Shown here piece after piece: positions 1 to 64,000 of a stretch of DNA of 64,000 nt; position 1 is the first letter of the stretch; each line of letters opens with the position of its first letter. Where the stretch lies: positions 806,001 through 870,000 of the forward strand of contig CP094685.1 in NCBI GenBank assembly GCA_022828425.1, in the 5' to 3' direction. A model generated the notes under the pieces. It made no database searches. It was given only the letters and a program-made list of their open reading frames with translations, and had not been told where the DNA came from. Origin of the DNA: Candidatus Thiothrix sulfatifontis. GTDB lineage: Bacteria; Pseudomonadota; Gammaproteobacteria; Thiotrichales; Thiotrichaceae. A program made the translations under genes and the position numbers.

Positions 1-2054
1 TGCACCATCTGTCCTGCAAGGTCGTAGAGAATTTCTTTCTGGCTGAAGTAATCAATGTCGTCGTGATCCAGCAGGGCGAATACGATGTAATCTTCCAGCC
101 GTTCTTCCTGTTTGCCAGCGGCGGCTTTGAGATGGAATTGTTCGTGGGTGCGTAGCATCTGCCCGACCAGTTCGCGGTCGCCCGGTTGCAGGTGCAAGCC
201 GCTCACATCCAGTTTGAAGGGGTGGAAGCCGGTTTCAACTTCGCCGGTTGGGTTGACCAGTATACGCGGGATGTCGATGGTTTGTTGCACCATGACGGTG
301 GTGGTTTTGGCAACGATGGCGGCGAGGTCGGCGGCATAGTCAGCGGTGAAGAGTGCGCCTTGTTGGGGGGTCATGCGTTCGCGGACTGCGGCGGCGATGG
401 CTTGTTGCACGTCTGCTTTGAGCAGGGCATTGCTGGTGGGGACGAAATCGCGTTTGGCGGCGTAGTTGGCAGCGACTTCGGCGACGACACGGGCGGTTGT
501 ACGTTCGGCTTCGGTTTTGAACAGGGGTTCATGGGTTGGAATGGTAGCGGCATTTTCAGCCAGCCGCTGGATTTTAAAATAGTTGGTATCGTCAATAATA
601 ACACCAACATTGGACGGAATTTCGATGCTGATCTTTTTGTCGTCGGGCGTGGGAGCATCCAGAATGATGCGCTGGAGACGGATCGGCGAGTCGCCTTTGT
701 TGGCTTCGTCGATGATTTCCTGAAAGCGGTCGTGGGCGACGATATTGAGGCGGTCTACGGCATCATTGCCCGTGCGTTTGCCGTAGGGCAGGCGCAAGCC
801 GCGCCCGATGGATTGCTCAATCAGGGTGCGGGCGTTGGCGGCACGCAAGGGCACGATGGTGTAGAGGTTGGTCACGTCCCAGCCTTCTTTGAGCATATTG
901 ACGTGGATAACGATTTCGGTAGGTTCGTTGACACTTTCCACTGCCAGCAGGCGGGTGATCATTTCCTCTTCTTCCGCGCCGGATTTGCTGCTATCCACCT
1001 GAATCGCTTTGCCTTGGTAACGCCCCTCGAACAGGGTTTGTACTGTTGTGAGCAATTGCGCGGCGTGGGTGGTATCGCGGGCGATGACCAGCATGAACGG
1101 TTTGACGATGGCAACGCCGTTTTCGCGGGCGTAAGTGATCAGCTCCACCTTGGTGATTTCGTGCAGGCGGATGCCGTCTTCCAGCTTGATGCGCTCAATG
1201 TCTTCGGGGTTGTGGTCAGCGGCATTGAATCCGCGCTGGGTGACAACAGCGGGTTCTTTCACAAAGCCGTCTGCCATTGCCCGCGCTAAGGGGTAATCCA
1301 TCACAACATTTTTGAACGGCACGGGGCCACGGCTGGTTTCCACGAAGGGGGTGGCGGTGAGTTCCAGCCCAAACAGCGGTTTGAGTTCGTTGATGGAACG
1401 CACTCCGGCACTGGCACGGTAGCGGTGGGATTCATCCATCAGCAGCACGAGGTCGGGCAGCGTTGCCAGATAGTTGAAATAGCTGTCGCCCAGCACTTCT
1501 TTCATGCGCTTGATGCGCGGTTCTTTGCCACCGCGCACTTCCGAGTTGATCTTGGCAATGTTGAAAATATTGATGGTAACGGGTGACAGCAGGCTGCTTT
1601 GCACTTGTGCGGCGCGGTAGTCGTAGTTTTCGCCCGTGATGATTTCCGGCGGCTGGAACACGAAATGGTGGATGCCCTTGAACACGTATTTGGGCGTATT
1701 CGGGGTGAAATCGGCAATCAGCTTGTTGTAAATCGTGAGGTTCGGCGCAAGCACGAAGAAGTTATTGATGCCGTAAGCCTGATGCAAATAGGTGATGAAC
1801 GCGCCCATCAAGCGGGTTTTGCCGACACCTGTTGCCAGCGCGAAACACAGTGAGGGGAATTCGCGCTCGAAATCTGCCAGCGTAGGGAACTGCGCTTGCA
1901 GGCTTGCCAGAATGCCGTTGAGGTCACGTTCGCCCGTTTGGTTCATGGCGGGGGCAGTTTCCAGCGCGGTTGCCAGCTTTTGCAGCGATTCGGCTTGCGG
2001 TGGGCGCAAGGAGAGGCTGGTATTGATCTCGTGTAGGGTTTGTTGGCGTGTCAT
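1..2054 (-). CDS. res: Type III restriction-modification system, restriction/helicase subunit Res (partial, C-terminus outside window)
   Basis: ATP-dependent restriction subunit that works with Mod to cleave DNA between two unmethylated sites. The frame is open from an ATG at 2054 to base 1 (684 codons) and continues beyond the left edge, so the expected C-terminal nuclease domain is not visible. Superfamily 2 helicase motifs are seen: Walker A ALATGVGKTRL near residues 73-83, a DEAD-like box LLMDESH near 204-210, LTATPF, and the motif VI stretch QSIGRGLRLPYG. The start overlaps the mod stop as ATGA, the usual mod-res coupling. Family identity is confident; whether the nuclease end is intact cannot be judged. 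Confidence 0.93.
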   Translation of the reverse strand, partial: MTRQQTLHEINTSLSLRPPQAESLQKLATALETAPAMNQTGERDLNGILASLQAQFPTLADFEREFPSLCFALATGVGKTRLMGAFITYLHQAYGINNFFVLAPNLTIYNKLIADFTPNTPKYVFKGIHHFVFQPPEIITGENYDYRAAQVQSSLLSPVTINIFNIAKINSEVRGGKEPRIKRMKEVLGDSYFNYLATLPDLVLLMDESHRYRASAGVRSINELKPLFGLELTATPFVETSRGPVPFKNVVMDYPLARAMADGFVKEPAVVTQRGFNAADHNPEDIERIKLEDGIRLHEITKVELITYARENGVAIVKPFMLVIARDTTHAAQLLTTVQTLFEGRYQGKAIQVDSSKSGAEEEEMITRLLAVESVNEPTEIVIHVNMLKEGWDVTNLYTIVPLRAANARTLIEQSIGRGLRLPYGKRTGNDAVDRLNIVAHDRFQEIIDEANKGDSPIRLQRIILDAPTPDDKKISIEIPSNVGVIIDDTNYFKIQRLAENAATIPTHEPLFKTEAERTTARVVAEVAANYAAKRDFVPTSNALLKADVQQAIAAAVRERMTPQQGALFTADYAADLAAIVAKTTTVMVQQTIDIPRILVNPTGEVETGFHPFKLDVSGLHLQPGDRELVGQMLRTHEQFHLKAAAGKQEERLEDYIVFALLDHDDIDYFSQKEILYDLAGQMV

Positions 2055-3766
2055 GGTGTTTCCCCTTCCCCAAATAAGCTGGCTTGTGTGCCGCTGGTAT
2101 TGTCTTGTTGTGGGTCGGATTTTAATCCGACTTGTCGGGCTGAAGCCCGACCTACAGGCGTGGGTTCATCCACGGGTTGCGCCATCGGCAGGTTGGCGAC
2201 GTTGAGGCTGTAGTCGTCCTTGCCCCATTCGCACAGGTTGAGGATGCTGTTGGGGATTTTTTTCAGGGTGAGGTTAGGCCAACGGCGGCTGGCTTCTTCG
2301 CCGCTGGTGCCGCGCCATGCAGCGGCGATGATCAACAGGGAACGGTGTTCGCCGACTTCTTCCGCGAGTGCTTGCAGTTGCTCGAAGGACAGGTTTTGGG
2401 TGGTGGCGTAGAGGAAACTGCGTTCGGTGGCGTAGCCTTGTTGCCAGAACACGGTTTCGGAGGGGGCGTAGGTGTAGCCGTGCTGTTTGCACAGGGCTTC
2501 GCTCATCATCGCGGCGTTGTAGTCGGGGTTGATGGTGAAATTGCCCCAGCGGTCGCGCTCCAGCAGGGAGGGGGCGAGTTTGTAATAGCGGAATCCGCCG
2601 CCGCCCGCCCAGTCCATTGCTTTGCTGATGCCGCCTTGGTCGCTGCCGTCGATGACTTTTTGCAGGCGGGGGATGATGTGGGTGTGGCAATGGTCGCCCA
2701 GTTCCACCATGATCCACTTGCGCCCCATTTTGTGCGCTACCGCGCCGGTCGTGCCACTCCCCGCAAACGAATCCAGCACCCAATCCCCCGGATTCGTCGC
2801 AATTTCTAAAATTTGTCCTAAGAGTCTTTCTGGTTTTGGCGTTCCAAAAAGGTCATTAACATTTGTATCTGGAAACAAATTTTTCAACTCATATTTTGCT
2901 TGTCTATTATGCCCAGTTTTTTCAAGTTCCGCCCAAAGTGTTGATGGAGGAAGCCCCTTCATATCTAGCAAGTAAGTTCTTCTTCTAATATTGCTTTCAT
3001 CGGCTGTAAAACGAATTTCTCCTGATAATATTTTTTCTGCAATTGTTTCCCTTGACCAACGCCATCCATTTTTAGGTGGTTTAATTGTTTTTCCACTAGG
3101 CGAAACCAAATCAAAAGTTAAATTAGGTCTAGGCTTCGGTGAGTTTAATGGATTGCCATCAAAATATGCCCCACGAGGATCATTATCAGGATTTTTAAAA
3201 TGGCTACGCTTAGTGTCATCAAATATCTTATTTGGGGACCATTCTTCTTTTTTTGAATACACTAGGATGTAGTTGTGATCTGTTGAGAACTGCTTGGAGT
3301 CATTGTTGCTGTTATCAGTTGACCTCCAAATGATTGATGCGACAAAGTTTTGGCGACCGAAGAGTTCGTCGCAGAGGACTTTGAGGTAGTGGCATTCGTT
3401 GTCGTCGATGGTAATCCACAGCGAGCCGTCGTCGGAAAGTAGGCGGCGGATGATTTCGAGGCGGTCACGCATTAGCCCCAGCCAGATGGAATGTTCCAGC
3501 CCGTCATCGTAATGCGTAAACGCGCTGCCGGTATTGTACGGTGGGTCGATAAACACGCATTTGATCTTGCCGGTGAACTCGGCTTCCAAAGCGCGTAAGG
3601 CCAGCAGGTTATCCCCGAAAATCAGGCGGTTGTCGAACTGGTCGTGGTCGGTCACGCGGGCGGCAGCGTGGTGGGATTTGGTGGGGTCTTCCAGCAGGAT
3701 GCGCGGTTCGAGTTTGGGGCGGTGGGATTTGCCGATCCAAGTGAGTTCGAGTTTGGGTTGGGTCAT
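2051..3766 (-). CDS. mod: Type III restriction-modification system, DNA N6-adenine methyltransferase subunit Mod
   Basis: Modification and target-recognition subunit of the type III system. Motif IV DPPY lies at about residues 74-77, and the SAM-binding motif I FAGSG follows at about 334-338, the order of beta-class amino methyltransferases. The stretch between them is the target recognition region and is visibly AT-richer (about 2810-3330) than the flanks, as expected for an exchanged TRD. I place the start at the ATG 3766 (MTQPKLELTW), 19 bases after the dinD stop; a GTG at 3814 in the same frame would overlap dinD and adds residues unlike the family. Near the C-terminus, codons read through a REP-like palindrome (2111-2155). 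Confidence 0.92.
   Translation of the reverse strand: MTQPKLELTWIGKSHRPKLEPRILLEDPTKSHHAAARVTDHDQFDNRLIFGDNLLALRALEAEFTGKIKCVFIDPPYNTGSAFTHYDDGLEHSIWLGLMRDRLEIIRRLLSDDGSLWITIDDNECHYLKVLCDELFGRQNFVASIIWRSTDNSNNDSKQFSTDHNYILVYSKKEEWSPNKIFDDTKRSHFKNPDNDPRGAYFDGNPLNSPKPRPNLTFDLVSPSGKTIKPPKNGWRWSRETIAEKILSGEIRFTADESNIRRRTYLLDMKGLPPSTLWAELEKTGHNRQAKYELKNLFPDTNVNDLFGTPKPERLLGQILEIATNPGDWVLDSFAGSGTTGAVAHKMGRKWIMVELGDHCHTHIIPRLQKVIDGSDQGGISKAMDWAGGGGFRYYKLAPSLLERDRWGNFTINPDYNAAMMSEALCKQHGYTYAPSETVFWQQGYATERSFLYATTQNLSFEQLQALAEEVGEHRSLLIIAAAWRGTSGEEASRRWPNLTLKKIPNSILNLCEWGKDDYSLNVANLPMAQPVDEPTPVGRASARQVGLKSDPQQDNTSGTQASLFGEGETP
2111..2155. repeat. REP-like double palindrome inside the mod coding sequence
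   Basis: Two adjacent palindromes: gtcggatt-tt-aatccgac (2114-2131) and gtcgggc-tgaa-gcccgac (2134-2151), followed by ctac. This resembles the intergenic REP elements of gammaproteobacteria built on GTCGGGCTnnAGCCCGAC. Here it is translated in frame as part of the Mod tail (roughly PVGRASARQVGLKSDP), just before the last 17 or so residues. Confidence 0.75.
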
Positions 3767-3785
3767 GGGAGTCTCAAGTTTGGAA

Positions 3786-4667
3786 TCATTCGTGATCGCT
3801 ATTTGTGCCACCACCTAATAAACCACCTGCATCCCGTTGGTCAAGCTCCATTTTGGGAGTGGACTGCTTGACCCGCTTTTCAACATCTTTAATGTGTTCC
3901 GCTGGCGGGATGTGTTCTGGTGGTGTGCCACCGATACGCTTGATAGCTTCGCGGACTTCTTTGCCAACCTGCTCGTGGGTTTTGATGGCGTGTTGCTGGT
4001 TGTTGATAGCATCACGGGCGAGCTTGTCACGGGTTTGTGTCATACGGAACTGGTTAGCGGCAAGTTCAGTGGCGTTCATTCGATCCATCAATTGATGCTT
4101 GTCGGGAATTTTCTTGTATGCCTGAATATCGGCTTTCCCCATACCACCATACAGACCTTTGTAGCCCGCATCATGAAACACGCCGAACATGCGATTTTGC
4201 ACACCTGCCTGTTGCGCAGCACCGGAAAGGGCCTTGAATTCTTCCGCTGTTTGCTTACGCAGTTCCAACCGCTCAAGATCAGCCGCGAGCTGTTCACTGA
4301 GTTCCTGCTTGCGTGTCTGGATGGCGAAATATCGTTGGGCGTAGGCAATCTCTGACTTCTGCGGGTTGCCATTTTGAGCAATAAGGTAGCAGGCAAAGCG
4401 GGAGAGGTGGTAATCATCGACTTCGCGCACGCCACCTTTGCCAAGCTCTATCATTTTGCCAACGTCGGCAAAATGATGCTCGGATGGGTTTCCTGATTCT
4501 TTACAAGAAGTTATTGCACGTTTGATAACATCTTCAAAGCGTCGCCACTGACTGTAACCCAACAGGTTTTGCAGGTCACGGGCACTCCAGTATTCAGCAC
4601 CGTGTTCGTTGGTTTGTTTGATGTCTTCAAAAGATTGGGCAACGGCGGTAGGTAGATTTTTTGGCAT
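3786..4667 (-). CDS. DinD-family protein (DNA damage-inducible protein D)
   Basis: About 293 residues. It shares the DinD-family layout with the second copy at 34629-35459: EYWSARDLQNLLGYS near the N-terminus, then SRFACYLIAQNG, YFAIQTRKQEL, AQQAGV, GYKGLYGG and ATELAANQFR. E. coli DinD is known to inhibit RecA filaments; the role here is unknown. The ATG at 4667 is preceded by a weak GAG; a TTG eight codons upstream is less likely. It lies 39 bases after the DUF4411 gene and 19 before mod, so it appears co-transcribed with the type III system. A charged tail with a Gly-rich end (GGLLGGG) is seen. Confidence 0.85.
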   Translation of the reverse strand: MPKNLPTAVAQSFEDIKQTNEHGAEYWSARDLQNLLGYSQWRRFEDVIKRAITSCKESGNPSEHHFADVGKMIELGKGGVREVDDYHLSRFACYLIAQNGNPQKSEIAYAQRYFAIQTRKQELSEQLAADLERLELRKQTAEEFKALSGAAQQAGVQNRMFGVFHDAGYKGLYGGMGKADIQAYKKIPDKHQLMDRMNATELAANQFRMTQTRDKLARDAINNQQHAIKTHEQVGKEVREAIKRIGGTPPEHIPPAEHIKDVEKRVKQSTPKMELDQRDAGGLLGGGTNSDHE

Positions 4668-4706
4668 GGCATTTCTCGAATGTGATAGCAAGCAATTGAT
4701 AATAAA

Positions 4707-5177
4707 TCAGAAACTCCAGCCCTGATGCTGCATAAACGTTTCCAGATTGATGCAGGGAATCTTGAAGTGTTCACAAACATTCGGGATTTTCGCCGCATTG
4801 GGTTTGAGTTGTTCTTCGGTCACAACCGTACCCCCTTGAATTTTTGCACAGGCAATCACAAACGGGTCAGCAACAGGTGTGCCCTTGAGCCGCTGTTGCT
4901 CCCCAATCAACATATGGAAATGTTGGATTGTAAAAATCTCTGCCACAAATTGAAGCTCGGCAGCCGTGGGCATGGTGAAGATTTCTTTATGATTTTTAAA
5001 CCATTCATTGGTGTACTGGTCGCTGTTGCCCCGCTCCATTTCTTTCCAGACTTCGCGGGTAGAAATCAATTCACCACGCTGGATCAGGTCTTCCAAGCCC
5101 TGCCAGACAGATTTGAATACACCGGGGTAGAAATGTTTGAGTTTGCTGAGTGAACTGGTATCAAACACATAGATCAT
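4707..5177 (-). CDS. DUF4411 PIN-like protein, probable toxin of a toxin-antitoxin pair
   Basis: 156 residues. The opening MIYVFDTSSLSKLKHFYP has the PIN-type first acidic residue (D6), with further candidate metal ligands E44 or E47 (EVWKEME) and D104 (VADPFVIACAK). PIN proteins are metal-dependent ribonucleases. Its ATG overlaps the stop of the upstream XRE/ImmA gene (ATGA), the layout of the known COG2856-DUF4411 toxin-antitoxin pairs. The toxin role is inferred from family and context. Confidence 0.87.
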   Translation of the reverse strand: MIYVFDTSSLSKLKHFYPGVFKSVWQGLEDLIQRGELISTREVWKEMERGNSDQYTNEWFKNHKEIFTMPTAAELQFVAEIFTIQHFHMLIGEQQRLKGTPVADPFVIACAKIQGGTVVTEEQLKPNAAKIPNVCEHFKIPCINLETFMQHQGWSF

Positions 5178-6346
5178 GCAGCCGCCCCTTTCAGGACAAG
5201 CTGTTCAAACCCGGCAAAATTCTTCGGCTTGATACCCAAAAGGTCAGAAGCCTGTTCCATACTGATTTGCTGGCGATAATGGCGGCTGAAAACCTCTTGC
5301 ATAAAGCGTTTGCTGATATAAGCCCCTTGGGTACTGAACCAATCGCCACCGCTACCTTTTTTCTGCTGGTTATTCCATTGTTTAGCCAACTGTTCATAGC
5401 GGTGTTGGCTGACACGGTTCTGATCCAGAAAACGGCGCAACACGGCTTCGCGGCTGACACCGTAGCGTTTCGCCAAACCTGCAAAATAATGCTCCTCAAC
5501 CCTGTCCAGATCATGCGACCAACCTTGGATTTGTTGCTCAAAGTCAGCGGAGGGAATCAGCACTTCCGCAGCAATAGCATTACAGAACTGTTCAATGCGT
5601 TTTTCCGACGGCGGCAGTTGCTCAAGGTAAGATTTGTCGAATTTGCTGATGCCATTCTTTTTCAGCAACAAGTGGGCAAACTCATGCAGCAGGCTGAATA
5701 TTTGCCGGGTTTTGGTGGTGCTATTATTCAGGTAAATCAACGGAAACTCCCGATCCTGCAAACAAAAACCAGAGATTTCCTTCTGTTTGAAACTGTCCTT
5801 GAACACAAAAATCCCGGCATTTTCGATAACTTGCCGCCATTGCTTGAGAGCGGAATCCTCGTCTTTCCAGCCAACCTGGGTATCCACGCTAATGCCCAAC
5901 GCATTGCGGATGGCTTGTGCCTGCGCACTGACCGGCGCATCCAGTTTGAGGATGACATGCCGCCAGATGAGTTCTTCGACAGGATTACGGTTGTCGAACA
6001 GTTCTTTCAATGCCAACTGGTAGGCATGAGCGCGGCGGATGCGCAAATGGGTATCAGGCAACAGGGTTTGCAGGTCAGCAGCAGGTAAGCTTCTGAATTC
6101 ACGCTCAGGTGCGGCTTCTTCCGGTGGAAATGGCAGAAAAAACACGGCTAGAGGGCGTTTATAAATGTCATATGCCAGCTTTTCCAGTTGGGGGTAAGTT
6201 GGCGCACTGGAGCCAGCCTCCCAAGCCTCAACTTCATCAATCGGGCGTTTCAAACGTGCCGCAACATCCTCGACAGACATACCGAGGCTTTGCCGTGCCC
6301 ACTTCATGAGCGCGGGCTGTACGCCTGCAACAGCTTCGGTTTTCAT
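5174..6346 (-). CDS. XRE-family HTH plus ImmA/IrrE metallopeptidase, probable antitoxin and autoregulator
   Basis: 390 residues. The N-terminus (about 13-65) is an XRE helix-turn-helix: KWARQSLGMSVEDVAARLK, then VEAWEAGSSAPTYPQLEKLA. The ImmA/IrrE zinc peptidase signature HEFAHLLL is at 221-228, with a downstream AIAAEVLIP segment typical of COG2856. It is translationally coupled to the DUF4411 PIN gene and is the likely antitoxin. A good ribosome site (AGGAAGGA) precedes the ATG at 6346. The 96-base gap upstream holds an imperfect inverted repeat that may be its operator. Confidence 0.9.
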   Translation of the reverse strand: MKTEAVAGVQPALMKWARQSLGMSVEDVAARLKRPIDEVEAWEAGSSAPTYPQLEKLAYDIYKRPLAVFFLPFPPEEAAPEREFRSLPAADLQTLLPDTHLRIRRAHAYQLALKELFDNRNPVEELIWRHVILKLDAPVSAQAQAIRNALGISVDTQVGWKDEDSALKQWRQVIENAGIFVFKDSFKQKEISGFCLQDREFPLIYLNNSTTKTRQIFSLLHEFAHLLLKKNGISKFDKSYLEQLPPSEKRIEQFCNAIAAEVLIPSADFEQQIQGWSHDLDRVEEHYFAGLAKRYGVSREAVLRRFLDQNRVSQHRYEQLAKQWNNQQKKGSGGDWFSTQGAYISKRFMQEVFSRHYRQQISMEQASDLLGIKPKNFAGFEQLVLKGAAA

Positions 6347-6368
6347 GACATTATTCCTTCCTAATCTT

Positions 6369-6399
6369 AACCATACCTATTACTAAGAGTAGTTTGGTT
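6369..6399. promoter_or_regulatory. Imperfect inverted repeat upstream of the XRE/PIN pair, candidate operator
   Basis: The arms are aacca...tact and agta...tggtt around a short centre (tactaagagta). It sits 23-53 bases upstream of the XRE/ImmA start in an AT-rich gap between that gene and the SNF2 helicase gene, where an autoregulatory site would be expected. No clear -35/-10 pair was assigned. Confidence 0.35.
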
Positions 6400-6442
6400 C
6401 GGTTTTTGTTTCATTATGAAATTTTAACCATTAACAGGTAGG

Positions 6443-9301
6443 CTACACCAACTCCCACGCAATCGTAAATAACACCTGTTCTTCCACCCGCTGCTGCAAG
6501 CGGTCTTCCAGTTCTGTGATCAATTCATTACGCTGTTCGTCGATGTCATCTTGCCGCCGGAACAACTCACGGCGGGACTTGCTACGTTTGGTTTCCAGTT
6601 CGCGCTGGCGTTTCTGCCAATGCAGCTTTTCATCCAGTGTAGGCGCAATCGCAGCGGTACGGCGCACTTCCTTGATTTCGCGGTCAATATCCTTGATTTC
6701 CTGCTCCAGCCCCAGCTTGAGGTCATCCGCCCAGCCATCGAGCTTTTGCACTTCCTGATCGAAATAGCTCAGGTTGCGGTCGTTGATTTCACGCAATAAG
6801 GCATTTTTACGTTGTTCAAGGTCGTGTTGCAGCAATGGACTGTCAGGTAAATCTATCGGTGTCGCCATAACCATTGCCGGGATGCGTAACAGTTTGTCGG
6901 GGTCATCCAGTTCCAATATATTGCCATTACGGTCAATCGCCGCCACCAGCAAATGTTGTTCTTCCTGTGCCAGTGCGGAAACCGTCAATAACCGCACTTG
7001 CAAAATGCCACTCGTACCACGGAAGTTTTCCAGTGTTGCCAGCCTTGCCCCATACGCTGCGTAATCAAAACGCAAACGGGCAGGTGGCAAATGGATTTTT
7101 TTGGCTTGAGCCAGCAACCATTCCGCCAGTGGATGCCCCAAACGGTAGAGGTGCGCCTCCCCGGAACGGCGTGGCAATTCATAACGTCCGAGTGGCACTT
7201 GTCCTTGTAAGGCCGAGGTAGGCAGGCTTTGCAGGTTGAAACCGTTGTCACCACTGAATTCAGCGTGGGTAGCGAGTGCGGTACTGGTAAAATCCATCAG
7301 CATCCGCTCGTAACGGCTGAGGATGGTCTGACTGTCATCCGCGTGTTTCTTCAGTTTGGCGTGGACTTCTTCATCAAAGTTTTCGAGCAACAACTGGCGG
7401 GTTTGTGTCATCGCTTCCGAGATTTCACCTGCCAATTCTTGTTGGAGTGCGGCAAAGCTGCTGCGAATTTCTTCCGGTTTGCGGCACGTTTGGTAGATAC
7501 GGGCAATGCGGCGTTCAAAGTCTATACCCGAACCAATTGCGCCCAACACTTCATCACTAGCACCGAAAACACCTTCAAAAAGCTGGAATTTCTGCGCCAA
7601 CAATTCATACACACGCTTATCGGCCTCATTGCTCAAATCGACAAAGTTGACCACCACGACATCGTGTTTTTGCCCGTAACGGTGGCAACGCCCAATGCGC
7701 TGCTCAATGCGTTGGGGATTCCACGGCAAATCGTAATTGATCACCAGTGAACAGAACTGAAGGTTGATACCCTCCGCCCCCGCTTCGGTGGCAATCATCA
7801 CGCTGCCCTCTTCGCGGAAGTAATCAACCAGCGCGGCACGGGTATCTGCCGTTTTCGAGCCGCTAACCTTATCCGTACCGGCATGACGTTGCGTCCATGC
7901 CTTATGGATTTGCTGGGCTTGGGTGTCGCTGTTCGTACCATTGAACAACACCAAGCCTGCACCGTAAGAGGTGTCCCGTAACAGGTTTTGCAGGTAGCTT
8001 TGGGTGCGTTTGGATTCGGTAAAAATGATGGCTTTTTTTGCCGCACCCAAGCGTTCCAGTTCCTTGAATGCCTTACCCAGTGCCAACAACAGGGCTTGTC
8101 CCTTGCTGTTGTCACGAATCTGATCGGCTTTTTCCTTGAACAGGCGTAGTTCTCCCATTTCTTGCTGGATAGCTTCGCGGACGTTGAGTGGCTTGTCGTT
8201 TATCTGGTCTTCGTCATCCCATTCCTCGGCGGTTTCATCCAGTGCCTCATAGTCGTCATCCAATAGCGTTGAATCCAGCTTGTCCGGGTCATCCAGTGTG
8301 GCTTGCAAACGGTTTGCCATCGTTTCCAATGCGCCCGCAATCGCATGGGTAGACGAGGCCAACAGTTTCCACAACACCAGTGAAATCAGTTGGCGTTGAC
8401 CATCAGGCAAGGCTTGCAACTTGGGGCGGCGCAAATACTCGGCAACCAAATTGGAAAAATCCCGCTCATCCTGTGTCGGCGTGAACTCTTCCAGAATCGG
8501 AATGCGTTTGGTGTAAGGAACGTATTGCTGGACTTGTCGCCGTAGGGTGCGTTTACAAAACGGGCTGATACGGTTACGCAGGTTTTGCAGCGTCGTTTCG
8601 CGGTTGGCTTGTCCAAACTGAGTACGGAAACTCTCCAAATCACCAAACACCCGATCATCAATCAGGCTGACCAGCCCATACAGTTCCAGCAAGGAATTTT
8701 GCAACGGAGTGGCGGTCAGCAGGATTTTGGAATGGACATGCGCCAATGTTTCCTTGAGGGTGCGGGCAATGACATTCCCGGTTTTGTAAACGTTGCGCAG
8801 GCGGTGCGCTTCATCCATCACCACCAAATCCCAATCTACCGCTTTTACGTCTTTAGCCTTGCTTTTGGCAAATTGGTAAGAGCCGATAATGATGTGGTCA
8901 GTATTATCAAACGGATGCCGAGTACCCGCCTTTTGCAAGGTGTTGTAGTTTTTGCTTTCCAACAGCAAGCAAGGCAAGCCGAATTTATCCTGTAACTCCT
9001 GATGCCATTGTTTGCGTAGGTTGGCGGGGACGATGATTAATATCCGGCGTTTGCGTTCTGCCCAGCGTTGCGCAATGACTAGTCCCGCTTCGATGGTTTT
9101 TCCCAAACCGACTTCATCCGCGAGGATCACGCCTTTGGATAAAGGGTTTTCGTAGGCAAACAAGGCAGCTTCAACCTGATGCGGGTTGAGGTCGATTTGG
9201 GCGTTCACCAAGGTCGGGGCAAGGGATTCTAGGGAGTTGCTGGCGGCATGGCGCGTGAGTTGCCATGCGTAGTATTGGGATTGGTGAGGAGTCAGTCGCA
9301 T
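6443..9301 (-). CDS. SNF2-family DEAD/DEAH-box helicase (RapA-like)
   Basis: 952 residues. Helicase core motifs: Walker A ILADEVGLGKTIEAG (about 59-73), Walker B VVMDEAHRLRN, motif III LTATPLQNSLLELYGL, and in the second RecA domain TEAGAEGINLQ and motif VI NPQRIEQRIGRCHRYGQ. The C-terminal third is rich in charged coiled-coil sequence (EQEIKDIDREIKEVRR, KRQRELETKRSKSRRE). Such helicases recur in defence islands, often beside restriction-modification genes, and the neighbours here fit that. It translocates on DNA by ATP hydrolysis; its target is unknown. It lacks the drmA/drmB partners of DISARM. Confidence 0.92.
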   Translation of the reverse strand: MRLTPHQSQYYAWQLTRHAASNSLESLAPTLVNAQIDLNPHQVEAALFAYENPLSKGVILADEVGLGKTIEAGLVIAQRWAERKRRILIIVPANLRKQWHQELQDKFGLPCLLLESKNYNTLQKAGTRHPFDNTDHIIIGSYQFAKSKAKDVKAVDWDLVVMDEAHRLRNVYKTGNVIARTLKETLAHVHSKILLTATPLQNSLLELYGLVSLIDDRVFGDLESFRTQFGQANRETTLQNLRNRISPFCKRTLRRQVQQYVPYTKRIPILEEFTPTQDERDFSNLVAEYLRRPKLQALPDGQRQLISLVLWKLLASSTHAIAGALETMANRLQATLDDPDKLDSTLLDDDYEALDETAEEWDDEDQINDKPLNVREAIQQEMGELRLFKEKADQIRDNSKGQALLLALGKAFKELERLGAAKKAIIFTESKRTQSYLQNLLRDTSYGAGLVLFNGTNSDTQAQQIHKAWTQRHAGTDKVSGSKTADTRAALVDYFREEGSVMIATEAGAEGINLQFCSLVINYDLPWNPQRIEQRIGRCHRYGQKHDVVVVNFVDLSNEADKRVYELLAQKFQLFEGVFGASDEVLGAIGSGIDFERRIARIYQTCRKPEEIRSSFAALQQELAGEISEAMTQTRQLLLENFDEEVHAKLKKHADDSQTILSRYERMLMDFTSTALATHAEFSGDNGFNLQSLPTSALQGQVPLGRYELPRRSGEAHLYRLGHPLAEWLLAQAKKIHLPPARLRFDYAAYGARLATLENFRGTSGILQVRLLTVSALAQEEQHLLVAAIDRNGNILELDDPDKLLRIPAMVMATPIDLPDSPLLQHDLEQRKNALLREINDRNLSYFDQEVQKLDGWADDLKLGLEQEIKDIDREIKEVRRTAAIAPTLDEKLHWQKRQRELETKRSKSRRELFRRQDDIDEQRNELITELEDRLQQRVEEQVLFTIAWELV

Positions 9302-9360
9302 GATAGCTCGGCTTTAGATGTCAGGCGTAGAGTATAGCTGAGGATTTGTCTATCTTCACT

Positions 9361-10608
9361 TCATGATGTTTCGGCAGTCGGCAACGCTTGTGCATAAATG
9401 GTTAGGCACAGTTCCAGATCACTGATCGACTCGTATTTCGGCAATTTACCAGACAATCTCTCACTTTCCCGCAACAGCATTTCCACGCCGAAACCGCGCC
9501 TATCCATCAGGTAGCTTTTGCCCAAACCGACTTCATCAACCGGGTAATAACGCGAAAACAGGCTGGCGAGAATTTCGTTACGCGGCACAGACAAACGGCT
9601 CATCGACTCCAAAGACAAGGTGTTAGGCAATGCGCCCGGTGAATGGATTTCCAGCCTGTCCGCGAACATAAACAAGCGGATACGTTGCGCGTGCAGGGAA
9701 TAATCCCGATGTGCGACAGCGTTCACAATCGCCTCAAACACTGCGCCCAAATGGTATTGCGGGTAATCCACACGCCCCAAAGGTTTACGTGCCGCCGTGG
9801 TCATGTTACGACGCACAAAGTGGAAAGCATCCAGTATTTGCCTATCCAATGGCCCCCGAATCTCCTGCGCATCCAGTTGCTCATTCGGATCATTCCGCAA
9901 GCCGCTATGGGCGACGGCAAGAATTTCAGCATTACGTAACCATTTGGTTGGATCTAACGTACAGAGCAAGACCCCCGCAATGGTGGGCAGGACTTCACTC
10001 TCACGATTGTCAATCAAATGCAGCCGTGCCAATTGGGTAATCACATCACCTTGGTCGGGCTTGAGAAAACGGCGTAATAACAATGCGTCAAGATCATCGA
10101 AACTAGCTTTAGGGACGACTTGTTCCTCAAATCGCACAATCCGCGCCTGACTGCGTTGCTGAAATAAACGCGCCAACATATCCGGTTGCATTTCACGTTT
10201 GGCGTGACCAATGCGTTTGAAATAGCCATTCGCACTTTGATGTACCCACAAACTGCGCGGCACTTCCACCACGATCACGGCTTGTAACTGCCCTTGTGTA
10301 TCCGGTAGTTCGATGTGGTGGGTGACAACTTCTAGCGGTGGCTTAATACGATCCGTGCAAATGGCAGTTAGCCATGTTTCCACTCGATCCAGATGTTCGG
10401 CAGGAATCCCCGTGACAGCACGGGTTTTATCGTCGACCCCAAACACCATCAAGCCACCATTGGCGTTCCCCATTGCCGCCAATTCATCCGATAAACCATC
10501 AGGATGCGGCTCAAGATTTTTACCAGCGTCTTTAATATGAATCTGTTTGAGTTCCAGCGTGGAATCTTCGCCCAAACGAATGCGCTGCATGAGGTGGGTG
10601 AGGTTCAT
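9361..10608 (-). CDS. AlbA_2/Schlafen-type ATP-binding protein (putative DNA-binding regulator or defence protein)
   Basis: 415 residues. The N-terminal AlbA_2 (divergent AAA-4/Schlafen-like) domain shows STLELKQ, then ELAAMGNANGGLMVFGVDD and GYFKRIGHAKREM. The C-terminal half has a HATPase_c_4-like region: AIVNAVAHRDYS, then LEIHSPGALPNTLS and GFGVEMLLRE. Members are annotated as ATP-dependent helicase-like or transcriptional regulator proteins; the biochemical role is unsettled. The start ATG at 10608 has a good site (TTGGAGATG), only 14 bases after guanine deaminase on the same strand, so read-through from the purine operon is plausible. The SNF2 gene follows 59 bases downstream. Confidence 0.85.
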   Translation of the reverse strand: MNLTHLMQRIRLGEDSTLELKQIHIKDAGKNLEPHPDGLSDELAAMGNANGGLMVFGVDDKTRAVTGIPAEHLDRVETWLTAICTDRIKPPLEVVTHHIELPDTQGQLQAVIVVEVPRSLWVHQSANGYFKRIGHAKREMQPDMLARLFQQRSQARIVRFEEQVVPKASFDDLDALLLRRFLKPDQGDVITQLARLHLIDNRESEVLPTIAGVLLCTLDPTKWLRNAEILAVAHSGLRNDPNEQLDAQEIRGPLDRQILDAFHFVRRNMTTAARKPLGRVDYPQYHLGAVFEAIVNAVAHRDYSLHAQRIRLFMFADRLEIHSPGALPNTLSLESMSRLSVPRNEILASLFSRYYPVDEVGLGKSYLMDRRGFGVEMLLRESERLSGKLPKYESISDLELCLTIYAQALPTAETS

Positions 10609-10622
10609 CGGTCATCTCCAAG

Positions 10623-11945
10623 CTATTTTGACGCAGTATAGCCTATGGATGCCTCCTCCCCCATAATCCATGTTTTGCTAACCACCCGATCATCCCCCAA
10701 CATCATCAGCACAAATAGCAATTCCGCAATATCCTGACAATGCCGCAAACGCCGTTCCAGCAACGGCGTTGCCTTGGGGTTCAGCAACACAAAATCCGCC
10801 TCTTTACCGGGGGCGAAATTGCCAATCTTGTCATCCAGATACAGCGCCTTTGCCCCGCCCAGTGTTGCCAGATACAGCATTTGGAATGCTGACAGCTTGT
10901 TGCCACGCAATTGGGTAACTTTGTAGGCTTCGTTAGCGGTTTGCAGCAAGCTGAAACTGCTGCCGCCGCCCACATCCGTGCCCATGCCGACCCGGATTCC
11001 ATGCGCCTTAGTATCCATCACATCAAACAAACCGCTGCCGATAAACAGGTTAGACGTGGGGCAAAACGCCACTGCCGCGCCCGTTTCCGCCATGCACTGC
11101 TTGTCCGCTTCATCCAGATAAATGCAATGCGCCATCACGGAACGCGGTTTCAACAAACCATGCTGGTGATACACATCCAAATAGCTGCGGCTGTCGGGAA
11201 ACAGTTCCTGCACCCATGCCACTTCCGCCCGGTTTTCCGCAACATGCGTATGCAGGTAAACATCAGGAAATTCCTGCAACAATTGCCCCGCCTTGCTGAG
11301 TTGCTCAGGTGTCGAGGTCGGGGCAAAACGCGGTGTCACCGCGTAAGACAAACGCCCGCGCCCGTGCCACTTTTCAATCAATGCCTTGCTGTCCTGATAC
11401 GCACTTTCCGGGGTATCTTGCAGATAATCCGGGCAATTGCGATCCATCATCACCTTACCAGCAATCATGCGCAGGTTACGGGTTTCGGCAGCGGCAAAGA
11501 AAGCGTCCACCGATTCGGGATGCACCGTGCCGAATACGCACGCCGTCGTCGTACCATTACGCAGCAATTCCCCCAGAAAGAAATCAGCCACTTCGCGAGC
11601 ATGGTGCGGGTCAGAAAATTGACGTTCGGTGGGAAAAGTATAAGTTTCCAGCCATTCCAACAATTGCTCGCCATAAGACGCAATCATGTCGGTTTGCGGG
11701 TAGTGAATGTGGGTGTCGATCATGCCGGGAATGATCAAATGATCGGGGAATTCCAGTAATTCGCAGCCTTCCGGCAAGTGTGGCAGTAACGCGTTGGCAG
11801 CCCCTACCGCACGCACATAACCATTTTCCACCAACAGAATCCCGTCCGCAAAATACTCAACGGCAGCAGGCACAGGGTTCAATTCATACCCCGGCTCATC
11901 CAGCAAGTGAACGATAGCAGCCCGAAACGCTTTTACTTGAGTCAT
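10623..11945 (-). CDS. guaD: Guanine deaminase
   Basis: Zinc amidohydrolase converting guanine to xanthine and ammonia in the cytosol. 440 residues, the usual length. The metal-binding HxH is in PGMIDTHIHYPQ (His79, His81); later come HTHVAENRAEV, MAHCIYLDEADKQ, the substrate loop FCPTSNLFIGSGLFD, and GMGTDVGGGSSFS with the metal-ligand Asp. It is the last purine gene of the minus-strand operon and supplies xanthine to the XDH encoded upstream. A hairpin repeat (11963-11999) separates it from the BMP gene and may lower its expression. Confidence 0.95.
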   Translation of the reverse strand: MTQVKAFRAAIVHLLDEPGYELNPVPAAVEYFADGILLVENGYVRAVGAANALLPHLPEGCELLEFPDHLIIPGMIDTHIHYPQTDMIASYGEQLLEWLETYTFPTERQFSDPHHAREVADFFLGELLRNGTTTACVFGTVHPESVDAFFAAAETRNLRMIAGKVMMDRNCPDYLQDTPESAYQDSKALIEKWHGRGRLSYAVTPRFAPTSTPEQLSKAGQLLQEFPDVYLHTHVAENRAEVAWVQELFPDSRSYLDVYHQHGLLKPRSVMAHCIYLDEADKQCMAETGAAVAFCPTSNLFIGSGLFDVMDTKAHGIRVGMGTDVGGGSSFSLLQTANEAYKVTQLRGNKLSAFQMLYLATLGGAKALYLDDKIGNFAPGKEADFVLLNPKATPLLERRLRHCQDIAELLFVLMMLGDDRVVSKTWIMGEEASIGYTASK

Positions 11946-11962
11946 GGTAGTTGCTCTCTTAT

Positions 11963-11999
11963 CCCCTCTCCCCTTGAGGGAGAGGGTTAGGGTGAGGGG
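11963..11999. repeat. Intergenic GC-rich palindromic repeat between bmp and guaD
   Basis: Perfect 9-base arms ccctctccc and gggagaggg with a 5-base loop, followed by gttagggtgagggg. This type of repeat (CCCTCTCCC...GGGAGAGGG TTAGGGTGAGGGG) is scattered between genes in many proteobacteria. In the RNA of this operon it would form a stable stem and could act as a processing or partial termination site. Confidence 0.75.
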
Positions 12000-12004
12000 T
12001 CTTC

Positions 12005-13111
12005 TTACTTCGGCAATTTGCCCGTAATCCCTTTCACATAGAAATCCATTTTCGACATAGCTTCATCCGACATATTGCCGCCAGCAGCAACGATTTCCTT
12101 GCCGTCCTGATCAACAACTGGCCCCGCAAATGGGTGCAAACTGCCATCCTTGATCTTGCCTTTAGCGGCTTCCACCTTGGTTTTGACATCAGCAGGAACC
12201 GCATCGCTCATCGGCGCTAAATCCACCATGCCATCCTTGATACCGCCCCAGATGCTGCCCGGTTTCCACGTACCATCCAATTGGCTTTGCACTTGCTTGA
12301 TGTAATAGTCACCCCAGTGATGGGTAACAGCCGTCAAATGCGCATCCTTGCCGTATTTGGACATATCGGAATGGTAGGCGATGGCGTATTTCTTCTTTTC
12401 CTGTGCCGCAATCACCGCAGCGGTGGAATCGGTATGGTGCGTAATCACGTCCGCGCCTTGGTCAATCAGGGTATCCGCCGCTTCACGCTCCCGACCCGGA
12501 TCGAACCACGAATTCACCCACACCACATTCATCTCGATTTTCGGATTGACACTCTGCGCCCCCAGCATGTAGGCATTAATCCCCTGCAATACTTCGGGGA
12601 TAGGGAACGCCGCCACATAACCCAGCTTGTTATCCTTGGTCATTGACCCCGCAATCATGCCCGCCAAATAACGCCCTTCGTAAAAACGCGCATTGTAATT
12701 GCCCAGATTATCGGTCGTTTTGTAACCTGTCGCGTGTTCAAAATGCGTATCCGGGAATGTCTTGGCAACTTTGAGCATCGGGTTCATGTACCCAAACGAT
12801 GTGCCGAAAATCATCTTGTAACCGCTACTCGCCAGTTCACGGGTAACACGTTCCGCTTCTGCACCTTCTGGGATAGTATCCAATACCTTGACTTCGATTT
12901 TGTCGCCGAACTTTTCCTCCAATGCTTTGCGCCCGGTGTCATGCTGGTATGTCCAGCCAGCATCCCCAATCGGGCTGACGTAAATGAAACCGACTTTGAG
13001 CTTGTCTTCAGCCTGTGCCGTGCCCAACAGCAGCGAACTGGCAACCAGTAACGACCCCAGCAAAGTTTTCAGCCGTGGGTTGCGTTGCGTAGTGAACGGG
13101 TTTGTCATCAT
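12005..13111 (-). CDS. BMP-family ABC transporter substrate-binding protein (purine base/nucleoside)
   Basis: Periplasmic binding component of the importer encoded by the three genes upstream. The signal peptide is clear (TLLGSLLVASSLLLGTAQA, cut before EDKLKVGF). BMP-fold landmarks: IYVSPIGDAGWTYQHDTGR, IFGTSFGYMNPML, NYNARFYEGRYLAGMIAG and DVITHHTDSTAAV. Strong site AAGGAGA before the tandem ATG codons at 13111. BMP proteins of this type bind purine nucleosides or bases, and the surrounding xdh and guaD genes support a purine ligand, although the exact one is not shown by the sequence. Confidence 0.92.
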   Translation of the reverse strand: MMTNPFTTQRNPRLKTLLGSLLVASSLLLGTAQAEDKLKVGFIYVSPIGDAGWTYQHDTGRKALEEKFGDKIEVKVLDTIPEGAEAERVTRELASSGYKMIFGTSFGYMNPMLKVAKTFPDTHFEHATGYKTTDNLGNYNARFYEGRYLAGMIAGSMTKDNKLGYVAAFPIPEVLQGINAYMLGAQSVNPKIEMNVVWVNSWFDPGREREAADTLIDQGADVITHHTDSTAAVIAAQEKKKYAIAYHSDMSKYGKDAHLTAVTHHWGDYYIKQVQSQLDGTWKPGSIWGGIKDGMVDLAPMSDAVPADVKTKVEAAKGKIKDGSLHPFAGPVVDQDGKEIVAAGGNMSDEAMSKMDFYVKGITGKLPK

Positions 13112-13126
13112 CAATCTCCTTGTACG

Positions 13127-14056
13127 TTAATGAACTTCACGATGGAAAGCCTGCCCCAATGACGCGGGGGCATTCAGGCGAATAGTCTTGGCATTGCGTG
13201 AAATCAGCACCAACACCGCAATCGTTGCCAGATACGGCAACATCGACAGAAACTGCGAGGGAATATCCACCCCCAGCCCCTGCACGTGAAACTGGGCAAT
13301 GGTCACGCCGCCAAACAGGAACGCGCCCAACAGCACCCGCCCCGGTCGCCAAGTGGCAAACACCACCAGTGCCAGCGCAATCCAACCGCGCCCGGCAGTC
13401 ATGCCTTCCGACCACAACGGGGTATATGCCAGTGACAAATACGCACCGCCAATCCCCGCCATTGCCCCGCCAAACAGCACCGCCAGATAACGAATGCGAA
13501 TCACCGGATAACCCAGCGCGTGTGCTGAAGTCGGCGATTCACCAATCGCCCGCACAATCAACCCGCCCCGACTGTGATACAAAAACCACACCAACAGCGG
13601 AAACAGCAGCAACGCCAGATACACCAGTGGGTCATAGCTAAACAGCAATTGACCCAGCACCGGCAAGTCACTCAGCAGCGAAATATGCAGGGATTTGATG
13701 CCTTCCAACGCCACACTGCTGTATGCCTGCCCCATATACGCACTCAAACCGATGCCGAAAATCGTCAAAGCCAACCCAGTTGCCACCTGATTTGCCATCA
13801 AAGTCAGGGTGATGAACGCGAAAATCAGCGCCATCAACATACCCGCCCCAGCACCCGCCAACACCCCCAGCCACAATTGCCCGGATTCGGCAGCCACCAT
13901 GAAACCGCTGATTGCGCCGACAATCATCATGCCTTCCACGCCCAAATTCAGAACACCGGATTTTTCCACCACCAGCTCGCCCAATGCGGCAAAAATCAGC
14001 GGCACACCGGCGGTAATCGTCGCCACCAGAATCAGAATAACGGTATCGGCATTCAT
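13127..14056 (-). CDS. ABC transporter permease (purine/nucleoside importer, second membrane subunit)
   Basis: 309 residues, hydrophobic throughout, BPD_transp_2 type (RbsC/NupQ-like). ADTVILILVATITAGVPLIFAALGELVVEKSGVLNLGVEGMM carries the family's GE..EKSGVLNLGVEG loop, and later AGIGGAYLSLAYTPLWSEGMTAGRG matches nucleoside permeases. The ATG at 14056 overlaps the stop of the other permease (ATGA) and follows GGGGAG; a GTG five codons upstream is unlikely. It acts in the inner membrane with the partner permease and the double ATPase. Confidence 0.93.
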   Translation of the reverse strand: MNADTVILILVATITAGVPLIFAALGELVVEKSGVLNLGVEGMMIVGAISGFMVAAESGQLWLGVLAGAGAGMLMALIFAFITLTLMANQVATGLALTIFGIGLSAYMGQAYSSVALEGIKSLHISLLSDLPVLGQLLFSYDPLVYLALLLFPLLVWFLYHSRGGLIVRAIGESPTSAHALGYPVIRIRYLAVLFGGAMAGIGGAYLSLAYTPLWSEGMTAGRGWIALALVVFATWRPGRVLLGAFLFGGVTIAQFHVQGLGVDIPSQFLSMLPYLATIAVLVLISRNAKTIRLNAPASLGQAFHREVH

Positions 14057-15123
14057 GCTTTGCTCCCCCACGTCGGTGTCAGGCGAAAATGGATTAACAC
14101 ATCGGTTGCCAGCAAAAAGAACAGCAGCAAGCCCTGAAACACACCACTCACCGCAGCGGGCAGCGCCAATTGCATTTGTGCCGATTCACCGCCCAGATAC
14201 AGCAGCGCCATTAACAGGCTGGCCAGCAAAATACCAATCGGATGCAAGCGCCCTACAAACGCTACAATGATCGCGGCAAAGCCATAGCCCGGTGACAGCG
14301 GCATACTCAATTGCCCGATAGGCCCTGCGATTTCATTCATCCCCGCAATACCAGCCGCCGCCCCGCCCGTGAGCAAACCGATCCAGATCGTGCGTTTGGC
14401 ATTGAACCCAGCATAATCCGCCGCCCTAGGCGCAAGCCCCGCTACCCGCATTTGAAACGCCACCACGCTCCAGCGCATGAACACAAACACCATCACCAGC
14501 GCAATCAGCGTTAGCCAAATGCCCGCATGGGTGCGCGTGCCTTCCAACATAATCGGCAGAATCGCTGATTCAGTAAACTGCCGGGATTGCGGAAAACCAA
14601 AGCCATCCGGGTCGCGCCAAGGCCCATGCACCAACCAACTCAGCAACAATTGGGCGACATACACCAACATCAAACTCACCAGAATTTCGCTGGTATGAAA
14701 ACGGGTACGCAGTAACGCTGGAATCGCCGCCCACAGCATTCCACCGAGTGCACCCGCCATGAGCATGAGCGGTAAAACCCACAGGCTTTCAGTTTCGTAA
14801 AACCACAAGGCTACGCCACCAGCGGCAATCGCGCCGATGGTCAATTGCCCTTCCGCGCCGATATTCCACACATTGGCGCGGAAACCGACCGACAAGCCCA
14901 AGGCTATCAATGCCAGCGGCGATGCCTTAATCAGCAATTCGCCCAAGCCGTACATATCATTGATAGGTTCGATGAAAAACGCATGAAATGCCTTGATCGG
15001 GCTTTGCCCCAGCAAGGTGAAAATGACCATGCCGACTAACAACATCAGCGCAATCGCCAGCAACGGCGACAGCCAGACCATGCGCTGGGATGGTTGCGGG
15101 CGGGGTTGCAGTTTAAACAGCAT
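14053..15123 (-). CDS. ABC transporter permease (purine/nucleoside importer, first membrane subunit)
   Basis: 356 residues with many membrane segments (LLAIALMLLVGMVIFTLLG, then ALIALGLSVGFRANVWNIGAEG). The RANVWNIGAEGQL loop is characteristic of the NupP/YufP side of BMP-linked importers. The start ATG at 15123 has a very good site (GGAGG seven bases upstream) and overlaps the ATPase gene by 11 bases; an upstream in-frame start at 15147 lacks this support. Both permeases are present and intact, so the importer is complete. Confidence 0.93.
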   Translation of the reverse strand: MLFKLQPRPQPSQRMVWLSPLLAIALMLLVGMVIFTLLGQSPIKAFHAFFIEPINDMYGLGELLIKASPLALIALGLSVGFRANVWNIGAEGQLTIGAIAAGGVALWFYETESLWVLPLMLMAGALGGMLWAAIPALLRTRFHTSEILVSLMLVYVAQLLLSWLVHGPWRDPDGFGFPQSRQFTESAILPIMLEGTRTHAGIWLTLIALVMVFVFMRWSVVAFQMRVAGLAPRAADYAGFNAKRTIWIGLLTGGAAAGIAGMNEIAGPIGQLSMPLSPGYGFAAIIVAFVGRLHPIGILLASLLMALLYLGGESAQMQLALPAAVSGVFQGLLLFFLLATDVLIHFRLTPTWGSKA

Positions 15124-16648
15124 GATCAGTATCCTCCGTGTGTGCAATCAAACTGCCACCGCCCATCAGGATGCCGATGTCTTCCAGCGTGGTGCTGCGG
15201 GCATTCATGGCCGGTGACAAGTTGCCATCGTGAATCACCGCAATGCGGTCGCAAATTTCAAACAATTCATCCAGCTCTTCGGATACCACCAGAATCGCCA
15301 CGCCATCCTTGCGCAAATTCACCAGCGTTTGGCGGATAAAGCTGGCAGCGCCCACGTCCACGCCCCATGTCGGTTGCGCAATAATCAGCACCTCCGGTTT
15401 GAGCAGCAATTCACGCCCAACGATGTATTTCTGCACATTGCCACCCGACAAGCTCTTGGCTTCGGCATGGTCGCCTGAGCATTTGACACTGAAGCGATCA
15501 ATGCAATGGCGTGAAAAATCCCGCATCCGTTTGTGGCTAATCATGCCCGTGTTCGACATGCCGTCTTCATGCCCGGTGAGCAAGGCATTGTAAGCCAGCG
15601 ACATGGCGGGAACCGCACCACGCCCCAGCCGTTCTTCCGGTACGAAACGCAGCCCCAGCTTGCGGCGTTGCGCGGGGTTTAAGCGTCCGGCGGGCTGACC
15701 CTTGATGAGAATATCGTTGGCGTGTGGGGACGGTTTTTCACCGCTGAGGGCGTACAGCAATTCCTGCTGACCATTGCCGGAAACGCCCGCAATACCGAAA
15801 ATTTCCCCGGCTCGCACGCTCAGGTTGATGTCGTGCAAATCGGTGCCAAACGGATCTTCTGAAACCCGCGACAGTTGTTTGACCACCAAGCGTTCTGCAC
15901 CGTCGGTGCGGGCGGGGGCGTGTTCACACACGGGCAGTTCTCTGCCGACCATCATTTCAGCAAGGCTTTTGGCGGTTTCCCGACGCGGGTCGGCTTCACC
16001 GCTGACGCGCCCCATGCGTAATACGGTGGCTTTGTGGCAAAGTTCGCGGATTTCTTCGAGCTTGTGGCTGATGTAGAGGATGCTGCATCCTTCATCCGAC
16101 AACCGTCGCAGCGTTTCAAACAGTTTGCGCACCGCTTGCGGGGTCAGCACGGAGGTGGGTTCGTCCATGATCAGCAATTGCGGGTTTTGCAATAGGCAGC
16201 GCACGATTTCTACCCGCTGGCGTTCACCGACGGACAGGTCGTGTACCAAGCGGTGCGGGTTGAGGGGCAAACCGTAACTCTCGGATACTGCTTCGATTTG
16301 TTGCGCCAGTGCTTTCAGGTTTTGCTTGGCATCCATTGCCAGTGCAATGTTTTGGGTAACACTGAGGGTGTCAAACAGCGAAAAATGCTGGAATACCATG
16401 CCAATGCCCAGCTTACGGGCTTGCGCGGGGCTGTGGATATTGACTGGCTCGCCGTTCCAGAACATGTCGCCCTTATCGGGTTTGACCACGCCGTAAACTG
16501 CTTTCATCAGGGTGCTTTTGCCTGCGCCGTTTTCACCCAATAGCGCATGAATTTCACCGGGCATCACGGTGAGGTTGATGGCTTCGTTGGCAATCACCGA
16601 GAGGTAATACTTGCTGATACCGCGCAATTCGAGGCGGGGTGCTGTCAT
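15113..16648 (-). CDS. ABC transporter ATP-binding protein with two nucleotide-binding domains (purine/nucleoside importer)
   Basis: 511 residues, a sugar/nucleoside-type double ATPase. First domain: Walker A LLGENGAGKSTL (about 37-48), signature LSVGERQRVEI and Walker B LLIMDEPTSVL. The second domain has a degenerate P-loop (GVSGNGQQELL), signature LSGGNVQKYI, and IIAQPTWGVD at the Walker B position, as usual for this family. It energises the two permeases. The ATG overlaps the xdhC stop by 4 bases (ATGA), which places transport and xanthine oxidation in one translational chain. Confidence 0.95.
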   Translation of the reverse strand: MTAPRLELRGISKYYLSVIANEAINLTVMPGEIHALLGENGAGKSTLMKAVYGVVKPDKGDMFWNGEPVNIHSPAQARKLGIGMVFQHFSLFDTLSVTQNIALAMDAKQNLKALAQQIEAVSESYGLPLNPHRLVHDLSVGERQRVEIVRCLLQNPQLLIMDEPTSVLTPQAVRKLFETLRRLSDEGCSILYISHKLEEIRELCHKATVLRMGRVSGEADPRRETAKSLAEMMVGRELPVCEHAPARTDGAERLVVKQLSRVSEDPFGTDLHDINLSVRAGEIFGIAGVSGNGQQELLYALSGEKPSPHANDILIKGQPAGRLNPAQRRKLGLRFVPEERLGRGAVPAMSLAYNALLTGHEDGMSNTGMISHKRMRDFSRHCIDRFSVKCSGDHAEAKSLSGGNVQKYIVGRELLLKPEVLIIAQPTWGVDVGAASFIRQTLVNLRKDGVAILVVSEELDELFEICDRIAVIHDGNLSPAMNARSTTLEDIGILMGGGSLIAHTEDTDHAV

Positions 16649-17487
16649 AGCGGGTTCTCCTGTAGGTGAAGTGCCAGCAATTGCGCGGCGACGGCAAGGG
16701 CAATGTGGGCAGGCTGTTTACTGCGGATTTGCGCAATACCGATGGGGCAAACGAGGCGTTCCAGCGTTGTATGGCTATACCCTTTATCCAGCAAGTGCTT
16801 GCGGAATTTGCCGAGCTTGGTTTGCGAACCGATCAGCCCCAGAAAGCGGAAACGGTTGTGGCGCAAGGCGGCATCACAAATTGCCAAATCCAGCGCGTGA
16901 TCGTGGGTCATCACCAGCAGGTAGGCGTTGTCTGGTAAGGCTTCGATCAAGCTGGCAGGGTTGGGGGCGATATAGGCTTTGGCATTGGCGGGCAATTCGG
17001 CGGGGAATTGTGCTTCCCGGCTATCCACCCAATACAAACGGCAGGGTTGTGTTGCCAGCACAGTGGCGAGTGCTTGCCCGACATGCCCCGCGCCGAATAG
17101 CACAATCGGGAACTGGTTGGCGTTGATGGCATCGGGGTGTTGCCATTGCTTAGGGTCAGTGCAGTATTCGTAGTTGATGTGGACGCGCCCGCCGCAGCAT
17201 TGACCAAGCGTCGTGCCTAGGGTGAATTCGCGTTGAAGTTGAAGAGGGCGTATGCAATACGCCCCTACGAAGACCGTCCCCTGTAGGGGCGTATTGCATA
17301 CGCCCTCTTCACGCTCTGCTTCCGCCAACAACGCCCGCGCCTCTTCCATCACCTGTTGTTCGAGCTTCCCCCCACCAATACTTCCCAATGATTCCTGTGC
17401 GGCAATCAGCATGTAAGCCCCGTTTTCACGCGGTGTTGAACCTTGCGTATCGGTAATACGGGCAATGATGAAGGCGGCTGGAATCAT
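16645..17487 (-). CDS. xdhC: Xanthine dehydrogenase accessory protein XdhC (molybdenum cofactor chaperone)
   Basis: 280 residues. XdhC binds molybdenum cofactor, helps its sulfuration and delivers it to XDH. Landmarks: TDTQGSTPRENGAYML, GSIGGGKLEQQV, LGTTLGQCCGGRVHI, and a Rossmann-like second half (VLFGAGHVGQALA, VMTHDHALDLAIC, FLGLIGSQTKLGKFRKHL). Residues between ALLAEAE and QREFTLG are encoded by a 70-base palindromic repeat (17241-17310), adding a stretch (EGVCNTPLQG...GAYCIRPLQ) not expected in the family. Both ends overlap neighbours as ATGA (xdhB and the ABC ATPase). Confidence 0.93.
   Translation of the reverse strand: MIPAAFIIARITDTQGSTPRENGAYMLIAAQESLGSIGGGKLEQQVMEEARALLAEAEREEGVCNTPLQGTVFVGAYCIRPLQLQREFTLGTTLGQCCGGRVHINYEYCTDPKQWQHPDAINANQFPIVLFGAGHVGQALATVLATQPCRLYWVDSREAQFPAELPANAKAYIAPNPASLIEALPDNAYLLVMTHDHALDLAICDAALRHNRFRFLGLIGSQTKLGKFRKHLLDKGYSHTTLERLVCPIGIAQIRSKQPAHIALAVAAQLLALHLQENPL
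17241..17310. repeat. Perfect 28-base inverted repeat inside xdhC
   Basis: The arms at 17241-17268 and 17283-17310 are exact reverse complements (gaagagggcgtatgcaatac... and its complement) with a 14-base loop. The core (gtaggggcgtattgcatacg) is of a kind seen as dispersed repeats in several bacterial genomes. The frame stays open through it, so it is translated as part of XdhC. As RNA it would fold into a very stable hairpin within the operon. Confidence 0.93.
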
Positions 17488-19787
17488 GCGTTGTCCTGCA
17501 TGGTGTCACGCACCGCTTGCACCGCATTCAGAATCGCTTCCGGTGTTGCCGGTGCTTGCAATGGCGGGCGGCAACAGTAATCGCCGACGCTGGCAACCGC
17601 ATCCCGCAGCGCAAAAAACACCGACATCGCCAGCATTAGCGGCGGTTCGCCCACCGCTTTGGAACGGTAAATGGTGTGTTCCACATTGGCATTATTGTCC
17701 AGCAGCTTCACATTAAACTGCGCTGGAATATCCCCTGCCACTGGAATTTTGTACGTGGATGGCGCATGAGTACGCAAACGCCCGCTGTTATCCCACCACA
17801 ATTGCTCAGTAGTCAGCCACCCCATACCCTGAATGAAACCACCTTCGATTTGCCCAATATCCAACGCCGGATTCAGCGATTGCCCGACATCGTGCAAAAT
17901 ATCGACGCGCACCACCCGATTTTCGCCCGTCAAGGTGTCGATAATCACCTCAGACACAGCAGCACCATACGCAAAATAATAGAACGGTCGCCCCGTCATG
18001 GTTTGCGGGTCGTAATGGATTTTCGGGGTACGGTAAAAGCCAGTCGCGGAAAGTGAAACGCGGTTAAACCATGCCTCGTGTGCCAATTGCGCGAAACTTA
18101 CCGTGCGTGTGCCGAGATGGATTTGCCCGTCCTGAAACACAATGCTGGCGGCATCCACCCCGTAGTGGCTGGCGGCAAATTCGGTGAGGCGTTGTTTCAA
18201 GGTACGTGCCGCATCTTGCGCTGCCATGCCGTTAAGATCCGAACCGGAGGAGGCCGCCGTTGCCGACGCATTCGGCACTTTATCGGTACGGGTAGCGGTG
18301 CAGCGGATTTGACTGAGCGGAATTTGCAATGTTTCCGCCACCACTTGCGCCACTTTGGTGTACAAGCCTTGCCCCATTTCCAGCCCGCCGTGATTGAGCT
18401 GTACCGAACCGTCACTGTAAATGTGCAGCAATGCCCCCGCCTGATTGAAGAAGGTGGCGGTAAAGGAAATTCCGAATTTGACGGGGGTGAGCGCCATGCC
18501 TTTCTTCAACCAAGGACTGCTGCGATTGAACGCAATAATGTCGGCGCGGCGTTGCTGGTAGTCGGCACTGCTTGCCAGTTCATCGACAATGCGTTGGATA
18601 ATATTGTCCTCGACCGCCATGCCATACGGGGTTTGGCTACGCACACCGTTTGTGCCGTAGAAATTGGCACGGCGCACCGCCAACGGGTCGCATTGCAGGT
18701 AACGCGCCACATCGTCCAACACGTATTCAATCGCCATCATCCCTTGCGGGCCACCAAAGCCACGAAACGCGGTATTCGATTGCGAATTGGTTTTGCAGCG
18801 GTGCGAAACAATATCCACATGCTCCAAGTAATAGGCATTGTCGGCGTGGAACATGCTGCGGTCATTCACAGGCCCCGACAGGTCAGCGGAAATGCCGCAA
18901 CGGGAGGCATACACCAGCTTCACCGCTTGCAGCAGCCCCGCGTCATTGAAACCCGCTTCGTAGTGAATGTCGAAACAATGGCGTTTGCCAGTGATGGTAA
19001 TGTCATCGTCCCGATCCAGCCGCAATTTCACCGGGCGTTGGGTTTTCAGTGCCAGCAAGGCGGCGATGCTGGCGAACAGTGCTGGTTGGCTTTCCTTGCC
19101 ACCGAATGCGCCACCCATGCGACGGCATTCCAGCACAATGTCTTTTTCGGTCAGCCCCAATACGCCTGCGAGGGTTTTTTGGTCGTGGTGCGGGTGCTGG
19201 GTAGAGCTATAGATCAGCACATCGCCGTGTTCACGCGGCAAGGCGAAAGCAATCATGCCTTCCAGATAAAAATGTTCCTGCCCGCCCAACTGAAAATGCC
19301 CGCTGAGGCGGTGGGGGGCTTGTTGCAGGGCGGTTTCGGGTTGCCCGCGTTGCAGGTGTTTGCTGGGCAAGACGAATTGCTGTTGCTCGATGGCGTGTTG
19401 GATGTCGAGGTTGTGCGGCAGGGTTTCATACTCGATCACAGCCAAACGGGCAGCGCGGCGGGCAGCTTCGACAGAAGTGGCAGCGACGGCGAAAATGGCT
19501 TGCCCAATGTATTCCACCGTGTCGGTAGCGAAGATTGGCTCATCCTGCATGACTCCGCCAAGGTTATTCGCACCGGGAATGTCAGCGGCAGTCACCACGG
19601 CGATGACGCCCGCTGCTTGACGAACTGTATCCAGATTGACACTGCGCAAGCGGGCGTGGGCTTGTTGGCTGATGCCAATGGCGGCGTAGAGGGTATTGCG
19701 GGGTTCGGGTAGGTCATCGGTGTACTGTGCCGCACCAGTGACATGCAATTCGGCGCTGTCGTGTTTGATAGGTTTGCCAACGCTCAT
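17484..19787 (-). CDS. xdhB: Xanthine dehydrogenase, molybdopterin-binding large subunit XdhB
   Basis: 767 residues, usual length. Oxidises hypoxanthine and xanthine to urate at a Mo-pterin centre. Motifs: MSVGKPIKHDSAELHVTGAA start, MGGAFGGKESQPA, AFRGFGGPQGMMAIEY (Mo-site region with the conserved Arg), NHGGLEMGQGLYTKVAQV, TAASSGSDLNGMAAQDA, and near the end VGEPPLML with the catalytic Glu of the GEPP motif. The correct start is the ATG at 19787, which overlaps the xdhA stop; the open frame extends further upstream but inside xdhA. Confidence 0.96.
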   Translation of the reverse strand: MSVGKPIKHDSAELHVTGAAQYTDDLPEPRNTLYAAIGISQQAHARLRSVNLDTVRQAAGVIAVVTAADIPGANNLGGVMQDEPIFATDTVEYIGQAIFAVAATSVEAARRAARLAVIEYETLPHNLDIQHAIEQQQFVLPSKHLQRGQPETALQQAPHRLSGHFQLGGQEHFYLEGMIAFALPREHGDVLIYSSTQHPHHDQKTLAGVLGLTEKDIVLECRRMGGAFGGKESQPALFASIAALLALKTQRPVKLRLDRDDDITITGKRHCFDIHYEAGFNDAGLLQAVKLVYASRCGISADLSGPVNDRSMFHADNAYYLEHVDIVSHRCKTNSQSNTAFRGFGGPQGMMAIEYVLDDVARYLQCDPLAVRRANFYGTNGVRSQTPYGMAVEDNIIQRIVDELASSADYQQRRADIIAFNRSSPWLKKGMALTPVKFGISFTATFFNQAGALLHIYSDGSVQLNHGGLEMGQGLYTKVAQVVAETLQIPLSQIRCTATRTDKVPNASATAASSGSDLNGMAAQDAARTLKQRLTEFAASHYGVDAASIVFQDGQIHLGTRTVSFAQLAHEAWFNRVSLSATGFYRTPKIHYDPQTMTGRPFYYFAYGAAVSEVIIDTLTGENRVVRVDILHDVGQSLNPALDIGQIEGGFIQGMGWLTTEQLWWDNSGRLRTHAPSTYKIPVAGDIPAQFNVKLLDNNANVEHTIYRSKAVGEPPLMLAMSVFFALRDAVASVGDYCCRPPLQAPATPEAILNAVQAVRDTMQDNA

Positions 19788-21268
19788 GCTGCTACCCCCG
19801 TTGCGTATAAGGAAAGCGATTCGCAGGTGGTTTCCAGCAGGCATTTCAGCAACAGGTTTTTCGCCACACTCATGCGGTAGGCAGCGGAAGCCCGCATATC
19901 GCTCAGGGGTTGAAAGTCTTGTTCCAGCGCGTTCATGGCTTGGGTGACGCTGGCTTGATCCCATGCTTGCCCGATCAACGCGGTTTCGCAGTGGGTGGCG
20001 CGTTTGGGAATGCTTGCCATGCCACCGTAGGCAATGCGGACTTCAGTGACGTGCTGTTGTGCATCGAGTTGAATCTGGAAGGCCGCACACACGGCGGAGA
20101 TGTCTTGCTCAAAACGTTTGGAGATTTTGTAGCAGCGCAGCAAGCCAGTTGCCGCATTCGGCAAGGGAATTCGTACGGCTTCCACCAATTCACCTGCTGC
20201 CAAATCTTTCTGTTGGTAGCCCAGATAAAAGGATTCCAGCGCCAGTTCGCGGGTATTCGCGCCTTTACGCAGACGGATACGCGCATCCAAGGCAATCAGG
20301 GCGGGAATGGCATCACCGATGGGCGAACCGTTGGCAATATTGCCGACCAAAGTGCCCGCATTGCGAATCGGTAGTGAGGCAAAGCGTGTGTGCAGTTCGG
20401 TCAAATGCGGGTAGTGTTGGTTGAGTGCCTGAAAAGCGGCTTGCAGTGATACCGCAGCGGCGATTTCCAGCCAGCCATCTTGTGTGGTGATTTGATCCAG
20501 CCCGGCGACTTTGTTCAGGGAAATCAAGGTGGGTAAATCGCGGTGTTGTTTGGTAATCCACAAGCCTACATCGGTTGCGCCAGCCAGTAAGGTGGCATCG
20601 GGATAGCGTTCCAGCAAGCTGGCAAGTTCGCCAAAGGTGGTGGGGGCGCAAAAGCGTTTGCCGTCGTGTTCCAGTAACAGGCTGTGGGGTTGTTGCGCCC
20701 ATTGCGTCAAAGTATTGATCAGCGTTGCTTCGGCAAAATCATCGTTTGGAAATGCGTGGGCGTATTCATACATGCGTTCCCCTGCCTCCAGAATGGGACG
20801 GTAGCCGGTGCAGCGGCACAAATTGCCGGACAGGGCTTGGCTGATTTGCAGGCGGCTGGCATTCGGCTGGTTCTGGTACAGGGCAAACAAGGACATGACG
20901 AAACCGGGGGTACAAAAGCCGCATTGCGAGGCATGACAATCGACCATCGCTTGTTGTACCGGGTGCAATTGTTTACCAAGTTGCAAGCTTTCCACGGTAA
21001 ACAGGGCTTTGCCGTCCAGCGTTGCCAGCAACTGGATGCAGGCATTCACAGCGCGGTAACGCAAGCGCCCGTGTTGCAAGTCGGCGACCACCACGGTACA
21101 CGCACCGCAATCGCCTTCGGCACAACCTTCTTTGGTTCCCTTGCGGTACAGGTGTTCGCGTAGGTAATTGAGCAAAGTGGTATCGGGGGCGAATGGCGGC
21201 GGGGTGTGCGCTTGCCCATCGAGCATGAAGGTGATGCTGTGTTTGACTGTTACCTCGCCTGCATTCAT
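19784..21268 (-). CDS. xdhA: Xanthine dehydrogenase, iron-sulfur and FAD subunit XdhA
   Basis: 494 residues. Passes electrons from the Mo centre to NAD+. The plant-type 2Fe-2S ligands are Cys49, Cys54, Cys57 and Cys77 (KEGCAEGDCGACTVV), and the second cluster uses Cys116, Cys119, Cys151 and Cys153 (CGFCTPG, GNLCRCTGY). The FAD domain follows: LLAGATDVGLWITKQ, IRNAGTLVGNIANGSPIGD and a CO_deh_flav_C end. The start ATG at 21268 has GAGGACAGGGA upstream. It is separated from the porin gene by 76 bases containing a palindrome. Confidence 0.96.
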   Translation of the reverse strand: MNAGEVTVKHSITFMLDGQAHTPPPFAPDTTLLNYLREHLYRKGTKEGCAEGDCGACTVVVADLQHGRLRYRAVNACIQLLATLDGKALFTVESLQLGKQLHPVQQAMVDCHASQCGFCTPGFVMSLFALYQNQPNASRLQISQALSGNLCRCTGYRPILEAGERMYEYAHAFPNDDFAEATLINTLTQWAQQPHSLLLEHDGKRFCAPTTFGELASLLERYPDATLLAGATDVGLWITKQHRDLPTLISLNKVAGLDQITTQDGWLEIAAAVSLQAAFQALNQHYPHLTELHTRFASLPIRNAGTLVGNIANGSPIGDAIPALIALDARIRLRKGANTRELALESFYLGYQQKDLAAGELVEAVRIPLPNAATGLLRCYKISKRFEQDISAVCAAFQIQLDAQQHVTEVRIAYGGMASIPKRATHCETALIGQAWDQASVTQAMNALEQDFQPLSDMRASAAYRMSVAKNLLLKCLLETTCESLSLYATGVAA

Positions 21269-21292
21269 TCCCTGTCCTCTGCTAAGAAGGGA

Positions 21293-21310
21293 GGGCAGAA
21301 GATTCTGCCC
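21293..21310. repeat. Short perfect palindrome between the porin gene and xdhA
   Basis: Eight-base arms gggcagaa and ttctgccc around ga, followed by cc. It could be a dispersed repeat or a partial terminator that gives the porin mRNA its own 3' end. No T-run follows on the transcribed strand, so factor-independent termination is doubtful. Confidence 0.5.
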
Positions 21311-21344
21311 CCAACGACTCGAAGAAAAATTTACACGCTACATC

Positions 21345-22067
21345 TTAGAAATGTGCTTTGATCATGAACGCCGGATTGCTTTCGTTTACGCCGTCAATCC
21401 CGAATTTGTTTTTCCATTCGGCGTGTTCAATCCCCACGTAAATCGGCTTTTTGGTGTTGAACAATTGCTTGCCTGCATCCCACTTGATTTGCGAGGTGAA
21501 ATTGGTTTCGGCGGCATGGTCGTCTTGTGCGGTGCTGGCATCAATAAAACCGTCGTATTGGAATTCGGCTTTGCCCACTTTGAAAGGTAACGCCCAAGTA
21601 ACAGTGACTTGCTCGTCATCAGCGATTTTTTCGTTATTGACCTTGTACAGGTTGACGTTGACGTACTTGAACTTGGGGACATTCAAAGCCACGCCGACAC
21701 CAGCGAGGTAGTTGTCAAAACTGGGCGAACCTTCCACCGTTCCCGCCAAATACACGTCCTTGACAATGCCTTTTTTCAGTTCTTTGCCGGTCAAGTAGCT
21801 TAAGCTGACACGCGGGGCGAGTTCAAAATAGGTTTCTTTCGTGCCGTTTTCGGAACGCAAATGATCGGCGAAGAAAAAAGTGTCGCCCCAGTTATGACCA
21901 CTGGCGTGTTCAAAGGTCATGACTTGACGCTTATCATCGCCGACTTTGTAATTTTGACCGTTAATGTAGGTCAGGCTGGCATCGCTCCATAATTGTTCCG
22001 CCAGCACTGCTGGAGAAGCCAGCACACCACACGTCACCACGACGCTGAAAAACGCTTTGTTTGGCAT
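21345..22067 (-). CDS. Tsx-like nucleoside-specific outer membrane channel
   Basis: 240 residues. A signal peptide (FFSVVVTCGVLASPAVLA, cut near AEQLWSD) is followed by a beta-barrel pattern with Tsx/OmpK landmarks: LWSDASLTYINGQNY, HASGHNWGDTFFFADHL, LAPRVSLSYLTGK, and a terminal Phe (AFMIKAHF) as recognised by the BAM machinery. Tsx channels take up nucleosides across the outer membrane. Heading the xdh/ABC operon, it likely admits purines. A RutR-like operator lies 32-47 bases upstream. Confidence 0.87.
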   Translation of the reverse strand: MPNKAFFSVVVTCGVLASPAVLAEQLWSDASLTYINGQNYKVGDDKRQVMTFEHASGHNWGDTFFFADHLRSENGTKETYFELAPRVSLSYLTGKELKKGIVKDVYLAGTVEGSPSFDNYLAGVGVALNVPKFKYVNVNLYKVNNEKIADDEQVTVTWALPFKVGKAEFQYDGFIDASTAQDDHAAETNFTSQIKWDAGKQLFNTKKPIYVGIEHAEWKNKFGIDGVNESNPAFMIKAHF

Positions 22068-22098
22068 AAAATTTCACCTCGTTGCTATTCATCAAAAC

Positions 22099-22114
22099 CT
22101 GACCAACTGGACAG
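22099..22114. promoter_or_regulatory. RutR-like operator upstream of the Tsx-like porin gene
   Basis: ctgaccaactggacag. E. coli RutR recognises TTGACCAnnTGGTCAA; this site matches 12 of its 14 defined bases and is a palindrome with one mismatch. It lies between the divergent porin gene and the RutR-like regulator gene, close to the porin start. Confidence 0.65.
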
Positions 22115-22308
22115 CTTTTGATGAAAAAGCAATAATCGCGCCAACTGTTTGCATGAGCGTGCAATATTCCCCGATAACCTTAGATATGTCTTAGATTGGG
22201 TAAGTTTTTACGTTATCGTCTAGCAACTCCCTGTAAAATAATGCGCTTGATTAGTGCGTAACATAATCGTCATGGTGCATGGCGACTTGGCAAAAAGGTT
22301 AGCGTTCC

Positions 22309-22995
22309 ATGTTTATTGAGCTTGACTCACACACCCCCAACGGCCTGGCAGGGCGTATTCGCAAAGACAATGAATGCAAAATCATTGCCGCCGCCGAAGC
22401 CGAATTCGCCCGCCACGGCTACAAAGGCGCGAGTATGCAAAGCATTGCTGACCATGCCGGGTTGCCCAAAGCCAATATCCATTACTACTTTGGTTCCAAA
22501 TTGCGGCTGTACGTGGCGGTGTTGGCACACATCTTGGATATGTGGGACAAGCTGCTGGTGAGTTTGGATGCAGCAGGCGATCCGGCGGTGGAACTGGAAG
22601 CCTATATCCGCGCTAAAATGCGGCTGGCACAAGCACACCCGCAAGCCTCGCGCATTTTTGGTATCGAAATTATGAGCGGCGCACCTTACTTGCAGGAATA
22701 TTTCAGGACAGGTTATCTGGAATGGTTCAAGGGCAGGACGGCGGTATTTGAGGCATGGATGGCGCAAGGCAAGATGGATCGGCTCGACCCGGCGCATGTG
22801 ATTTTCCTGCTGTGGTCATCCACCCAGCATTACGCCGATTTCGCTTGCCAGATCAGTGCGGCACTGGGCAAACCCGGTCAACCGCTGCAAGCCGCAGACT
22901 ACGAGCGGGCAACCCAAACCTTGTTGCACGTAATCCTCAACGGTTGCGGCGTACAACCGTTTCACCCCTACCAAGGAAATGAATCACCAAGATGA
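22309..22995 (+). CDS. TetR-family regulator, RutR-like, of the purine catabolic genes
   Basis: 228 residues. N-terminal [44 protein letters not shown]. The ligand domain keeps RutR-like stretches: [23 protein letters not shown] and [17 protein letters not shown], which resemble E. coli RutR (uracil and thymine sensor). The gene opens the urate-degradation operon and overlaps uraH by ATGA. Two operator-like sites in the neighbourhood match the RutR consensus. Which ligand it senses (a purine breakdown product, or a pyrimidine as in RutR) is not shown. Confidence 0.9.
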
Positions 22996-23348
22996 CCGGA
23001 TTAACCACACATGTTCTGGATACCGCCAATGGTTGCCCCGCTGCGGGGGTGAAACTGGCGCTGTATGCCTGCCCAGAAAACGCTGCCCGTATTCTGATGA
23101 AACAGGCGTTTACCAATGCTGATGGGCGTTGCGATAGCCCTTTGCTGCGTGCGGATGAGATGCAAACTGGCATTTGGGAGTTGGTCTTCCACACCGCTGA
23201 CTATTTCCAGCAGCGCCATACGCCGTTGGATAACCCGCCGTTTCTGGATGTGATTACCCTGCGATTCGGGATTGCCGATACCCGCGCCCACTATCACGTC
23301 CCGCTACTCGTCTCCCCTTGGAGTTATTCCACCTATCGCGGCAGTTAG
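22992..23348 (+). CDS. uraH: 5-hydroxyisourate hydrolase
   Basis: 118 residues, transthyretin-like fold. Hydrolyses 5-hydroxyisourate to OHCU, the step after urate oxidation. It starts [16 protein letters not shown] with the conserved His-Val-Leu-Asp and ends in the diagnostic YRGS tetrapeptide; ITLRFGI and [16 protein letters not shown] also match. No signal peptide, so cytosolic. It overlaps the regulator gene by 4 bases, and puuD follows after 20 bases. Confidence 0.96.
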
Positions 23349-23368
23349 CCGTTAAGGAGTCTTGGCTG

Positions 23369-24547
23369 ATGGAATCCCTTATTCTGGAATGGTTAGGTTT
23401 GGCATTTCGCTGGATACACATTATCACCGGCATTGCGTGGATCGGCGCATCGTTTTACTTCAACTGGTTGCTCAACCATCTGCTAACGTCGGATGACCCG
23501 AAAGTGTCGGGGCAATTGTGGGCGCTCCATGCGGGGGGCTTTTTCAATGTGGAAAAACGCAATATCGAGCCGGGTCAACTGCCCGAACCGCTGCACTGGT
23601 TCAAGTGGGAATCGTATTGGACGTGGATCAGCGGTTTCGTGATGCTGGTCATCGTTTATTATTTTGGCGCGGAAGCCTATTTGATTGATCCGGCGGTCAT
23701 GGCGCTGACCGCGTGGCAGGCGATTGCGATCAGTCTGGCAACCTTGGCGGGTAGCTGGTTGGTGTATCACGGTTTGTGGAATTCAGCGTTTGGGCGCAGT
23801 AACCAAACCCGCAGCGTGGTATTGACGGCGGTATTCATTATCGTCATGACAATTGTGCTGACGCAGGTATTCAGCGGGCGTGGCGCATTTCTGCATGTTG
23901 GCGCAATGTTGGCGACTTGGATGAGCGGCAATGTGTTTTTCGTCATTATGCCCGCCCAGCGGCAATTGGTGCAGGCGACCTTGGCAGGGCAACCGCAGAA
24001 TAAACAGCTTGCCAATGATGCGGGGCAACGTTCCTTGCACAATAATTACCTGACCTTGCCGGTGCTGTTTTGCATGTTCAGTAACCATTACCCGGCGACG
24101 TTTGGCGGTGACTGGAACTGGCTGATTCTGATTGCGTTGTTCGCCGTTGGGGTATTGGTGCGCCATTATTTCAATGTGCGTGACAAGCAAGGCAATTTCA
24201 AAGCGGGCTGGATGTTGGTGGTGGCGTTTGTCGTGTTTATTGGCACGGCGTTAGTTGCCAGTTATCCGGCGTTGTCGCAAAAGGCGGCGGGCGAAATTCA
24301 GTTCAATCAAGTGCAAGGCTTGCTGCAACAGCACTGCATCAGTTGCCATGCGGCACAACCCACCAGCACCGCGTTTACCAGCGCACCCAAAGGCGTGATG
24401 CTGGAAACCGAGGCGCAAGCGCGTAGCCAAGCTACTCAAATTGCCACGCAGGTTTCATCGCGCATTATGCCGTTGGGCAATACCACCGGCATGACCGAAG
24501 ACGAACGCCAGTTGCTGGTGCAATGGGCGCGTCAGGTTCAACCATGA
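23369..24547 (+). CDS. puuD: Membrane-bound urate hydroxylase PuuD with C-terminal cytochrome c domain
   Basis: 392 residues. Oxidises urate to 5-hydroxyisourate without hydrogen peroxide release. Multiple membrane helices from the N-terminus (FRWIHIITGIAWIGASFYFNW; YWTWISGFVMLVIVYYFG) carry the family's conserved histidines (HIITGIAWIG, LHAGGFFNVEK, FSNHYPATFGG). The C-terminal tail has a haem c site CISCH at 323-327 and a distal MPLGNTTGM that can supply the Met ligand. The chosen ATG has TAAGGAGT upstream. Electrons probably enter the respiratory chain through the cytochrome c domain. Confidence 0.95.
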   Translation: MESLILEWLGLAFRWIHIITGIAWIGASFYFNWLLNHLLTSDDPKVSGQLWALHAGGFFNVEKRNIEPGQLPEPLHWFKWESYWTWISGFVMLVIVYYFGAEAYLIDPAVMALTAWQAIAISLATLAGSWLVYHGLWNSAFGRSNQTRSVVLTAVFIIVMTIVLTQVFSGRGAFLHVGAMLATWMSGNVFFVIMPAQRQLVQATLAGQPQNKQLANDAGQRSLHNNYLTLPVLFCMFSNHYPATFGGDWNWLILIALFAVGVLVRHYFNVRDKQGNFKAGWMLVVAFVVFIGTALVASYPALSQKAAGEIQFNQVQGLLQQHCISCHAAQPTSTAFTSAPKGVMLETEAQARSQATQIATQVSSRIMPLGNTTGMTEDERQLLVQWARQVQP

Positions 24548-24556
24548 GTATTCACC

Positions 24557-25471
24557 ATGCTTGAACAAACAGCCTATCCCCGCGATTTGGTCGGTTACGC
24601 CGATCATGTACCGCACGCCAACTGGCCGGGCAGTGCGCGTATCGCGGTGCAATTTGTGCTGAATTACGAAGAAGGCGGCGAAAACTGTGTGCTGCACGGT
24701 GATGCTGCCTCCGAAGCCTTCCTGTCTGAAATCGTCGGGGCGCGACCTTACGAAGGGGTACGCCACCCCAGCATGGAATCCATTTACGAATACGGTAGCC
24801 GTGCTGGTTTCTGGCGCATTATTCGTTATTTTCGGGAACGTGGCATTCCGCTGACCATTTTCGGCGTGGCAATGGCTTTGGAACGCAACCCCCGCGCTGT
24901 CGAGGCAATGTTGGAAAATGGCTATGAAATTTGCAGCCACGGCTGGCGTTGGATTGACTACCAATTCGTGGATAAAGCACTGGAACGCGAACACATGCAA
25001 CGCGCCATTGCGATTATCGAGCGCATGACCGGCGAGAAACCCAAAGGCTGGTACACCGGGCGCAATAGCCCACATACTCGCGAGTTATTGCTGGAGCAAG
25101 GCGGCTTTCTCTACGACGCGGATGATTACAGCGATGATTTGCCGTTTTGGACAAAGGTTGGTGACAAGGATCATTTGGTCGTGCCTTACACGTTGGATAC
25201 CAACGACATGCGCTTTGCGTCCCCGCAAGGCTTTAACAGCGGCGAACAGTTTTTGCAGTACCTCAAAGATGCGTTCGATGTGTTGTACGCCGAAGGGCTG
25301 GAAACGCCGAAGATGCTGTCGATTGGGCTGCATTGCCGCTTGATTGGTCGCCCCGGACGTTTCCGCGCCCTGCAACGTTTTGTCGAATACGCCCAGCAAC
25401 ATCAGGATGTGTGGTTCTGCCGTCGTATCGACATTGCTCAACACTGGATCAAGGAGCACCCAGCCCCATGA
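24557..25471 (+). CDS. puuE: Allantoinase PuuE (polysaccharide-deacetylase fold)
   Basis: 304 residues, the length of PuuE-type allantoinases, which are unrelated to the amidohydrolase AllB type. Hydrolyses allantoin to allantoate. Matching stretches: YPRDLVGYADHVPHANWPGSARIAVQF, LNYEEGGENCVLHGD, EICSHGWRWIDYQ (NodB-like His region), GWYTGRNSPHTRELL and LSIGLHCRLIGRPGRF. It lies 9 bases after puuD and overlaps uraD by 4. Confidence 0.95.
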   Translation: MLEQTAYPRDLVGYADHVPHANWPGSARIAVQFVLNYEEGGENCVLHGDAASEAFLSEIVGARPYEGVRHPSMESIYEYGSRAGFWRIIRYFRERGIPLTIFGVAMALERNPRAVEAMLENGYEICSHGWRWIDYQFVDKALEREHMQRAIAIIERMTGEKPKGWYTGRNSPHTRELLLEQGGFLYDADDYSDDLPFWTKVGDKDHLVVPYTLDTNDMRFASPQGFNSGEQFLQYLKDAFDVLYAEGLETPKMLSIGLHCRLIGRPGRFRALQRFVEYAQQHQDVWFCRRIDIAQHWIKEHPAP

Positions 25472-25977
25472 AAACATCCCTTAGTGCATTGAATCAACTG
25501 GATCAGGCGGCATTTGTGGCGCTGCTTGGCGGGGTGTACGAGCATTCTCCGTGGATGGCAGAACGCAGCTTTACTTACTTGCCGTTTGCGGATGTGGATG
25601 CGCTTTTGCAAACCCTGCAAACCGTATTGGCGCAAGCTGATCAGGCGGCGCAATTGGCGTTGATTCGGGCGCATCCTGATCTTGCAGGCAAAGCGGCGTT
25701 ACGTGGCGAACTGACGGCGGAATCTACCCGCGAACAGGCGGGTGCAGGCTTGGGGCAATTGACGGCAGAAGAATTTGCCCGTTTCACCGAACTGAATACA
25801 CGCTACCAAACCCGCTTTGGGTTTCCGTTCATTATGGCAGTGAAAAACGCCACCAAACACCAGATTCTCAGCGGTTTTGAACAGCGGATTGATAATACGC
25901 CGGAGCTAGAATTCGCTACCGCGCTGGAACAAATCAACCGCATTGCCGCCTTCCGTATTGCTGACCTGATTGAGTAA
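25468..25977 (+). CDS. uraD: OHCU decarboxylase
   Basis: 169 residues. Decarboxylates 2-oxo-4-hydroxy-4-carboxy-5-ureidoimidazoline to S-allantoin. Landmarks: LLGGVYEHSPWMAERSF with the catalytic-region His, LALIRAHPDLAGKAAL, ESTREQAGAGLGQL and FGFPFIMAVKNATKHQIL. The ATG at 25468 overlaps the puuE stop. The open frame reaches further upstream inside puuE but that part does not resemble the family. Confidence 0.95.
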   Translation: MKTSLSALNQLDQAAFVALLGGVYEHSPWMAERSFTYLPFADVDALLQTLQTVLAQADQAAQLALIRAHPDLAGKAALRGELTAESTREQAGAGLGQLTAEEFARFTELNTRYQTRFGFPFIMAVKNATKHQILSGFEQRIDNTPELEFATALEQINRIAAFRIADLIE

Positions 25978-25980
25978 GCC

Positions 25981-26979
25981 ATGACTGATTTATTGAAAAC
26001 GCTACAAAATTATTGGATTGACCTTGCCCAACCGCGTTTGGGGGCGCAAGCCGTCTATGCTACCGATGAATTTTTTGCACCACTGGAACGCTTGATCCAG
26101 CCAGAAGAGCCGGTGTTTATTCCGGGCAAGTACGATGACAACGGCAAGTGGATGGATGGTTGGGAAACCCGCCGCAAACGCGGTGACGGTTACGACTACG
26201 CGATTATCAAAATCTGCTCCGGCGTGATTTACGGGGTGGATTTGGATACCGCCCATTTCACCGGCAATTTTGCACCTTCTGCCAGCATTGAAGCCTGTTA
26301 CAGCAAAACCCCGCCGGATGAAAAGACCCGCTGGTTTCCCTTGCTGCATTCGCGGGCGTTGCAGGGCAATACGCACAATACGTTTGAAATCGGTTCGCGT
26401 GAGGTGTGGAATTATTTGCGCCTGAATATTTATCCCGATGGCGGCATTGCGCGGTTACGGGTCTACGGGCAAGTGCGCCGCGAACTCCATGCTGATGAGC
26501 TGGATGGAGAGATTGATCTCGCGGCGATGCTCAACGGTGGGCGGGCGTTGTGTGCCAGCGACATGCACTTTGGGCATATCAGCAACCTGATTGCGCCCGG
26601 CAAAGGCGTGAATATGGGCGATGGCTGGGAAACCCGCCGCCGCCGCGAACCGGGATTTGATTGGATCATTTTGCGCTTGGCGTATGTGGGGCAAATTACC
26701 CGGCTGGTGATTGATACCGCGCATTTCAAAGGCAATTATCCGTATGAATGTTCGGTGTGCGGCACGCTCTATCAAGGTGGTAACGAAGACAGTATTGCCA
26801 CGCAAAGCCTTTATTGGGATCAAATCCTGCCTCCCCAGCGCATGGCGGCGGATACCGAGTTTACTTTTATCGAGCAATTGCAGCAGATTGGGCCGGTGTC
26901 GCATTTGCGTTTGAATATTTACCCCGATGGCGGGGTAAGCCGTTTGCGGGCATTTGGCAAGGTGCGGAGGGTGGAATGA
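25981..26979 (+). CDS. alc: Allantoicase
   Basis: 332 residues made of two related halves, as usual: DDNGKWMDGWETRRKRGDGYDYAIIK in the first and NMGDGWETRRRREPGFDWIILR in the second, each ending with LRLNIYPDGGIARLR or LRLNIYPDGGVSRLR. Hydrolyses allantoate to ureidoglycolate and urea. Three bases after uraD; its stop overlaps the allA start. Choosing allantoicase rather than allantoate amidohydrolase means that urea is released, which fits the urease genes downstream. Confidence 0.96.
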   Translation: MTDLLKTLQNYWIDLAQPRLGAQAVYATDEFFAPLERLIQPEEPVFIPGKYDDNGKWMDGWETRRKRGDGYDYAIIKICSGVIYGVDLDTAHFTGNFAPSASIEACYSKTPPDEKTRWFPLLHSRALQGNTHNTFEIGSREVWNYLRLNIYPDGGIARLRVYGQVRRELHADELDGEIDLAAMLNGGRALCASDMHFGHISNLIAPGKGVNMGDGWETRRRREPGFDWIILRLAYVGQITRLVIDTAHFKGNYPYECSVCGTLYQGGNEDSIATQSLYWDQILPPQRMAADTEFTFIEQLQQIGPVSHLRLNIYPDGGVSRLRAFGKVRRVE

Positions 26980-27518
26980 TCCTGATACCAGAACCGTTGA
27001 CAGCGGCAGCGTTTGCGCCGTTTGGTGATGTGATTGAGGTGGGTGATGAGCGCACGCATTACGCCATCAATTACGGGCGTACTGAGCGTTACCACGATCT
27101 GGCGCAATTGGATGTGCTGGAAAATGGTGGCAAACCCACCGTGAGTATTTTCCGTTCGCAACCGGCACAGTTTCCGCTGAAAGTGGAGGTGATGGAACGC
27201 CATCCGCACAGCAGTCAGGCGTTTCTTTCCATGCAGCGTAAACCGTTTCTGGTGTTGGTTGCGCCGCCCGGTGAGCAACCGTTGCTGGAACAGTTGCGGC
27301 TGTTTGCCGTCGGTGCGGATCAGGGGGTCAATTACCATCGCGGGGTTTGGCATCACTACCAGTTTAGTTTGGATGAGGTGCGCGATTTTCTGTGTATCGA
27401 CCGCAGTGGTGGGTATGGGGGGAATTGCGATGAGTATCGGTTTGTGGAGGAGGTTTACATAACCTTCCCCCCCATCCCCGACCCTTCCCCCGCGAGGGGT
27501 GAAGGGAGTAAGAGTTGA
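26976..27518 (+). CDS. allA: Ureidoglycolate lyase with repeat-encoded C-terminal tail
   Basis: 180 residues. Splits ureidoglycolate into glyoxylate and urea. Landmarks: LTAAAFAPFGDVIEVGD, ERHPHSSQAFLSM (the conserved metal-site His region), and GVNYHRGVWHHYQF. The start at 26976 overlaps the alc stop as ATGA. The last 18 or so residues (TFPPIPDPSPARGEGSKS) come from reading through a dispersed GC-rich palindromic repeat, so the native C-terminus was probably near EEVYI and was extended by insertion of the repeat. Confidence 0.94.
   Translation: MILIPEPLTAAAFAPFGDVIEVGDERTHYAINYGRTERYHDLAQLDVLENGGKPTVSIFRSQPAQFPLKVEVMERHPHSSQAFLSMQRKPFLVLVAPPGEQPLLEQLRLFAVGADQGVNYHRGVWHHYQFSLDEVRDFLCIDRSGGYGGNCDEYRFVEEVYITFPPIPDPSPARGEGSKS
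27464..27506. repeat. Palindromic repeat at the allA 3' end, also a candidate bidirectional terminator
   Basis: It contains cccttcccc-cgcga-ggggtgaaggg (27482-27506). It lies between the converging allA and uacT genes, with uacT stopping at 27520. It belongs to the ccccatccccgacccttccc...gaggggtgaaggg class of dispersed repeats, and its in-frame reading PPIPDPSPARGEGS is familiar from many annotated gene ends. Confidence 0.75.
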
Positions 27519-27519
27519 T

Positions 27520-29004
27520 TTAATGCGTTTCTGCCTCCGCACTCGCCCGTACTGCCGCGCTGGTATCGTTGCTTACCCCGTTGAAGAACAGGTTCAGCAA
27601 GACGGCACTAAACGATGCCAGCAAAATGCCGGATTCGATCAGGGAATGAATCCCGTGTGGCATCCACTGTTTGAAGTTGGGTGCAATCAGCGGAATCATG
27701 CCCATGCCGATGGAAATGGCTACGATCATGGCGTTATTGCGGTTGGTCTTGAAATCGACCTGCGAGAGGATGCGGATACCCGTTGCCGCCACCATGCCGA
27801 ACATAACCAGACCTGCGCCACCCAATACCACGGTTGGTAACGATTCCACCAATGCCGCCATTTTCGGCAACAAGCCCAGCACCACCAAAATAATACCGCC
27901 AGCCACACACACGTAGCGGCTGCGGATGCCGGTGACAGCGACCAACCCCACGTTTTGCGAAAAGCTGGTGTAAGGGAAGGTATTGAAAATCCCGCCAATC
28001 AATGTCCCCAAACCATCGGTACGCAAGCCGCGTGACAAGCGGGCTTGATCAACAGGACGTTTCGTCATTTCCCCTAACGCCAAAAACATCCCGGTGGATT
28101 CAATCATCACCACAATCATCACCAGCGTCATGGTCAGAATCAGCAGCGGGTCAAATACCGGCATTCCGAACTGGAAGGGCATGACCAAGCCAAACCAACT
28201 GGCATTGGCAACTTTTTCAAACGTCATCATTCCCAACGCGGCGGTAATTACTCCGCCGACCAGAATGCCGATCAGTACCGCAATATTCGACAAAAAGCCT
28301 TTGGCAAAGCGCGAAATCAGCAAGATAGAGGCGAGCACCACAGCGGCAATGCCCACATTGGTCAACGTGGCGTATTTGGGATTCGGTACGGTGGAAGCCA
28401 ACGCGATACTGGCAGGCGGGGCGGGAATACTTGCCCCTGTATCAGTGGCGGCTTTGACGGCTTCCAGCCATTGCGCGTGTTCAGGGCTAATAATCATCGG
28501 CGCGGTAGGCCCCACGGGGTTGCCGAAAATCCAGTTGATGCCAATCCGCATCAGGGTAATGCCGATCACCGCAATGATCGTACCCGTGACGACTGGCGGG
28601 AAAAACCGCAACATACGGCTGACAATGGGCGCAATCACTATTGAAATCAGCCCTGCACCAATCACCGCACCGAAGATGAGTTGCGCACCTTCAACGCCCG
28701 GTGTGGCTTTTGCCATGCTCACAATCGGTGCAACCGCTGCGAAGGTTACGCCCATCATCACCGGAAGCTGAACGCCAAACCATTGCGTCATCCCAAACGA
28801 TTGGATCAGGGTAACAATGCCACACACGAACAAGTCAGCCGAAATCAGCATGGAAATTTGTTCCGGGCTGAGTTGCAGCGCCCGCCCGATAATCAGCGGC
28901 ACGGCGACCGCGCCCGCATACATAATCAGGACGTGCTGAAGTCCCAATGTTGCCATTTTGCCGACGGGGAGTATTTCATCAACAGGGTGAACCGATGTAC
29001 TCAT
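27520..29004 (-). CDS. NCS2-family purine permease (urate/xanthine type)
   Basis: 494 residues, about 12-14 membrane segments. NCS2 landmarks: GLQHVLIMYAGAVAVPLIIG at the N-terminus, MIESTGMFLALGEMT and NTFPYTSFSQNVGLVAVTGI, including the QN-G signature that separates purine permeases. Members with this pattern (UacT, XanQ, UapA) move urate or xanthine with protons. Divergent from the 8-oxoguanine deaminase gene, with a RutR-like site between them. The exact substrate cannot be read from the sequence. Confidence 0.93.
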   Translation of the reverse strand: MSTSVHPVDEILPVGKMATLGLQHVLIMYAGAVAVPLIIGRALQLSPEQISMLISADLFVCGIVTLIQSFGMTQWFGVQLPVMMGVTFAAVAPIVSMAKATPGVEGAQLIFGAVIGAGLISIVIAPIVSRMLRFFPPVVTGTIIAVIGITLMRIGINWIFGNPVGPTAPMIISPEHAQWLEAVKAATDTGASIPAPPASIALASTVPNPKYATLTNVGIAAVVLASILLISRFAKGFLSNIAVLIGILVGGVITAALGMMTFEKVANASWFGLVMPFQFGMPVFDPLLILTMTLVMIVVMIESTGMFLALGEMTKRPVDQARLSRGLRTDGLGTLIGGIFNTFPYTSFSQNVGLVAVTGIRSRYVCVAGGIILVVLGLLPKMAALVESLPTVVLGGAGLVMFGMVAATGIRILSQVDFKTNRNNAMIVAISIGMGMIPLIAPNFKQWMPHGIHSLIESGILLASFSAVLLNLFFNGVSNDTSAAVRASAEAETH

Positions 29005-29043
29005 AAAACGTAGCTCCTTAAATTGACAGGGCTTGTGAAAAAG

Positions 29044-29059
29044 TTGTCTACTTGGTCAG
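29044..29059. promoter_or_regulatory. RutR-like operator between the purine permease and 8-oxoguanine deaminase genes
   Basis: ttgtctacttggtcag matches 11 of the 14 defined positions of TTGACCAnnTGGTCAA, with the right half-site TGGTCA intact. It lies 40 bases from the permease start and 49 from the deaminase start, so one site could serve both directions. Confidence 0.5.
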
Positions 29060-29107
29060 GTTTTTCTATGCAAAATGCTTGCCATATTTTTTAAGGAGTT
29101 ACGCGGC

Positions 29108-30475
29108 ATGAGTGACCAAGCAAGGTTGTGGATTAAGAACCCGTTGGCAATGTTCACTTTAAGTGGGCAAGACGCGGGTGGTGGCGTGGTGGTGCAAGGC
29201 AACCGCTTGGTTGAGTTGGTTGCTTCGGGTCAGCAACCACAGACAGCGGTGGAACAGGTCTTCGATGCCAGTGAACACGTGGTCTTGCCGGGGCTGATCA
29301 ATACCCATCACCACTTTTACCAAACCCTGACCCGTGCGTATCCGGGCGCGTTGAATCAGGAGTTATTTCCGTGGCTGGTATCACTGTATCCGGTGTGGGC
29401 AGGGCTTGAACCGGAGATGTTGGAGGTGGCAACACGCTTGGCGTTAAGCGAATTGCTGTTGTCGGGCTGTACCACTGCCGCAGACCACCATTACCTGTTC
29501 CCCGCAGGCATGGAACACGCGATTGATGTGCAAGTGGCAGCCGCCGCACAGGTAGGCACGCGGGTAACATTGACCCGTGGCTCAATGAGTCTGGGCAAGG
29601 ATCAAGGTGGCTTGCCCCCGCAAAGCACCGTGCAAACCGAAACGGCGATTATGGATGACAGCGCCCGCTTGATCAGCGCCTACCACGACCCCAGCGAAGG
29701 CGCGATGGTGCAACTCGCGCTTGCGCCGTGTTCACCGTTTTCCGTCACCACCGATTTGATGAAGGCCAGTGCGGAACTGGCGGGGCAACATCACGTGCGC
29801 TTGCACACCCATTTGGCAGAAACGCTGGATGAGGAGGCGTTTTGCCTGAAAATGTTCGGAATGCGCACCGTGGATTATCTGGAAAGCGTCGGCTGGTTGG
29901 GGGCGCAAACCTGGCTGGCGCACGGTATTCATTTCGATGACGATGAAATCCGCCGTTTGGGTGCGGCGGGGGTTGGTGTGTGCCATTGCCCCAATTCCAA
30001 TATGATGCTGGCATCGGGGATTTGCCGGATTCGTGAACTGGAAGCGGCAGGAAGTCCGGTGGGCATTGGGGTGGATGGTTCAGCTTCCAATGACCATTCC
30101 AACCTGATTAGCGAAGTGCGCCAAGCGATGTATATTCAGCGGTTGCGCTACGGGGCGGCGAACGTTACGCATTACGATGCGCTGCGTTGGGCAACGCAAG
30201 GTTCGGCGCGGGTATTGGGGCGTAGCGATATTGGCGAAATTGCGGTCGGCAAACAGGCGGACTTGGCACTGTTTAAGCTGGATGAATTGCGCTTTTCGGG
30301 GCATCATGATCCGGTGGCGGCACTGTTATTGTGTGGCGCACACAAAGCCGATCGCGTGATGGTCGCGGGGCAGTGGAAGGTGGTGGATGGGCAATTGCCC
30401 AATGTGGATGTTCGCGCTCTGATGCACGAACACCAGCAAGCCGCCCGCCGACTGGTCGCAAAACATGGCGGTTGA
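29108..30475 (+). CDS. 8-oxoguanine deaminase (amidohydrolase, AtzB/TrzN-like fold)
   Basis: 455 residues. Converts 8-oxoguanine to urate and ammonia in characterised homologues. Metal and active-site motifs: GLINTHHHFYQTLTRAYPG, HTHLAETLDEEAF, LAHGIHFDDDEI, CHCPNSNMMLASG and GVDGSASNDHSNL, the last matching known 8-oxoguanine deaminases rather than guanine deaminase. The ATG at 29108 follows AAGGAGTT. Other possible substrates are related hydroxy-triazines or purines. As product, urate would feed PuuD encoded nearby. Confidence 0.87.
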   Translation: MSDQARLWIKNPLAMFTLSGQDAGGGVVVQGNRLVELVASGQQPQTAVEQVFDASEHVVLPGLINTHHHFYQTLTRAYPGALNQELFPWLVSLYPVWAGLEPEMLEVATRLALSELLLSGCTTAADHHYLFPAGMEHAIDVQVAAAAQVGTRVTLTRGSMSLGKDQGGLPPQSTVQTETAIMDDSARLISAYHDPSEGAMVQLALAPCSPFSVTTDLMKASAELAGQHHVRLHTHLAETLDEEAFCLKMFGMRTVDYLESVGWLGAQTWLAHGIHFDDDEIRRLGAAGVGVCHCPNSNMMLASGICRIRELEAAGSPVGIGVDGSASNDHSNLISEVRQAMYIQRLRYGAANVTHYDALRWATQGSARVLGRSDIGEIAVGKQADLALFKLDELRFSGHHDPVAALLLCGAHKADRVMVAGQWKVVDGQLPNVDVRALMHEHQQAARRLVAKHGG

Positions 30476-30527
30476 TGCTGGTACGAAATTTGCCTGTTAC
30501 TCACAATATTCTTAGGAGCAACCCCTT

Positions 30528-30752
30528 ATGTTGAAAATAGCCACTGGGTTCATAACCAGTTTCCTCATCATGATGACCGGCATCGCCACTGCCCACGATG
30601 GCATCGCCCATCACGCTGAAACCCACAACGACATGGCGCATTTCGCCGCCCACACCTTGATGGCACTGCCTGTGGTCATCGCGGTATGGCTGCTGGTTTG
30701 GGGTGCGAAACGTTTCATTGCCAAGCGTGCCGTCCTGCGCAAGCGTGGCTGA
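30528..30752 (+). CDS. Small His-rich membrane protein at the head of the urease genes
   Basis: 74 residues; not assigned to a family. A signal or anchor segment (ATGFITSFLIMMTGIATA) is followed by a His-rich patch (HDGIAHHAETHNDMAHFAAH, seven His), then a second membrane helix (LMALPVVIAVWLLVWGA) and a basic end. A GGAGCA site precedes the ATG. Its end overlaps the likely ureD start. A role in nickel binding or entry is an inference from the histidines and the urease neighbours. Confidence 0.65.
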   Translation: MLKIATGFITSFLIMMTGIATAHDGIAHHAETHNDMAHFAAHTLMALPVVIAVWLLVWGAKRFIAKRAVLRKRG

Positions 30753-31572
30753 AGCCGCCACGACCCAAGGCTGGCAAGCGGAATTACGCCTCGGTTTCGA
30801 GCAGCGTAGCACCAAAACCGTGCTGGCAACCCGCCAACAGCGCGGCCCTTTAGCCGTGCAACGCCCCTTCTACCCCGAAGGCGAGGTTTGCCACGCCTAC
30901 GTGCTGCATCCGCCCGGCGGTGTGGTGGGCGGTGATTGCTTGCAAATGCGCTTTCAGGTTGACTCCGCTGCCCATGCCTTGCTGACAACACCCTGTGCAA
31001 CCAAGTTTTACCGCAGCGCCGGACTACAAGCGCAACAACACCAACATTTTCATGTCACGGACGGCTGTCTGGAATGGTTGCCGCAGGAAAACATCTTTTT
31101 CCCCGGCGCAAATACTGCCTTGCACAGCACGATTCATCTGGATGCAGCGGCGCAATACATCGGCTGGGAAATCCACTGCCTCGGACTGCCAACCATTGGC
31201 GAACAATTCACCCACGGCAAGACCTTGTTCAAAACCGCCGTTTACCGCGCTGGCAAACCGCTATTGCTCGATCGCTTGCTGATTGCCAGCGAAGCCGATT
31301 TGCACACCGCCGCCGGATTGCGTGGACAACCCGTCATGGCAACGCTGTTGGCTACCCCCGCCACGCCTGCGCTACTCGAAGCCGTGCGCCCGCATTGCCA
31401 AGACATTGCCAATGGCAGTGCTGGCGTAACGCTGCTCAATGGAGTGCTGGTAGTGCGTTATCTCGGCAATAGCACCGCGCAAGCGCATCGCTTATTCCGG
31501 CATCTGTGGCAGATCATTCGCCCGCTAGTTACGGGACGCCCCGCCACACCGCCGCGCATCTGGAATACTTAG
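30745..31572 (+). CDS. ureD: Urease accessory protein UreD
   Basis: Part of the UreDFG complex that delivers nickel to apo-urease. Family stretches: [61 protein letters not shown] and [11 protein letters not shown]. The start is uncertain: a GTG at 30745 ([10 protein letters not shown]) that overlaps the preceding gene by 8 bases gives the usual length of about 275 residues; a GTG at 30703 gives 289. I prefer the shorter form. A site GGAGGA for ureA follows the stop. Confidence 0.92.
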
Positions 31573-31585
31573 GAGGAACAATACA

Positions 31586-31888
31586 ATGGAACTCACCCCC
31601 CGCGAAAAAGACAAGCTCTTGCTATTCACCGCCGGATTACTCGCCGAACGCCGCAAAGCGCGTGGCTTAAAACTCAACTACCCTGAAGCGATTGCCTACA
31701 TCAGTTGCGCGATTATGGAAGGCGCACGCGATGGGCGTTCCGTCGCCGAAATGATGGATTACGGGCGTACCCTGCTGACCCGTGACGACGTAATGGACGG
31801 TATCGCCGAAATGATTCACGACGTGCAGGTGGAAGCCACCTTCCCCGATGGCACGAAACTCGTCACCGTGCATGACCCGATTGTGTAA
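31586..31888 (+). CDS. ureA: Urease gamma subunit
   Basis: 100 residues, the standard length. It opens [35 protein letters not shown] and contains [18 protein letters not shown] sequence ([20 protein letters not shown]) and [25 protein letters not shown], all typical of UreA. Strong AGGAGGA site. Forms the trimer of UreABC with the following two products. Confidence 0.97.
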
Positions 31889-31898
31889 GGAGTACCCC

Positions 31899-32207
31899 AT
31901 GATTCCCGGACAACTTTTCCCCGCCGCTGGCGACATCGAACTCAACGCAGGGCGCGAAACCGTCACCCTCACCGTTGCCAATACTGGCGACCGCCCGATT
32001 CAGGTCGGTTCGCACTACCATTTCTTTGAAACCAACAACGCTCTCGCCTTTGAGCGCGATCAGGCACGCGGTTTCCGCCTCAATATTCCCGCCGGAACTG
32101 CCGTGAGGTTCGAGCCGGGACAAACCCGCGAAGTCGAGTTGGTAGCACTGGCTGGCACACGCGAAGTCTACGGTTTCCAAGGCAAAATCATGGGGAAATT
32201 AGCATGA
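31899..32207 (+). CDS. ureB: Urease beta subunit
   Basis: 102 residues. [20 protein letters not shown], then [19 protein letters not shown] and [20 protein letters not shown] are standard UreB sequence. The ATG at 31899 follows AAGGAGTA, 10 bases after ureA; the last bases overlap the ureC start (ATGA). Confidence 0.97.
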
Positions 32208-33904
32208 AAATCAGCCGACAAGCCTATGCCGAAATGTACGGCGCAACTACTGGCGACCGCGTGCGTTTGGGCGACACCGCACTCATTATCGAAGTCGAAC
32301 ACGACCACACCGTGTACGGCGATGAAGTCAAATTCGGCGGCGGCAAAGTCATCCGCGACGGCATGGGGCAATGCCAGCGCAACGATGCCGAAGTCGTGGA
32401 CGTGGTGATTACCAACGCGCTGATCCTCGACCATTGGGGCATCGTCAAATCCGACATCGGCATCAAACACGGGCGCATTGTCGGCATCGGCAAAGCAGGC
32501 AACCCCGATACCCAAGCGGGCGTGAACATTCTGGTCGGCGCAGGCACGGAAGCGATTGCAGGCGAAGGTCACATCCTCACCGCTGGCGGAATTGATTCGC
32601 ACATCCACTTCATTTGCCCGCAGCAAATCGACGAAGCCTTAATGTCCGGCGTGACCACCATGCTCGGCGGCGGCACAGGGCCTGCGACGGGTACGAATGC
32701 CACCACTTGCACCCCCGGCATCTGGAATTTGCACCGCATGTTGGAAGCCGCCGACAGCTTGCCGATGAACCTCGGTTTCTTGGGCAAAGGCAATGTCAGC
32801 CTGCCCGAACCCTTGCGCGAACAAATCGCTGCTGGCGCAATCGGCTTGAAATTGCATGAAGACTGGGGCACAACCCCCGCCGCCATCGACAACTGCCTGA
32901 CGGTGGCGGATGAAATGGATGTGCAAGTCGCCATCCACACCGACACGCTGAATGAATCTGGCTTCCTCGAAGACACGCTTGCCGCCATGAAAGGGCGCGT
33001 GATTCACACCTACCACACCGAAGGCGCAGGCGGCGGACATGCCCCCGACATTATCAAAGCGTGTGGGCAAGCCAATATCCTGCCATCCTCCACCAATCCA
33101 ACCCGGCCTTACACCATCAATACGGTGGACGAGCACCTCGACATGCTGATGGTCTGCCATCACCTCTCGCCCGCGATTGCGGAAGACGTGGCATTTGCCG
33201 AAAGCCGCATTCGCCGCGAAACCATTGCTGCTGAAGATATTTTGCACGACTTGGGCGCATTCTCGATGATTTCGTCGGACTCGCAAGCGATGGGACGGGT
33301 CGGCGAAGTCATCATCCGCACTTGGCAAACCGCGCACAAAATGAAAGTGCAACGTGGCAGTCTCGGCACTGATCCCGCCACACAAGACAACTTCCGCGCC
33401 AAACGTTACATCGCGAAATACACCATCAACCCTGCGATTACCCACGGTATTTCCCACGAAGTTGGTTCGGTCGAAGTCGGCAAACTCGCGGATTTAGTGC
33501 TGTGGAAACCGGCGTTTTTCGGCGCAAAACCGAGCTTGATCATCAAAGGTGGCATGATCATCGCCGCACCGATGGGCGACCCGAATGCGTCAATTCCCAC
33601 CCCGCAACCCGTGCATTACCGCCCCATGTTCGGCGCATTCGGCAAAGCCAAGCACGCCACCACCATGACCTTCCTCTCGCAAGCAGGCTACAACGCAGGC
33701 GTGCATCAGCAATTGGGGCTGCAAAGCCTGATTGGGGTGGTGAAAAACTGCCGTACCATCAGCAAAGCCAGCATGATTCACAACGACTACCAGCCGGTGA
33801 TTGAAGTCGATTCGCAAACCTATCAGGTGCGGGCGGATGGTGAATTGCTGGTGTGTGAACCGGCGATTGAATTGCCGTTGGCGCAGCGTTACTTCCTGTT
33901 CTGA
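32204..33904 (+). CDS. ureC: Urease alpha subunit (catalytic)
   Basis: 566 residues, full length. Hydrolyses urea to ammonia and carbamate at a dinickel centre. All ligands are visible: His133 and His135 (DSHIHF), the carbamylated Lys216 (GLKLHED), His245 (VAIHTDT), His271 (HTYHTEG) and Asp359 (SSDSQA), with the flap MVCHHLSP (Cys318, His319). A hairpin lies 12 bases after the stop, and the expected next gene ureE is found only 11 kb further on. Confidence 0.98.
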
Positions 33905-33911
33905 TCCCTTC

Positions 33912-33920
33912 CTTTGTGGA
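33912..33920 (+). repeat. Left copy of a 9-base direct repeat flanking the type I restriction island
   Basis: ctttgtgga just after ureC; the same 9 bases recur at 45140-45148 just before ureE. They may mark the insertion site of the island, or be chance. Confidence 0.35.
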
Positions 33921-33950
33921 TGGTGGACAGAATCATTGTCTACCATCCAC
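33916..33950 (+). terminator. Stable hairpin after ureC
   Basis: The arms gtggatggtggaca and tgtctaccatccac pair over 14 bases with one G-U and a 7-base loop. No T-run follows directly (cttattgcatc), so it may be an attenuator, an RNA-stabilising stem or a repeat rather than a classical terminator. It would separate ureC from the restriction island. Confidence 0.6.
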
Positions 33951-34043
33951 TTATTGCATCATTGCTATTTACGCAAAAAAAGCACGTTGCCATTCCTGTT
34001 TTGGCTTGTTATTGTGTCTACGTCACCATTGAGGATGTAGAAA

Positions 34044-34616
34044 ATGTTGCTCAAGGACATTGTGTCAGCCAAAGCAGGTTATCCGTTTCGCGGGGCAATC
34101 ACGGCAATACCCAGCGCAGCAGTGCGGGTGGTGCAAATGAAAGATACCTTTGTCGATCAAGCTATTGAGTGGTCAGCTTGTATTTGCACAGAGCTACCCA
34201 GCCAACGCTCAGCAGATTTTTTATCAGAAAATGATATTTTGTTTGTAGCACGCGGTACGAAAAACTATGCCGTGTTAGTCGATGCGGCGGTTGCGAACTA
34301 CCAAGCAGTGGTAGCCCCTCACTTTTATGTATTACGTCTGACAACACCCAGCGTGTTACCTGCATTTCTAGCATGGTGGCTCAATCAATACCCCAGCCAG
34401 CAGTATTTCCAGCGTGAAGCCGAAGGCAGTGTGACCAAAAGCATCCGCCGCAGTGTGTTGGAAAATACCCCTATCGTTGCACCTTCGCTGAGCAAACAAC
34501 ATGCCATTATTGGCTTTGCCAACACTTTGAAGCAGGAACGGGAACTGGCTGAGCAACTACTGCACAATGGTGAGCGATTGATGAATGCCATTGCCAATGA
34601 CTTGTTACATCACTAA
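34044..34616 (+). CDS. Short HsdS-like specificity protein with a single target recognition domain
   Basis: 190 residues. The pattern of one HsdS half: MLLKDIVSAKAGYPFRGAI, then SENDILFVARGTKNYAVLVD, YQAVVAPHFYVLRL, FLAWWLNQYPSQQYFQ, GSVTKSIRRSVLENTPIVAP, and a final helix KQERELAEQLLHNGERLMNAIAND that corresponds to the inter-domain coiled coil. Full HsdS proteins have two such halves (see 37589-38803). It could act as a dimer or be a recombination remnant. Good site GAGG before the ATG; it is the first gene of the island. Confidence 0.75.
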   Translation: MLLKDIVSAKAGYPFRGAITAIPSAAVRVVQMKDTFVDQAIEWSACICTELPSQRSADFLSENDILFVARGTKNYAVLVDAAVANYQAVVAPHFYVLRLTTPSVLPAFLAWWLNQYPSQQYFQREAEGSVTKSIRRSVLENTPIVAPSLSKQHAIIGFANTLKQERELAEQLLHNGERLMNAIANDLLHH

Positions 34617-34628
34617 GGACGTTTAATT

Positions 34629-35459
34629 ATGGACAAGGAACATCAACTGTTTGAACAGTGTAAACACCTAGATAACAACGGTATTGAATACTGGTCTGCC
34701 CGTGAACTTTCAAAGTTGATTGGATACTCAGAATATCGTCACTTTCTGCCAGTTCTCAGCAAAGCCCAAGAAGCGTGCCTGAATAGTGGACATGCCATCA
34801 ATGACCATTTCGAGGACATCCTCGCAATGGTTAAAATTGGGTCAGGAGCGCAACGCAAGCTCGATGACGTGAAGTTGTCCCGTTATGCCTGCTATCTGGT
34901 GGTACAAAATGGCGATCCATCCAAGCCTGTCATCGCCGCAGGACAGACGTACTTTGCGGTGCAAACACGGCGGCAAGAGCTGGCGGACGATGACGCATTC
35001 AAACAGCTTAAGGAGGATGAAAAACGCCTGTTTTTACGCAACGAACTCCGGGAACACAATAAGCAATTGGTTGAAGCAGCCCAACAGGCGGGTGTGGCAA
35101 CCAACTTGGACTTCGCCATTTTTCAGAATCACGGTTACAAAGGGCTGTACGGTGGGCTTGATCAAAAAGGTATTCATGCCCGCAAAGGGCTGAAGAAAAG
35201 CCAAAAAATCCTCGATCACATGGGGTCAACCGAACTAGCAGCGAACCTATTCCGAGCCACGCAAACAGAAGAAAAATTAAAGCGTGATAATGTGCAAGGC
35301 AAGCATCAGGCTAACCAAACCCATTTTGCAGTGGGTCGGAAAGTCAGGCAAACCATTGAAGAACTGGGTGGAACAATGCCAGAAAACCTGCCTACGCCAG
35401 AGAAGGCGATTAAACAATTGGAAACTGGTACAAAAGCATTAGGCAAAAAGGATCAATAA
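34629..35459 (+). CDS. DinD-family protein, second copy
   Basis: 276 residues, paralogous to 3786-4667 over most of its length: NGIEYWSARELSKLIGYSEYRHF, KLSRYACYLVVQNGDPSKPVI, YFAVQTRRQELADD, AAQQAGVATNLDFAIFQNHG, YKGLYGGLDQKGIHARKG, and GSTELAANLFRATQTEEKL. It lies 12 bases after the short HsdS and 4 bases before hsdM, so it is part of the type I operon. AAGGA precedes the ATG. Function in restriction-modification is not established; DNA-damage or RecA-related control is the family link. Confidence 0.87.
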   Translation: MDKEHQLFEQCKHLDNNGIEYWSARELSKLIGYSEYRHFLPVLSKAQEACLNSGHAINDHFEDILAMVKIGSGAQRKLDDVKLSRYACYLVVQNGDPSKPVIAAGQTYFAVQTRRQELADDDAFKQLKEDEKRLFLRNELREHNKQLVEAAQQAGVATNLDFAIFQNHGYKGLYGGLDQKGIHARKGLKKSQKILDHMGSTELAANLFRATQTEEKLKRDNVQGKHQANQTHFAVGRKVRQTIEELGGTMPENLPTPEKAIKQLETGTKALGKKDQ

Positions 35460-35463
35460 GCGC

Positions 35464-36990
35464 ATGAACGACACCATCAGCCAAGACAGCATCAACAAAG
35501 CCCTGTGGGCAGCCTGCGATACCTTTCGCGGTACGATCAGTGCCGACACGTACAAAGATTTCATCCTCACCATGCTGTTCCTCAAGTACATCTCAGATGT
35601 GTGGCAGGGTCATTACGAACGCTATCAGGCGGAGTACGGCGATGAGCCGGAACTGATTACCGAAATGATGAAAAGCGAACGCTTTGTGCTGCCGCCTATC
35701 GCCAGTTTTTACGCTTTGTATGAGCGTCGTCACGAACCGGGTAACGGTGAGCGCATTGACCAAGCCCTGCACGCGATTGAGGAAGCCAACGGCACGAAAC
35801 TCAAGGATGCAGGCAAAAGTGTGTTCCAAGACATTTCGTTTAACACCGACAAGCTGGGCGAGGAAAAGCAGAAAAACACCATCTTGCGCCACTTGCTGGA
35901 AGATTTTGCCAAGCCGGAACTCAACCTCAAACCCAGCCGCGTGGGGACGCTGGATGTGATTGGCAACGCCTACGAGTACATGATCAAAAACTTTGCTGCC
36001 AGCGGTGGGCAAAAGGCGGGTGAGTTTTATACCCCGCCGGAAGTGTCCGATTTAATGGCGGAATTGCTTGAGCCGCAACCGGGCGACAGCATTTGTGACC
36101 CGGCGTGTGGTTCGGGGTCGTTGCTGATGAAGTGTGGGCGCAAGATCGTCGCCAACTTCGGCAGCAGGCAATACGCGCTGTACGGGCAGGAGGCGATTGG
36201 TTCTACTTGGTCGCTGGCGAAGATGAATATGTTCCTGCATGGCGAAGATAACCACAAGATTGAATGGGGCGACACTATCCGCAACCCCAAATTGCTGGAT
36301 AAAAACGGCAACCTGATGCTGTTTGACATCGTGACTGCCAACCCGCCGTTTTCATTGGACAAATGGGGGCATGACGATGCGGAAAATGACAAATTCAGCC
36401 GTTTCCGGCGTGGCATTCCGCCCAAAACCAAGGGCGACTATGCCTTCATCCTGCACATGATCGAAACGCTGAAGCCGGATACCGGGCGCATGGGCGTGGT
36501 TGTGCCGCATGGGGTATTGTTCCGGGGTTCATCCGAGGGGCAAATCCGCCAGAAGCTGATTGAGGAAAACTTGCTGGATGCGGTGATTGGTTTGCCGGAA
36601 AAGCTGTTTTACGGTACGGGCATTCCGGCGGCGATCCTGCTGTTTCGCAAGGATAAGCACGATACCAGTGTGTTGTTCATTGATGCCAGCCGCGAGTGCA
36701 AGGCGGGCAAGAACCAGAACTTGCTGACGGCGGAGAATATCCGCAAAGTGCTGGAGACGTACCAGACCGGGAAAAGCGTGGAGAAATACGCCTACCTCGC
36801 CAGCCTTGCTGAAATCCGCGAGAACGACTACAACCTCAATATTCCGCGCTACGTCGATACCTTTGAGGAAGAGGAAACCATTGATTTGATAGCGGTACGG
36901 CGCGAGCGGTTGCAACTGCAACAGCAGTTGGCGGCGTTGGAAACGGAGATGGCGGGGTATTTGGAGGAGTTGGGGTATGACTCAAAATAG
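35464..36990 (+). CDS. hsdM: Type I restriction-modification system, methyltransferase subunit HsdM
   Basis: 508 residues, full length. N-terminal HsdM domain: INKALWAACDTFRGTI, YKDFILTMLFLKYISDVW. Methyltransferase motifs: GEFYTPPEVSDLMAEL, SAM site DPACGSGSLLMK, catalytic NPPFSLDKWG, and KGDYAFILHMI. The C-terminal helices end LQQQLAALETEMAGYLEELGY. Makes N6-methyladenine with HsdS. Unlike the common hsdM-hsdS overlap, here a palindrome and a YhcG-like gene lie between hsdM and hsdS. Confidence 0.96.
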   Translation: MNDTISQDSINKALWAACDTFRGTISADTYKDFILTMLFLKYISDVWQGHYERYQAEYGDEPELITEMMKSERFVLPPIASFYALYERRHEPGNGERIDQALHAIEEANGTKLKDAGKSVFQDISFNTDKLGEEKQKNTILRHLLEDFAKPELNLKPSRVGTLDVIGNAYEYMIKNFAASGGQKAGEFYTPPEVSDLMAELLEPQPGDSICDPACGSGSLLMKCGRKIVANFGSRQYALYGQEAIGSTWSLAKMNMFLHGEDNHKIEWGDTIRNPKLLDKNGNLMLFDIVTANPPFSLDKWGHDDAENDKFSRFRRGIPPKTKGDYAFILHMIETLKPDTGRMGVVVPHGVLFRGSSEGQIRQKLIEENLLDAVIGLPEKLFYGTGIPAAILLFRKDKHDTSVLFIDASRECKAGKNQNLLTAENIRKVLETYQTGKSVEKYAYLASLAEIRENDYNLNIPRYVDTFEEEETIDLIAVRRERLQLQQQLAALETEMAGYLEELGYDSK

Positions 36991-37038
36991 AAATGTAGCG
37001 GCATGTTTGGGTAGATGGGAAAACATCTACAGCCCAGA

Positions 37039-37065
37039 TTGTAACTACGGCGAATCTGCCATAAT
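37039..37065 (+). promoter_or_regulatory. Possible promoter in front of the YhcG-like and hsdS genes
   Basis: ttgtaa (37039-37044) and cataat (37060-37065) are separated by 15 bases, shorter than ideal. It lies in the 138-base gap after hsdM, with a 28-base palindrome starting 12 bases downstream, where an operator would sit. Confidence 0.35.
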
Positions 37066-37076
37066 TAGGCGTGCAA

Positions 37077-37104
37077 ACCATTTTCGTGACGTCACGAAAA
37101 TGGT
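37077..37104. promoter_or_regulatory. 28-base perfect palindrome between hsdM and the YhcG-like gene
   Basis: The sequence is its own reverse complement over 28 bases with no spacer, centred on ttcgtgacgtcacgaa. It starts 87 bases after the hsdM stop and ends 25 bases before the next ATG. It could be an operator for a dimeric repressor, a recognition site, or an mRNA stem. Confidence 0.7.
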
Positions 37105-37128
37105 CAATATTCACCCGGTATTCGAGCT

Positions 37129-37599
37129 ATGAAACCAATCTCCCGAAAACATGACATCATCAGCAACCTGCAACAGTTCCTGTTGGAATCGGGCAAGGGA
37201 TTTGCATTTGTGGGGCGCAAGCAACGCATCCGTATCGAAGATCGGAATTTCTACATTGATCTGGTGTTTTACAACATCAAACTCAGATGCTTTCTGCTGA
37301 TTAATCTCAAGCTGGGCAAACTTACGCATCAGGATGTGGAGAAAATGGATACCTACATTCACATCTATGACCAGCACCACAAGGAGGAGGAGGATAACCC
37401 GACGATTGGGCTGGTATTGTGCAGCCAGAAAAGCGAAGTAGTGGTTAAGTATTCGGTTCTCACTGATAGCCAGCAATTGTTCGCTTCCAAATACCTGCCC
37501 TATCTGCCAACGGAAGCAGAACTCAAACGCGAGTTGGAGTGTGAACGGGGATTGGTGGGATGGCAAATCGAAGAAAGCAGGGGGATTTATGCTGTCTGA
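37129..37599 (+). CDS. YhcG/DUF1016 C-terminal PD-(D/E)xK nuclease-like domain, N-terminus missing and motif residue altered
   Basis: 156 residues matching only the C-terminal half of YhcG-family proteins: IISNLQQFLLESGKGFAFVG, IEDRNFYIDLVFYN, GKLTHQDVEKMD, NPTIGLVLCSQKSEVVVKYS, and FASKYLPYLPTEAELKREL. The DUF1016 N-terminal domain is absent, and only 138 bases separate it from hsdM. In the family the nuclease motif reads as IDLK; here it is INLK (codon AAT instead of GAT), so catalysis is doubtful. Its stop overlaps hsdS by 11 bases, so it may survive as a DNA-binding or coupling protein, or be a decaying gene. Confidence 0.77.
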   Translation: MKPISRKHDIISNLQQFLLESGKGFAFVGRKQRIRIEDRNFYIDLVFYNIKLRCFLLINLKLGKLTHQDVEKMDTYIHIYDQHHKEEEDNPTIGLVLCSQKSEVVVKYSVLTDSQQLFASKYLPYLPTEAELKRELECERGLVGWQIEESRGIYAV

Positions 37600-38803
37600 G
37601 GAGTGGAGGATCGGAATAATAAAAGATTTGGCTGACACGGTGATGGGCTACGCATTTAAAAGTACAGATTTTGTTTCCGATGGTGTTCCATTGTTGAGGA
37701 TGGGAAATCTCTATCAAAATACATTGGATTTAAGACGAGATACAGTATATTTGCCAAAAACTTACAAAGATACATATGCAAGATTCATAGTCAGATCAGG
37801 TGATCTTGTTATGTCTATGACTGGCACGATGGGCAAGCGTGACTATGGCTTCACCGTTCAAATACCAGATAGTGCACCAGAATCATTACTAAACCAACGT
37901 GTTATGAAATTCGTTCCTAAGAAAGAGTCAAATTCAGAATATCTATTAAATCTTCTCAGGAGTGAGATTCTGTTGTCTAAGCTGTACTCATTTCCGGGGG
38001 GCACAAAGCAAGCAAACTTATCGGCAAAACAAGTTCAGGATCTACCAGTTCTTATTCCCCCACTCCCCGAACAAAAGAAAATCGCCCAAATCCTCTCCAC
38101 TTGGGACAAAGCCATCACCACCACCGAACAACTTCTTGCCAACAGCCAGCAGCAGAAAAAAGCCCTGATGCAGCAATTGCTGACTGGGAAGAAGCGGTTG
38201 CAGGGGTTTGGGGGCGAGTTCAAACGTTCATATCTCTCTGATCTTGCCAAAATTGACGCTAAAAGTTTAGGGAATAAAACGCCTACAGATTTTGAGTTTC
38301 AATATATTTCATTATCAGACGTAAACGCTGGACGAATAGCAGATAACATAGAGTGTCACAAATTTCATAATGCACCAAGTCGAGCTAGGCGCATTGTATC
38401 TGAAGGTGACATTCTTCTTGCAACAGTACGTCCTAATCTCCAAGGCTTTGTCAAAATTACTAAAGAGTATTCTGACTGTATAGCTTCTACAGGATTTTCT
38501 GTGCTTTCACCGAAAAAAGGTGTTTGTGGTAGTTACTTATATCATTACTTATTTGGTGCTCATATCACGGGACAAATAAATGCATTGGTTGTTGGAACAA
38601 ACTATCCCGCAATTAATTCCTCTGATGTTGCTGGGTTATTGATCTATTATCCAGAGTATGAAGAACAGGAAAAAATTGCAGAATTTTTAAATAACTGTGA
38701 TTCAACACTATCGGTTTTGCAGCAAAAACTTGAGGGTTTGAAGCAGGAGAAGAAAGCCCTGATGCAGCAGTTGTTGACGGGAAAACGGCGGGTGAAAGTA
38801 TGA
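37589..38803 (+). CDS. hsdS: Type I restriction-modification system, specificity subunit HsdS
   Basis: 405 residues with two target recognition domains, each followed by a matching coiled coil: PPLPEQKKIAQILSTWDKAI ... KKALMQQLLTGKKRL after the first and EQEKIAEFLNNCDSTL ... KKALMQQLLTGKRRV after the second. Both TRDs are AT-rich against GC-richer linkers, as expected from domain exchange. I place the start at the ATG 37589 (MLSEEWRIG), overlapping the preceding gene. Determines the DNA target for HsdM and HsdR. Confidence 0.95.
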   Translation: MLSEEWRIGIIKDLADTVMGYAFKSTDFVSDGVPLLRMGNLYQNTLDLRRDTVYLPKTYKDTYARFIVRSGDLVMSMTGTMGKRDYGFTVQIPDSAPESLLNQRVMKFVPKKESNSEYLLNLLRSEILLSKLYSFPGGTKQANLSAKQVQDLPVLIPPLPEQKKIAQILSTWDKAITTTEQLLANSQQQKKALMQQLLTGKKRLQGFGGEFKRSYLSDLAKIDAKSLGNKTPTDFEFQYISLSDVNAGRIADNIECHKFHNAPSRARRIVSEGDILLATVRPNLQGFVKITKEYSDCIASTGFSVLSPKKGVCGSYLYHYLFGAHITGQINALVVGTNYPAINSSDVAGLLIYYPEYEEQEKIAEFLNNCDSTLSVLQQKLEGLKQEKKALMQQLLTGKRRVKV

Positions 38804-38813
38804 GGAAATACGT

Positions 38814-39932
38814 ATGTTGACATACCCGATTAAAATCGAAGGACTCAAAGGCGTAGGCAGCGTCGAGTTGAACTTACAGGAAAACCAGCGGGTTTATACC
38901 CTGATAGGGGCGAATGGTGTTGGTAAAACCAAGACGCTAGAAGCATTGTTTCAGATTTTGTTGGCAACTAATGATGAATTTATAAAAAAAACCCAAGCTC
39001 TAGGTATTAATTGGTGTTTCAAAGGATTGATAGCCGACAGTGTTTTGTCTTTAACCGCTCAGAGTACTGCAAAACAAGCATCACATGTTTTACAGATGCA
39101 AAAAAGTTCTCTTGCTACGCACAACCTACCGATTGTGTTTCTTGCTTCCCAAAACCGGGGATTTATTCAACACGACAACAAACCTGCCCAAGCTATTGGG
39201 ACGCTAGAACAACGCCGTAATGCCTATTTCCAGCGTTTGATTCAAGGCATGAACAACAATTTCACCAGCCTGAATATGGATACGGGCATTGAAGAATGGT
39301 TTGTCACCCTAGCCCAATCCGCTAACCCTTACCAAAAGCAGGAAGATAACCGCGACATCGAAATCCGTGTAGTACTGGAGTTGCTAAACAAAATCGACAG
39401 CCGCATCGACCCCAAATACATGCAAATCAGCGGTGATGGTCGGGTCAATCTGAAAATTGATGGTCAGCCGCGTGAGCTTTCCCATCTGAGTACCGGCTTT
39501 GCCTCCATCCTGAAAATGCTACAGGCGATTGTGTCCGGTTACGGCTATTTCACCAATGAAACCCGCTTGCAACAGGTGAAGGGTATCGTGCTGATTGACG
39601 AAATCGAAAGCCACCTGCATCTGTCTTGGCAAGCAAAAATCATCCCCTTGCTCAAACACTTATTCCCGAATACCACCTTTTACATCACCACCCATTCTTC
39701 CATCGTGCTGTCACAGCTAAAGGCAGGAGAAGCCTATCGCCTGCAACGCGATACCGATGGCGTGGTGCGTACCCAAGCGATTACTTCACCCAATACCACC
39801 TCGTTGATTGATGTGCTGCAAGAAGCCTTTGATATTGATCTAAATCGTCTGAAGCTGGACAGTCTCGTTCCCGCTGATCAACAACAAGCGAAACAACAGT
39901 TGTTGAATCTGATCAATGGGCAAGGGGTTTAA
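38814..39932 (+). CDS. OLD-like AAA/ABC-type ATPase, partner of the downstream PIN nuclease
   Basis: 372 residues, SMC/RecF-like ATPase domain. Walker A LIGANGVGKTKTLEAL (about 31-46), signature LSHLSTGFASILK, Walker B KGIVLIDEIESHLHLSWQ and the switch histidine FYITTHSSIVL. The segment about 38960-39150 is AT-rich. The stop codon abuts the PIN gene ATG without a gap. Known defence systems pair such ATPases with toxic nucleases (for example PARIS, with a TOPRIM partner); here the partner is a PIN domain. Function inferred. Confidence 0.87.
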   Translation: MLTYPIKIEGLKGVGSVELNLQENQRVYTLIGANGVGKTKTLEALFQILLATNDEFIKKTQALGINWCFKGLIADSVLSLTAQSTAKQASHVLQMQKSSLATHNLPIVFLASQNRGFIQHDNKPAQAIGTLEQRRNAYFQRLIQGMNNNFTSLNMDTGIEEWFVTLAQSANPYQKQEDNRDIEIRVVLELLNKIDSRIDPKYMQISGDGRVNLKIDGQPRELSHLSTGFASILKMLQAIVSGYGYFTNETRLQQVKGIVLIDEIESHLHLSWQAKIIPLLKHLFPNTTFYITTHSSIVLSQLKAGEAYRLQRDTDGVVRTQAITSPNTTSLIDVLQEAFDIDLNRLKLDSLVPADQQQAKQQLLNLINGQGV

Positions 39933-40388
39933 ATGACCATGCGCAAGGTTTTATTAGACGCAAACTTATTGATCGCCGCCTTGGATGACGGTAGCACAAC
40001 TTCCGAAACCGAACGTACCAAAGCCAAGCAGACTTTGGCAGCCTTATTGAGCAATGAGGAGGTGACGCTGATTATCACCCCATTGATTCGCTACGAAGTG
40101 CTGCGCGGCATTGGCTGGCAAGATCAGGTACGTTTTGCCCAGTTGAAACAATCACTGGATGGTTTGACCGAGTTGGATGTTAATCGCAATGTCTCCGAAC
40201 TGGCAGCCAACTTATTCCGCTTTGACCGTGCAGAGAATACAGACCAGCAACGCAATATTGAAAAGCGCAAGTTTGATGTGTTCCACCTTGCCAGCGCCAA
40301 GTGCCACGATTTGGAACTGGCATCGCAAGATTCAGACATCGCCGGATTGCAAGGTTTGTATGAGCGTTATACGCAGGCAATCTCATGA
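39933..40388 (+). CDS. PIN-domain ribonuclease-like protein
   Basis: 151 residues. All acidic PIN residues appear present: RKVLLDANLLIAALDD (first Asp), TPLIRYEVLRGIGW (Glu), KRKFDVFHLASAK (Asp) and LASQDSDIAGL (Asp). PIN proteins cut RNA. It follows the ATPase gene with no gap, which suggests co-translation and a joint function such as an ATPase-gated RNase. It may alternatively be a toxin whose antitoxin is not evident; no small antitoxin gene is nearby. Confidence 0.85.
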   Translation: MTMRKVLLDANLLIAALDDGSTTSETERTKAKQTLAALLSNEEVTLIITPLIRYEVLRGIGWQDQVRFAQLKQSLDGLTELDVNRNVSELAANLFRFDRAENTDQQRNIEKRKFDVFHLASAKCHDLELASQDSDIAGLQGLYERYTQAIS

Positions 40389-40434
40389 AACGATCACGAA
40401 TTCAGCAATCTACATCTTCTTCAGTGAGCCAACC

Positions 40435-41127
40435 ATGCTAATTTTTAACTGCACCAAAGCCGCCACCGAGTTTTTCACTGTCACCCGCAAAGGCGTGAAG
40501 CAATCGTTTGTACACGCACCGCCTAACAAAGACATCGCCGCAGATGGTCAATACCTGCAAAATGACGAAGGCAAGCCGACGCTGGCTTTCCAGTGGGTAC
40601 TGCACGCCATCACGGTCAAGCGCAAACATTGCCTGATAGCGATGGAAGTCAACACCCGTTTCAGCGTTATCCTCACCGCCATGCCCAAAGGCAATCCCGA
40701 TGCGTTCATTGACCGCTTCAAACCCCGCCTGCTGGATCAGCTATTCGGGTTTGCGTTGCAATCTGGCATCTTGAAGGAAGAGCAGTTTGCCATGTTCATT
40801 AACGAATTCATGGTGCAAGCTGCTGATATTTTCTTGTGCCAACGTTCCGATCGCAGCGTACAAGCTCATATCAACGATGTGGTTTCACAGTTCACCGAAA
40901 CCGTAGATGCCAGCGGGTACGTGCCGGATAACGACCGTGAAATGCTGCATTTCAGCAGTTACATCAACCGTCTATTGCGTAAAACTAAGCAAAGCAGGGA
41001 CTATACCCAGCCAGATGAGCAAATGCTGTTGTTCTGGTTACAGCAATTTTGCGGTTTCACATCAGAACAGGCGGCGGGCATCAAGCAACATTTTTCTGAC
41101 CTGCACCGCCGCAGTTTTGGGGGATAA
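40435..41127 (+). CDS. DUF6933-like protein of unknown function
   Basis: 230 residues. It starts MLIFNCTKAATEFFTVTRKG, then HAPPNKDIAADGQYLQNDEGK, QWVLHAITVKRKHCLIAME, and NTRFSVILTAMPKGNPDAF, which I associate with DUF6933, though not firmly. The C-terminal half (FSSYINRLLRKTKQSRDYTQ) looks helical. Its stop lies 3 bases before hsdR, so it is part of the type I operon. The open frame extends upstream inside the PIN gene; the ATG at 40435 is the natural start. Confidence 0.6.
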   Translation: MLIFNCTKAATEFFTVTRKGVKQSFVHAPPNKDIAADGQYLQNDEGKPTLAFQWVLHAITVKRKHCLIAMEVNTRFSVILTAMPKGNPDAFIDRFKPRLLDQLFGFALQSGILKEEQFAMFINEFMVQAADIFLCQRSDRSVQAHINDVVSQFTETVDASGYVPDNDREMLHFSSYINRLLRKTKQSRDYTQPDEQMLLFWLQQFCGFTSEQAAGIKQHFSDLHRRSFGG

Positions 41128-41130
41128 ATA

Positions 41131-44100
41131 ATGCCAGCCTTGCCACGCTTCCAAGAAGAATACAGTGCCAAACTCCCCGCCTTGGCACTGTTGAGCCAAT
41201 TGGGTTGGTCATTCCTCTCTCCGCAACAGGCCGTGATTGCCCGCCACGGTCACTACGATCAAGTGGTGTTGCGCGACATCTTGCGTAGCGAATTGCAAAA
41301 ACGTCGTTTTATCTTCGCCGGTCGTGAATACGCCCTGTCGAGCCACGCGCTGGATAACCTGATTGCCGAAGTGTGCAGCCCCGCCCTCAACGAAGGTTTG
41401 CTGTCTGCTAACGAAAAGCTCTACAACCATCTGCTGTATGGCATTTCCATCAGCGAATTTGTCGACGGCAAAAAAGCCAACCCGACCATTGCCCTGATCG
41501 ACTGGCACAACCCCGCCAACAACCATTTCAGCTTTACCGAAGAATTCAGCATTACCCGCGCTGGCGGTGTCGATACGCGCCGCCCGGACATCGTGTGTTT
41601 CGTCAACGGCATCCCACTGGTGGTGATTGAAGCCAAACGCCCCAATGGTTACGCGAAAAAAGCCCCGACCATCGACGAAGGCATTTCACAAAGCCTGCGC
41701 AACCAACGCCCCGACGAAATCCCGCACCTGTTCGCCTACAGCCAATTATTGCTCTCCATCAATGGCGCAGAAGGCCGTTACGCAACCTGTGCCACCCCCA
41801 CCAAATTCTGGTCAGCATGGCGCGAGGAAGACATCAGCCCTGCGGAAATGCACGCCATCAAAAACCGCCCGCTGACCGCACTGCAAACCGAACTCCTGTT
41901 TGCCCACCGCACTGCCCAAGATTGGGCGTGGTATCAGGCTTGGAGTGCCGCTGAATTGGCAGTGACGGGTCAAGATCACCTGCTGATCAGTCTGTTACAG
42001 CCGCAACGCTTGCTGGAAATGGTGCGGTTTTACATCCTGTTCGACAAAAAGGTTGGCAAAATTGTTGCGCGTTATCAGCAGGTATTCGGTATCAAACGGC
42101 TGATTGAGCGTATCAACACGCAACGCCCAGACAGCGGACGCGAAGGCGGCGTTATCTGGCACACCACCGGCTCAGGCAAATCCTTCACAATGGTATTCTT
42201 AAGCAAAGCCCTGATCCTGCACGATTCCCTCAAGCACTGCCGCATTCTGGTTGTCACCGACCGGGTAGATTTGGAAAGCCAACTCAGTAAAACCTTCACT
42301 TCCGGCGGCGAGTTAGCCAGCAAAAAAGACAAAGAAGCGGCAATGGCAACCTCCGGCAAACGCCTTGCCGAACAGATTGGCAAAGGCACGGAACGCATTA
42401 TGTTCTCCCTCATCCAGAAGTTTAACAGTGCCACCAAACTGCCCGAATGCCGCAATGCCAGCCCGAATATCATTGTGCTGATCGACGAAGGCCACCGTAG
42501 CCAAGGCGGCGAAAACCACATCCGCATGAAACAGGCATTGCCCAAAGCCGCGTTTGTGGCGTTTACTGGCACGCCCTTGCTGAAAGACGATAAGACCGAA
42601 GGCAAGTTTGGCAAGATCATTCACGCCTACACCATGCAACGCGCTGTGGATGACCAAACCGTTACGCCCTTGTTGTACGAAGAGCGCATCCCCGATCTGG
42701 ATGTCAACGAACGCGCCATTGATAGCTGGTTCGAGCGCATTACTGAAGGCTTGACCGCTGAACAAAAAACCGACCTGAAACGCAAGTTTGCCCGCAAAGG
42801 CGAAATCTACAGCGTGGATGACCGCATCCGCCTGATTGCGCTCGACATTGCTAACCACTTCGTGAAAAACATCGACGACGGCTTGAAAGGGCAACTAGCT
42901 TGCGACAGCAAAGCCTCCGCCATCAAGTACAAACAATACCTCGACGAAGCCGGGTTGTTTGAATCCGCCGTAGTCATGAGTCCACCCGATACCCGCGAAG
43001 GCAATACCGATGTGGATGAAGCCGCCTTGCCCGCCGTGACTAAATGGTGGAAAGACAATATCGGTTCAACCGACGAACAAACCTACACCAAAGCCATCAT
43101 TGAGCGTTTCGACAAAGACGAGGCGTTGAAGCTGCTGATTGTGGTAGACAAGCTGCTGACGGGGTTCGACGAACCGAAAAACACCGTGCTGTATATCGAC
43201 AAGCCGTTAAAGCAACACAACCTGATCCAAGCGATTGCGCGGGTGAACCGTTTGCACCCGCTGAAAAAGTTCGGTTTGCTGATCGACTATCGCGGCATTC
43301 TGGCGGAACTCGATACCACCCTCCAGAAATATCAGGATTTGGCGGCGCGTACCCAAGGCGGTTACGACATCAATGATATTGCGGGTTTGTATAGCCAGAT
43401 GAGTACCGAATACAAACGTTTGCCGCAACTTTACAAAACCTTGTGGGCGATTTTTGCTGGGGTTAAGAATAAGCACGACATTGAGCAATTGCGGCAAGTG
43501 TTAGTGCCGAAAATGGTGGAGCAAAGCGACGAGTTGGTCGATGCCAACCTCAAAGTGCGCGAAGACTTCTACGAAGCCCTGACCGCCTTCGCCAGTTGCC
43601 TGAAAGTCGCGCTGCAATCTGCCACCTTCTTTGCCGATACCAGTTTCAGCGATGCTGACCGCCGCCATTACAAAGAAACCCTCAAGCAATTTTCCAGCCT
43701 GGGCCAATTGGCAAAACAAGACGCAGGCGAAACCATCCAGTACGACCAGTACGCCGCGCAGGTAAAAAAGCTGTTGGACAAGCACGTGGTCGGCGTTGAC
43801 ATCAAAGACGCACAAGGCGTTTACGAAGTGAACAAAATGGGGCAAAAGCAAGCCCCTGAAGATTGGAGCGCGGACAAAACCCGCAACGAAACCGACATTA
43901 TCAAAACCCGCGTGACCCGCATGATCGAGCAGGATTTGCGCGATGACCCTTACGCGCAGGAAGCCTTTTCCAAACTGCTACGCCAAGCTATTGCGAACGC
44001 AGAAAAGTTGTTCGATCACCCGCTCAAGCAATACCTGTTATTCCACGATTTTGCCGAGCAAGTGCAGCAACGGCGCGTACCGGATATGCCGAATGTGTTT

Positions 44101-44406
44101 GTAGGCAATCACCACGCGCAGGCGTATTTCGGCGTGTTCAAACAAACCTTGCCGGAAGTATTCACGGCTGCTGATCAAGCCACGCAAGACCAATGGGTGC
44201 AACTCGCCTTCGGACTGGATGCGCATGTGGAACAATCCGTCGCCGAACATTCCATCAACCCGCAAAACATCGAAGCCGACATCCGTAAAAAACTGCTGCC
44301 GCTGCTGTTCAAAGAGTGCAAAGCGATTGGCGGTGGCATGGATCAGGCTAAAGCAATGGTTGAACGGGTAGTGCAGATTGTGCGCGTAGGCTTGAGTGGG
44401 ATGTAA
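41131..44406 (+). CDS. hsdR: Type I restriction-modification system, restriction and translocase subunit HsdR
   Basis: 1091 residues, full length. The N-terminal endonuclease domain has RPDIVCFVNGIPLVVIEAKRP (the Asp and E-x-K of PD-(D/E)xK). Translocase motifs: Walker A WHTTGSGKSFTMV, VTDRVDLESQL, IVLIDEGHRSQGG, AFTGTPLLK, LLTGFDEP and QAIARVNRLHP. The C-terminal region is HsdR-type helical. Translocates DNA with ATP and cuts far from the site. Site GGGGGAT before the ATG. Nothing suggests inactivation. Confidence 0.97.
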   Translation: MPALPRFQEEYSAKLPALALLSQLGWSFLSPQQAVIARHGHYDQVVLRDILRSELQKRRFIFAGREYALSSHALDNLIAEVCSPALNEGLLSANEKLYNHLLYGISISEFVDGKKANPTIALIDWHNPANNHFSFTEEFSITRAGGVDTRRPDIVCFVNGIPLVVIEAKRPNGYAKKAPTIDEGISQSLRNQRPDEIPHLFAYSQLLLSINGAEGRYATCATPTKFWSAWREEDISPAEMHAIKNRPLTALQTELLFAHRTAQDWAWYQAWSAAELAVTGQDHLLISLLQPQRLLEMVRFYILFDKKVGKIVARYQQVFGIKRLIERINTQRPDSGREGGVIWHTTGSGKSFTMVFLSKALILHDSLKHCRILVVTDRVDLESQLSKTFTSGGELASKKDKEAAMATSGKRLAEQIGKGTERIMFSLIQKFNSATKLPECRNASPNIIVLIDEGHRSQGGENHIRMKQALPKAAFVAFTGTPLLKDDKTEGKFGKIIHAYTMQRAVDDQTVTPLLYEERIPDLDVNERAIDSWFERITEGLTAEQKTDLKRKFARKGEIYSVDDRIRLIALDIANHFVKNIDDGLKGQLACDSKASAIKYKQYLDEAGLFESAVVMSPPDTREGNTDVDEAALPAVTKWWKDNIGSTDEQTYTKAIIERFDKDEALKLLIVVDKLLTGFDEPKNTVLYIDKPLKQHNLIQAIARVNRLHPLKKFGLLIDYRGILAELDTTLQKYQDLAARTQGGYDINDIAGLYSQMSTEYKRLPQLYKTLWAIFAGVKNKHDIEQLRQVLVPKMVEQSDELVDANLKVREDFYEALTAFASCLKVALQSATFFADTSFSDADRRHYKETLKQFSSLGQLAKQDAGETIQYDQYAAQVKKLLDKHVVGVDIKDAQGVYEVNKMGQKQAPEDWSADKTRNETDIIKTRVTRMIEQDLRDDPYAQEAFSKLLRQAIANAEKLFDHPLKQYLLFHDFAEQVQQRRVPDMPNVFVGNHHAQAYFGVFKQTLPEVFTAADQATQDQWVQLAFGLDAHVEQSVAEHSINPQNIEADIRKKLLPLLFKECKAIGGGMDQAKAMVERVVQIVRVGLSGM

Positions 44407-44410
44407 GCAG

Positions 44411-45133
44411 ATGCTTCAGTTTAGCTATGGTGATGAACAGATTACGTTTGAGCGTTTGCCGCGTAGCGAGGGAATCCAGCGGGTGTTGATCAAGGTTCAC
44501 CCCGATTGCCGGATCGAAGTTGCCGCCCCAGCCCAAGCGGATGATAACGAAGTGCTGGCAGCAGTGAAAAAGCGCGGTCGCTGGATTTACCAACAACTGC
44601 GCGATTTTCGCCAACAATCCGCTTACGTCACCCCAAGGCAATATATCAGCGGGGAAAGCCATTATTACTTGGGCAAACAATACCTGCTGAAAGTGCTGGA
44701 AGACCCCAACACCACGCCACAAGTAAAATTGTTACGCGGCAAACTGGAAGTGACTGTGCGTCAGAAAAGTGCGGAAAAGGTGCAACAACTCTTGAGCGAC
44801 TGGTACAAGGTTCGTGCTAAAGAAGTGTTTGCCAAACGGCTGGATGCCATGTTGGAACAGGCACTTTGGGTGGCTGAACGTCCGCCGTTACGCATTTTTA
44901 CCATGCACACCCAATGGGGCAGTTGTTCACCCCAAGGTAGGCTAACGCTTAACCCGCATCTGGTGAAAGCCCCACGCGAGTGCATTGACTACGTGATTCT
45001 GCATGAGTTGTGTCATCTTGCCGAGCATAACCACAGCGAACGCTTTTACCGTTTGCTGTCTCAGGTGATGCCCAATTGGGAAAGGGTAAAGGCTAGACTG
45101 GATGCAAGGGCGGGGTATTATGTGTTGGCATGA
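44411..45133 (+). CDS. YgjP/DUF45-type M48-like metallopeptidase
   Basis: 240 residues. Zinc motif HELCHLAEHNHSERFY (HExxH plus a downstream His) with the DUF45 lead MHTQWGSCSPQGRLTLNPHL and DYVILHELCH. The N-terminus (RVLIKVHPDCRIEVAAP, KKRGRWIYQQL) is also typical of the YgjP family. It is the last gene of the island, 4 bases after hsdR. Such genes often follow hsdR; the substrate is unknown. The start ATG at 44411 is preferred to an in-frame one 5 codons upstream. Confidence 0.9.
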   Translation: MLQFSYGDEQITFERLPRSEGIQRVLIKVHPDCRIEVAAPAQADDNEVLAAVKKRGRWIYQQLRDFRQQSAYVTPRQYISGESHYYLGKQYLLKVLEDPNTTPQVKLLRGKLEVTVRQKSAEKVQQLLSDWYKVRAKEVFAKRLDAMLEQALWVAERPPLRIFTMHTQWGSCSPQGRLTLNPHLVKAPRECIDYVILHELCHLAEHNHSERFYRLLSQVMPNWERVKARLDARAGYYVLA

Positions 45134-45139
45134 AAACTG

Positions 45140-45148
45140 CTTTGTGGA
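45140..45148 (+). repeat. Right copy of the 9-base direct repeat flanking the type I island
   Basis: ctttgtgga, identical to 33912-33920, situated in the short gap between the last island gene and ureE. Confidence 0.35.
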
Positions 45149-45185
45149 CGTGCAAACGTTATATTTCCTCTACCTAGGTTAAGTA

Positions 45186-45644
45186 ATGCTTAAAATTGAA
45201 CGTATTCTGGATAAAAGCAGCGTCCCACCCCGCCAGTTTTACCTGTCGCTGACCTTACCGCACGAACGCCGCATTATCAGCCGCCAACGTGTGACCTTGG
45301 ACGATGGCAGCGATGCAGGCTTGTTCCTGCCACGCGGTTCCTGCCTGCAACACGGCGATGTCCTGCAAGGCGCAAGCGGTGAACTCATCCGCATCCAAGC
45401 CGCGCCCGAAACGGTATCTACCCTGACGTGCGCCGACCCGTGGTTGCTGGCACGGGCTTGCTATCACCTCGGCAACCGCCATGTACCCGTGCAAATCATG
45501 CAGGGCATGATCCGCTACCAGCACGACCATGTGCTGGACGACATGCTTCACGGTTTAGGCTTGCATGTAGTGGTGGAACAAGCCCCATTCGAGCCAGAAG
45601 CGGGGGCGTATGGCGGCGGGCATTCGCATTCCCATGATCACTGA
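45186..45644 (+). CDS. ureE: Urease accessory protein UreE (nickel chaperone)
   Basis: 152 residues. [60 protein letters not shown] and a His-containing tail [10 protein letters not shown] that binds nickel. Conserved metal His in HVPVQI and [10 protein letters not shown]. Donates Ni to UreG. Separated from ureC by the restriction island, so it needs its own promoter or read-through; no strong promoter was identified in the 52 bases before it. Confidence 0.96.
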
Positions 45645-46308
45645 TCTGGCACTGTTGCGCCTGCTGCACCTAGTCAGCCCGACCTTGCCGATTGGTTCGT
45701 TCACTTATTCGCAGGGGATCGAATGGGCGGTGGAATGCGGCTGGATTGCCACTCCCGCCGATTTGCAAAACTGGCTTGCAAGCCAGTTGCACAGCGGCAT
45801 GACGCATCTGGATATTCCGGTATTGCAACGCCTGTATCATGCAGTGGAACGCGCTGATGTGGAAGCACTGGAATACTGGATTCACACCCTCAACGCCAGC
45901 CGCGAAACCAGCGAATTATTGCTGGAAGAAAAGAATCGCGGGCGGGCGCTGACCGATTTGCTGATTGCCTTGGAAATCCCCAATGCTGCTCGCTGGAAAC
46001 CGCTACTCGCCCAAAGCCAATCCGCCGCTTTCGCACTCGCTGCGGTGCATTGGCAAATCCCGCTGCAACAGACCGCTTACGGCTATGTGTGGAGCTGGTT
46101 GGAAAATCTGGTGCTGTCAGCGGTAAAAATCATCCCGCTGGGGCAAACTCAGGGGCAAAAGATTTTGCATGAAATGACGGCGTTGCTGCCGGAAGTGGTG
46201 GCGCAAGGCTTGCAAGTGGCTGATGACGACATTGGCGCGTCATCGCCCGCCTTAGCTATTGCCAGCAGCCGCCACGAAACCCAATACACCCGTTTGTTTC
46301 GATCGTAA
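45634..46308 (+). CDS. ureF: Urease accessory protein UreF
   Basis: 225 residues. [54 protein letters not shown] and [19 protein letters not shown] are standard UreF sequence. Gates GTP hydrolysis of UreG and activates urease with UreD. I take the ATG at 45634, overlapping ureE by 11 bases; an ATG at 45610 in frame is possible. Confidence 0.95.
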
Positions 46309-46322
46309 AAAAAGGAAATACC

Positions 46323-46934
46323 ATGTCTAACCCCTTACGTGTCGGTGTCGGCGGCCCGGTCGGTTCTGGCAAAACCGCGCTGCTGGATGCGTTGTGCAAA
46401 GCCATGCGCGACACTTACGACATTGCCGTCGTCACCAACGACATTTACACGCAGGAAGATGCGCAATTCCTGATGCGTAGCGAAGCCCTGCCCGTAGAAC
46501 GCATTGTCGGTGTGGAAACCGGCGGTTGCCCACACACTGCGATCCGCGAAGATGCCTCGATGAATCTGGCAGCGGTGGAAGATTTGCAAATCCGTTTTCC
46601 CGGGCTTGATCTGATTTTCATCGAAAGCGGCGGCGATAATCTGTCGGCGACTTTCAGCCCCGAACTGGCAGACCTCACCATTTACGTGATCGACGTGGCG
46701 GAAGGCGAAAAGATTCCGCGCAAAGGCGGCCCCGGTATTACCCGCTCCGATTTGCTGGTGATCAACAAGATCGACCTTGCACCTTACGTAGGGGCTTCGC
46801 TGGAAGTGATGGAAAGCGACAGCAAACGAATGCGCGGCGAGCGTCCGTTTGTGTTTACCAACTTGAAGGAAAAGCTGGGCTTGCAGACGATCATTGATTT
46901 TATCGTCCACAAGGGGATGTTGCGGGTGTCGTAG
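46323..46934 (+). CDS. ureG: Urease accessory GTPase UreG
   Basis: 203 residues. P-loop [18 protein letters not shown] at the N-terminus, [27 protein letters not shown] with the metal-binding Cys-Pro-His, [14 protein letters not shown] and the G4 motif [14 protein letters not shown]. Uses GTP hydrolysis to load nickel. It completes the urease accessory set D, E, F, G in this window. Confidence 0.97.
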
Positions 46935-46980
46935 GCGGTGGATTGCCGCTTGGTGTCAGAACGTGTTAAAAAGCTTGCCC

Positions 46981-47664
46981 ATGCAAACTATCATTCTTCC
47001 CCCAAGCTGGCAAACTGCTCTCGGTGCAGAACTCACCAAGCCCTACATGCTCGACCTGAGCAATTTCCTGCAAGCGGAAACTGCTGCGGGCAAACACATC
47101 CTGCCTGCGGCGGAGCAGCGTTTCAACGCCCTGCAAAGCACGCCCCTAGATCAGGTCAACGTGGTTATTCTCGGTCAAGACCCATACCCCACACCGGGTC
47201 ATGCGCACGGTCTGGCGTTTTCGGTACAAGCGCATGTTGCCGCGTTACCGCGTTCGCTGCTCAATATCAACCGCGAATTGCATGACGATTTAGGCGTAGA
47301 CAATAGCCACACAGGTTGCCTGCAAGCATGGGCGGCGCAAGGCGTTTTGCTGCTCAACACCGCACTAACGGTAGAAGCGGGCAACGCGGGCAGCCATCAA
47401 AAACGCGGTTGGGAAACTTTTACCGACACGGTAATCCAAGCCGTTAGCGCTCAAATGCAACCCGTGATGTTCATCTTGTGGGGCAATCACGCGCAGAAAA
47501 AAACCGCGCTGATCGACACCGCTCGGCATGGCATCCTTGCCAGTGCGCACCCGTCACCCTTGTCGGCACGGCGCGGTTTTTTTGGCAGTCAGCCGTTTTC
47601 ACGCACCAATGCGTTTTTGCAAGCCAAGGGCAGAGCGCCGATTAATTGGTTATTGCCTGCCTAG
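46981..47664 (+). CDS. ung: Uracil-DNA glycosylase
   Basis: 227 residues, family 1 UDG. Motif A VVILGQDPYPTPGHAHGLAF contains the catalytic Asp; motif B HPSPLSARRGFFG holds the catalytic His and the DNA-wedging loop. LLLNTALTVEAGNAGSHQKRGW also matches. Removes uracil from DNA. The ATG at 46981 fits the family N-terminus; upstream frame is not conserved sequence. Confidence 0.96.
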   Translation: MQTIILPPSWQTALGAELTKPYMLDLSNFLQAETAAGKHILPAAEQRFNALQSTPLDQVNVVILGQDPYPTPGHAHGLAFSVQAHVAALPRSLLNINRELHDDLGVDNSHTGCLQAWAAQGVLLLNTALTVEAGNAGSHQKRGWETFTDTVIQAVSAQMQPVMFILWGNHAQKKTALIDTARHGILASAHPSPLSARRGFFGSQPFSRTNAFLQAKGRAPINWLLPA

Positions 47665-47734
47665 CGCGCCCCCTACGCCTCATGTGAATAATCGGTTATG
47701 CTGCATCTTTACCGCCCCGGACACTGAAAAATCC

Positions 47735-49003
47735 ATGCAGCCTACTGACATTCCCACGCCCGCCCCCACGTTTGCCGACTTCGCGCTCGCCGCCCCGCTG
47801 TTGCAAGCCGCGCAAAAAATGGGTTTCACCCAACCCCGCCCGGTACAATTAGCCGCGATTCCCCGCGCCATGACGCGCCGCGATTTGCTGGTCAGTGCCG
47901 AAACTGGCAGTGGCAAAACCGCCGCGTTTTTGCTACCCACCCTGCACCATTTGCTGACAAACCCCTCCGAATATTTCGGCACGCGGGCGTTGGTGCTCGT
48001 GCCGACGCGCGAATTGGCGAAGCAAATTCACCAGCAATGCCTGCAATTGACCGAATTCACCGGGCTAAAAGTGGGGCTGATTACGGGTGGAGCCGATTTC
48101 CGTGTGCAGCAAAACATGCTGCTCAACAATGCCGAAATCGTCATCGCCACACCAGGGCGCGTGCTCGAATTGATGGAGGCGAAAACCCCGGAGTTTTCAC
48201 GTCTGGAAGTGCTGATTCTCGATGAAGCCGACCGGATGCTGGAAATGGGCTTCAGCCAAGAGTTGGAAACCATCGCAGCGGCGTGCAATCCCGACCGCCA
48301 AACGCTGCTGTTTTCCGCCACGCTCCAGCAATACGGCATGATTAAAATCGCTGAAAAGCTGTTGCGTGACCCCGAAATGTTACGCCTGAATACGCTGCAA
48401 GATGAGCACGCAAACCTTGAGCAACAGGTGATTATTGCCGACGATATTGCGCACAAACAGCGTTTGTTGGCGTGGTTGCTGCTGAATGAAACGTTTGCGA
48501 AAGCGGTGGTATTCACCAATAGCCGCGTGCGGGCGAGTGAATTGGTCGGCGGTTTGCAAGCCAAAGGCGTGCGTTGTGGCGTGTTGCATGGCGAGATGGA
48601 TCAGAAAGAGCGCAACCGCATTATGGCGTTTTTCCGTGATGGCACGATCAAGGCGCTGATTGCGACCGATCTGGCGGCGCGGGGTTTGGACATTGCAGGC
48701 GTGGAATTGGTGATCAATGTGGATGTACCGCGCACCGGCGTGCATTACATCCACCGCATTGGGCGCACCGGGCGCGGCGATGCCAAGGGCACGGCGATTA
48801 CGCTGGTGCAAAGTTCCGAATGGAATTTAATGGTGAATATCGAGCGGTTTTTGAAACAGCGTTTCCAACGGCGCAGCATCGAAGGCTTGGTCGGTACGTA
48901 CAGCGGTCCCCAAAAACTCAAAGCTTCTGGCAAAGCAGCGGGCAGCAAAAAGAAAAAACTCGCGAAAAAAGCGGCGGCAGCCAAGAAAGGCAAAAAGCGC
49001 TAA
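47735..49003 (+). CDS. DEAD-box RNA helicase (RhlE/SrmB-like)
   Basis: 422 residues. Q-motif region TFADFALAAPLLQAAQKMGFTQPRPVQ, motif I SAETGSGKTAAFLL, Ia PTRELAKQIH, II LDEADRMLEMGF, III FSATL, IV VVFTNSRVRAS, V ATDLAARGLDIAGVE and VI HRIGRTGRGDAKG. The C-terminus is a short Lys/Ala-rich tail (KKKKLAKKAAAAKKGKKR) likely to bind RNA. Which E. coli type it corresponds to is uncertain; SrmB is closest by size. Converges with the following gene, with overlapping stop codons. Confidence 0.93.
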   Translation: MQPTDIPTPAPTFADFALAAPLLQAAQKMGFTQPRPVQLAAIPRAMTRRDLLVSAETGSGKTAAFLLPTLHHLLTNPSEYFGTRALVLVPTRELAKQIHQQCLQLTEFTGLKVGLITGGADFRVQQNMLLNNAEIVIATPGRVLELMEAKTPEFSRLEVLILDEADRMLEMGFSQELETIAAACNPDRQTLLFSATLQQYGMIKIAEKLLRDPEMLRLNTLQDEHANLEQQVIIADDIAHKQRLLAWLLLNETFAKAVVFTNSRVRASELVGGLQAKGVRCGVLHGEMDQKERNRIMAFFRDGTIKALIATDLAARGLDIAGVELVINVDVPRTGVHYIHRIGRTGRGDAKGTAITLVQSSEWNLMVNIERFLKQRFQRRSIEGLVGTYSGPQKLKASGKAAGSKKKKLAKKAAAAKKGKKR

Positions 49004-50133
49004 GGTTCGCGATAGGGCAAATGTTCACTGGCGGAACGCATGTAGTCCGCCACACTGCCTTTTTCATACTCCGCATGACGCGCCACGGCTTGCCGGAAGG
49101 TTGCTTCCCGCAACCAATGCGCCGAACGGGTCAGGGTCGGGATAAACCCACGCGGAATTTTGTGTTCCCCCTGCGCCCCCGGTTCAAATACCTGCAAACC
49201 CTGGCGGATACAATATTCAATGCCTTGGTAATAACACGCCTCAAAATGCAGGCTGTCGATGTCTTGGGTGCAGCCCCAGTGCCGCCCGTACAAGCGCGTC
49301 GCACTCGCAAACATCAAGGAACCGGCGATGCACTCGCCCTCACGGTTATCCGCCAAAATCAGGAAAACTTGTTCGCCCAACGCCGTTGCCATTTCGCGGA
49401 AAAAACCGACATTTAGGGTGGGAATACCCCACTTGCTTTCAAACGTGTGTTGGTAGAAAAACGCAAACCGTGCCCAATCCTCTGCCGTTGCGGTATTGCC
49501 ATCAAGCAGTCGCAAATGAACCCCAGCATCCACCACTTTGCGACGTTCCTGCTTAATGTTTTTGCGCTTTTTCGAGGTAAGGGCAGCGAGGAAATCGTCA
49601 AAGCTCTGGTAATCCGCATTGCGCCAATGAAATTGGCAATCGTGCCGCACGGTTAGCCCTTGCTCTGCCAACCATTCCAGTTGCTCGGCAGGGGAAAACA
49701 AGCAATGAAAACTGCTGCATTGCAAGGCTTCTGCCACTTGCGCCACTGCCGAGAGTAAATAGGGAAACAGTTCCGCCTCGCGCCCGACTTGCACCAATAA
49801 GCGTTGCCCGCTGGCGGGCGTGTAGGGAATCGTGGAAACCAATTTGGGGTAATACTGCATCCCCTCGCGCTCATACGCCTGCGCCCAGGCATGATCGAAC
49901 ACGAATTCACCATAGGTATTGTACTTTTCGTACAAGGGCATGGCGGCAACCAAGACTTCGTGCTCGTAAACCACAATATGGCGTGGCAACCAGCCGAATT
50001 CCTTGCCCACACAGCCGTGGTGTTCCAGCGCTGCCAGAAATTCGTGGCGCAAAAACGGGTTATTGTCCTGCACCAGTGCATTCCACTGGTCGGCTGCCAC
50101 TGAATCGAGGTTGGGGAGAATTTCAATTTTCAT
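49000..50133 (-). CDS. GNAT-family (COG3146, DUF482) acyltransferase-like protein
   Basis: 377 residues. Matches the family called peptidogalycan biosynthesis: SVAADQWNALVQDNNPFLRHEFLAALE, YEKYNTYGEFVFDHAWA, KKRKNIKQERRKV, and GCTQDIDSLHFEACYYQGIEYC with EPGAQGEHKIPRGF. FemX-like double GNAT fold is expected. The real substrate is unknown. The start is the ATG at 50133; the open frame extends upstream into tsaC. Nineteen bases after tsaC, likely co-transcribed with it. Confidence 0.88.
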   Translation of the reverse strand: MKIEILPNLDSVAADQWNALVQDNNPFLRHEFLAALEHHGCVGKEFGWLPRHIVVYEHEVLVAAMPLYEKYNTYGEFVFDHAWAQAYEREGMQYYPKLVSTIPYTPASGQRLLVQVGREAELFPYLLSAVAQVAEALQCSSFHCLFSPAEQLEWLAEQGLTVRHDCQFHWRNADYQSFDDFLAALTSKKRKNIKQERRKVVDAGVHLRLLDGNTATAEDWARFAFFYQHTFESKWGIPTLNVGFFREMATALGEQVFLILADNREGECIAGSLMFASATRLYGRHWGCTQDIDSLHFEACYYQGIEYCIRQGLQVFEPGAQGEHKIPRGFIPTLTRSAHWLREATFRQAVARHAEYEKGSVADYMRSASEHLPYREP

Positions 50134-50152
50134 GGGGCGGATGCTACCCCGT

Positions 50153-50710
50153 TCAGGCGGGGCGAACAATTTCCCCGGTAATCCCGTGGCGGATTTCGGT
50201 GGGTTGCGCTTGATCGCCCAAGGGCGCATCCAAAATCGCGTCCAATTGCGCACCGAATTGCTGTTGTACTTCAGCCGCACTGCGGGCGGGGGGGTGATCA
50301 CTCAAATTGGCGCTGGTGGAAATCAGTGGGTGGCCGAGTTGTTGGCACAGGGCGCGGCAAATCGGGTGGGCGCTAAGCCGCACTGCCAGCGTGTTGTGAT
50401 TGCCGCGTATCAGTGGGGAAACCTCCGGGCGCACTGGCAGCAACCAGGTTACTGCCCCCGGCCATGTGGGGAGGATGCGGGCTTGCAACGTCGCATTCAG
50501 CGGTAACAGGTACGGCTCCAGTTGTGACAAGTCAGAGGCAATTAAGATTAACCCTTTATCGGCGGCGCGTTGCTTGAGGGTGAGGATGCGTTGCACGGCG
50601 GCTAGATCAGCGGGGTTGCAGCCCAGACCGAAGACGGCTTCGGTGGGGTAAGCAATCACGCCGCCGGATTGGACGGCGTGAAGGGCAACGGATAAATCGC
50701 GGGTCAACAT
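50153..50710 (-). CDS. tsaC: L-threonylcarbamoyladenylate synthase TsaC
   Basis: 185 residues, YrdC domain only. Makes threonylcarbamoyl-AMP for the t6A modification of tRNA. Family landmarks: GGVIAYPTEAVFGLGCNP, KQRAADKGLILIASD, PGAVTWLLPV, LAVRLSAHPICRAL and LISTSANLSDHPPA. The short length fits TsaC rather than the two-domain Sua5. Three bases after topA, as in many gammaproteobacteria. Confidence 0.95.
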   Translation of the reverse strand: MLTRDLSVALHAVQSGGVIAYPTEAVFGLGCNPADLAAVQRILTLKQRAADKGLILIASDLSQLEPYLLPLNATLQARILPTWPGAVTWLLPVRPEVSPLIRGNHNTLAVRLSAHPICRALCQQLGHPLISTSANLSDHPPARSAAEVQQQFGAQLDAILDAPLGDQAQPTEIRHGITGEIVRPA

Positions 50711-50713
50711 GCG

Positions 50714-53197
50714 TTAGCTCGCTGATTTTTTCGGGCTAGGTGCTTTTTTGCTTGCCGTCGGTTTCTTCGCGGCGGGCTTTTTGGCAGCAGCGGCTTTTTT
50801 CGGCGCTGCTTTGGCTTTCGCCGGTTTTGCCGGAGCATCGGCGGCTGGCTGTTCTGCCGTTTCTGTTGCGGGCGCAGCGGCTGCTTTCTTCGCGCCTTTC
50901 TTGGCAGTTTTGGCTTCGGCAACGACCGCAATCAACGCTTCGCATTCTTCCAAGGTCATGCTGTCGGGTTCGCGGTCTTTGGGCAGACGTGCTTGCACTT
51001 TGACGCGCTTGATGACTTTGTTGATGTACGGCCCCCAACGCCCTTTGAGAATTTGCACCCCATTGCCGAAATCCACCAGAATTTTTTCCGCATCCTTGAT
51101 TTTTTTCTCAGCAATCAGTTCCAAAGCCCGCTCCAAGGTAATGGTGTGCGGGTCGTCTTCCTTTTTCAGCGAGGCGAATTGGTCGCCGTATTTGACGTAA
51201 GCCCCAAAGCGCCCGACATTGGTGCTGATGGCTTTGCCGTCTTCGGTATCGCCTAATTGACGCGGCAGTTTGAAAAGTTCGAGGGCTTCTTCGAGTGTGA
51301 CCGTATCCAGCTTCATTCCGGGACGTAACCCAGCGAAGACCAGCTTTTCCTCATCGTCTTTGGTGCCGATTTGCACCATGGGGCCAAAGCGCCCTAAACG
51401 CACCGATACGGGTCTGCCACTGGCGGGGTCAATGCCGATTTCGCGCGATTGCAACACGTCGCTGCGGTTGACGCTTTCCATTTTTTCGTCAACCAGCGTG
51501 TGGAACGGTTGCCAGAACGCATCCATCACCGGAACCCAAGCCTTTTCACCCCGCGAAATTTCATCCAGCTCATTTTCCAGATTCGCAGTGAAATCGTAAT
51601 CGACGTATTGGGTGAAATGCTCCGTCAAAAACCGGATCACAATGCGCCCAATATCGGTCGGTGTGAAGCGGCGGCTTTCCAGTTCGACGTATTCACGCGC
51701 CAACAGGGTGGAAATAATGCTGGCGTAGGTCGATGGTCGCCCAATGCCGTATTCTTCTAAAACTTTTACCAAGGACGCTTCCGAATAACGCGGTGGCGGC
51801 TCGGTGAAATGTTGTTCGGCGGCAATGTCGTTGAGGGTGACGCTTTCGCCTTCTTCCAACGGTGGCAGCGGGTTTTCCTTTTCGCTGGCGCGGTCATCCA
51901 AGCCTTCTTCGTACACCAGCAAGAAACCGGCATCGCGGATGGTCGAGCCGGAGGCGCGGAAGAAACTGCCTGCGGCGGCGGTCAAATCCGCCGATACCGT
52001 ATCCAACGTGGCGTAGATCATTTGGCAGGCAACCGTGCGTTTCCAGATCAATTCGTACAGCTTGAACTGTTCTTCATTGAGGTGGTTTTTGACCTGTTCC
52101 GGGGTGCGGTATGCCGAGGTCGGGCGTACTGCTTCGTGCGCTTCTTGCGCGTTTTTGGATTTGGTTTTGTAGAAATTGGGCGTTTCCGGCAATTTATCTT
52201 GTCCGTAACGTTGTTCGATCAGACCGCGCAATTCGCCGATGGCTTCGTTTGCCAACGTTACCGAGTCGGTACGCATGTAGGTAATTAAACCCACCGGCCC
52301 GCTGCCCAAGTCAATGCCTTCGTACAATTGCTGGGCAACCCGCATGGCGCGTTGGGTGGAAAACTTGAGTTTGCGTACCGCTTCCTGCTGCAAGGTCGAG
52401 GTGGTGAAAGGCGGCGCGGGGTAACGCTTGCGCTGTTTTTTGTCGACTTTGCTGACCAGCAATTTGCCGTTAGCAGCTTGCAGCAAACGCTCGCGCACTT
52501 CGGTTGCCCGCGCTTCATTGTTAATGTCGAATTGGTCGAGTTTGTGATTATCCAGCGTGTGCAAACGGGCGTTGAAGGCTTGCCCGTTTTTGGCATTTTG
52601 CGCGGTCATCGTCCAGTATTCTTGGCGGACGAAACGTTCGATTTCGTCTTCACGTTCCACAATCAGGCGCAAGGCGGGGCTTTGCACCCGCCCGGCGGAC
52701 AGGCTGGGTTTTATTTTGCGCCACAGCAACGGGGAGAGGTTGAAACCGACCAGATAATCCAAGGCGCGGCGGGCTTGCTGCGCATCCACCAGATCGTAGG
52801 CAAGGTCACGCGGGTTGGCAATGGCTTCTTGCACGGCGCGTTTGGTGATTTCGTGGAAGACCACGCGCTGCACGTTTTTGCCTTTGAGTGCGCCGCGTTC
52901 GTTCAATAATTCGTATAAATGCCAAGAGATGGCTTCGCCTTCGCGATCCGGGTCAGTCGCGAGGTACAGGTTGTCGGCTTTTTTGAGCGCCCGCGCAATC
53001 GCATCGACGTGCTTTTGGTTGCGGTCGATGATTTCATAACGCATTGCGTAGCCGTTGTCGGTGTCGACAGCGCCTTCCTTGGGGATTAAATCGCGCACAT
53101 GCCCGTAAGAGGCCAGCACTTCAAACCCTTGCCCCAAGTACTTTTGGATGGTTTTACCCTTCGCCGGGGATTCGACGATTACTAGATTTTCACTCAT
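50714..53197 (-). CDS. topA: DNA topoisomerase I
   Basis: 827 residues. TOPRIM domain: LVIVESPAKGKTIQKYLG and YLATDPDREGEAISWHLYELL; the catalytic Tyr is in GLITYMRTDSV, with ALDYLVGFNLSPLLWRKI and SAGRVQSPALRLI upstream. Relaxes negative supercoils. The C-terminus has repeat-type domains (GRFGPMVQIG, GRFGAYVKYG, GRWGPYINKV) rather than Cys4 zinc fingers, followed by a long Ala/Lys/Pro tail (KPAKAKAAPKKAAAAKK) of about 80 residues that likely binds DNA non-specifically. Confidence 0.97.
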   Translation of the reverse strand: MSENLVIVESPAKGKTIQKYLGQGFEVLASYGHVRDLIPKEGAVDTDNGYAMRYEIIDRNQKHVDAIARALKKADNLYLATDPDREGEAISWHLYELLNERGALKGKNVQRVVFHEITKRAVQEAIANPRDLAYDLVDAQQARRALDYLVGFNLSPLLWRKIKPSLSAGRVQSPALRLIVEREDEIERFVRQEYWTMTAQNAKNGQAFNARLHTLDNHKLDQFDINNEARATEVRERLLQAANGKLLVSKVDKKQRKRYPAPPFTTSTLQQEAVRKLKFSTQRAMRVAQQLYEGIDLGSGPVGLITYMRTDSVTLANEAIGELRGLIEQRYGQDKLPETPNFYKTKSKNAQEAHEAVRPTSAYRTPEQVKNHLNEEQFKLYELIWKRTVACQMIYATLDTVSADLTAAAGSFFRASGSTIRDAGFLLVYEEGLDDRASEKENPLPPLEEGESVTLNDIAAEQHFTEPPPRYSEASLVKVLEEYGIGRPSTYASIISTLLAREYVELESRRFTPTDIGRIVIRFLTEHFTQYVDYDFTANLENELDEISRGEKAWVPVMDAFWQPFHTLVDEKMESVNRSDVLQSREIGIDPASGRPVSVRLGRFGPMVQIGTKDDEEKLVFAGLRPGMKLDTVTLEEALELFKLPRQLGDTEDGKAISTNVGRFGAYVKYGDQFASLKKEDDPHTITLERALELIAEKKIKDAEKILVDFGNGVQILKGRWGPYINKVIKRVKVQARLPKDREPDSMTLEECEALIAVVAEAKTAKKGAKKAAAAPATETAEQPAADAPAKPAKAKAAPKKAAAAKKPAAKKPTASKKAPSPKKSAS

Positions 53198-53403
53198 TTT
53201 TTATGCTTCCAAGCAACGCTGCCCGTGTTTCGATTAGTCACAAGGCCGCATTTTATGCTTGTAATCGCGGTGAAAGTAAAGTTTTGCAACCGTAAAAGTT
53301 GAAATTAGCCGGATAGCGAGTCAGGGGCTTTGGCTATTTTCACTGAAATTTGCGTTACTATCAGGGCTTGACCCCACTGCGGTGCGTTGGCACTAAGGAT
53401 TAA

Positions 53404-53775
53404 ATGATGAATATTTACCAAGTTTTTATTTATGGTTATTGCGCACTCATTATGACCGGCTGCGCCAGCGTTCCGCCTGCCGAGCAATTGCAACGCGAAA
53501 TGGCGGGCGTGAGTAATCAGTCACCGCTGTTCACCAACGGATACCGCGACGGTTGCCAAAGCGGGCTGTCAGCGGGTGGCAATAAAGCCTTCGCTTATGC
53601 TAAAGAGTTGAGCAAGGCCAATAATGCGGAATACAAGTTGGGTTGGGATGACGGTTTCCGCGTGTGCCAATCGCGGCAGGTGCAACGTAACAACGAGCGT
53701 AACAGCTACGACGGCGTTGGCGCCGGATACCCGTGGTTGCCGCGCACCGGCGTGACTATTGGCGTGCAGTTGTAG
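53404..53775 (+). CDS. Small putative lipoprotein of unknown function
   Basis: 123 residues. Signal peptide with lipobox LIMTGC (Cys modified, then ASVPPAEQL). The mature part has NGYRDGCQSGLSAGG, YKLGWDDGFRVCQSRQ and the end GVTIGVQL; the two Cys in DGC and RVCQ could pair. The repeated pattern of DGC/DGF motifs suggests a small conserved fold but I do not recognise the family. Divergent from topA with a 206-base gap. Confidence 0.7.
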   Translation: MMNIYQVFIYGYCALIMTGCASVPPAEQLQREMAGVSNQSPLFTNGYRDGCQSGLSAGGNKAFAYAKELSKANNAEYKLGWDDGFRVCQSRQVQRNNERNSYDGVGAGYPWLPRTGVTIGVQL

Positions 53776-53787
53776 GCTATCGCCAGC

Positions 53788-54231
53788 TTAGGCTTTTTCC
53801 ACGATAAAAATCACCCCGTCTACGCCGGTAACACGCACCCGTGTGCCGGAAGGCAAGTCGTCTCCGCGCACGCGCCACGCGGTATCACCCACGCGCATGG
53901 TGCCGCGCCCGTCGATAATCGCCTCGGTCAAGGTGTATTCCTTGCCGAAGTGACTGTGCAAACGGTTGTTGAGATCGGGCGTGTCGGAATGAATATTTGC
54001 CTCACTGAAGCGCGATTTGCGCCAACCAAAGACGCTTACCAGCGACACCAGCGCGAAAATCAGGATTTGCCCACTCAGCGGCAATGCCGGAATTAGCCAG
54101 AGGGCGATACCGGCGACGATTGCGCCAAATCCGAACCACATCACCAGCATCGCGGGAATGAAGCTTTCCAGCGCCATGAGCAACACGCCGAAAATCAGCC
54201 AATGCCAGAATTCAAGCTGTTGCATGTCCAT
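53788..54231 (-). CDS. NfeD-family membrane protein
   Basis: 147 residues. Membrane segments WHWLIFGVLLMALESFIPA and VMWFGFGAIVAGIALWLI / LIFALVSLVSVFGW, followed by an OB-fold domain EAIIDGRGTMRVGDTAWRVRGDDLPSGTRVRVTGVDGVIFIVE typical of NfeD. Partner of the stomatin-like protein encoded immediately upstream; start and stop overlap by one base (TGATG). Confidence 0.93.
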   Translation of the reverse strand: MDMQQLEFWHWLIFGVLLMALESFIPAMLVMWFGFGAIVAGIALWLIPALPLSGQILIFALVSLVSVFGWRKSRFSEANIHSDTPDLNNRLHSHFGKEYTLTEAIIDGRGTMRVGDTAWRVRGDDLPSGTRVRVTGVDGVIFIVEKA

Positions 54232-55106
54232 CAGGTTTTATCCTTCATCGCTTTCCAGAGTTCATTGATGCTGCCGATGGAACCCATCAAACCACTGGTA
54301 TCCAGCGGCATGAAAATGGTTTTTTGCTGGTTGGAATCGGCAAACTTGCCCAATGCTTCGACGTATTTTTGCGCCACGAAATAGTTGAGGGCTTGCACAT
54401 CACCTTCCGCGACGGCTTTGGACACCATTTGGGTGGCTTTCGCTTCGGCAAGCGCTTCGCGTTCGCGGGCTTCGGCACGCAGGAATGCGGCGGTTTTCAT
54501 GCCTTCGGCTTCGAGGATTTGCGCTTGCTTTTTGCCTTCGGATTCGGTGATTTGGGCGCGTTTTTGGCGTTCGGCGGTCATTTGCAAATTCATGGCGCGA
54601 ACCAATTCGGCGGGCGGCTCGATGTCTTTGATTTCGACGCGCAGCACTTTGACACCCCAAGCGTTGGTGGCTTCGTCCACAATCGCGAGTACCCGTGCGC
54701 CGATTTCATCACGCTTGCTTAACAGGTGATCAAGCTCCAAAGCACCGCACACTGAACGCAAGTTGGTCATAATCAGATTGAGGATGGCGGTTTGCAAATT
54801 GGTGATTTCATACGAAGCCTTCGCGGGGTCAAACACTTGGTAGAACACCACGCCGTCAATGTTGACGTTGGCGTTGTCGGCGGTAATGACTTGTTGGGGG
54901 AGGATGTCGAGTACCTGTTCCATCATGTTCACCTTGCGCCCGACGCGGTAAATCATTGGAATAATCAAGCCCAGACCGGGTTGCAGCGTGGTGACGTAAC
55001 GCCCAAAGCGCTCGACCGTGTAGTTGTAGCCTTGCGGCACCATTTTCACGCCCATGAAAATGAGCGCGGCGATGAAGATCAAGATGGCGATGGCGAATGA
55101 TGTCAT
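54231..55106 (-). CDS. SPFH-domain stomatin-like protein (QmcA-like)
   Basis: 291 residues. N-terminal membrane helix (FAIAILIFIAALIFMGVKMV), then the SPFH domain VPQGYNYTVERFGRYVTTLQPGLGLIIPM, ANVNIDGVVFYQV, and the helical C-terminal part with AERQKRAQITESEGKKQAQILEAEGMK. Forms membrane microdomain scaffolds with NfeD proteins. Operon with the NfeD gene. The name QmcA/YbbK is a best guess among stomatin-like proteins. Confidence 0.93.
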   Translation of the reverse strand: MTSFAIAILIFIAALIFMGVKMVPQGYNYTVERFGRYVTTLQPGLGLIIPMIYRVGRKVNMMEQVLDILPQQVITADNANVNIDGVVFYQVFDPAKASYEITNLQTAILNLIMTNLRSVCGALELDHLLSKRDEIGARVLAIVDEATNAWGVKVLRVEIKDIEPPAELVRAMNLQMTAERQKRAQITESEGKKQAQILEAEGMKTAAFLRAEAREREALAEAKATQMVSKAVAEGDVQALNYFVAQKYVEALGKFADSNQQKTIFMPLDTSGLMGSIGSINELWKAMKDKT

Positions 55107-55255
55107 GAACAGCTCCTTGTAAATGCGGTAAATTTGTTATTGTCGTTATGGGTTAGTGTAGTCTTGCCTGTGGTAAACGGCTAGTATTCACTGCTAGAGA
55201 GGAGCAAGCAGCCGACCAGTTGTTCAGTCTAATAACCTTACTTAAGGAGCACACC

Positions 55256-55489
55256 ATGCAAGACGGCATCATTCAAGATGGCATGAAAGGTATTTCCAAT
55301 ATTGTGGATAACCCTTACAAGCATCTGCAAAAAATCGCCGGTGAATTGGACAGTTACGATACCCGTGACAAAATTGATCGGGTATTGGATGAGTTGGATT
55401 TCATCCACGAGCTAATTGACCCCGAAGCGCAGTCCATGGTGTCACAAGTGACCAAGACGCTGATGGAACGTTACCGTGCACTGGCTTAA
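55256..55489 (+). CDS. Small acidic protein of unknown function
   Basis: 77 residues: MQDGIIQDGMKGISNIVDN, then SYDTRDKIDRVLDELDFIHELIDP and a helical end. No signal peptide, no membrane segment and no family recognised. Two helices are likely. The ATG at 55256 has an excellent site (TTAAGGAGCACACC), which supports real expression. Downstream 106 bases are AT-rich, with no clear hairpin. Confidence 0.72.
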   Translation: MQDGIIQDGMKGISNIVDNPYKHLQKIAGELDSYDTRDKIDRVLDELDFIHELIDPEAQSMVSQVTKTLMERYRALA

Positions 55490-55595
55490 TTATTGTCAAT
55501 AAAAAATTTAATCTATTCATAAATAAAAATATTTTCATTGACCCTCGGTGGCTTCTTGCTTAAAACATTTGTTTTGAGTAAAGAGTGTCCACCTC

Positions 55596-56324
55596 ATGAG
55601 AAAAATCATCCCCCGCGCCGTCAGCGTGTTGCTGGCGTGTGCTTCGCCTTTTGCCCACGCCGCAGGCTGCCAAACCCTCAGCAGCGATAATCTGCAAGCC
55701 AGAGCCAATGCGTATAAACCCTTGATCCACAACGCTGCGATTCAACACGGCGTGAGTTCCAGTCTGGTGAAAGCGGTGATTACGGTGGAAAGTTGTTTTC
55801 GTCCCAAAGCGCGTGGCTCACTGGGGGAAAAAGGTTTGATGCAACTCATGCCCGCCACGGCACGCCGCTTCAATATTCGCAATGGGTACAGTGTCCAGCA
55901 AAATATCCACGGTGGAACCCGTTATCTGGGTTATTTGCAGCAACGCTACAGCGGTGATTTACCGCGCATGGTCGCGGCTTATAACGCGGGTGAGGGACGT
56001 ATTAAACCCGGCGGGCGCATTCCGAATAAAGCGTATGTGAGCAAAGTGATGCAAGCTTACCGCAAGTTTTCCGGCAAAAGTGCCGGTGCCGAAGTGAGTG
56101 TGAAACAAGCCACGTTTAAAACCCTTGAAAAATCAGCCGCTAAGCTGATTAGTCACGGCTTGCCTTGGGCGGATTTGCATACCGGCACGTATCAGGTGAA
56201 AGCGGGTGATACCGTGTACGAAGCGATGCGTCAAACCGGCGTGCCGGTCAAAAAGTTGGTGCGTTTGAATAACCTGTCCGCGCCTTACACCATTAAAGCG
56301 GGACAGGTATTGCAGCTAAATTAA
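55596..56324 (+). CDS. Lytic transglycosylase with LysM domain
   Basis: 242 residues. Signal peptide RKIIPRAVSVLLACASPFAHA. SLT domain: LVKAVITVESCFRPKARGSLGEKGLMQLMPATARRF (catalytic Glu in VES), GGTRYLGYLQQRYSGDLPRMVAAYNAGEGR. The C-terminus is a LysM peptidoglycan-binding repeat: YQVKAGDTVYEAMRQTGVPVKKLVRLNNL. Cuts peptidoglycan glycan strands in the periplasm. Converges with ppk2, with a gap of three bases. Confidence 0.92.
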   Translation: MRKIIPRAVSVLLACASPFAHAAGCQTLSSDNLQARANAYKPLIHNAAIQHGVSSSLVKAVITVESCFRPKARGSLGEKGLMQLMPATARRFNIRNGYSVQQNIHGGTRYLGYLQQRYSGDLPRMVAAYNAGEGRIKPGGRIPNKAYVSKVMQAYRKFSGKSAGAEVSVKQATFKTLEKSAAKLISHGLPWADLHTGTYQVKAGDTVYEAMRQTGVPVKKLVRLNNLSAPYTIKAGQVLQLN

Positions 56325-56327
56325 GCC

Positions 56328-57416
56328 TTAGCTGTTGTTGCCGCCAAAGCTGGCTCGCCCAACGATCAGCGGGTCAGCTTGGTTGATATTGCGTGCATCC
56401 TTGCCTGTGTAGTTCATCTTATTTAGCACGTAACGCATGGCGTTGAGACGCGCCCGCTTTTTGCAATCTGATTTGATAATGATCCACGGGCATTCGGAGG
56501 TGTCAGTATGGAAAAACATCGCCTCCTTCGCTTTGCTGTATTCATCCCATTTTTCGAGGGATGCCAAGTCAATTGGGCTAAGTTTCCACTGCTTGAGCGG
56601 GTGAATTTCACGTTCTTTAAAACGACGGCGCTGCTCTTTGCGGCTGACGGAGAACCAGAATTTAATCAAGTGAATGCCACTGTTCACTAAATGGCGTTCC
56701 AATTCCGGGGCTTGGCGCATGAAAGACAGGTATTCCGCTTCATTACAAAAGCCCATGACACGTTCAACGCCTGCACGGTTGTACCAAGAACGATCCATCA
56801 GCACGATTTCACCGGCAGACGGTAAGTGTTGGATATAACGCTGGAAATACCATTGCCCACGTTCCATGTCGGTGGGCTTTTCCAGTGCCACGACGCGAGC
56901 ACCCCGTGGATTGAGGTGTTCCATGAAACGTTTGATCGCGCCGCCTTTACCCGCTGCATCGCGGCCTTCAAACAGAATCACCACCCGTTGCCCGGTTTCG
57001 CGTACCCACGCTTGCAACTTGAGTAATTCCACTTGCAGGTGGTATTTCTGTTTTTCGTAAGATTTGCGTGAGAGGCGATTTTTGTAAGGGTAAACCGCTG
57101 AGCGCCAGTCATCGACCAATTCATCGTCGGGGCTGACGGGCATTCTGGCTTCGTATTTTTGCCAGCGTAACAGCGCAGTTTTGAGAGCGGCGGCATCATC
57201 GGGGGAGGCACCTTCCAAAATCGACTCCAGCGCTTTGAAGGCGGCGGCACTATCGGTCGGTTTGGGGATAATGTGTTCCAAAATGTCTTCGGCGGCACTG
57301 ATTTGGGCATCAGACGCCTCCGCGCTGGCTTGCAGCACGGCAAACGTTTCCACCGCCTCGGCAGTAATCGGGTCAGTTTCCATCGGTTCGGTTGCGTTAA
57401 TTTGCTCTTTATCCAT
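56328..57416 (-). CDS. ppk2: Polyphosphate kinase 2
   Basis: 362 residues. PPK2 core: VILFEGRDAAGKGGAIKRF (Walker A), EHLNPRGARVVALEKPTDMERGQWYFQRYI, IVLMDRSWYNRAGVERVMGFC (Walker B and lid), FWFSVSRKEQRRRFKER and SECPWIIIKSDCKKRARLNAMRYVL. Transfers phosphate between polyphosphate and nucleotides. The first 80 residues are an acidic extension. The ATG at 57416 follows GGAG; another start 14 codons upstream (57458) is weaker. Confidence 0.94.
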   Translation of the reverse strand: MDKEQINATEPMETDPITAEAVETFAVLQASAEASDAQISAAEDILEHIIPKPTDSAAAFKALESILEGASPDDAAALKTALLRWQKYEARMPVSPDDELVDDWRSAVYPYKNRLSRKSYEKQKYHLQVELLKLQAWVRETGQRVVILFEGRDAAGKGGAIKRFMEHLNPRGARVVALEKPTDMERGQWYFQRYIQHLPSAGEIVLMDRSWYNRAGVERVMGFCNEAEYLSFMRQAPELERHLVNSGIHLIKFWFSVSRKEQRRRFKEREIHPLKQWKLSPIDLASLEKWDEYSKAKEAMFFHTDTSECPWIIIKSDCKKRARLNAMRYVLNKMNYTGKDARNINQADPLIVGRASFGGNNS

Positions 57417-57494
57417 TAGGCGCTCCACATTTTTTTCATCAAATCTTAACGTTTCCATGTTAGCAAACCTAGGGCAAATAATTGCTGATAAATG

Positions 57495-58169
57495 TCAGGG
57501 CAGCGGGGTGTTGCGCAAGCGTGCCAATACCGCTGCGGCTTGTTCGCGGGCGTGCTGGGCTGGCGGCAAGTCGCCGTTGAGGTAAGCATCAATGTCTTGC
57601 TGCGCCTGCATTTGGTCGTCAAACGTGTCCTGGCGTTGGCGAATACGCTCCAGCGAATCTTGCATCCGTGCAAATTTGTCGCTGTGGACGTTGGCATGGC
57701 GGGAGAGTTTACCGACCGCTTGCTGGGCGTGTTGGGTCGCCTGTGCCATGCGCAATTCCGCGCGGTAATGTTCCAGCTTGTTGGCGGTGCTTTTCAGGGT
57801 TTGCAATAGCCGCTGTTCGTAAGCGTGCAATTGCGCGTGTTGGCGCTGTTGCTGTTCCAGCCGGGTTTCGTGTTGGCTGAAATCTTCTGCCAGTGACAGC
57901 GCGGCGGCTTCATCGCTTTGTTCGATATGGCGGCGAATCAGAGTTTCCTTGCTTGCCAGTTGGGTTTTTTGCGCATCAAGCTGGCGTTGCAGGCGTAATT
58001 TGTCAGCCATCACTTGCGCAAGGTGTTGCTTGGCTTCGCGTAAATGGCTTTCGGATTCGTGAATCTCCTGCCCCAAAATGCGGGTGGCGTTGGCATCGAC
58101 GGCGGTTTCCAGTACTTCACGAGTGCCACCACGTACCGCCGTGGCGAGTTTTTCGATTAAGTAAAACAT
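57495..58169 (-). CDS. PspA/IM30-type coiled-coil protein
   Basis: 224 residues, nearly all predicted coiled coil: AKQHLAQVMADKLRLQRQLDAQKTQLASKE, RLEQQQRQHAQLHAYEQRLLQTLK. The layout and the N-terminus (MFYLIEKLATAVRGGTREVLETAVDANATRILGQEIHESE) resemble PspA-like membrane-stress proteins. Its neighbour is the YiaA-like gene 14 bases upstream, with which such PspA-like genes are often paired. Assignment to PspA by pattern. Confidence 0.8.
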   Translation of the reverse strand: MFYLIEKLATAVRGGTREVLETAVDANATRILGQEIHESESHLREAKQHLAQVMADKLRLQRQLDAQKTQLASKETLIRRHIEQSDEAAALSLAEDFSQHETRLEQQQRQHAQLHAYEQRLLQTLKSTANKLEHYRAELRMAQATQHAQQAVGKLSRHANVHSDKFARMQDSLERIRQRQDTFDDQMQAQQDIDAYLNGDLPPAQHAREQAAAVLARLRNTPLP

Positions 58170-58183
58170 GCGGATTGCCTCCC

Positions 58184-58456
58184 TTACTCGGCGTATTCTT
58201 TGAGGATTTTGTTGGTTTTGGCTTCGCTAATGCGATTCAGCAAGCGTTGCGCTTCGTGCTCATCTCGCAAAGTTTTTGACAACATAATGGTGGAGCTGAC
58301 CAGAAACAGGGAGTTTAAGGCAAGGTAACCTTTGGTGAGCAGATTGCCTTCGAGGAAGAAGATGAAAGCTGCCATCCCCACCAGCGCAATGCCGAAGGTG
58401 AGTTTGACGAAGAATAACCAGCTACTGGAGTTGGGCAGGGTGATATTGTCGTTCAT
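58184..58456 (-). CDS. YiaA/YiaB-family small membrane protein
   Basis: 90 residues with two membrane helices: WLFFVKLTFGIALVGMAAFIFFL and KGYLALNSLFLVSSTIMLS, then the YiaA-type motif SKTLRDEHEAQRLLNRISEAK. Inner membrane, function unknown. Probably co-transcribed with the PspA-like gene, for which it may be a membrane partner. Confidence 0.82.
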   Translation of the reverse strand: MNDNITLPNSSSWLFFVKLTFGIALVGMAAFIFFLEGNLLTKGYLALNSLFLVSSTIMLSKTLRDEHEAQRLLNRISEAKTNKILKEYAE

Positions 58457-58631
58457 GGGGTGTTCCTCTGGTTGCGATTAACAGTTGTTATGCTCTGAGA
58501 GGAAGATTAGGGGATGGTTGCGCTTGACGCAACGTGAATGGGAAAAGTTGAAGATGGCAAGCCGTTAAGTAGCAAAATATGATACGTGCTTGTATTTGTG
58601 TTAGATTAATCGTCAGAGGTTTGACAGCGTG

Positions 58632-58661
58632 CCTGCCCTAAAAGGACAGGGATTCTTCCTG
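58632..58661. repeat. Hairpin resembling the end of an IS200/IS605-type element
   Basis: cctgccc-taaaa-ggacagg forms a stem with one mismatch and is followed by gattcttcctg. Such a stem followed by this kind of tail recalls the subterminal hairpins of IS200/IS605 elements. No transposase or tnpB lies nearby, so it would be a solo end or a look-alike. Confidence 0.3.
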
Positions 58662-58709
58662 AAAAAAGCACATATCAACGTTCAAAATTATTAACTTCCT
58701 CTTGATCGC

Positions 58710-59525
58710 TTACTTAATTTTTTGGAGTTTTTCAATATTTTCTCGACATTCTTTTTCATAAAATTTTCCGTGATCATATTTTATGCAATTGGTGAAATCA
58801 GAAATGGCTTCATCTATTTTCCCCATGTCTCGGTATGTAAGTCCTCGTATATAATAAGGGTAGTAAAAAGTAGAATCCTTTTCGATTCTTTTATTAATGG
58901 CAGATAAAGAAAGATCATATTTTCCTATTATTCTATAATTTATTGCTATATCGTGTAATATATATCTTTCGCTTGGATTTATAGATAGCGCTTTTTCATA
59001 TAGCTCTATTGCCTTCATGCGCTCACCCTTAGTAGCGTATATCCATCCCTTTACTTCATACGCCTCCCATTTATTGGGGTTGATCGTTAATAACGTATCA
59101 AGTATTTGTAATGCAGATTCATGTTTGTCATTTTGGTAGTAAGCTTTGCCAAGAGAAAGTAATGTTAGTTCGTCGTTTGGCCAGTGTTTGAGAACTTCAC
59201 GAAGATCTACAATCGCTTCTGCATATTTTTTTTCATCGTATTTTTTTATGCCAGAGTCTAAGCGTTCACGGATGTCCAAATCTGAAAGTGAAGCAGGTGG
59301 CTCTTCTTTCTTTTCCAGTGAGGCGGTGAAGGCAGGCGCAACTTGTAAAGCTAAGCCTAACGATAAGAATACAAAACTCAATACTCCCGCAAACCAAGCA
59401 TTGACATTGATTCTTACCAGATGATCAGCAGGTCTTACCCCTAAAGCTAAAAACAGTAGGACAAAACCGATCACAATAAAAATGACAGGAATCGAAGCCC
59501 CCTTTAATAAATCAATAACTTCCAC
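58710..59525 (-). CDS. TPR-repeat membrane protein of unknown function
   Basis: 271 residues. Two N-terminal membrane segments (IPVIFIVIGFVLLFLALGV; WFAGVLSFVFLSLGLALQV), then about four TPR units from residue 90 on (KYAEAIVDLREVLKHWPND, HESALQILDTLLTINPNK, RMKAIELYEKALSINPSE, KIDEAISDFTNCIKYDH). A scaffold for protein contacts. The start codon is GTG. The coding sequence is markedly AT-richer than all neighbours, which suggests recent transfer. Confidence 0.8.
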   Translation of the reverse strand: MEVIDLLKGASIPVIFIVIGFVLLFLALGVRPADHLVRINVNAWFAGVLSFVFLSLGLALQVAPAFTASLEKKEEPPASLSDLDIRERLDSGIKKYDEKKYAEAIVDLREVLKHWPNDELTLLSLGKAYYQNDKHESALQILDTLLTINPNKWEAYEVKGWIYATKGERMKAIELYEKALSINPSERYILHDIAINYRIIGKYDLSLSAINKRIEKDSTFYYPYYIRGLTYRDMGKIDEAISDFTNCIKYDHGKFYEKECRENIEKLQKIK

Positions 59526-59710
59526 GGAAACACCCCATTAGAAATAAAAATATAGACAAAATATTCGTGATATTGTAGCGTAAAAATCATACATTGCACC
59601 ACCTTTTGTGCCTGCATTCCAACGTTTTCCTGTCTGCTGATCACTTGTTGTGAAGGATGAATATGCCCCTGAATGGAGCTTTTGCCTTTGGCGAAGTGCT
59701 GGGCTAAGCT

Positions 59711-60304
59711 GTGAGTATCTTGCCAACCACACCGAGGTGCAACGTGGGCGCAGTGCCGAAATCCAGCTATATGTCGCCAGACGAGTATTTGCAGTGGGAA
59801 CATAGCCGTGGGGATGATGAAAAATACGAGTACGTAGACGGGCAAGTGTACGCGATGGCGGGCGCTAGTCGCTCACATAACCGTGTTGCCATGAAATTTA
59901 CCAACCTGCTGTACAACCATCTGGAAGGTAGCCCGTGTGAGGTGTTCCAGTCGGACATGAAAGTGGGCATCCGTTCGCTGGAAACGGATCGCTATTATTA
60001 CCCCGATGTACAAGTCAGTTGTGAGGAAGAAACCGAAACGTATGCCAACACTTCGCCATGCTTGATTATTGAGGTGTTATCAGACAGCACCGCCCGCAAG
60101 GATCGCACCGAAAAACTGGCAGCCTACCGGCTGTTTGCCAGTTTGCAGGAATACGTGTTGTGTTCGCAGGATACGCCGCATATCGAGGTTTACCGGCGAG
60201 CACGTGACTGGGAACGGGAGATTTACACGGCGGGGCAAGTGTTAATGCTGGAATCAGTCGGGTTGGAAGTGGCGGTGGATGATATTTACCGTTTTCTGAT
60301 GTGA
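59711..60304 (+). CDS. Uma2-family (DUF820) endonuclease-like protein
   Basis: 197 residues. PD-(D/E)xK-type fold with family landmarks MSPDEYLQWEHSRGDDEKYEYVDGQVYAMAGAS, HNRVAMKFTNLLYNHL, YYYPDVQVSCEE (the Asp) and SPCLIIEVLSDSTARKDRTEKLAAYRL (E-V of the E-x-K-like motif). Abundant in cyanobacteria and filamentous bacteria; physiological role unclear. Start uncertain: GTG at 59711, GTG at 59753 or ATG at 59771 are all in frame. Confidence 0.87.
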   Translation: MSILPTTPRCNVGAVPKSSYMSPDEYLQWEHSRGDDEKYEYVDGQVYAMAGASRSHNRVAMKFTNLLYNHLEGSPCEVFQSDMKVGIRSLETDRYYYPDVQVSCEEETETYANTSPCLIIEVLSDSTARKDRTEKLAAYRLFASLQEYVLCSQDTPHIEVYRRARDWEREIYTAGQVLMLESVGLEVAVDDIYRFLM

Positions 60305-60331
60305 ATTTCACCAAATCTAAGCGCTCAGTAG

Positions 60332-61186
60332 TCAGGCTTTCACTACCCGCAATACATTCCCATAATACAAGTCCTTACCCGTGCTGGTCTGCATCCACAA
60401 CTCACGCACATCGCACTGTTGCGGTTTGAAATACTGATGCGCCAAGCGGGTGATTTCCGCCAAGCCAATCGTGGGCGAATACGTGTTGAGGATCAGAAAC
60501 CCGCGTGATGTTAACAACCCTTGCACGCCTTCCAATAACGCTTCCAGCTTATTATCGAGTTTCCATTTTTCGCCTTTTTTACCCAAGCCCCACGCGGGCG
60601 GATCCATAATAATGCCGTCGTAATGCCGCCCGCGTTTGAGTTCGCGCTCCACGAATTTGAGCGCATCTTCACGCACCCATTTAATATCCGTCAGTTTGCT
60701 GCGCTCCATATTGGAATGCGCCCAAGTCAGCAATGGCTTAACGGAATCGACGTGCAAGGTTTCCGCGCCGGTTTGCCGAGCGATGCACGACGCCGCGCCG
60801 GTATACGCAAACAGGTTGAGAAAGCGGCTTTCAGCGGGCAGGTGTTCCGCAATAAAATCCCAATTGCAGCGCTGTTCAGGGAATAAGCCAAGGTGTTTGA
60901 AACGGGTTAATTCGAGCTGGAAACGCAGCCGCTGGTAGCCGATTTCCCACGTTGTTGGGGCAGCGTCGCGCAAGGGATGCCACACACCGCTGTGTTTATC
61001 GGCTTCGATGAATTCCCAATGCGCCAACGTGTACCATTCGCTGTGAGGCTTGCCCGGTTTGAAATAGGCTTGCACTTCCGGGCGAATGGTGAGGATTTTC
61101 CCCCAGCGTTCCAGCTTTTTGCCATCGCCTGCGTCGAGCAGTTCGTAGTCATCCCAGCCGTGGGTGTAGAGGCGTTGTTGCGTCAT
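60332..61186 (-). CDS. Class I SAM-dependent rRNA methyltransferase (RlmI/RlmK-like)
   Basis: 284 residues. Rossmann motif FLNLFAYTGAASCIARQTGAE, HVDSVKPLLTWAHSNME, and catalytic-loop DPPAWGLGKKGE, as in large-subunit rRNA cytosine/guanine methyltransferases. No PUA domain. The exact nucleotide is not predictable. Its ATG overlaps the stop of the upstream coiled-coil gene (ATGA), so the two are co-translated. Confidence 0.88.
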   Translation of the reverse strand: MTQQRLYTHGWDDYELLDAGDGKKLERWGKILTIRPEVQAYFKPGKPHSEWYTLAHWEFIEADKHSGVWHPLRDAAPTTWEIGYQRLRFQLELTRFKHLGLFPEQRCNWDFIAEHLPAESRFLNLFAYTGAASCIARQTGAETLHVDSVKPLLTWAHSNMERSKLTDIKWVREDALKFVERELKRGRHYDGIIMDPPAWGLGKKGEKWKLDNKLEALLEGVQGLLTSRGFLILNTYSPTIGLAEITRLAHQYFKPQQCDVRELWMQTSTGKDLYYGNVLRVVKA

Positions 61187-62160
61187 TTAGGGGAAGTCTT
61201 ATTGGAAAAAGAAGAGCGGTAGGCGGCTAGTTTGTGCAATTGTGCCGCAATCACCCGCTTGCTGTCATGCACCGGCATCAACGCCAAGGTCGGTAAGCTG
61301 TAACGGCTAAGCGTTGTCGATGTCGGCGGATTCGCTTTGTCGGCGCTTAGCTCGTTCGTAACGGGCGGCGCTGTTGGCGGTTGTTCCGTTTGCCGAGGGT
61401 TCAAGACAATCGTGGTATCAACGGGCGGTACCGCCGTTGCACTGACAATTTTACCAATAATTTCCACGCGTTCTTCTGAAGAAAACTGGGTGATGACATC
61501 CAGCACCTTCATGCGTACTTCATGCGTCAGGTGGCGCTCTTCCAGATTGTATTGATGGCATTGTCTGAGGTGCATAATTTCCACCCTCGAACGCCGCCAA
61601 ATGAGGAATAACACGGCTCCCGACCCCGATAACACCAAAATTATCGCGACACCCGCACCGGATACGAGGTAAATGCGGCTCTCTATGCTTGCTGCTTTCT
61701 GTTGTTGCATGGTGGCATCGTGCGTTAATTTCATGCCTAATTGCGCATTATCAGCCGTCAATTTTTGCTGGTTAAGGGTGTATTTCGTGGTGGATTCAAG
61801 CTGTTTGATGGCAATCTCGGCTTGTTGCTTCTGTTGCTCGGCTTGTGCTTTTTGGTTTAATTCCCATTGTTCGGTGGCGAGTTGCCGTTGAATGCGCAAC
61901 TGTTCCAACTGCACGTCATGGTTCAAGGTTTGCTGTTGGAGGTACGTTTGGTAATTGAGTTGTTGCTGATTTATGGCCAAATCACGGTCTAAATCGAGTT
62001 CTTTTATCTGAACTTCATGCTGTTGCTTATCGTCATCCAATTGCAACTGCATTCTTACTTCTTCGGCTGTACGTGGCTTATTGTCTTTAATCAAAGCGTA
62101 GCCAAGAAAAATGCTAAATAAGCCAATAATAAATATTATAAGCACAGCAATGGGTTTCAT
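61183..62160 (-). CDS. Membrane protein with a central coiled coil, unknown function
   Basis: 325 residues. Membrane segment at the N-terminus (IAVLIIFIIGLFSIFLGYAL) and another near 170-190 (VSGAGVAIILVLSGSGAVLFLIW). Between them is a Gln-rich coiled coil with repeated Q stretches (QQQLNYQTYLQQQTLNHD, AQAEQQKQQAEIAIKQLE). After the second helix is a basic turn, a short helical section and a low-complexity Thr/Pro tail. No family recognised. Coupled to the methyltransferase gene. Confidence 0.72.
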   Translation of the reverse strand: MKPIAVLIIFIIGLFSIFLGYALIKDNKPRTAEEVRMQLQLDDDKQQHEVQIKELDLDRDLAINQQQLNYQTYLQQQTLNHDVQLEQLRIQRQLATEQWELNQKAQAEQQKQQAEIAIKQLESTTKYTLNQQKLTADNAQLGMKLTHDATMQQQKAASIESRIYLVSGAGVAIILVLSGSGAVLFLIWRRSRVEIMHLRQCHQYNLEERHLTHEVRMKVLDVITQFSSEERVEIIGKIVSATAVPPVDTTIVLNPRQTEQPPTAPPVTNELSADKANPPTSTTLSRYSLPTLALMPVHDSKRVIAAQLHKLAAYRSSFSNKTSPK

Positions 62161-62284
62161 AAATAATCTGCGCCAAAGACACTTAAAGTAAAATGAACAA
62201 GATGTTTTGGTTTAAAAATACAGCGTATCTCAGTCAATTTCAAGGAAAAATGACTGATGGATGCCATACATTGATTAGTGGGCG

Positions 62285-63037
62285 CTACACCCGTGGCGTT
62301 AGCTTGCGCTGATCACCGAATAGGCGTTCGTAATCCCAGTCGCGTATCGCCAGCAGCACGGTCGATCCCTTGCGTTCGCCGATGGGCAGACTGGCATCAT
62401 CCTTGCTCAGGGTGTCGAAATCTTTGGCTAATTGCGTCATTTTGCGTTGGAACAGGGCGTTGCTGGCATCGCTTAACATGCCGTTGAGTACCACCAGTTT
62501 TTCGTTGTCTTTGATGAAACGCGCCCGGAAAAATTCGGTTTCGATTTTGGCAAGGAATAATTTCATGATTGGGCCATCATCGCGCCATTTGAAATTGGGG
62601 GCAACCAACAACTTAATGCGGTTGCCCGGCTGCAATTCGATAATGCGCAAGCGATCGAGGTGTGCGAGGTAGCGGATCACTTGCGCTTCGCTAAACTGGT
62701 AACGGTTGGTAATGTCTTGCCATGACCAGCGATTCAGCACCAGCACGGTGACGAGCAACAGGTGCAAATCGTCGGCAATTTCCTTTTCCTGTGCATGGCT
62801 TAGCTCGCTGATGGGTTTGGCGTGTTCGGCTCGCATTTCATGTACCAAGTCGGAGATTTCCATGCCCATTAAGGTACAGATTTTATCCAAACGTTGCAGC
62901 GACAAATCTTGTTCGGAAAACAGGCGTTTGACGCTGGCTTCGGAGAGTTGCAGGCAGGCGGCGACGTCAACATAAGTTTTATTGTGGCGCTTGAGTAGCT
63001 TTTTCAGGGTGGTGATGAGTTCGGTGGTTTGCGGCAT
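62285..63037 (-). CDS. XRE-family helix-turn-helix regulator
   Basis: 250 residues. N-terminal HTH: LLKRHNKTYVDVAACLQLSEASVKRLFSEQDLSLQRLDKICTLM, the xenobiotic response element pattern. The rest (YQFSEAQVIRYLAHLDRLRIIELQPGNRI, a winged-helix-like stretch, and QRKMTQLAKDFDTLSKD) may bind a ligand or a second DNA site. Target genes unknown; it is not adjacent to a candidate partner. Confidence 0.85.
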   Translation of the reverse strand: MPQTTELITTLKKLLKRHNKTYVDVAACLQLSEASVKRLFSEQDLSLQRLDKICTLMGMEISDLVHEMRAEHAKPISELSHAQEKEIADDLHLLLVTVLVLNRWSWQDITNRYQFSEAQVIRYLAHLDRLRIIELQPGNRIKLLVAPNFKWRDDGPIMKLFLAKIETEFFRARFIKDNEKLVVLNGMLSDASNALFQRKMTQLAKDFDTLSKDDASLPIGERKGSTVLLAIRDWDYERLFGDQRKLTPRV

Positions 63038-63073
63038 GTGAATAAATTACCGCATTGTCAGCCGTTTGGGTAG

Positions 63074-63101
63074 GTAGAGATGCAAAATCTTGCGTCTCTA
63101 C
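63074..63101. repeat. Imperfect 28-base palindromic repeat
   Basis: Arms gtagagatgcaa and ttgcgtctctac around aatc, pairing except for one T-G position. It resembles the gtagagacgcaa dispersed repeats of several bacterial genomes. It lies in the gap between the HTH regulator gene and the lipoprotein gene, 19 bases after the lipoprotein stop on its transcribed strand, and could stabilise or end that mRNA. Confidence 0.65.
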
Positions 63102-63120
63102 GGGGGTAGTTTGCCGTGGG

Positions 63121-63693
63121 TTATTTTTTGGTGGATTTTTTGACGGTCTTTTTGGCTTTCTTTTTTGCCTTGGGCTTGGCTTTGGTCACTGCCTTGAAGT
63201 CGGAGGCGGTGTAATGCATTTCCTCATCAGCCATCTGTAAGTTTTGGTCGATGCTGATTGACAGTGGGCGACCATTGTCTTGATCGTATTGCACGCTGAT
63301 ACGCGCCGCTTTGCTGTCAACACTTTTGCGGATAATGTCGAATAAATCTTCCACGGTTAAGGCATCAGCGCGGCGTTCCAGTGCGAGGGCTACGCCGTCT
63401 ACCGTTGATTGGGTCACGGTGCTGCCAGACACCTCAATGTCAATCGGTTTGCGGAATTCCGGGGTGCAAAAGCACGAACGTTGCAAAGTGTAGCGGTAAT
63501 GCGCGGGTTTGTGTTGCCGCCATTTGGTTTCAGCCGCCAGCAGATCACGGTTGGCGATGAAATAGCTTTCAGCCGACGCCGCTGGTTGTTGCACCGGGGC
63601 TCCGGTATTGTTGGTTAAGGCTGGATTGGTTGCGACACAGCCACTCAGCAAGCCCGCGCAGAGTGTGGTCAACAATGTGTATTTCATGGTCAT
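63121..63693 (-). CDS. Putative lipoprotein with DUF6174-like domain and Lys-rich tail
   Basis: 190 residues. Lipobox LLSGCVA. The mature part has HKPAHYRYTLQRSCFCTPEFRKPIDIEVSG and TVEDLFDIIRKSVDS, ISVQYDQDNGRPLSISIDQN, which I associate with DUF6174. The C-terminus is very basic (KAKPKAKKKAKKTVKKSTKK), unusual for an outer-membrane lipoprotein and possibly binding polyanions. An ATG two codons downstream is an alternative start. Confidence 0.75.
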   Translation of the reverse strand: MTMKYTLLTTLCAGLLSGCVATNPALTNNTGAPVQQPAASAESYFIANRDLLAAETKWRQHKPAHYRYTLQRSCFCTPEFRKPIDIEVSGSTVTQSTVDGVALALERRADALTVEDLFDIIRKSVDSKAARISVQYDQDNGRPLSISIDQNLQMADEEMHYTASDFKAVTKAKPKAKKKAKKTVKKSTKK

Positions 63694-63776
63694 AATTCCC
63701 GTATTCGCTGGTGTTGATACACCAAAAGACCGTCGGGATAGGGGAAAGTTCAGGTAAGCTGTGCCAGAATCAAATC

Positions 63777-64000
63777 ATGAATAAAGAAAACCACCCTCAC
63801 GATTTTGTTCTGCACCCACAATTGACGCAGGACACGTATTTCGTTACTGACTTAGAACTCTGTCGCGTCTTGCTGATGAATGAAGCGCGTTACCCTTGGC
63901 TGATTCTGGTACCTCGTCGCGCGGGAATCCGCGAAATCCACGAATTAACGGGCACCGAGCGTCAGCAATTGTGGGCGGAATCGGCTCAGGTAAGCTTGGC
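63777..64000 (+). CDS. HIT-domain protein (partial, C-terminus outside window)
   Basis: The frame is open from the ATG at 63777 to the right edge (74 codons): MNKENHPHDFVLHPQL, then TQDTYFVTDLELCRVLLMNEARYPW and LILVPRRAGIREIHELTGTERQQLW. This opening matches HIT-family nucleotide hydrolases (diadenosine polyphosphate hydrolase type). The catalytic HxHxH motif would lie beyond the edge. Confidence 0.85.
   Translation, partial: MNKENHPHDFVLHPQLTQDTYFVTDLELCRVLLMNEARYPWLILVPRRAGIREIHELTGTERQQLWAESAQVSL

Follow-up and report, generated by a model that had tools for sequence, protein, structure and literature searches.

The window, by which we mean the whole 64,000-nucleotide stretch analyzed here, comes from a 3.69-Mb genome of the Thiothrix group and carries a set of hsd genes between ureC and ureE. 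Reading along the insert, hsdM begins at 35464, hsdS at 37541, a DUF6933 gene at 40438 and hsdR at 41131, and two further plus-strand genes, an ATPase and a PIN protein, occupy the interval between hsdS and the DUF6933 gene. The TAA of the ATPase frame directly abuts the ATG of the PIN frame, as an earlier note on this DNA had it. The ATPase itself starts 10 bases past the hsdS stop, and the GAGGAAA lying over that stop suggests translational coupling of the ATPase to hsdS. The features are as follows.

37541 to 38803, plus strand: hsdS, upstream neighbor; context, not needed for the module
38802 to 38808, plus strand: GAGGAAA ribosome-binding site of the ATPase, overlapping the hsdS stop (sequence)
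38814 to 39932, plus strand: PtuA-like ABC ATPase, 372 aa, proposed sensor and regulator (ORF; PADLOC PtuA; VIA Z to PtuA structures)
38907 to 38930, plus strand: Walker A GANGVGKT, residues 32-39 (motif and conservation in relatives)
38958 to 39125, plus strand: hypervariable exchangeable cassette, residues 49-104 (allele comparison; low-confidence part of the AF2 model)
39486 to 39500, plus strand: ABC signature LSTGF, residues 225-229 (motif and conservation in relatives)
39585 to 39602, plus strand: Walker B IVLIDE, residues 258-263 (motif and conservation in relatives)
39693 to 39695, plus strand: H-loop (switch) His294 (motif and conservation in relatives)
39933 to 40388, plus strand: PIN ribonuclease, 151 aa, proposed effector, with acids D9, E55, D115 and D133 (Pfam PIN; VapC-like fold; conserved acids)
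41131 to 44406, plus strand: hsdR, downstream neighbor; context, not needed for the module

Several other features of the insert deserve mention in their own right. The DUF6933 (PDC-S63) gene at 40438-41127, which separates the PIN gene from hsdR, recurs in L003 and L071 and has no match in L002. The C-terminal 156 aa of a PDC-S02 (YhcG/DUF1016-like) protein persist as a remnant at 37129-37599; at the same site, L002 has a longer version of 384 aa. Upstream of hsdM lie a half-length hsdS with a single recognition domain (34044-34616) and, after it, dinD.

The Walker A, signature, Walker B and H-loop His294 motifs of the ATPase are largely invariant or nearly so across 35 aligned relatives, and its Pfam matches are AAA_21/AAA_15. 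The PADLOC PtuA match has an E value of 5e-36, and all 35 aligned ATPases match PADLOC PtuA models; against the NCBIfam PtuA model, the score is 96 bits, for a cut-off of 500 bits. A profile search of the PDB gave 3e-26 for PtuA versus 8e-4 for GajA. The AlphaFold2 model (mean pLDDT 79.7) gave VIA structural Z scores of 23.8 for PtuA of Septu and retrons, 15.6 for AriA of PARIS and about 14 for SMC/Rad50, with a Foldseek value against PtuA of 2.5e-16. Pfam finds no TOPRIM domain on the ATPase chain, which ends at residue 372, and PtuA structures align over 1-372. By profile and model comparison, the protein is closest to Septu and retron PtuA, then to PARIS AriA, and only distantly to OLD. The earlier description of an “OLD-like ATPase” was therefore right about an intact ABC-type ATPase with all the named motifs, but “OLD-like” is loose, since PtuA is far closer.

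For the downstream protein, D9, E55 and D115 do not vary among 34 relatives and D133 hardly does, in agreement with the earlier reading of its acidic residues as intact. It matches Pfam PIN (PF01850) with an E value of 8e-9 and has no HNH match; its AlphaFold2 model (mean pLDDT 89.8) matches VapC toxins in structure comparison. The specific family models are less responsive: 31.6 bits against NCBIfam VapC, below the 80-bit cut-off, and in PADLOC nothing better than a borderline match to a candidate family (E 0.001; 2 of the 34 PIN proteins). No VapB-like small DNA-binding partner stands beside the PIN gene, its neighbors being the ATPase and DUF6933/hsdR. Both the fold and the Pfam match are PIN and not TOPRIM, which bears out the suggestion that the effector chemistry differs from that of PARIS. 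Since the ATPase fold matches PtuA and the PIN fold matches VapC, the unit resembles Septu, except that a PIN protein takes the place of the HNH protein PtuB.

How tightly are the two genes associated? With only the ATPase as query, a scan recovered 39 loci, and a PIN gene lies directly downstream in 37 of them, the exceptions being an HNH gene in a distant relative (L037) and a contig end. The paired loci, in which the two frames often overlap as ATGA, reach down to about 30% ATPase identity and span gamma- and betaproteobacteria and Campylobacterota; a few are disrupted in one gene (the ATPase in L024, the PIN in L026). Distances between PIN proteins follow those between ATPase cores (Mantel r 0.89, p 2e-4), a correlation that linkage and shared ancestry alone may cause. 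The pairing exceeds chance, and ATPase and PIN are one conserved two-gene unit. Its prevalence is low, with the PIN-type pair in 9 of 369 genomes of the class; the ATPase occurs in 10 of 16 genomes of the genus and in 20 of 105 Psychrobacter, so that most Psychrobacter lack the pair. Among viral contigs and phage records, the ATPase scan found only weak relatives, at about 25-27% for most of the sequence and more only in short motifs, and E. coli held no close DNA relative. A second ATPase-PIN pair, with a shorter ATPase of 313 aa, is present in the window's own genome (L077:7568-8949; G000:C1 about 419570-420950). One apparent Bacteroidota member (L025) was dropped: its contig is labeled Cytophagales, but its carB is 82% identical to Comamonadaceae carB, and the contig is therefore probably mis-binned betaproteobacterial DNA.

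The genomic settings of the pair are diverse. Together with hsd genes, between ureC and ureE, it is found in five Thiothrix genomes (the window, L002, L003, L070 and L071), where it lies inside the hsd genes (hsdS/hsdR); with Thiothrix eikelboomii (L001), these form one clade of the tree, and the hsd setting is limited to that clade. In island-free relatives, the ureC-ureE gap is about 12 bases. T. eikelboomii carries the pair alone at ureC|ureE, with both reading frames intact and no hsd genes; there, the PIN end is fused to the ygjP tail (window position 40368 joins 45122), and so DUF6933, hsdR and ygjP have been lost while the pair is still open. Elsewhere, the pair lies between carA and carB in eight loci that make up one clade (L017, L023, L025, L026, L027, L029, L030 and L031), at GATase_4|ychJ in Psychrobacter L012 (the gene layout of the other Psychrobacter loci agrees), and, as a degraded Neisseria copy, between nuoL and nuoM; further neighbors include hsp20, a PAPS-reductase-like gene and jetD of Wadjet, among others. 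Most of these locations are housekeeping operons, not defense islands, and the pair moves between unrelated operons.

Some of these sites have additional content. The nuoL/nuoM remnants of ATPase and PIN are at L044:9974-11614, in a Neisseria gonorrhoeae record, and at L010:21-3850, the pair and a CcbP-like gene are flanked by jetD on one side and an SbcC/RAD50-like Walker B fragment on the other. In Moraxella, the pair is separated from carA by an HNH_2 protein (L029:4600-5322, by Pfam; L031:9250-9972, same size and position). The carA|carB site is a variable slot: seven of 30 Psychrobacter genomes (L136-L142) have other inserts of about 0.6-1.9 kb there, and several of these encode proteins that look secreted.

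In stark contrast to the rest of the ATPase, residues 49-104 have a mean pairwise identity of 0.24 among six full-length Thiothrix alleles, versus 0.97 elsewhere (permutation p 1e-4). In the AlphaFold2 model, this segment, which we call the cassette, follows the Walker A helix and precedes the strand that runs to the Q-loop; no other part of the ATPase is modeled with less confidence. DNA homology to the window is lost at about 38956-38962 and is back at 39125-39128 in 3 of 4 comparisons, with 38974 and 39126 in the fourth. L070, for example, is 99.0% identical to the window over 39128-40370 and unrelated inside the cassette, with synonymous differences of 0.053 in the core and 0.73, that is, saturated, in the cassette. 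With synonymous sites saturated inside and nearly unchanged outside, the segment must have been replaced, not mutated. The opposite pattern, recent cassettes on older backgrounds, is seen in L021-L110 (synonymous differences of 0.00 for the cassette versus 0.44 for the core), L019-L032 (0.04 versus 0.49) and L001-L071 (0.06 versus 0.27), as well as in L018-L109, L016-L108 and L013-L015; in Psychrobacter, the shared tract extends past the cassette. Genome pairs thus share cassettes far younger than their backgrounds, indicating exchange by recombination. The cassettes fall into recurring allele classes that differ in length and are exchanged whole. The second pair of the window's genome and its genus relatives have an ATPase variable at the same place, and in E. 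coli, two Septu PtuA alleles compared with each other show a mild identity dip there.

As to the source of this diversity, a diversity-generating retroelement was considered and rejected, the genome's single RVT_1 match lying 1.8 Mb away; allelic differences extend to length and fall at every codon position, which also counts against such an origin. The window's cassette is present in one copy in the genus, and no local template repeat, silent cassette copies or retroelement were found. The cassette is also unlikely to be an element matching ATPase to PIN, because L073 and L075 have near-identical PIN proteins with different cassettes, and the cassette-PIN distance correlation is the lowest of those compared.

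What, then, might the pair do? We favor, as somewhat the better bet, a Septu-like abortive-infection module in which PIN replaces HNH and the ATPase carries a swappable recognition cassette. By analogy with PtuAB and PARIS, whose nucleases are gated by an ATPase and cleave tRNA when phage infects (PMC13096335, PMC11555353, PMC12409363), a putatively oligomeric PtuA-type ABC ATPase would hold or license the PIN ribonuclease; the cassette, located in the lobe of the ATPase that separates Walker A from the Q-loop, would contact a phage-made trigger; an ATP-dependent change would free or activate PIN, which would cut cellular RNA, with a tRNA as the likeliest substrate; and translation would halt before phage is made, the infection being ended by self-arrest of the cell. 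PIN enzymes often cut tRNA, and the toxicity of PtuAB reportedly takes both of its proteins. For Septu and retron-Eco7 PtuAB, tRNA-Tyr is depleted or cleaved, and Septu requires both its ATPase and its nuclease motifs (PMC13096335, PMC11555353). However, the Septu PtuAB of E. coli ATCC25922 targets DNA, according to work cited in PMC11555353, and kinship to PtuA therefore leaves RNA as the PIN target unsettled.

The diversification and exchange of the cassette fit an arms race. On allele comparisons, we put at about even the chance that residues 49-104 are a phage-recognition cassette, such that a swap of about 56 residues would change the triggering phages and leave the PIN effector as it was. 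A less probable reading is that the cassette is a surface attacked by phage inhibitors, its variability being escape from anti-defense, with the trigger (e.g., DNA ends or ATP/nucleotide state) sensed by conserved parts. Hypervariability and exchange are expected of an evasion surface as well as of a recognition surface, and in published modeling Gp49.2, a phage inhibitor, sits at the ATPase domain of P2 OLD (PMC13096335). Against this, recurring allele classes, length differences and whole exchange are more like recognition modules, although they are not decisive.

It is rather improbable that the pair is an addiction module of the toxin-antitoxin kind, in which the ATPase merely neutralizes PIN and prevents loss of the locus, with no specific phage sensing. 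A VapC-type PIN with a coupled upstream partner would suit such a module, as would the retention of the pair in T. eikelboomii after hsd loss and its stability at one locus in many Psychrobacter; but neutralization does not call for a full ATPase of 372 aa whose cassette is hypervariable and exchanged, there is no VapB-like DNA-binding antitoxin, and most Psychrobacter do without the pair. Least credible of all is the earlier note's model of a guard on type I restriction, triggered by anti-restriction proteins such as Ocr, which does trigger PARIS AriA (PMC12409363): the five Thiothrix genomes with the pair between hsdS and hsdR speak for it, but the linkage is confined to one clade, relatives sit in carAB, nuoLM and other operons, T. 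eikelboomii has the pair without hsd, and unrelated modules, DarTG2 among them, are known to insert at hsdS|hsdR (PMC12255303).

The hsd context is thus incidental, the pair being independent of the surrounding restriction genes, and the proposed anti-restriction trigger is unsupported. Of the loci found, only those of the one Thiothrix clade have hsd genes around the pair, and the occurrence of the pair outside defense contexts, the earlier note's own ground for refutation, counts against hsd dependence, not against a defense role. What survives of the “ATPase-gated RNase defense module” is the conserved unit and an effector unlike the TOPRIM of PARIS and the HNH of Septu; what does not is the hsd context as the setter of the trigger.

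A literature search found neither an ATPase-PIN defense pair nor a hypervariable PtuA segment in the open literature, coverage of which is incomplete, with several key papers outside it. New here are PIN as the proposed effector of a PtuA-type ATPase and the hypervariable, exchanged cassette at residues 49-104. For the question of how PtuA/OLD-family ATPases recognize infection, a small, naturally shuffled cassette is a candidate recognition surface; near-identical Thiothrix or Psychrobacter alleles with different cassettes make the question testable by swaps. Moreover, a defense-like module within housekeeping operons would be missed by searches based on defense islands.

Among known systems, RloC and PrrC are ATP-gated RNases, as is proposed for the pair, and PrrC is linked to hsd genes. 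Their nuclease domain is HEPN, and they are named as HEPN tRNA nucleases (PMC12409363); here, the nuclease is a separate PIN protein, and the hsd linkage is incidental. VapBC shares a PIN ribonuclease of the VapC fold, but the partner here is a large ABC ATPase and not a small DNA-binding antitoxin. Phage defense by DefensePredictor systems DS-3 and DS-5 requires a PIN domain (PMC13092281), but DS-3 has no partner and that of DS-5 is DUF5830/AcrIF4-like, unlike the ABC ATPase here. OLD nucleases, including GajA, carry a C-terminal TOPRIM on the ATPase chain that is absent from this one. PARIS (AriA-AriB) likewise combines an ABC ATPase sensor with a separate nuclease effector, which cuts tRNA (PMC12409363), but AriB is TOPRIM and AriA is the weaker structural match (Z 15.6). 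The exchange of cassettes proposed here resembles that of HsdS target-recognition domains. The nearest likeness is to the PtuAB of Septu and of retrons Ec78/Ec83, which share the PtuA-type ATPase fold (Z about 23) and a coupled downstream nuclease gene; they differ in an HNH nuclease (PtuB) in place of PIN, in an ATPase of about 410-550 aa against 372 aa, and, for Septu PtuA, in having at most, in one E. coli allele pair, a mild version of the strong hypervariable cassette. PIN would thereby join HNH and TOPRIM as an effector behind this class of ATPase.
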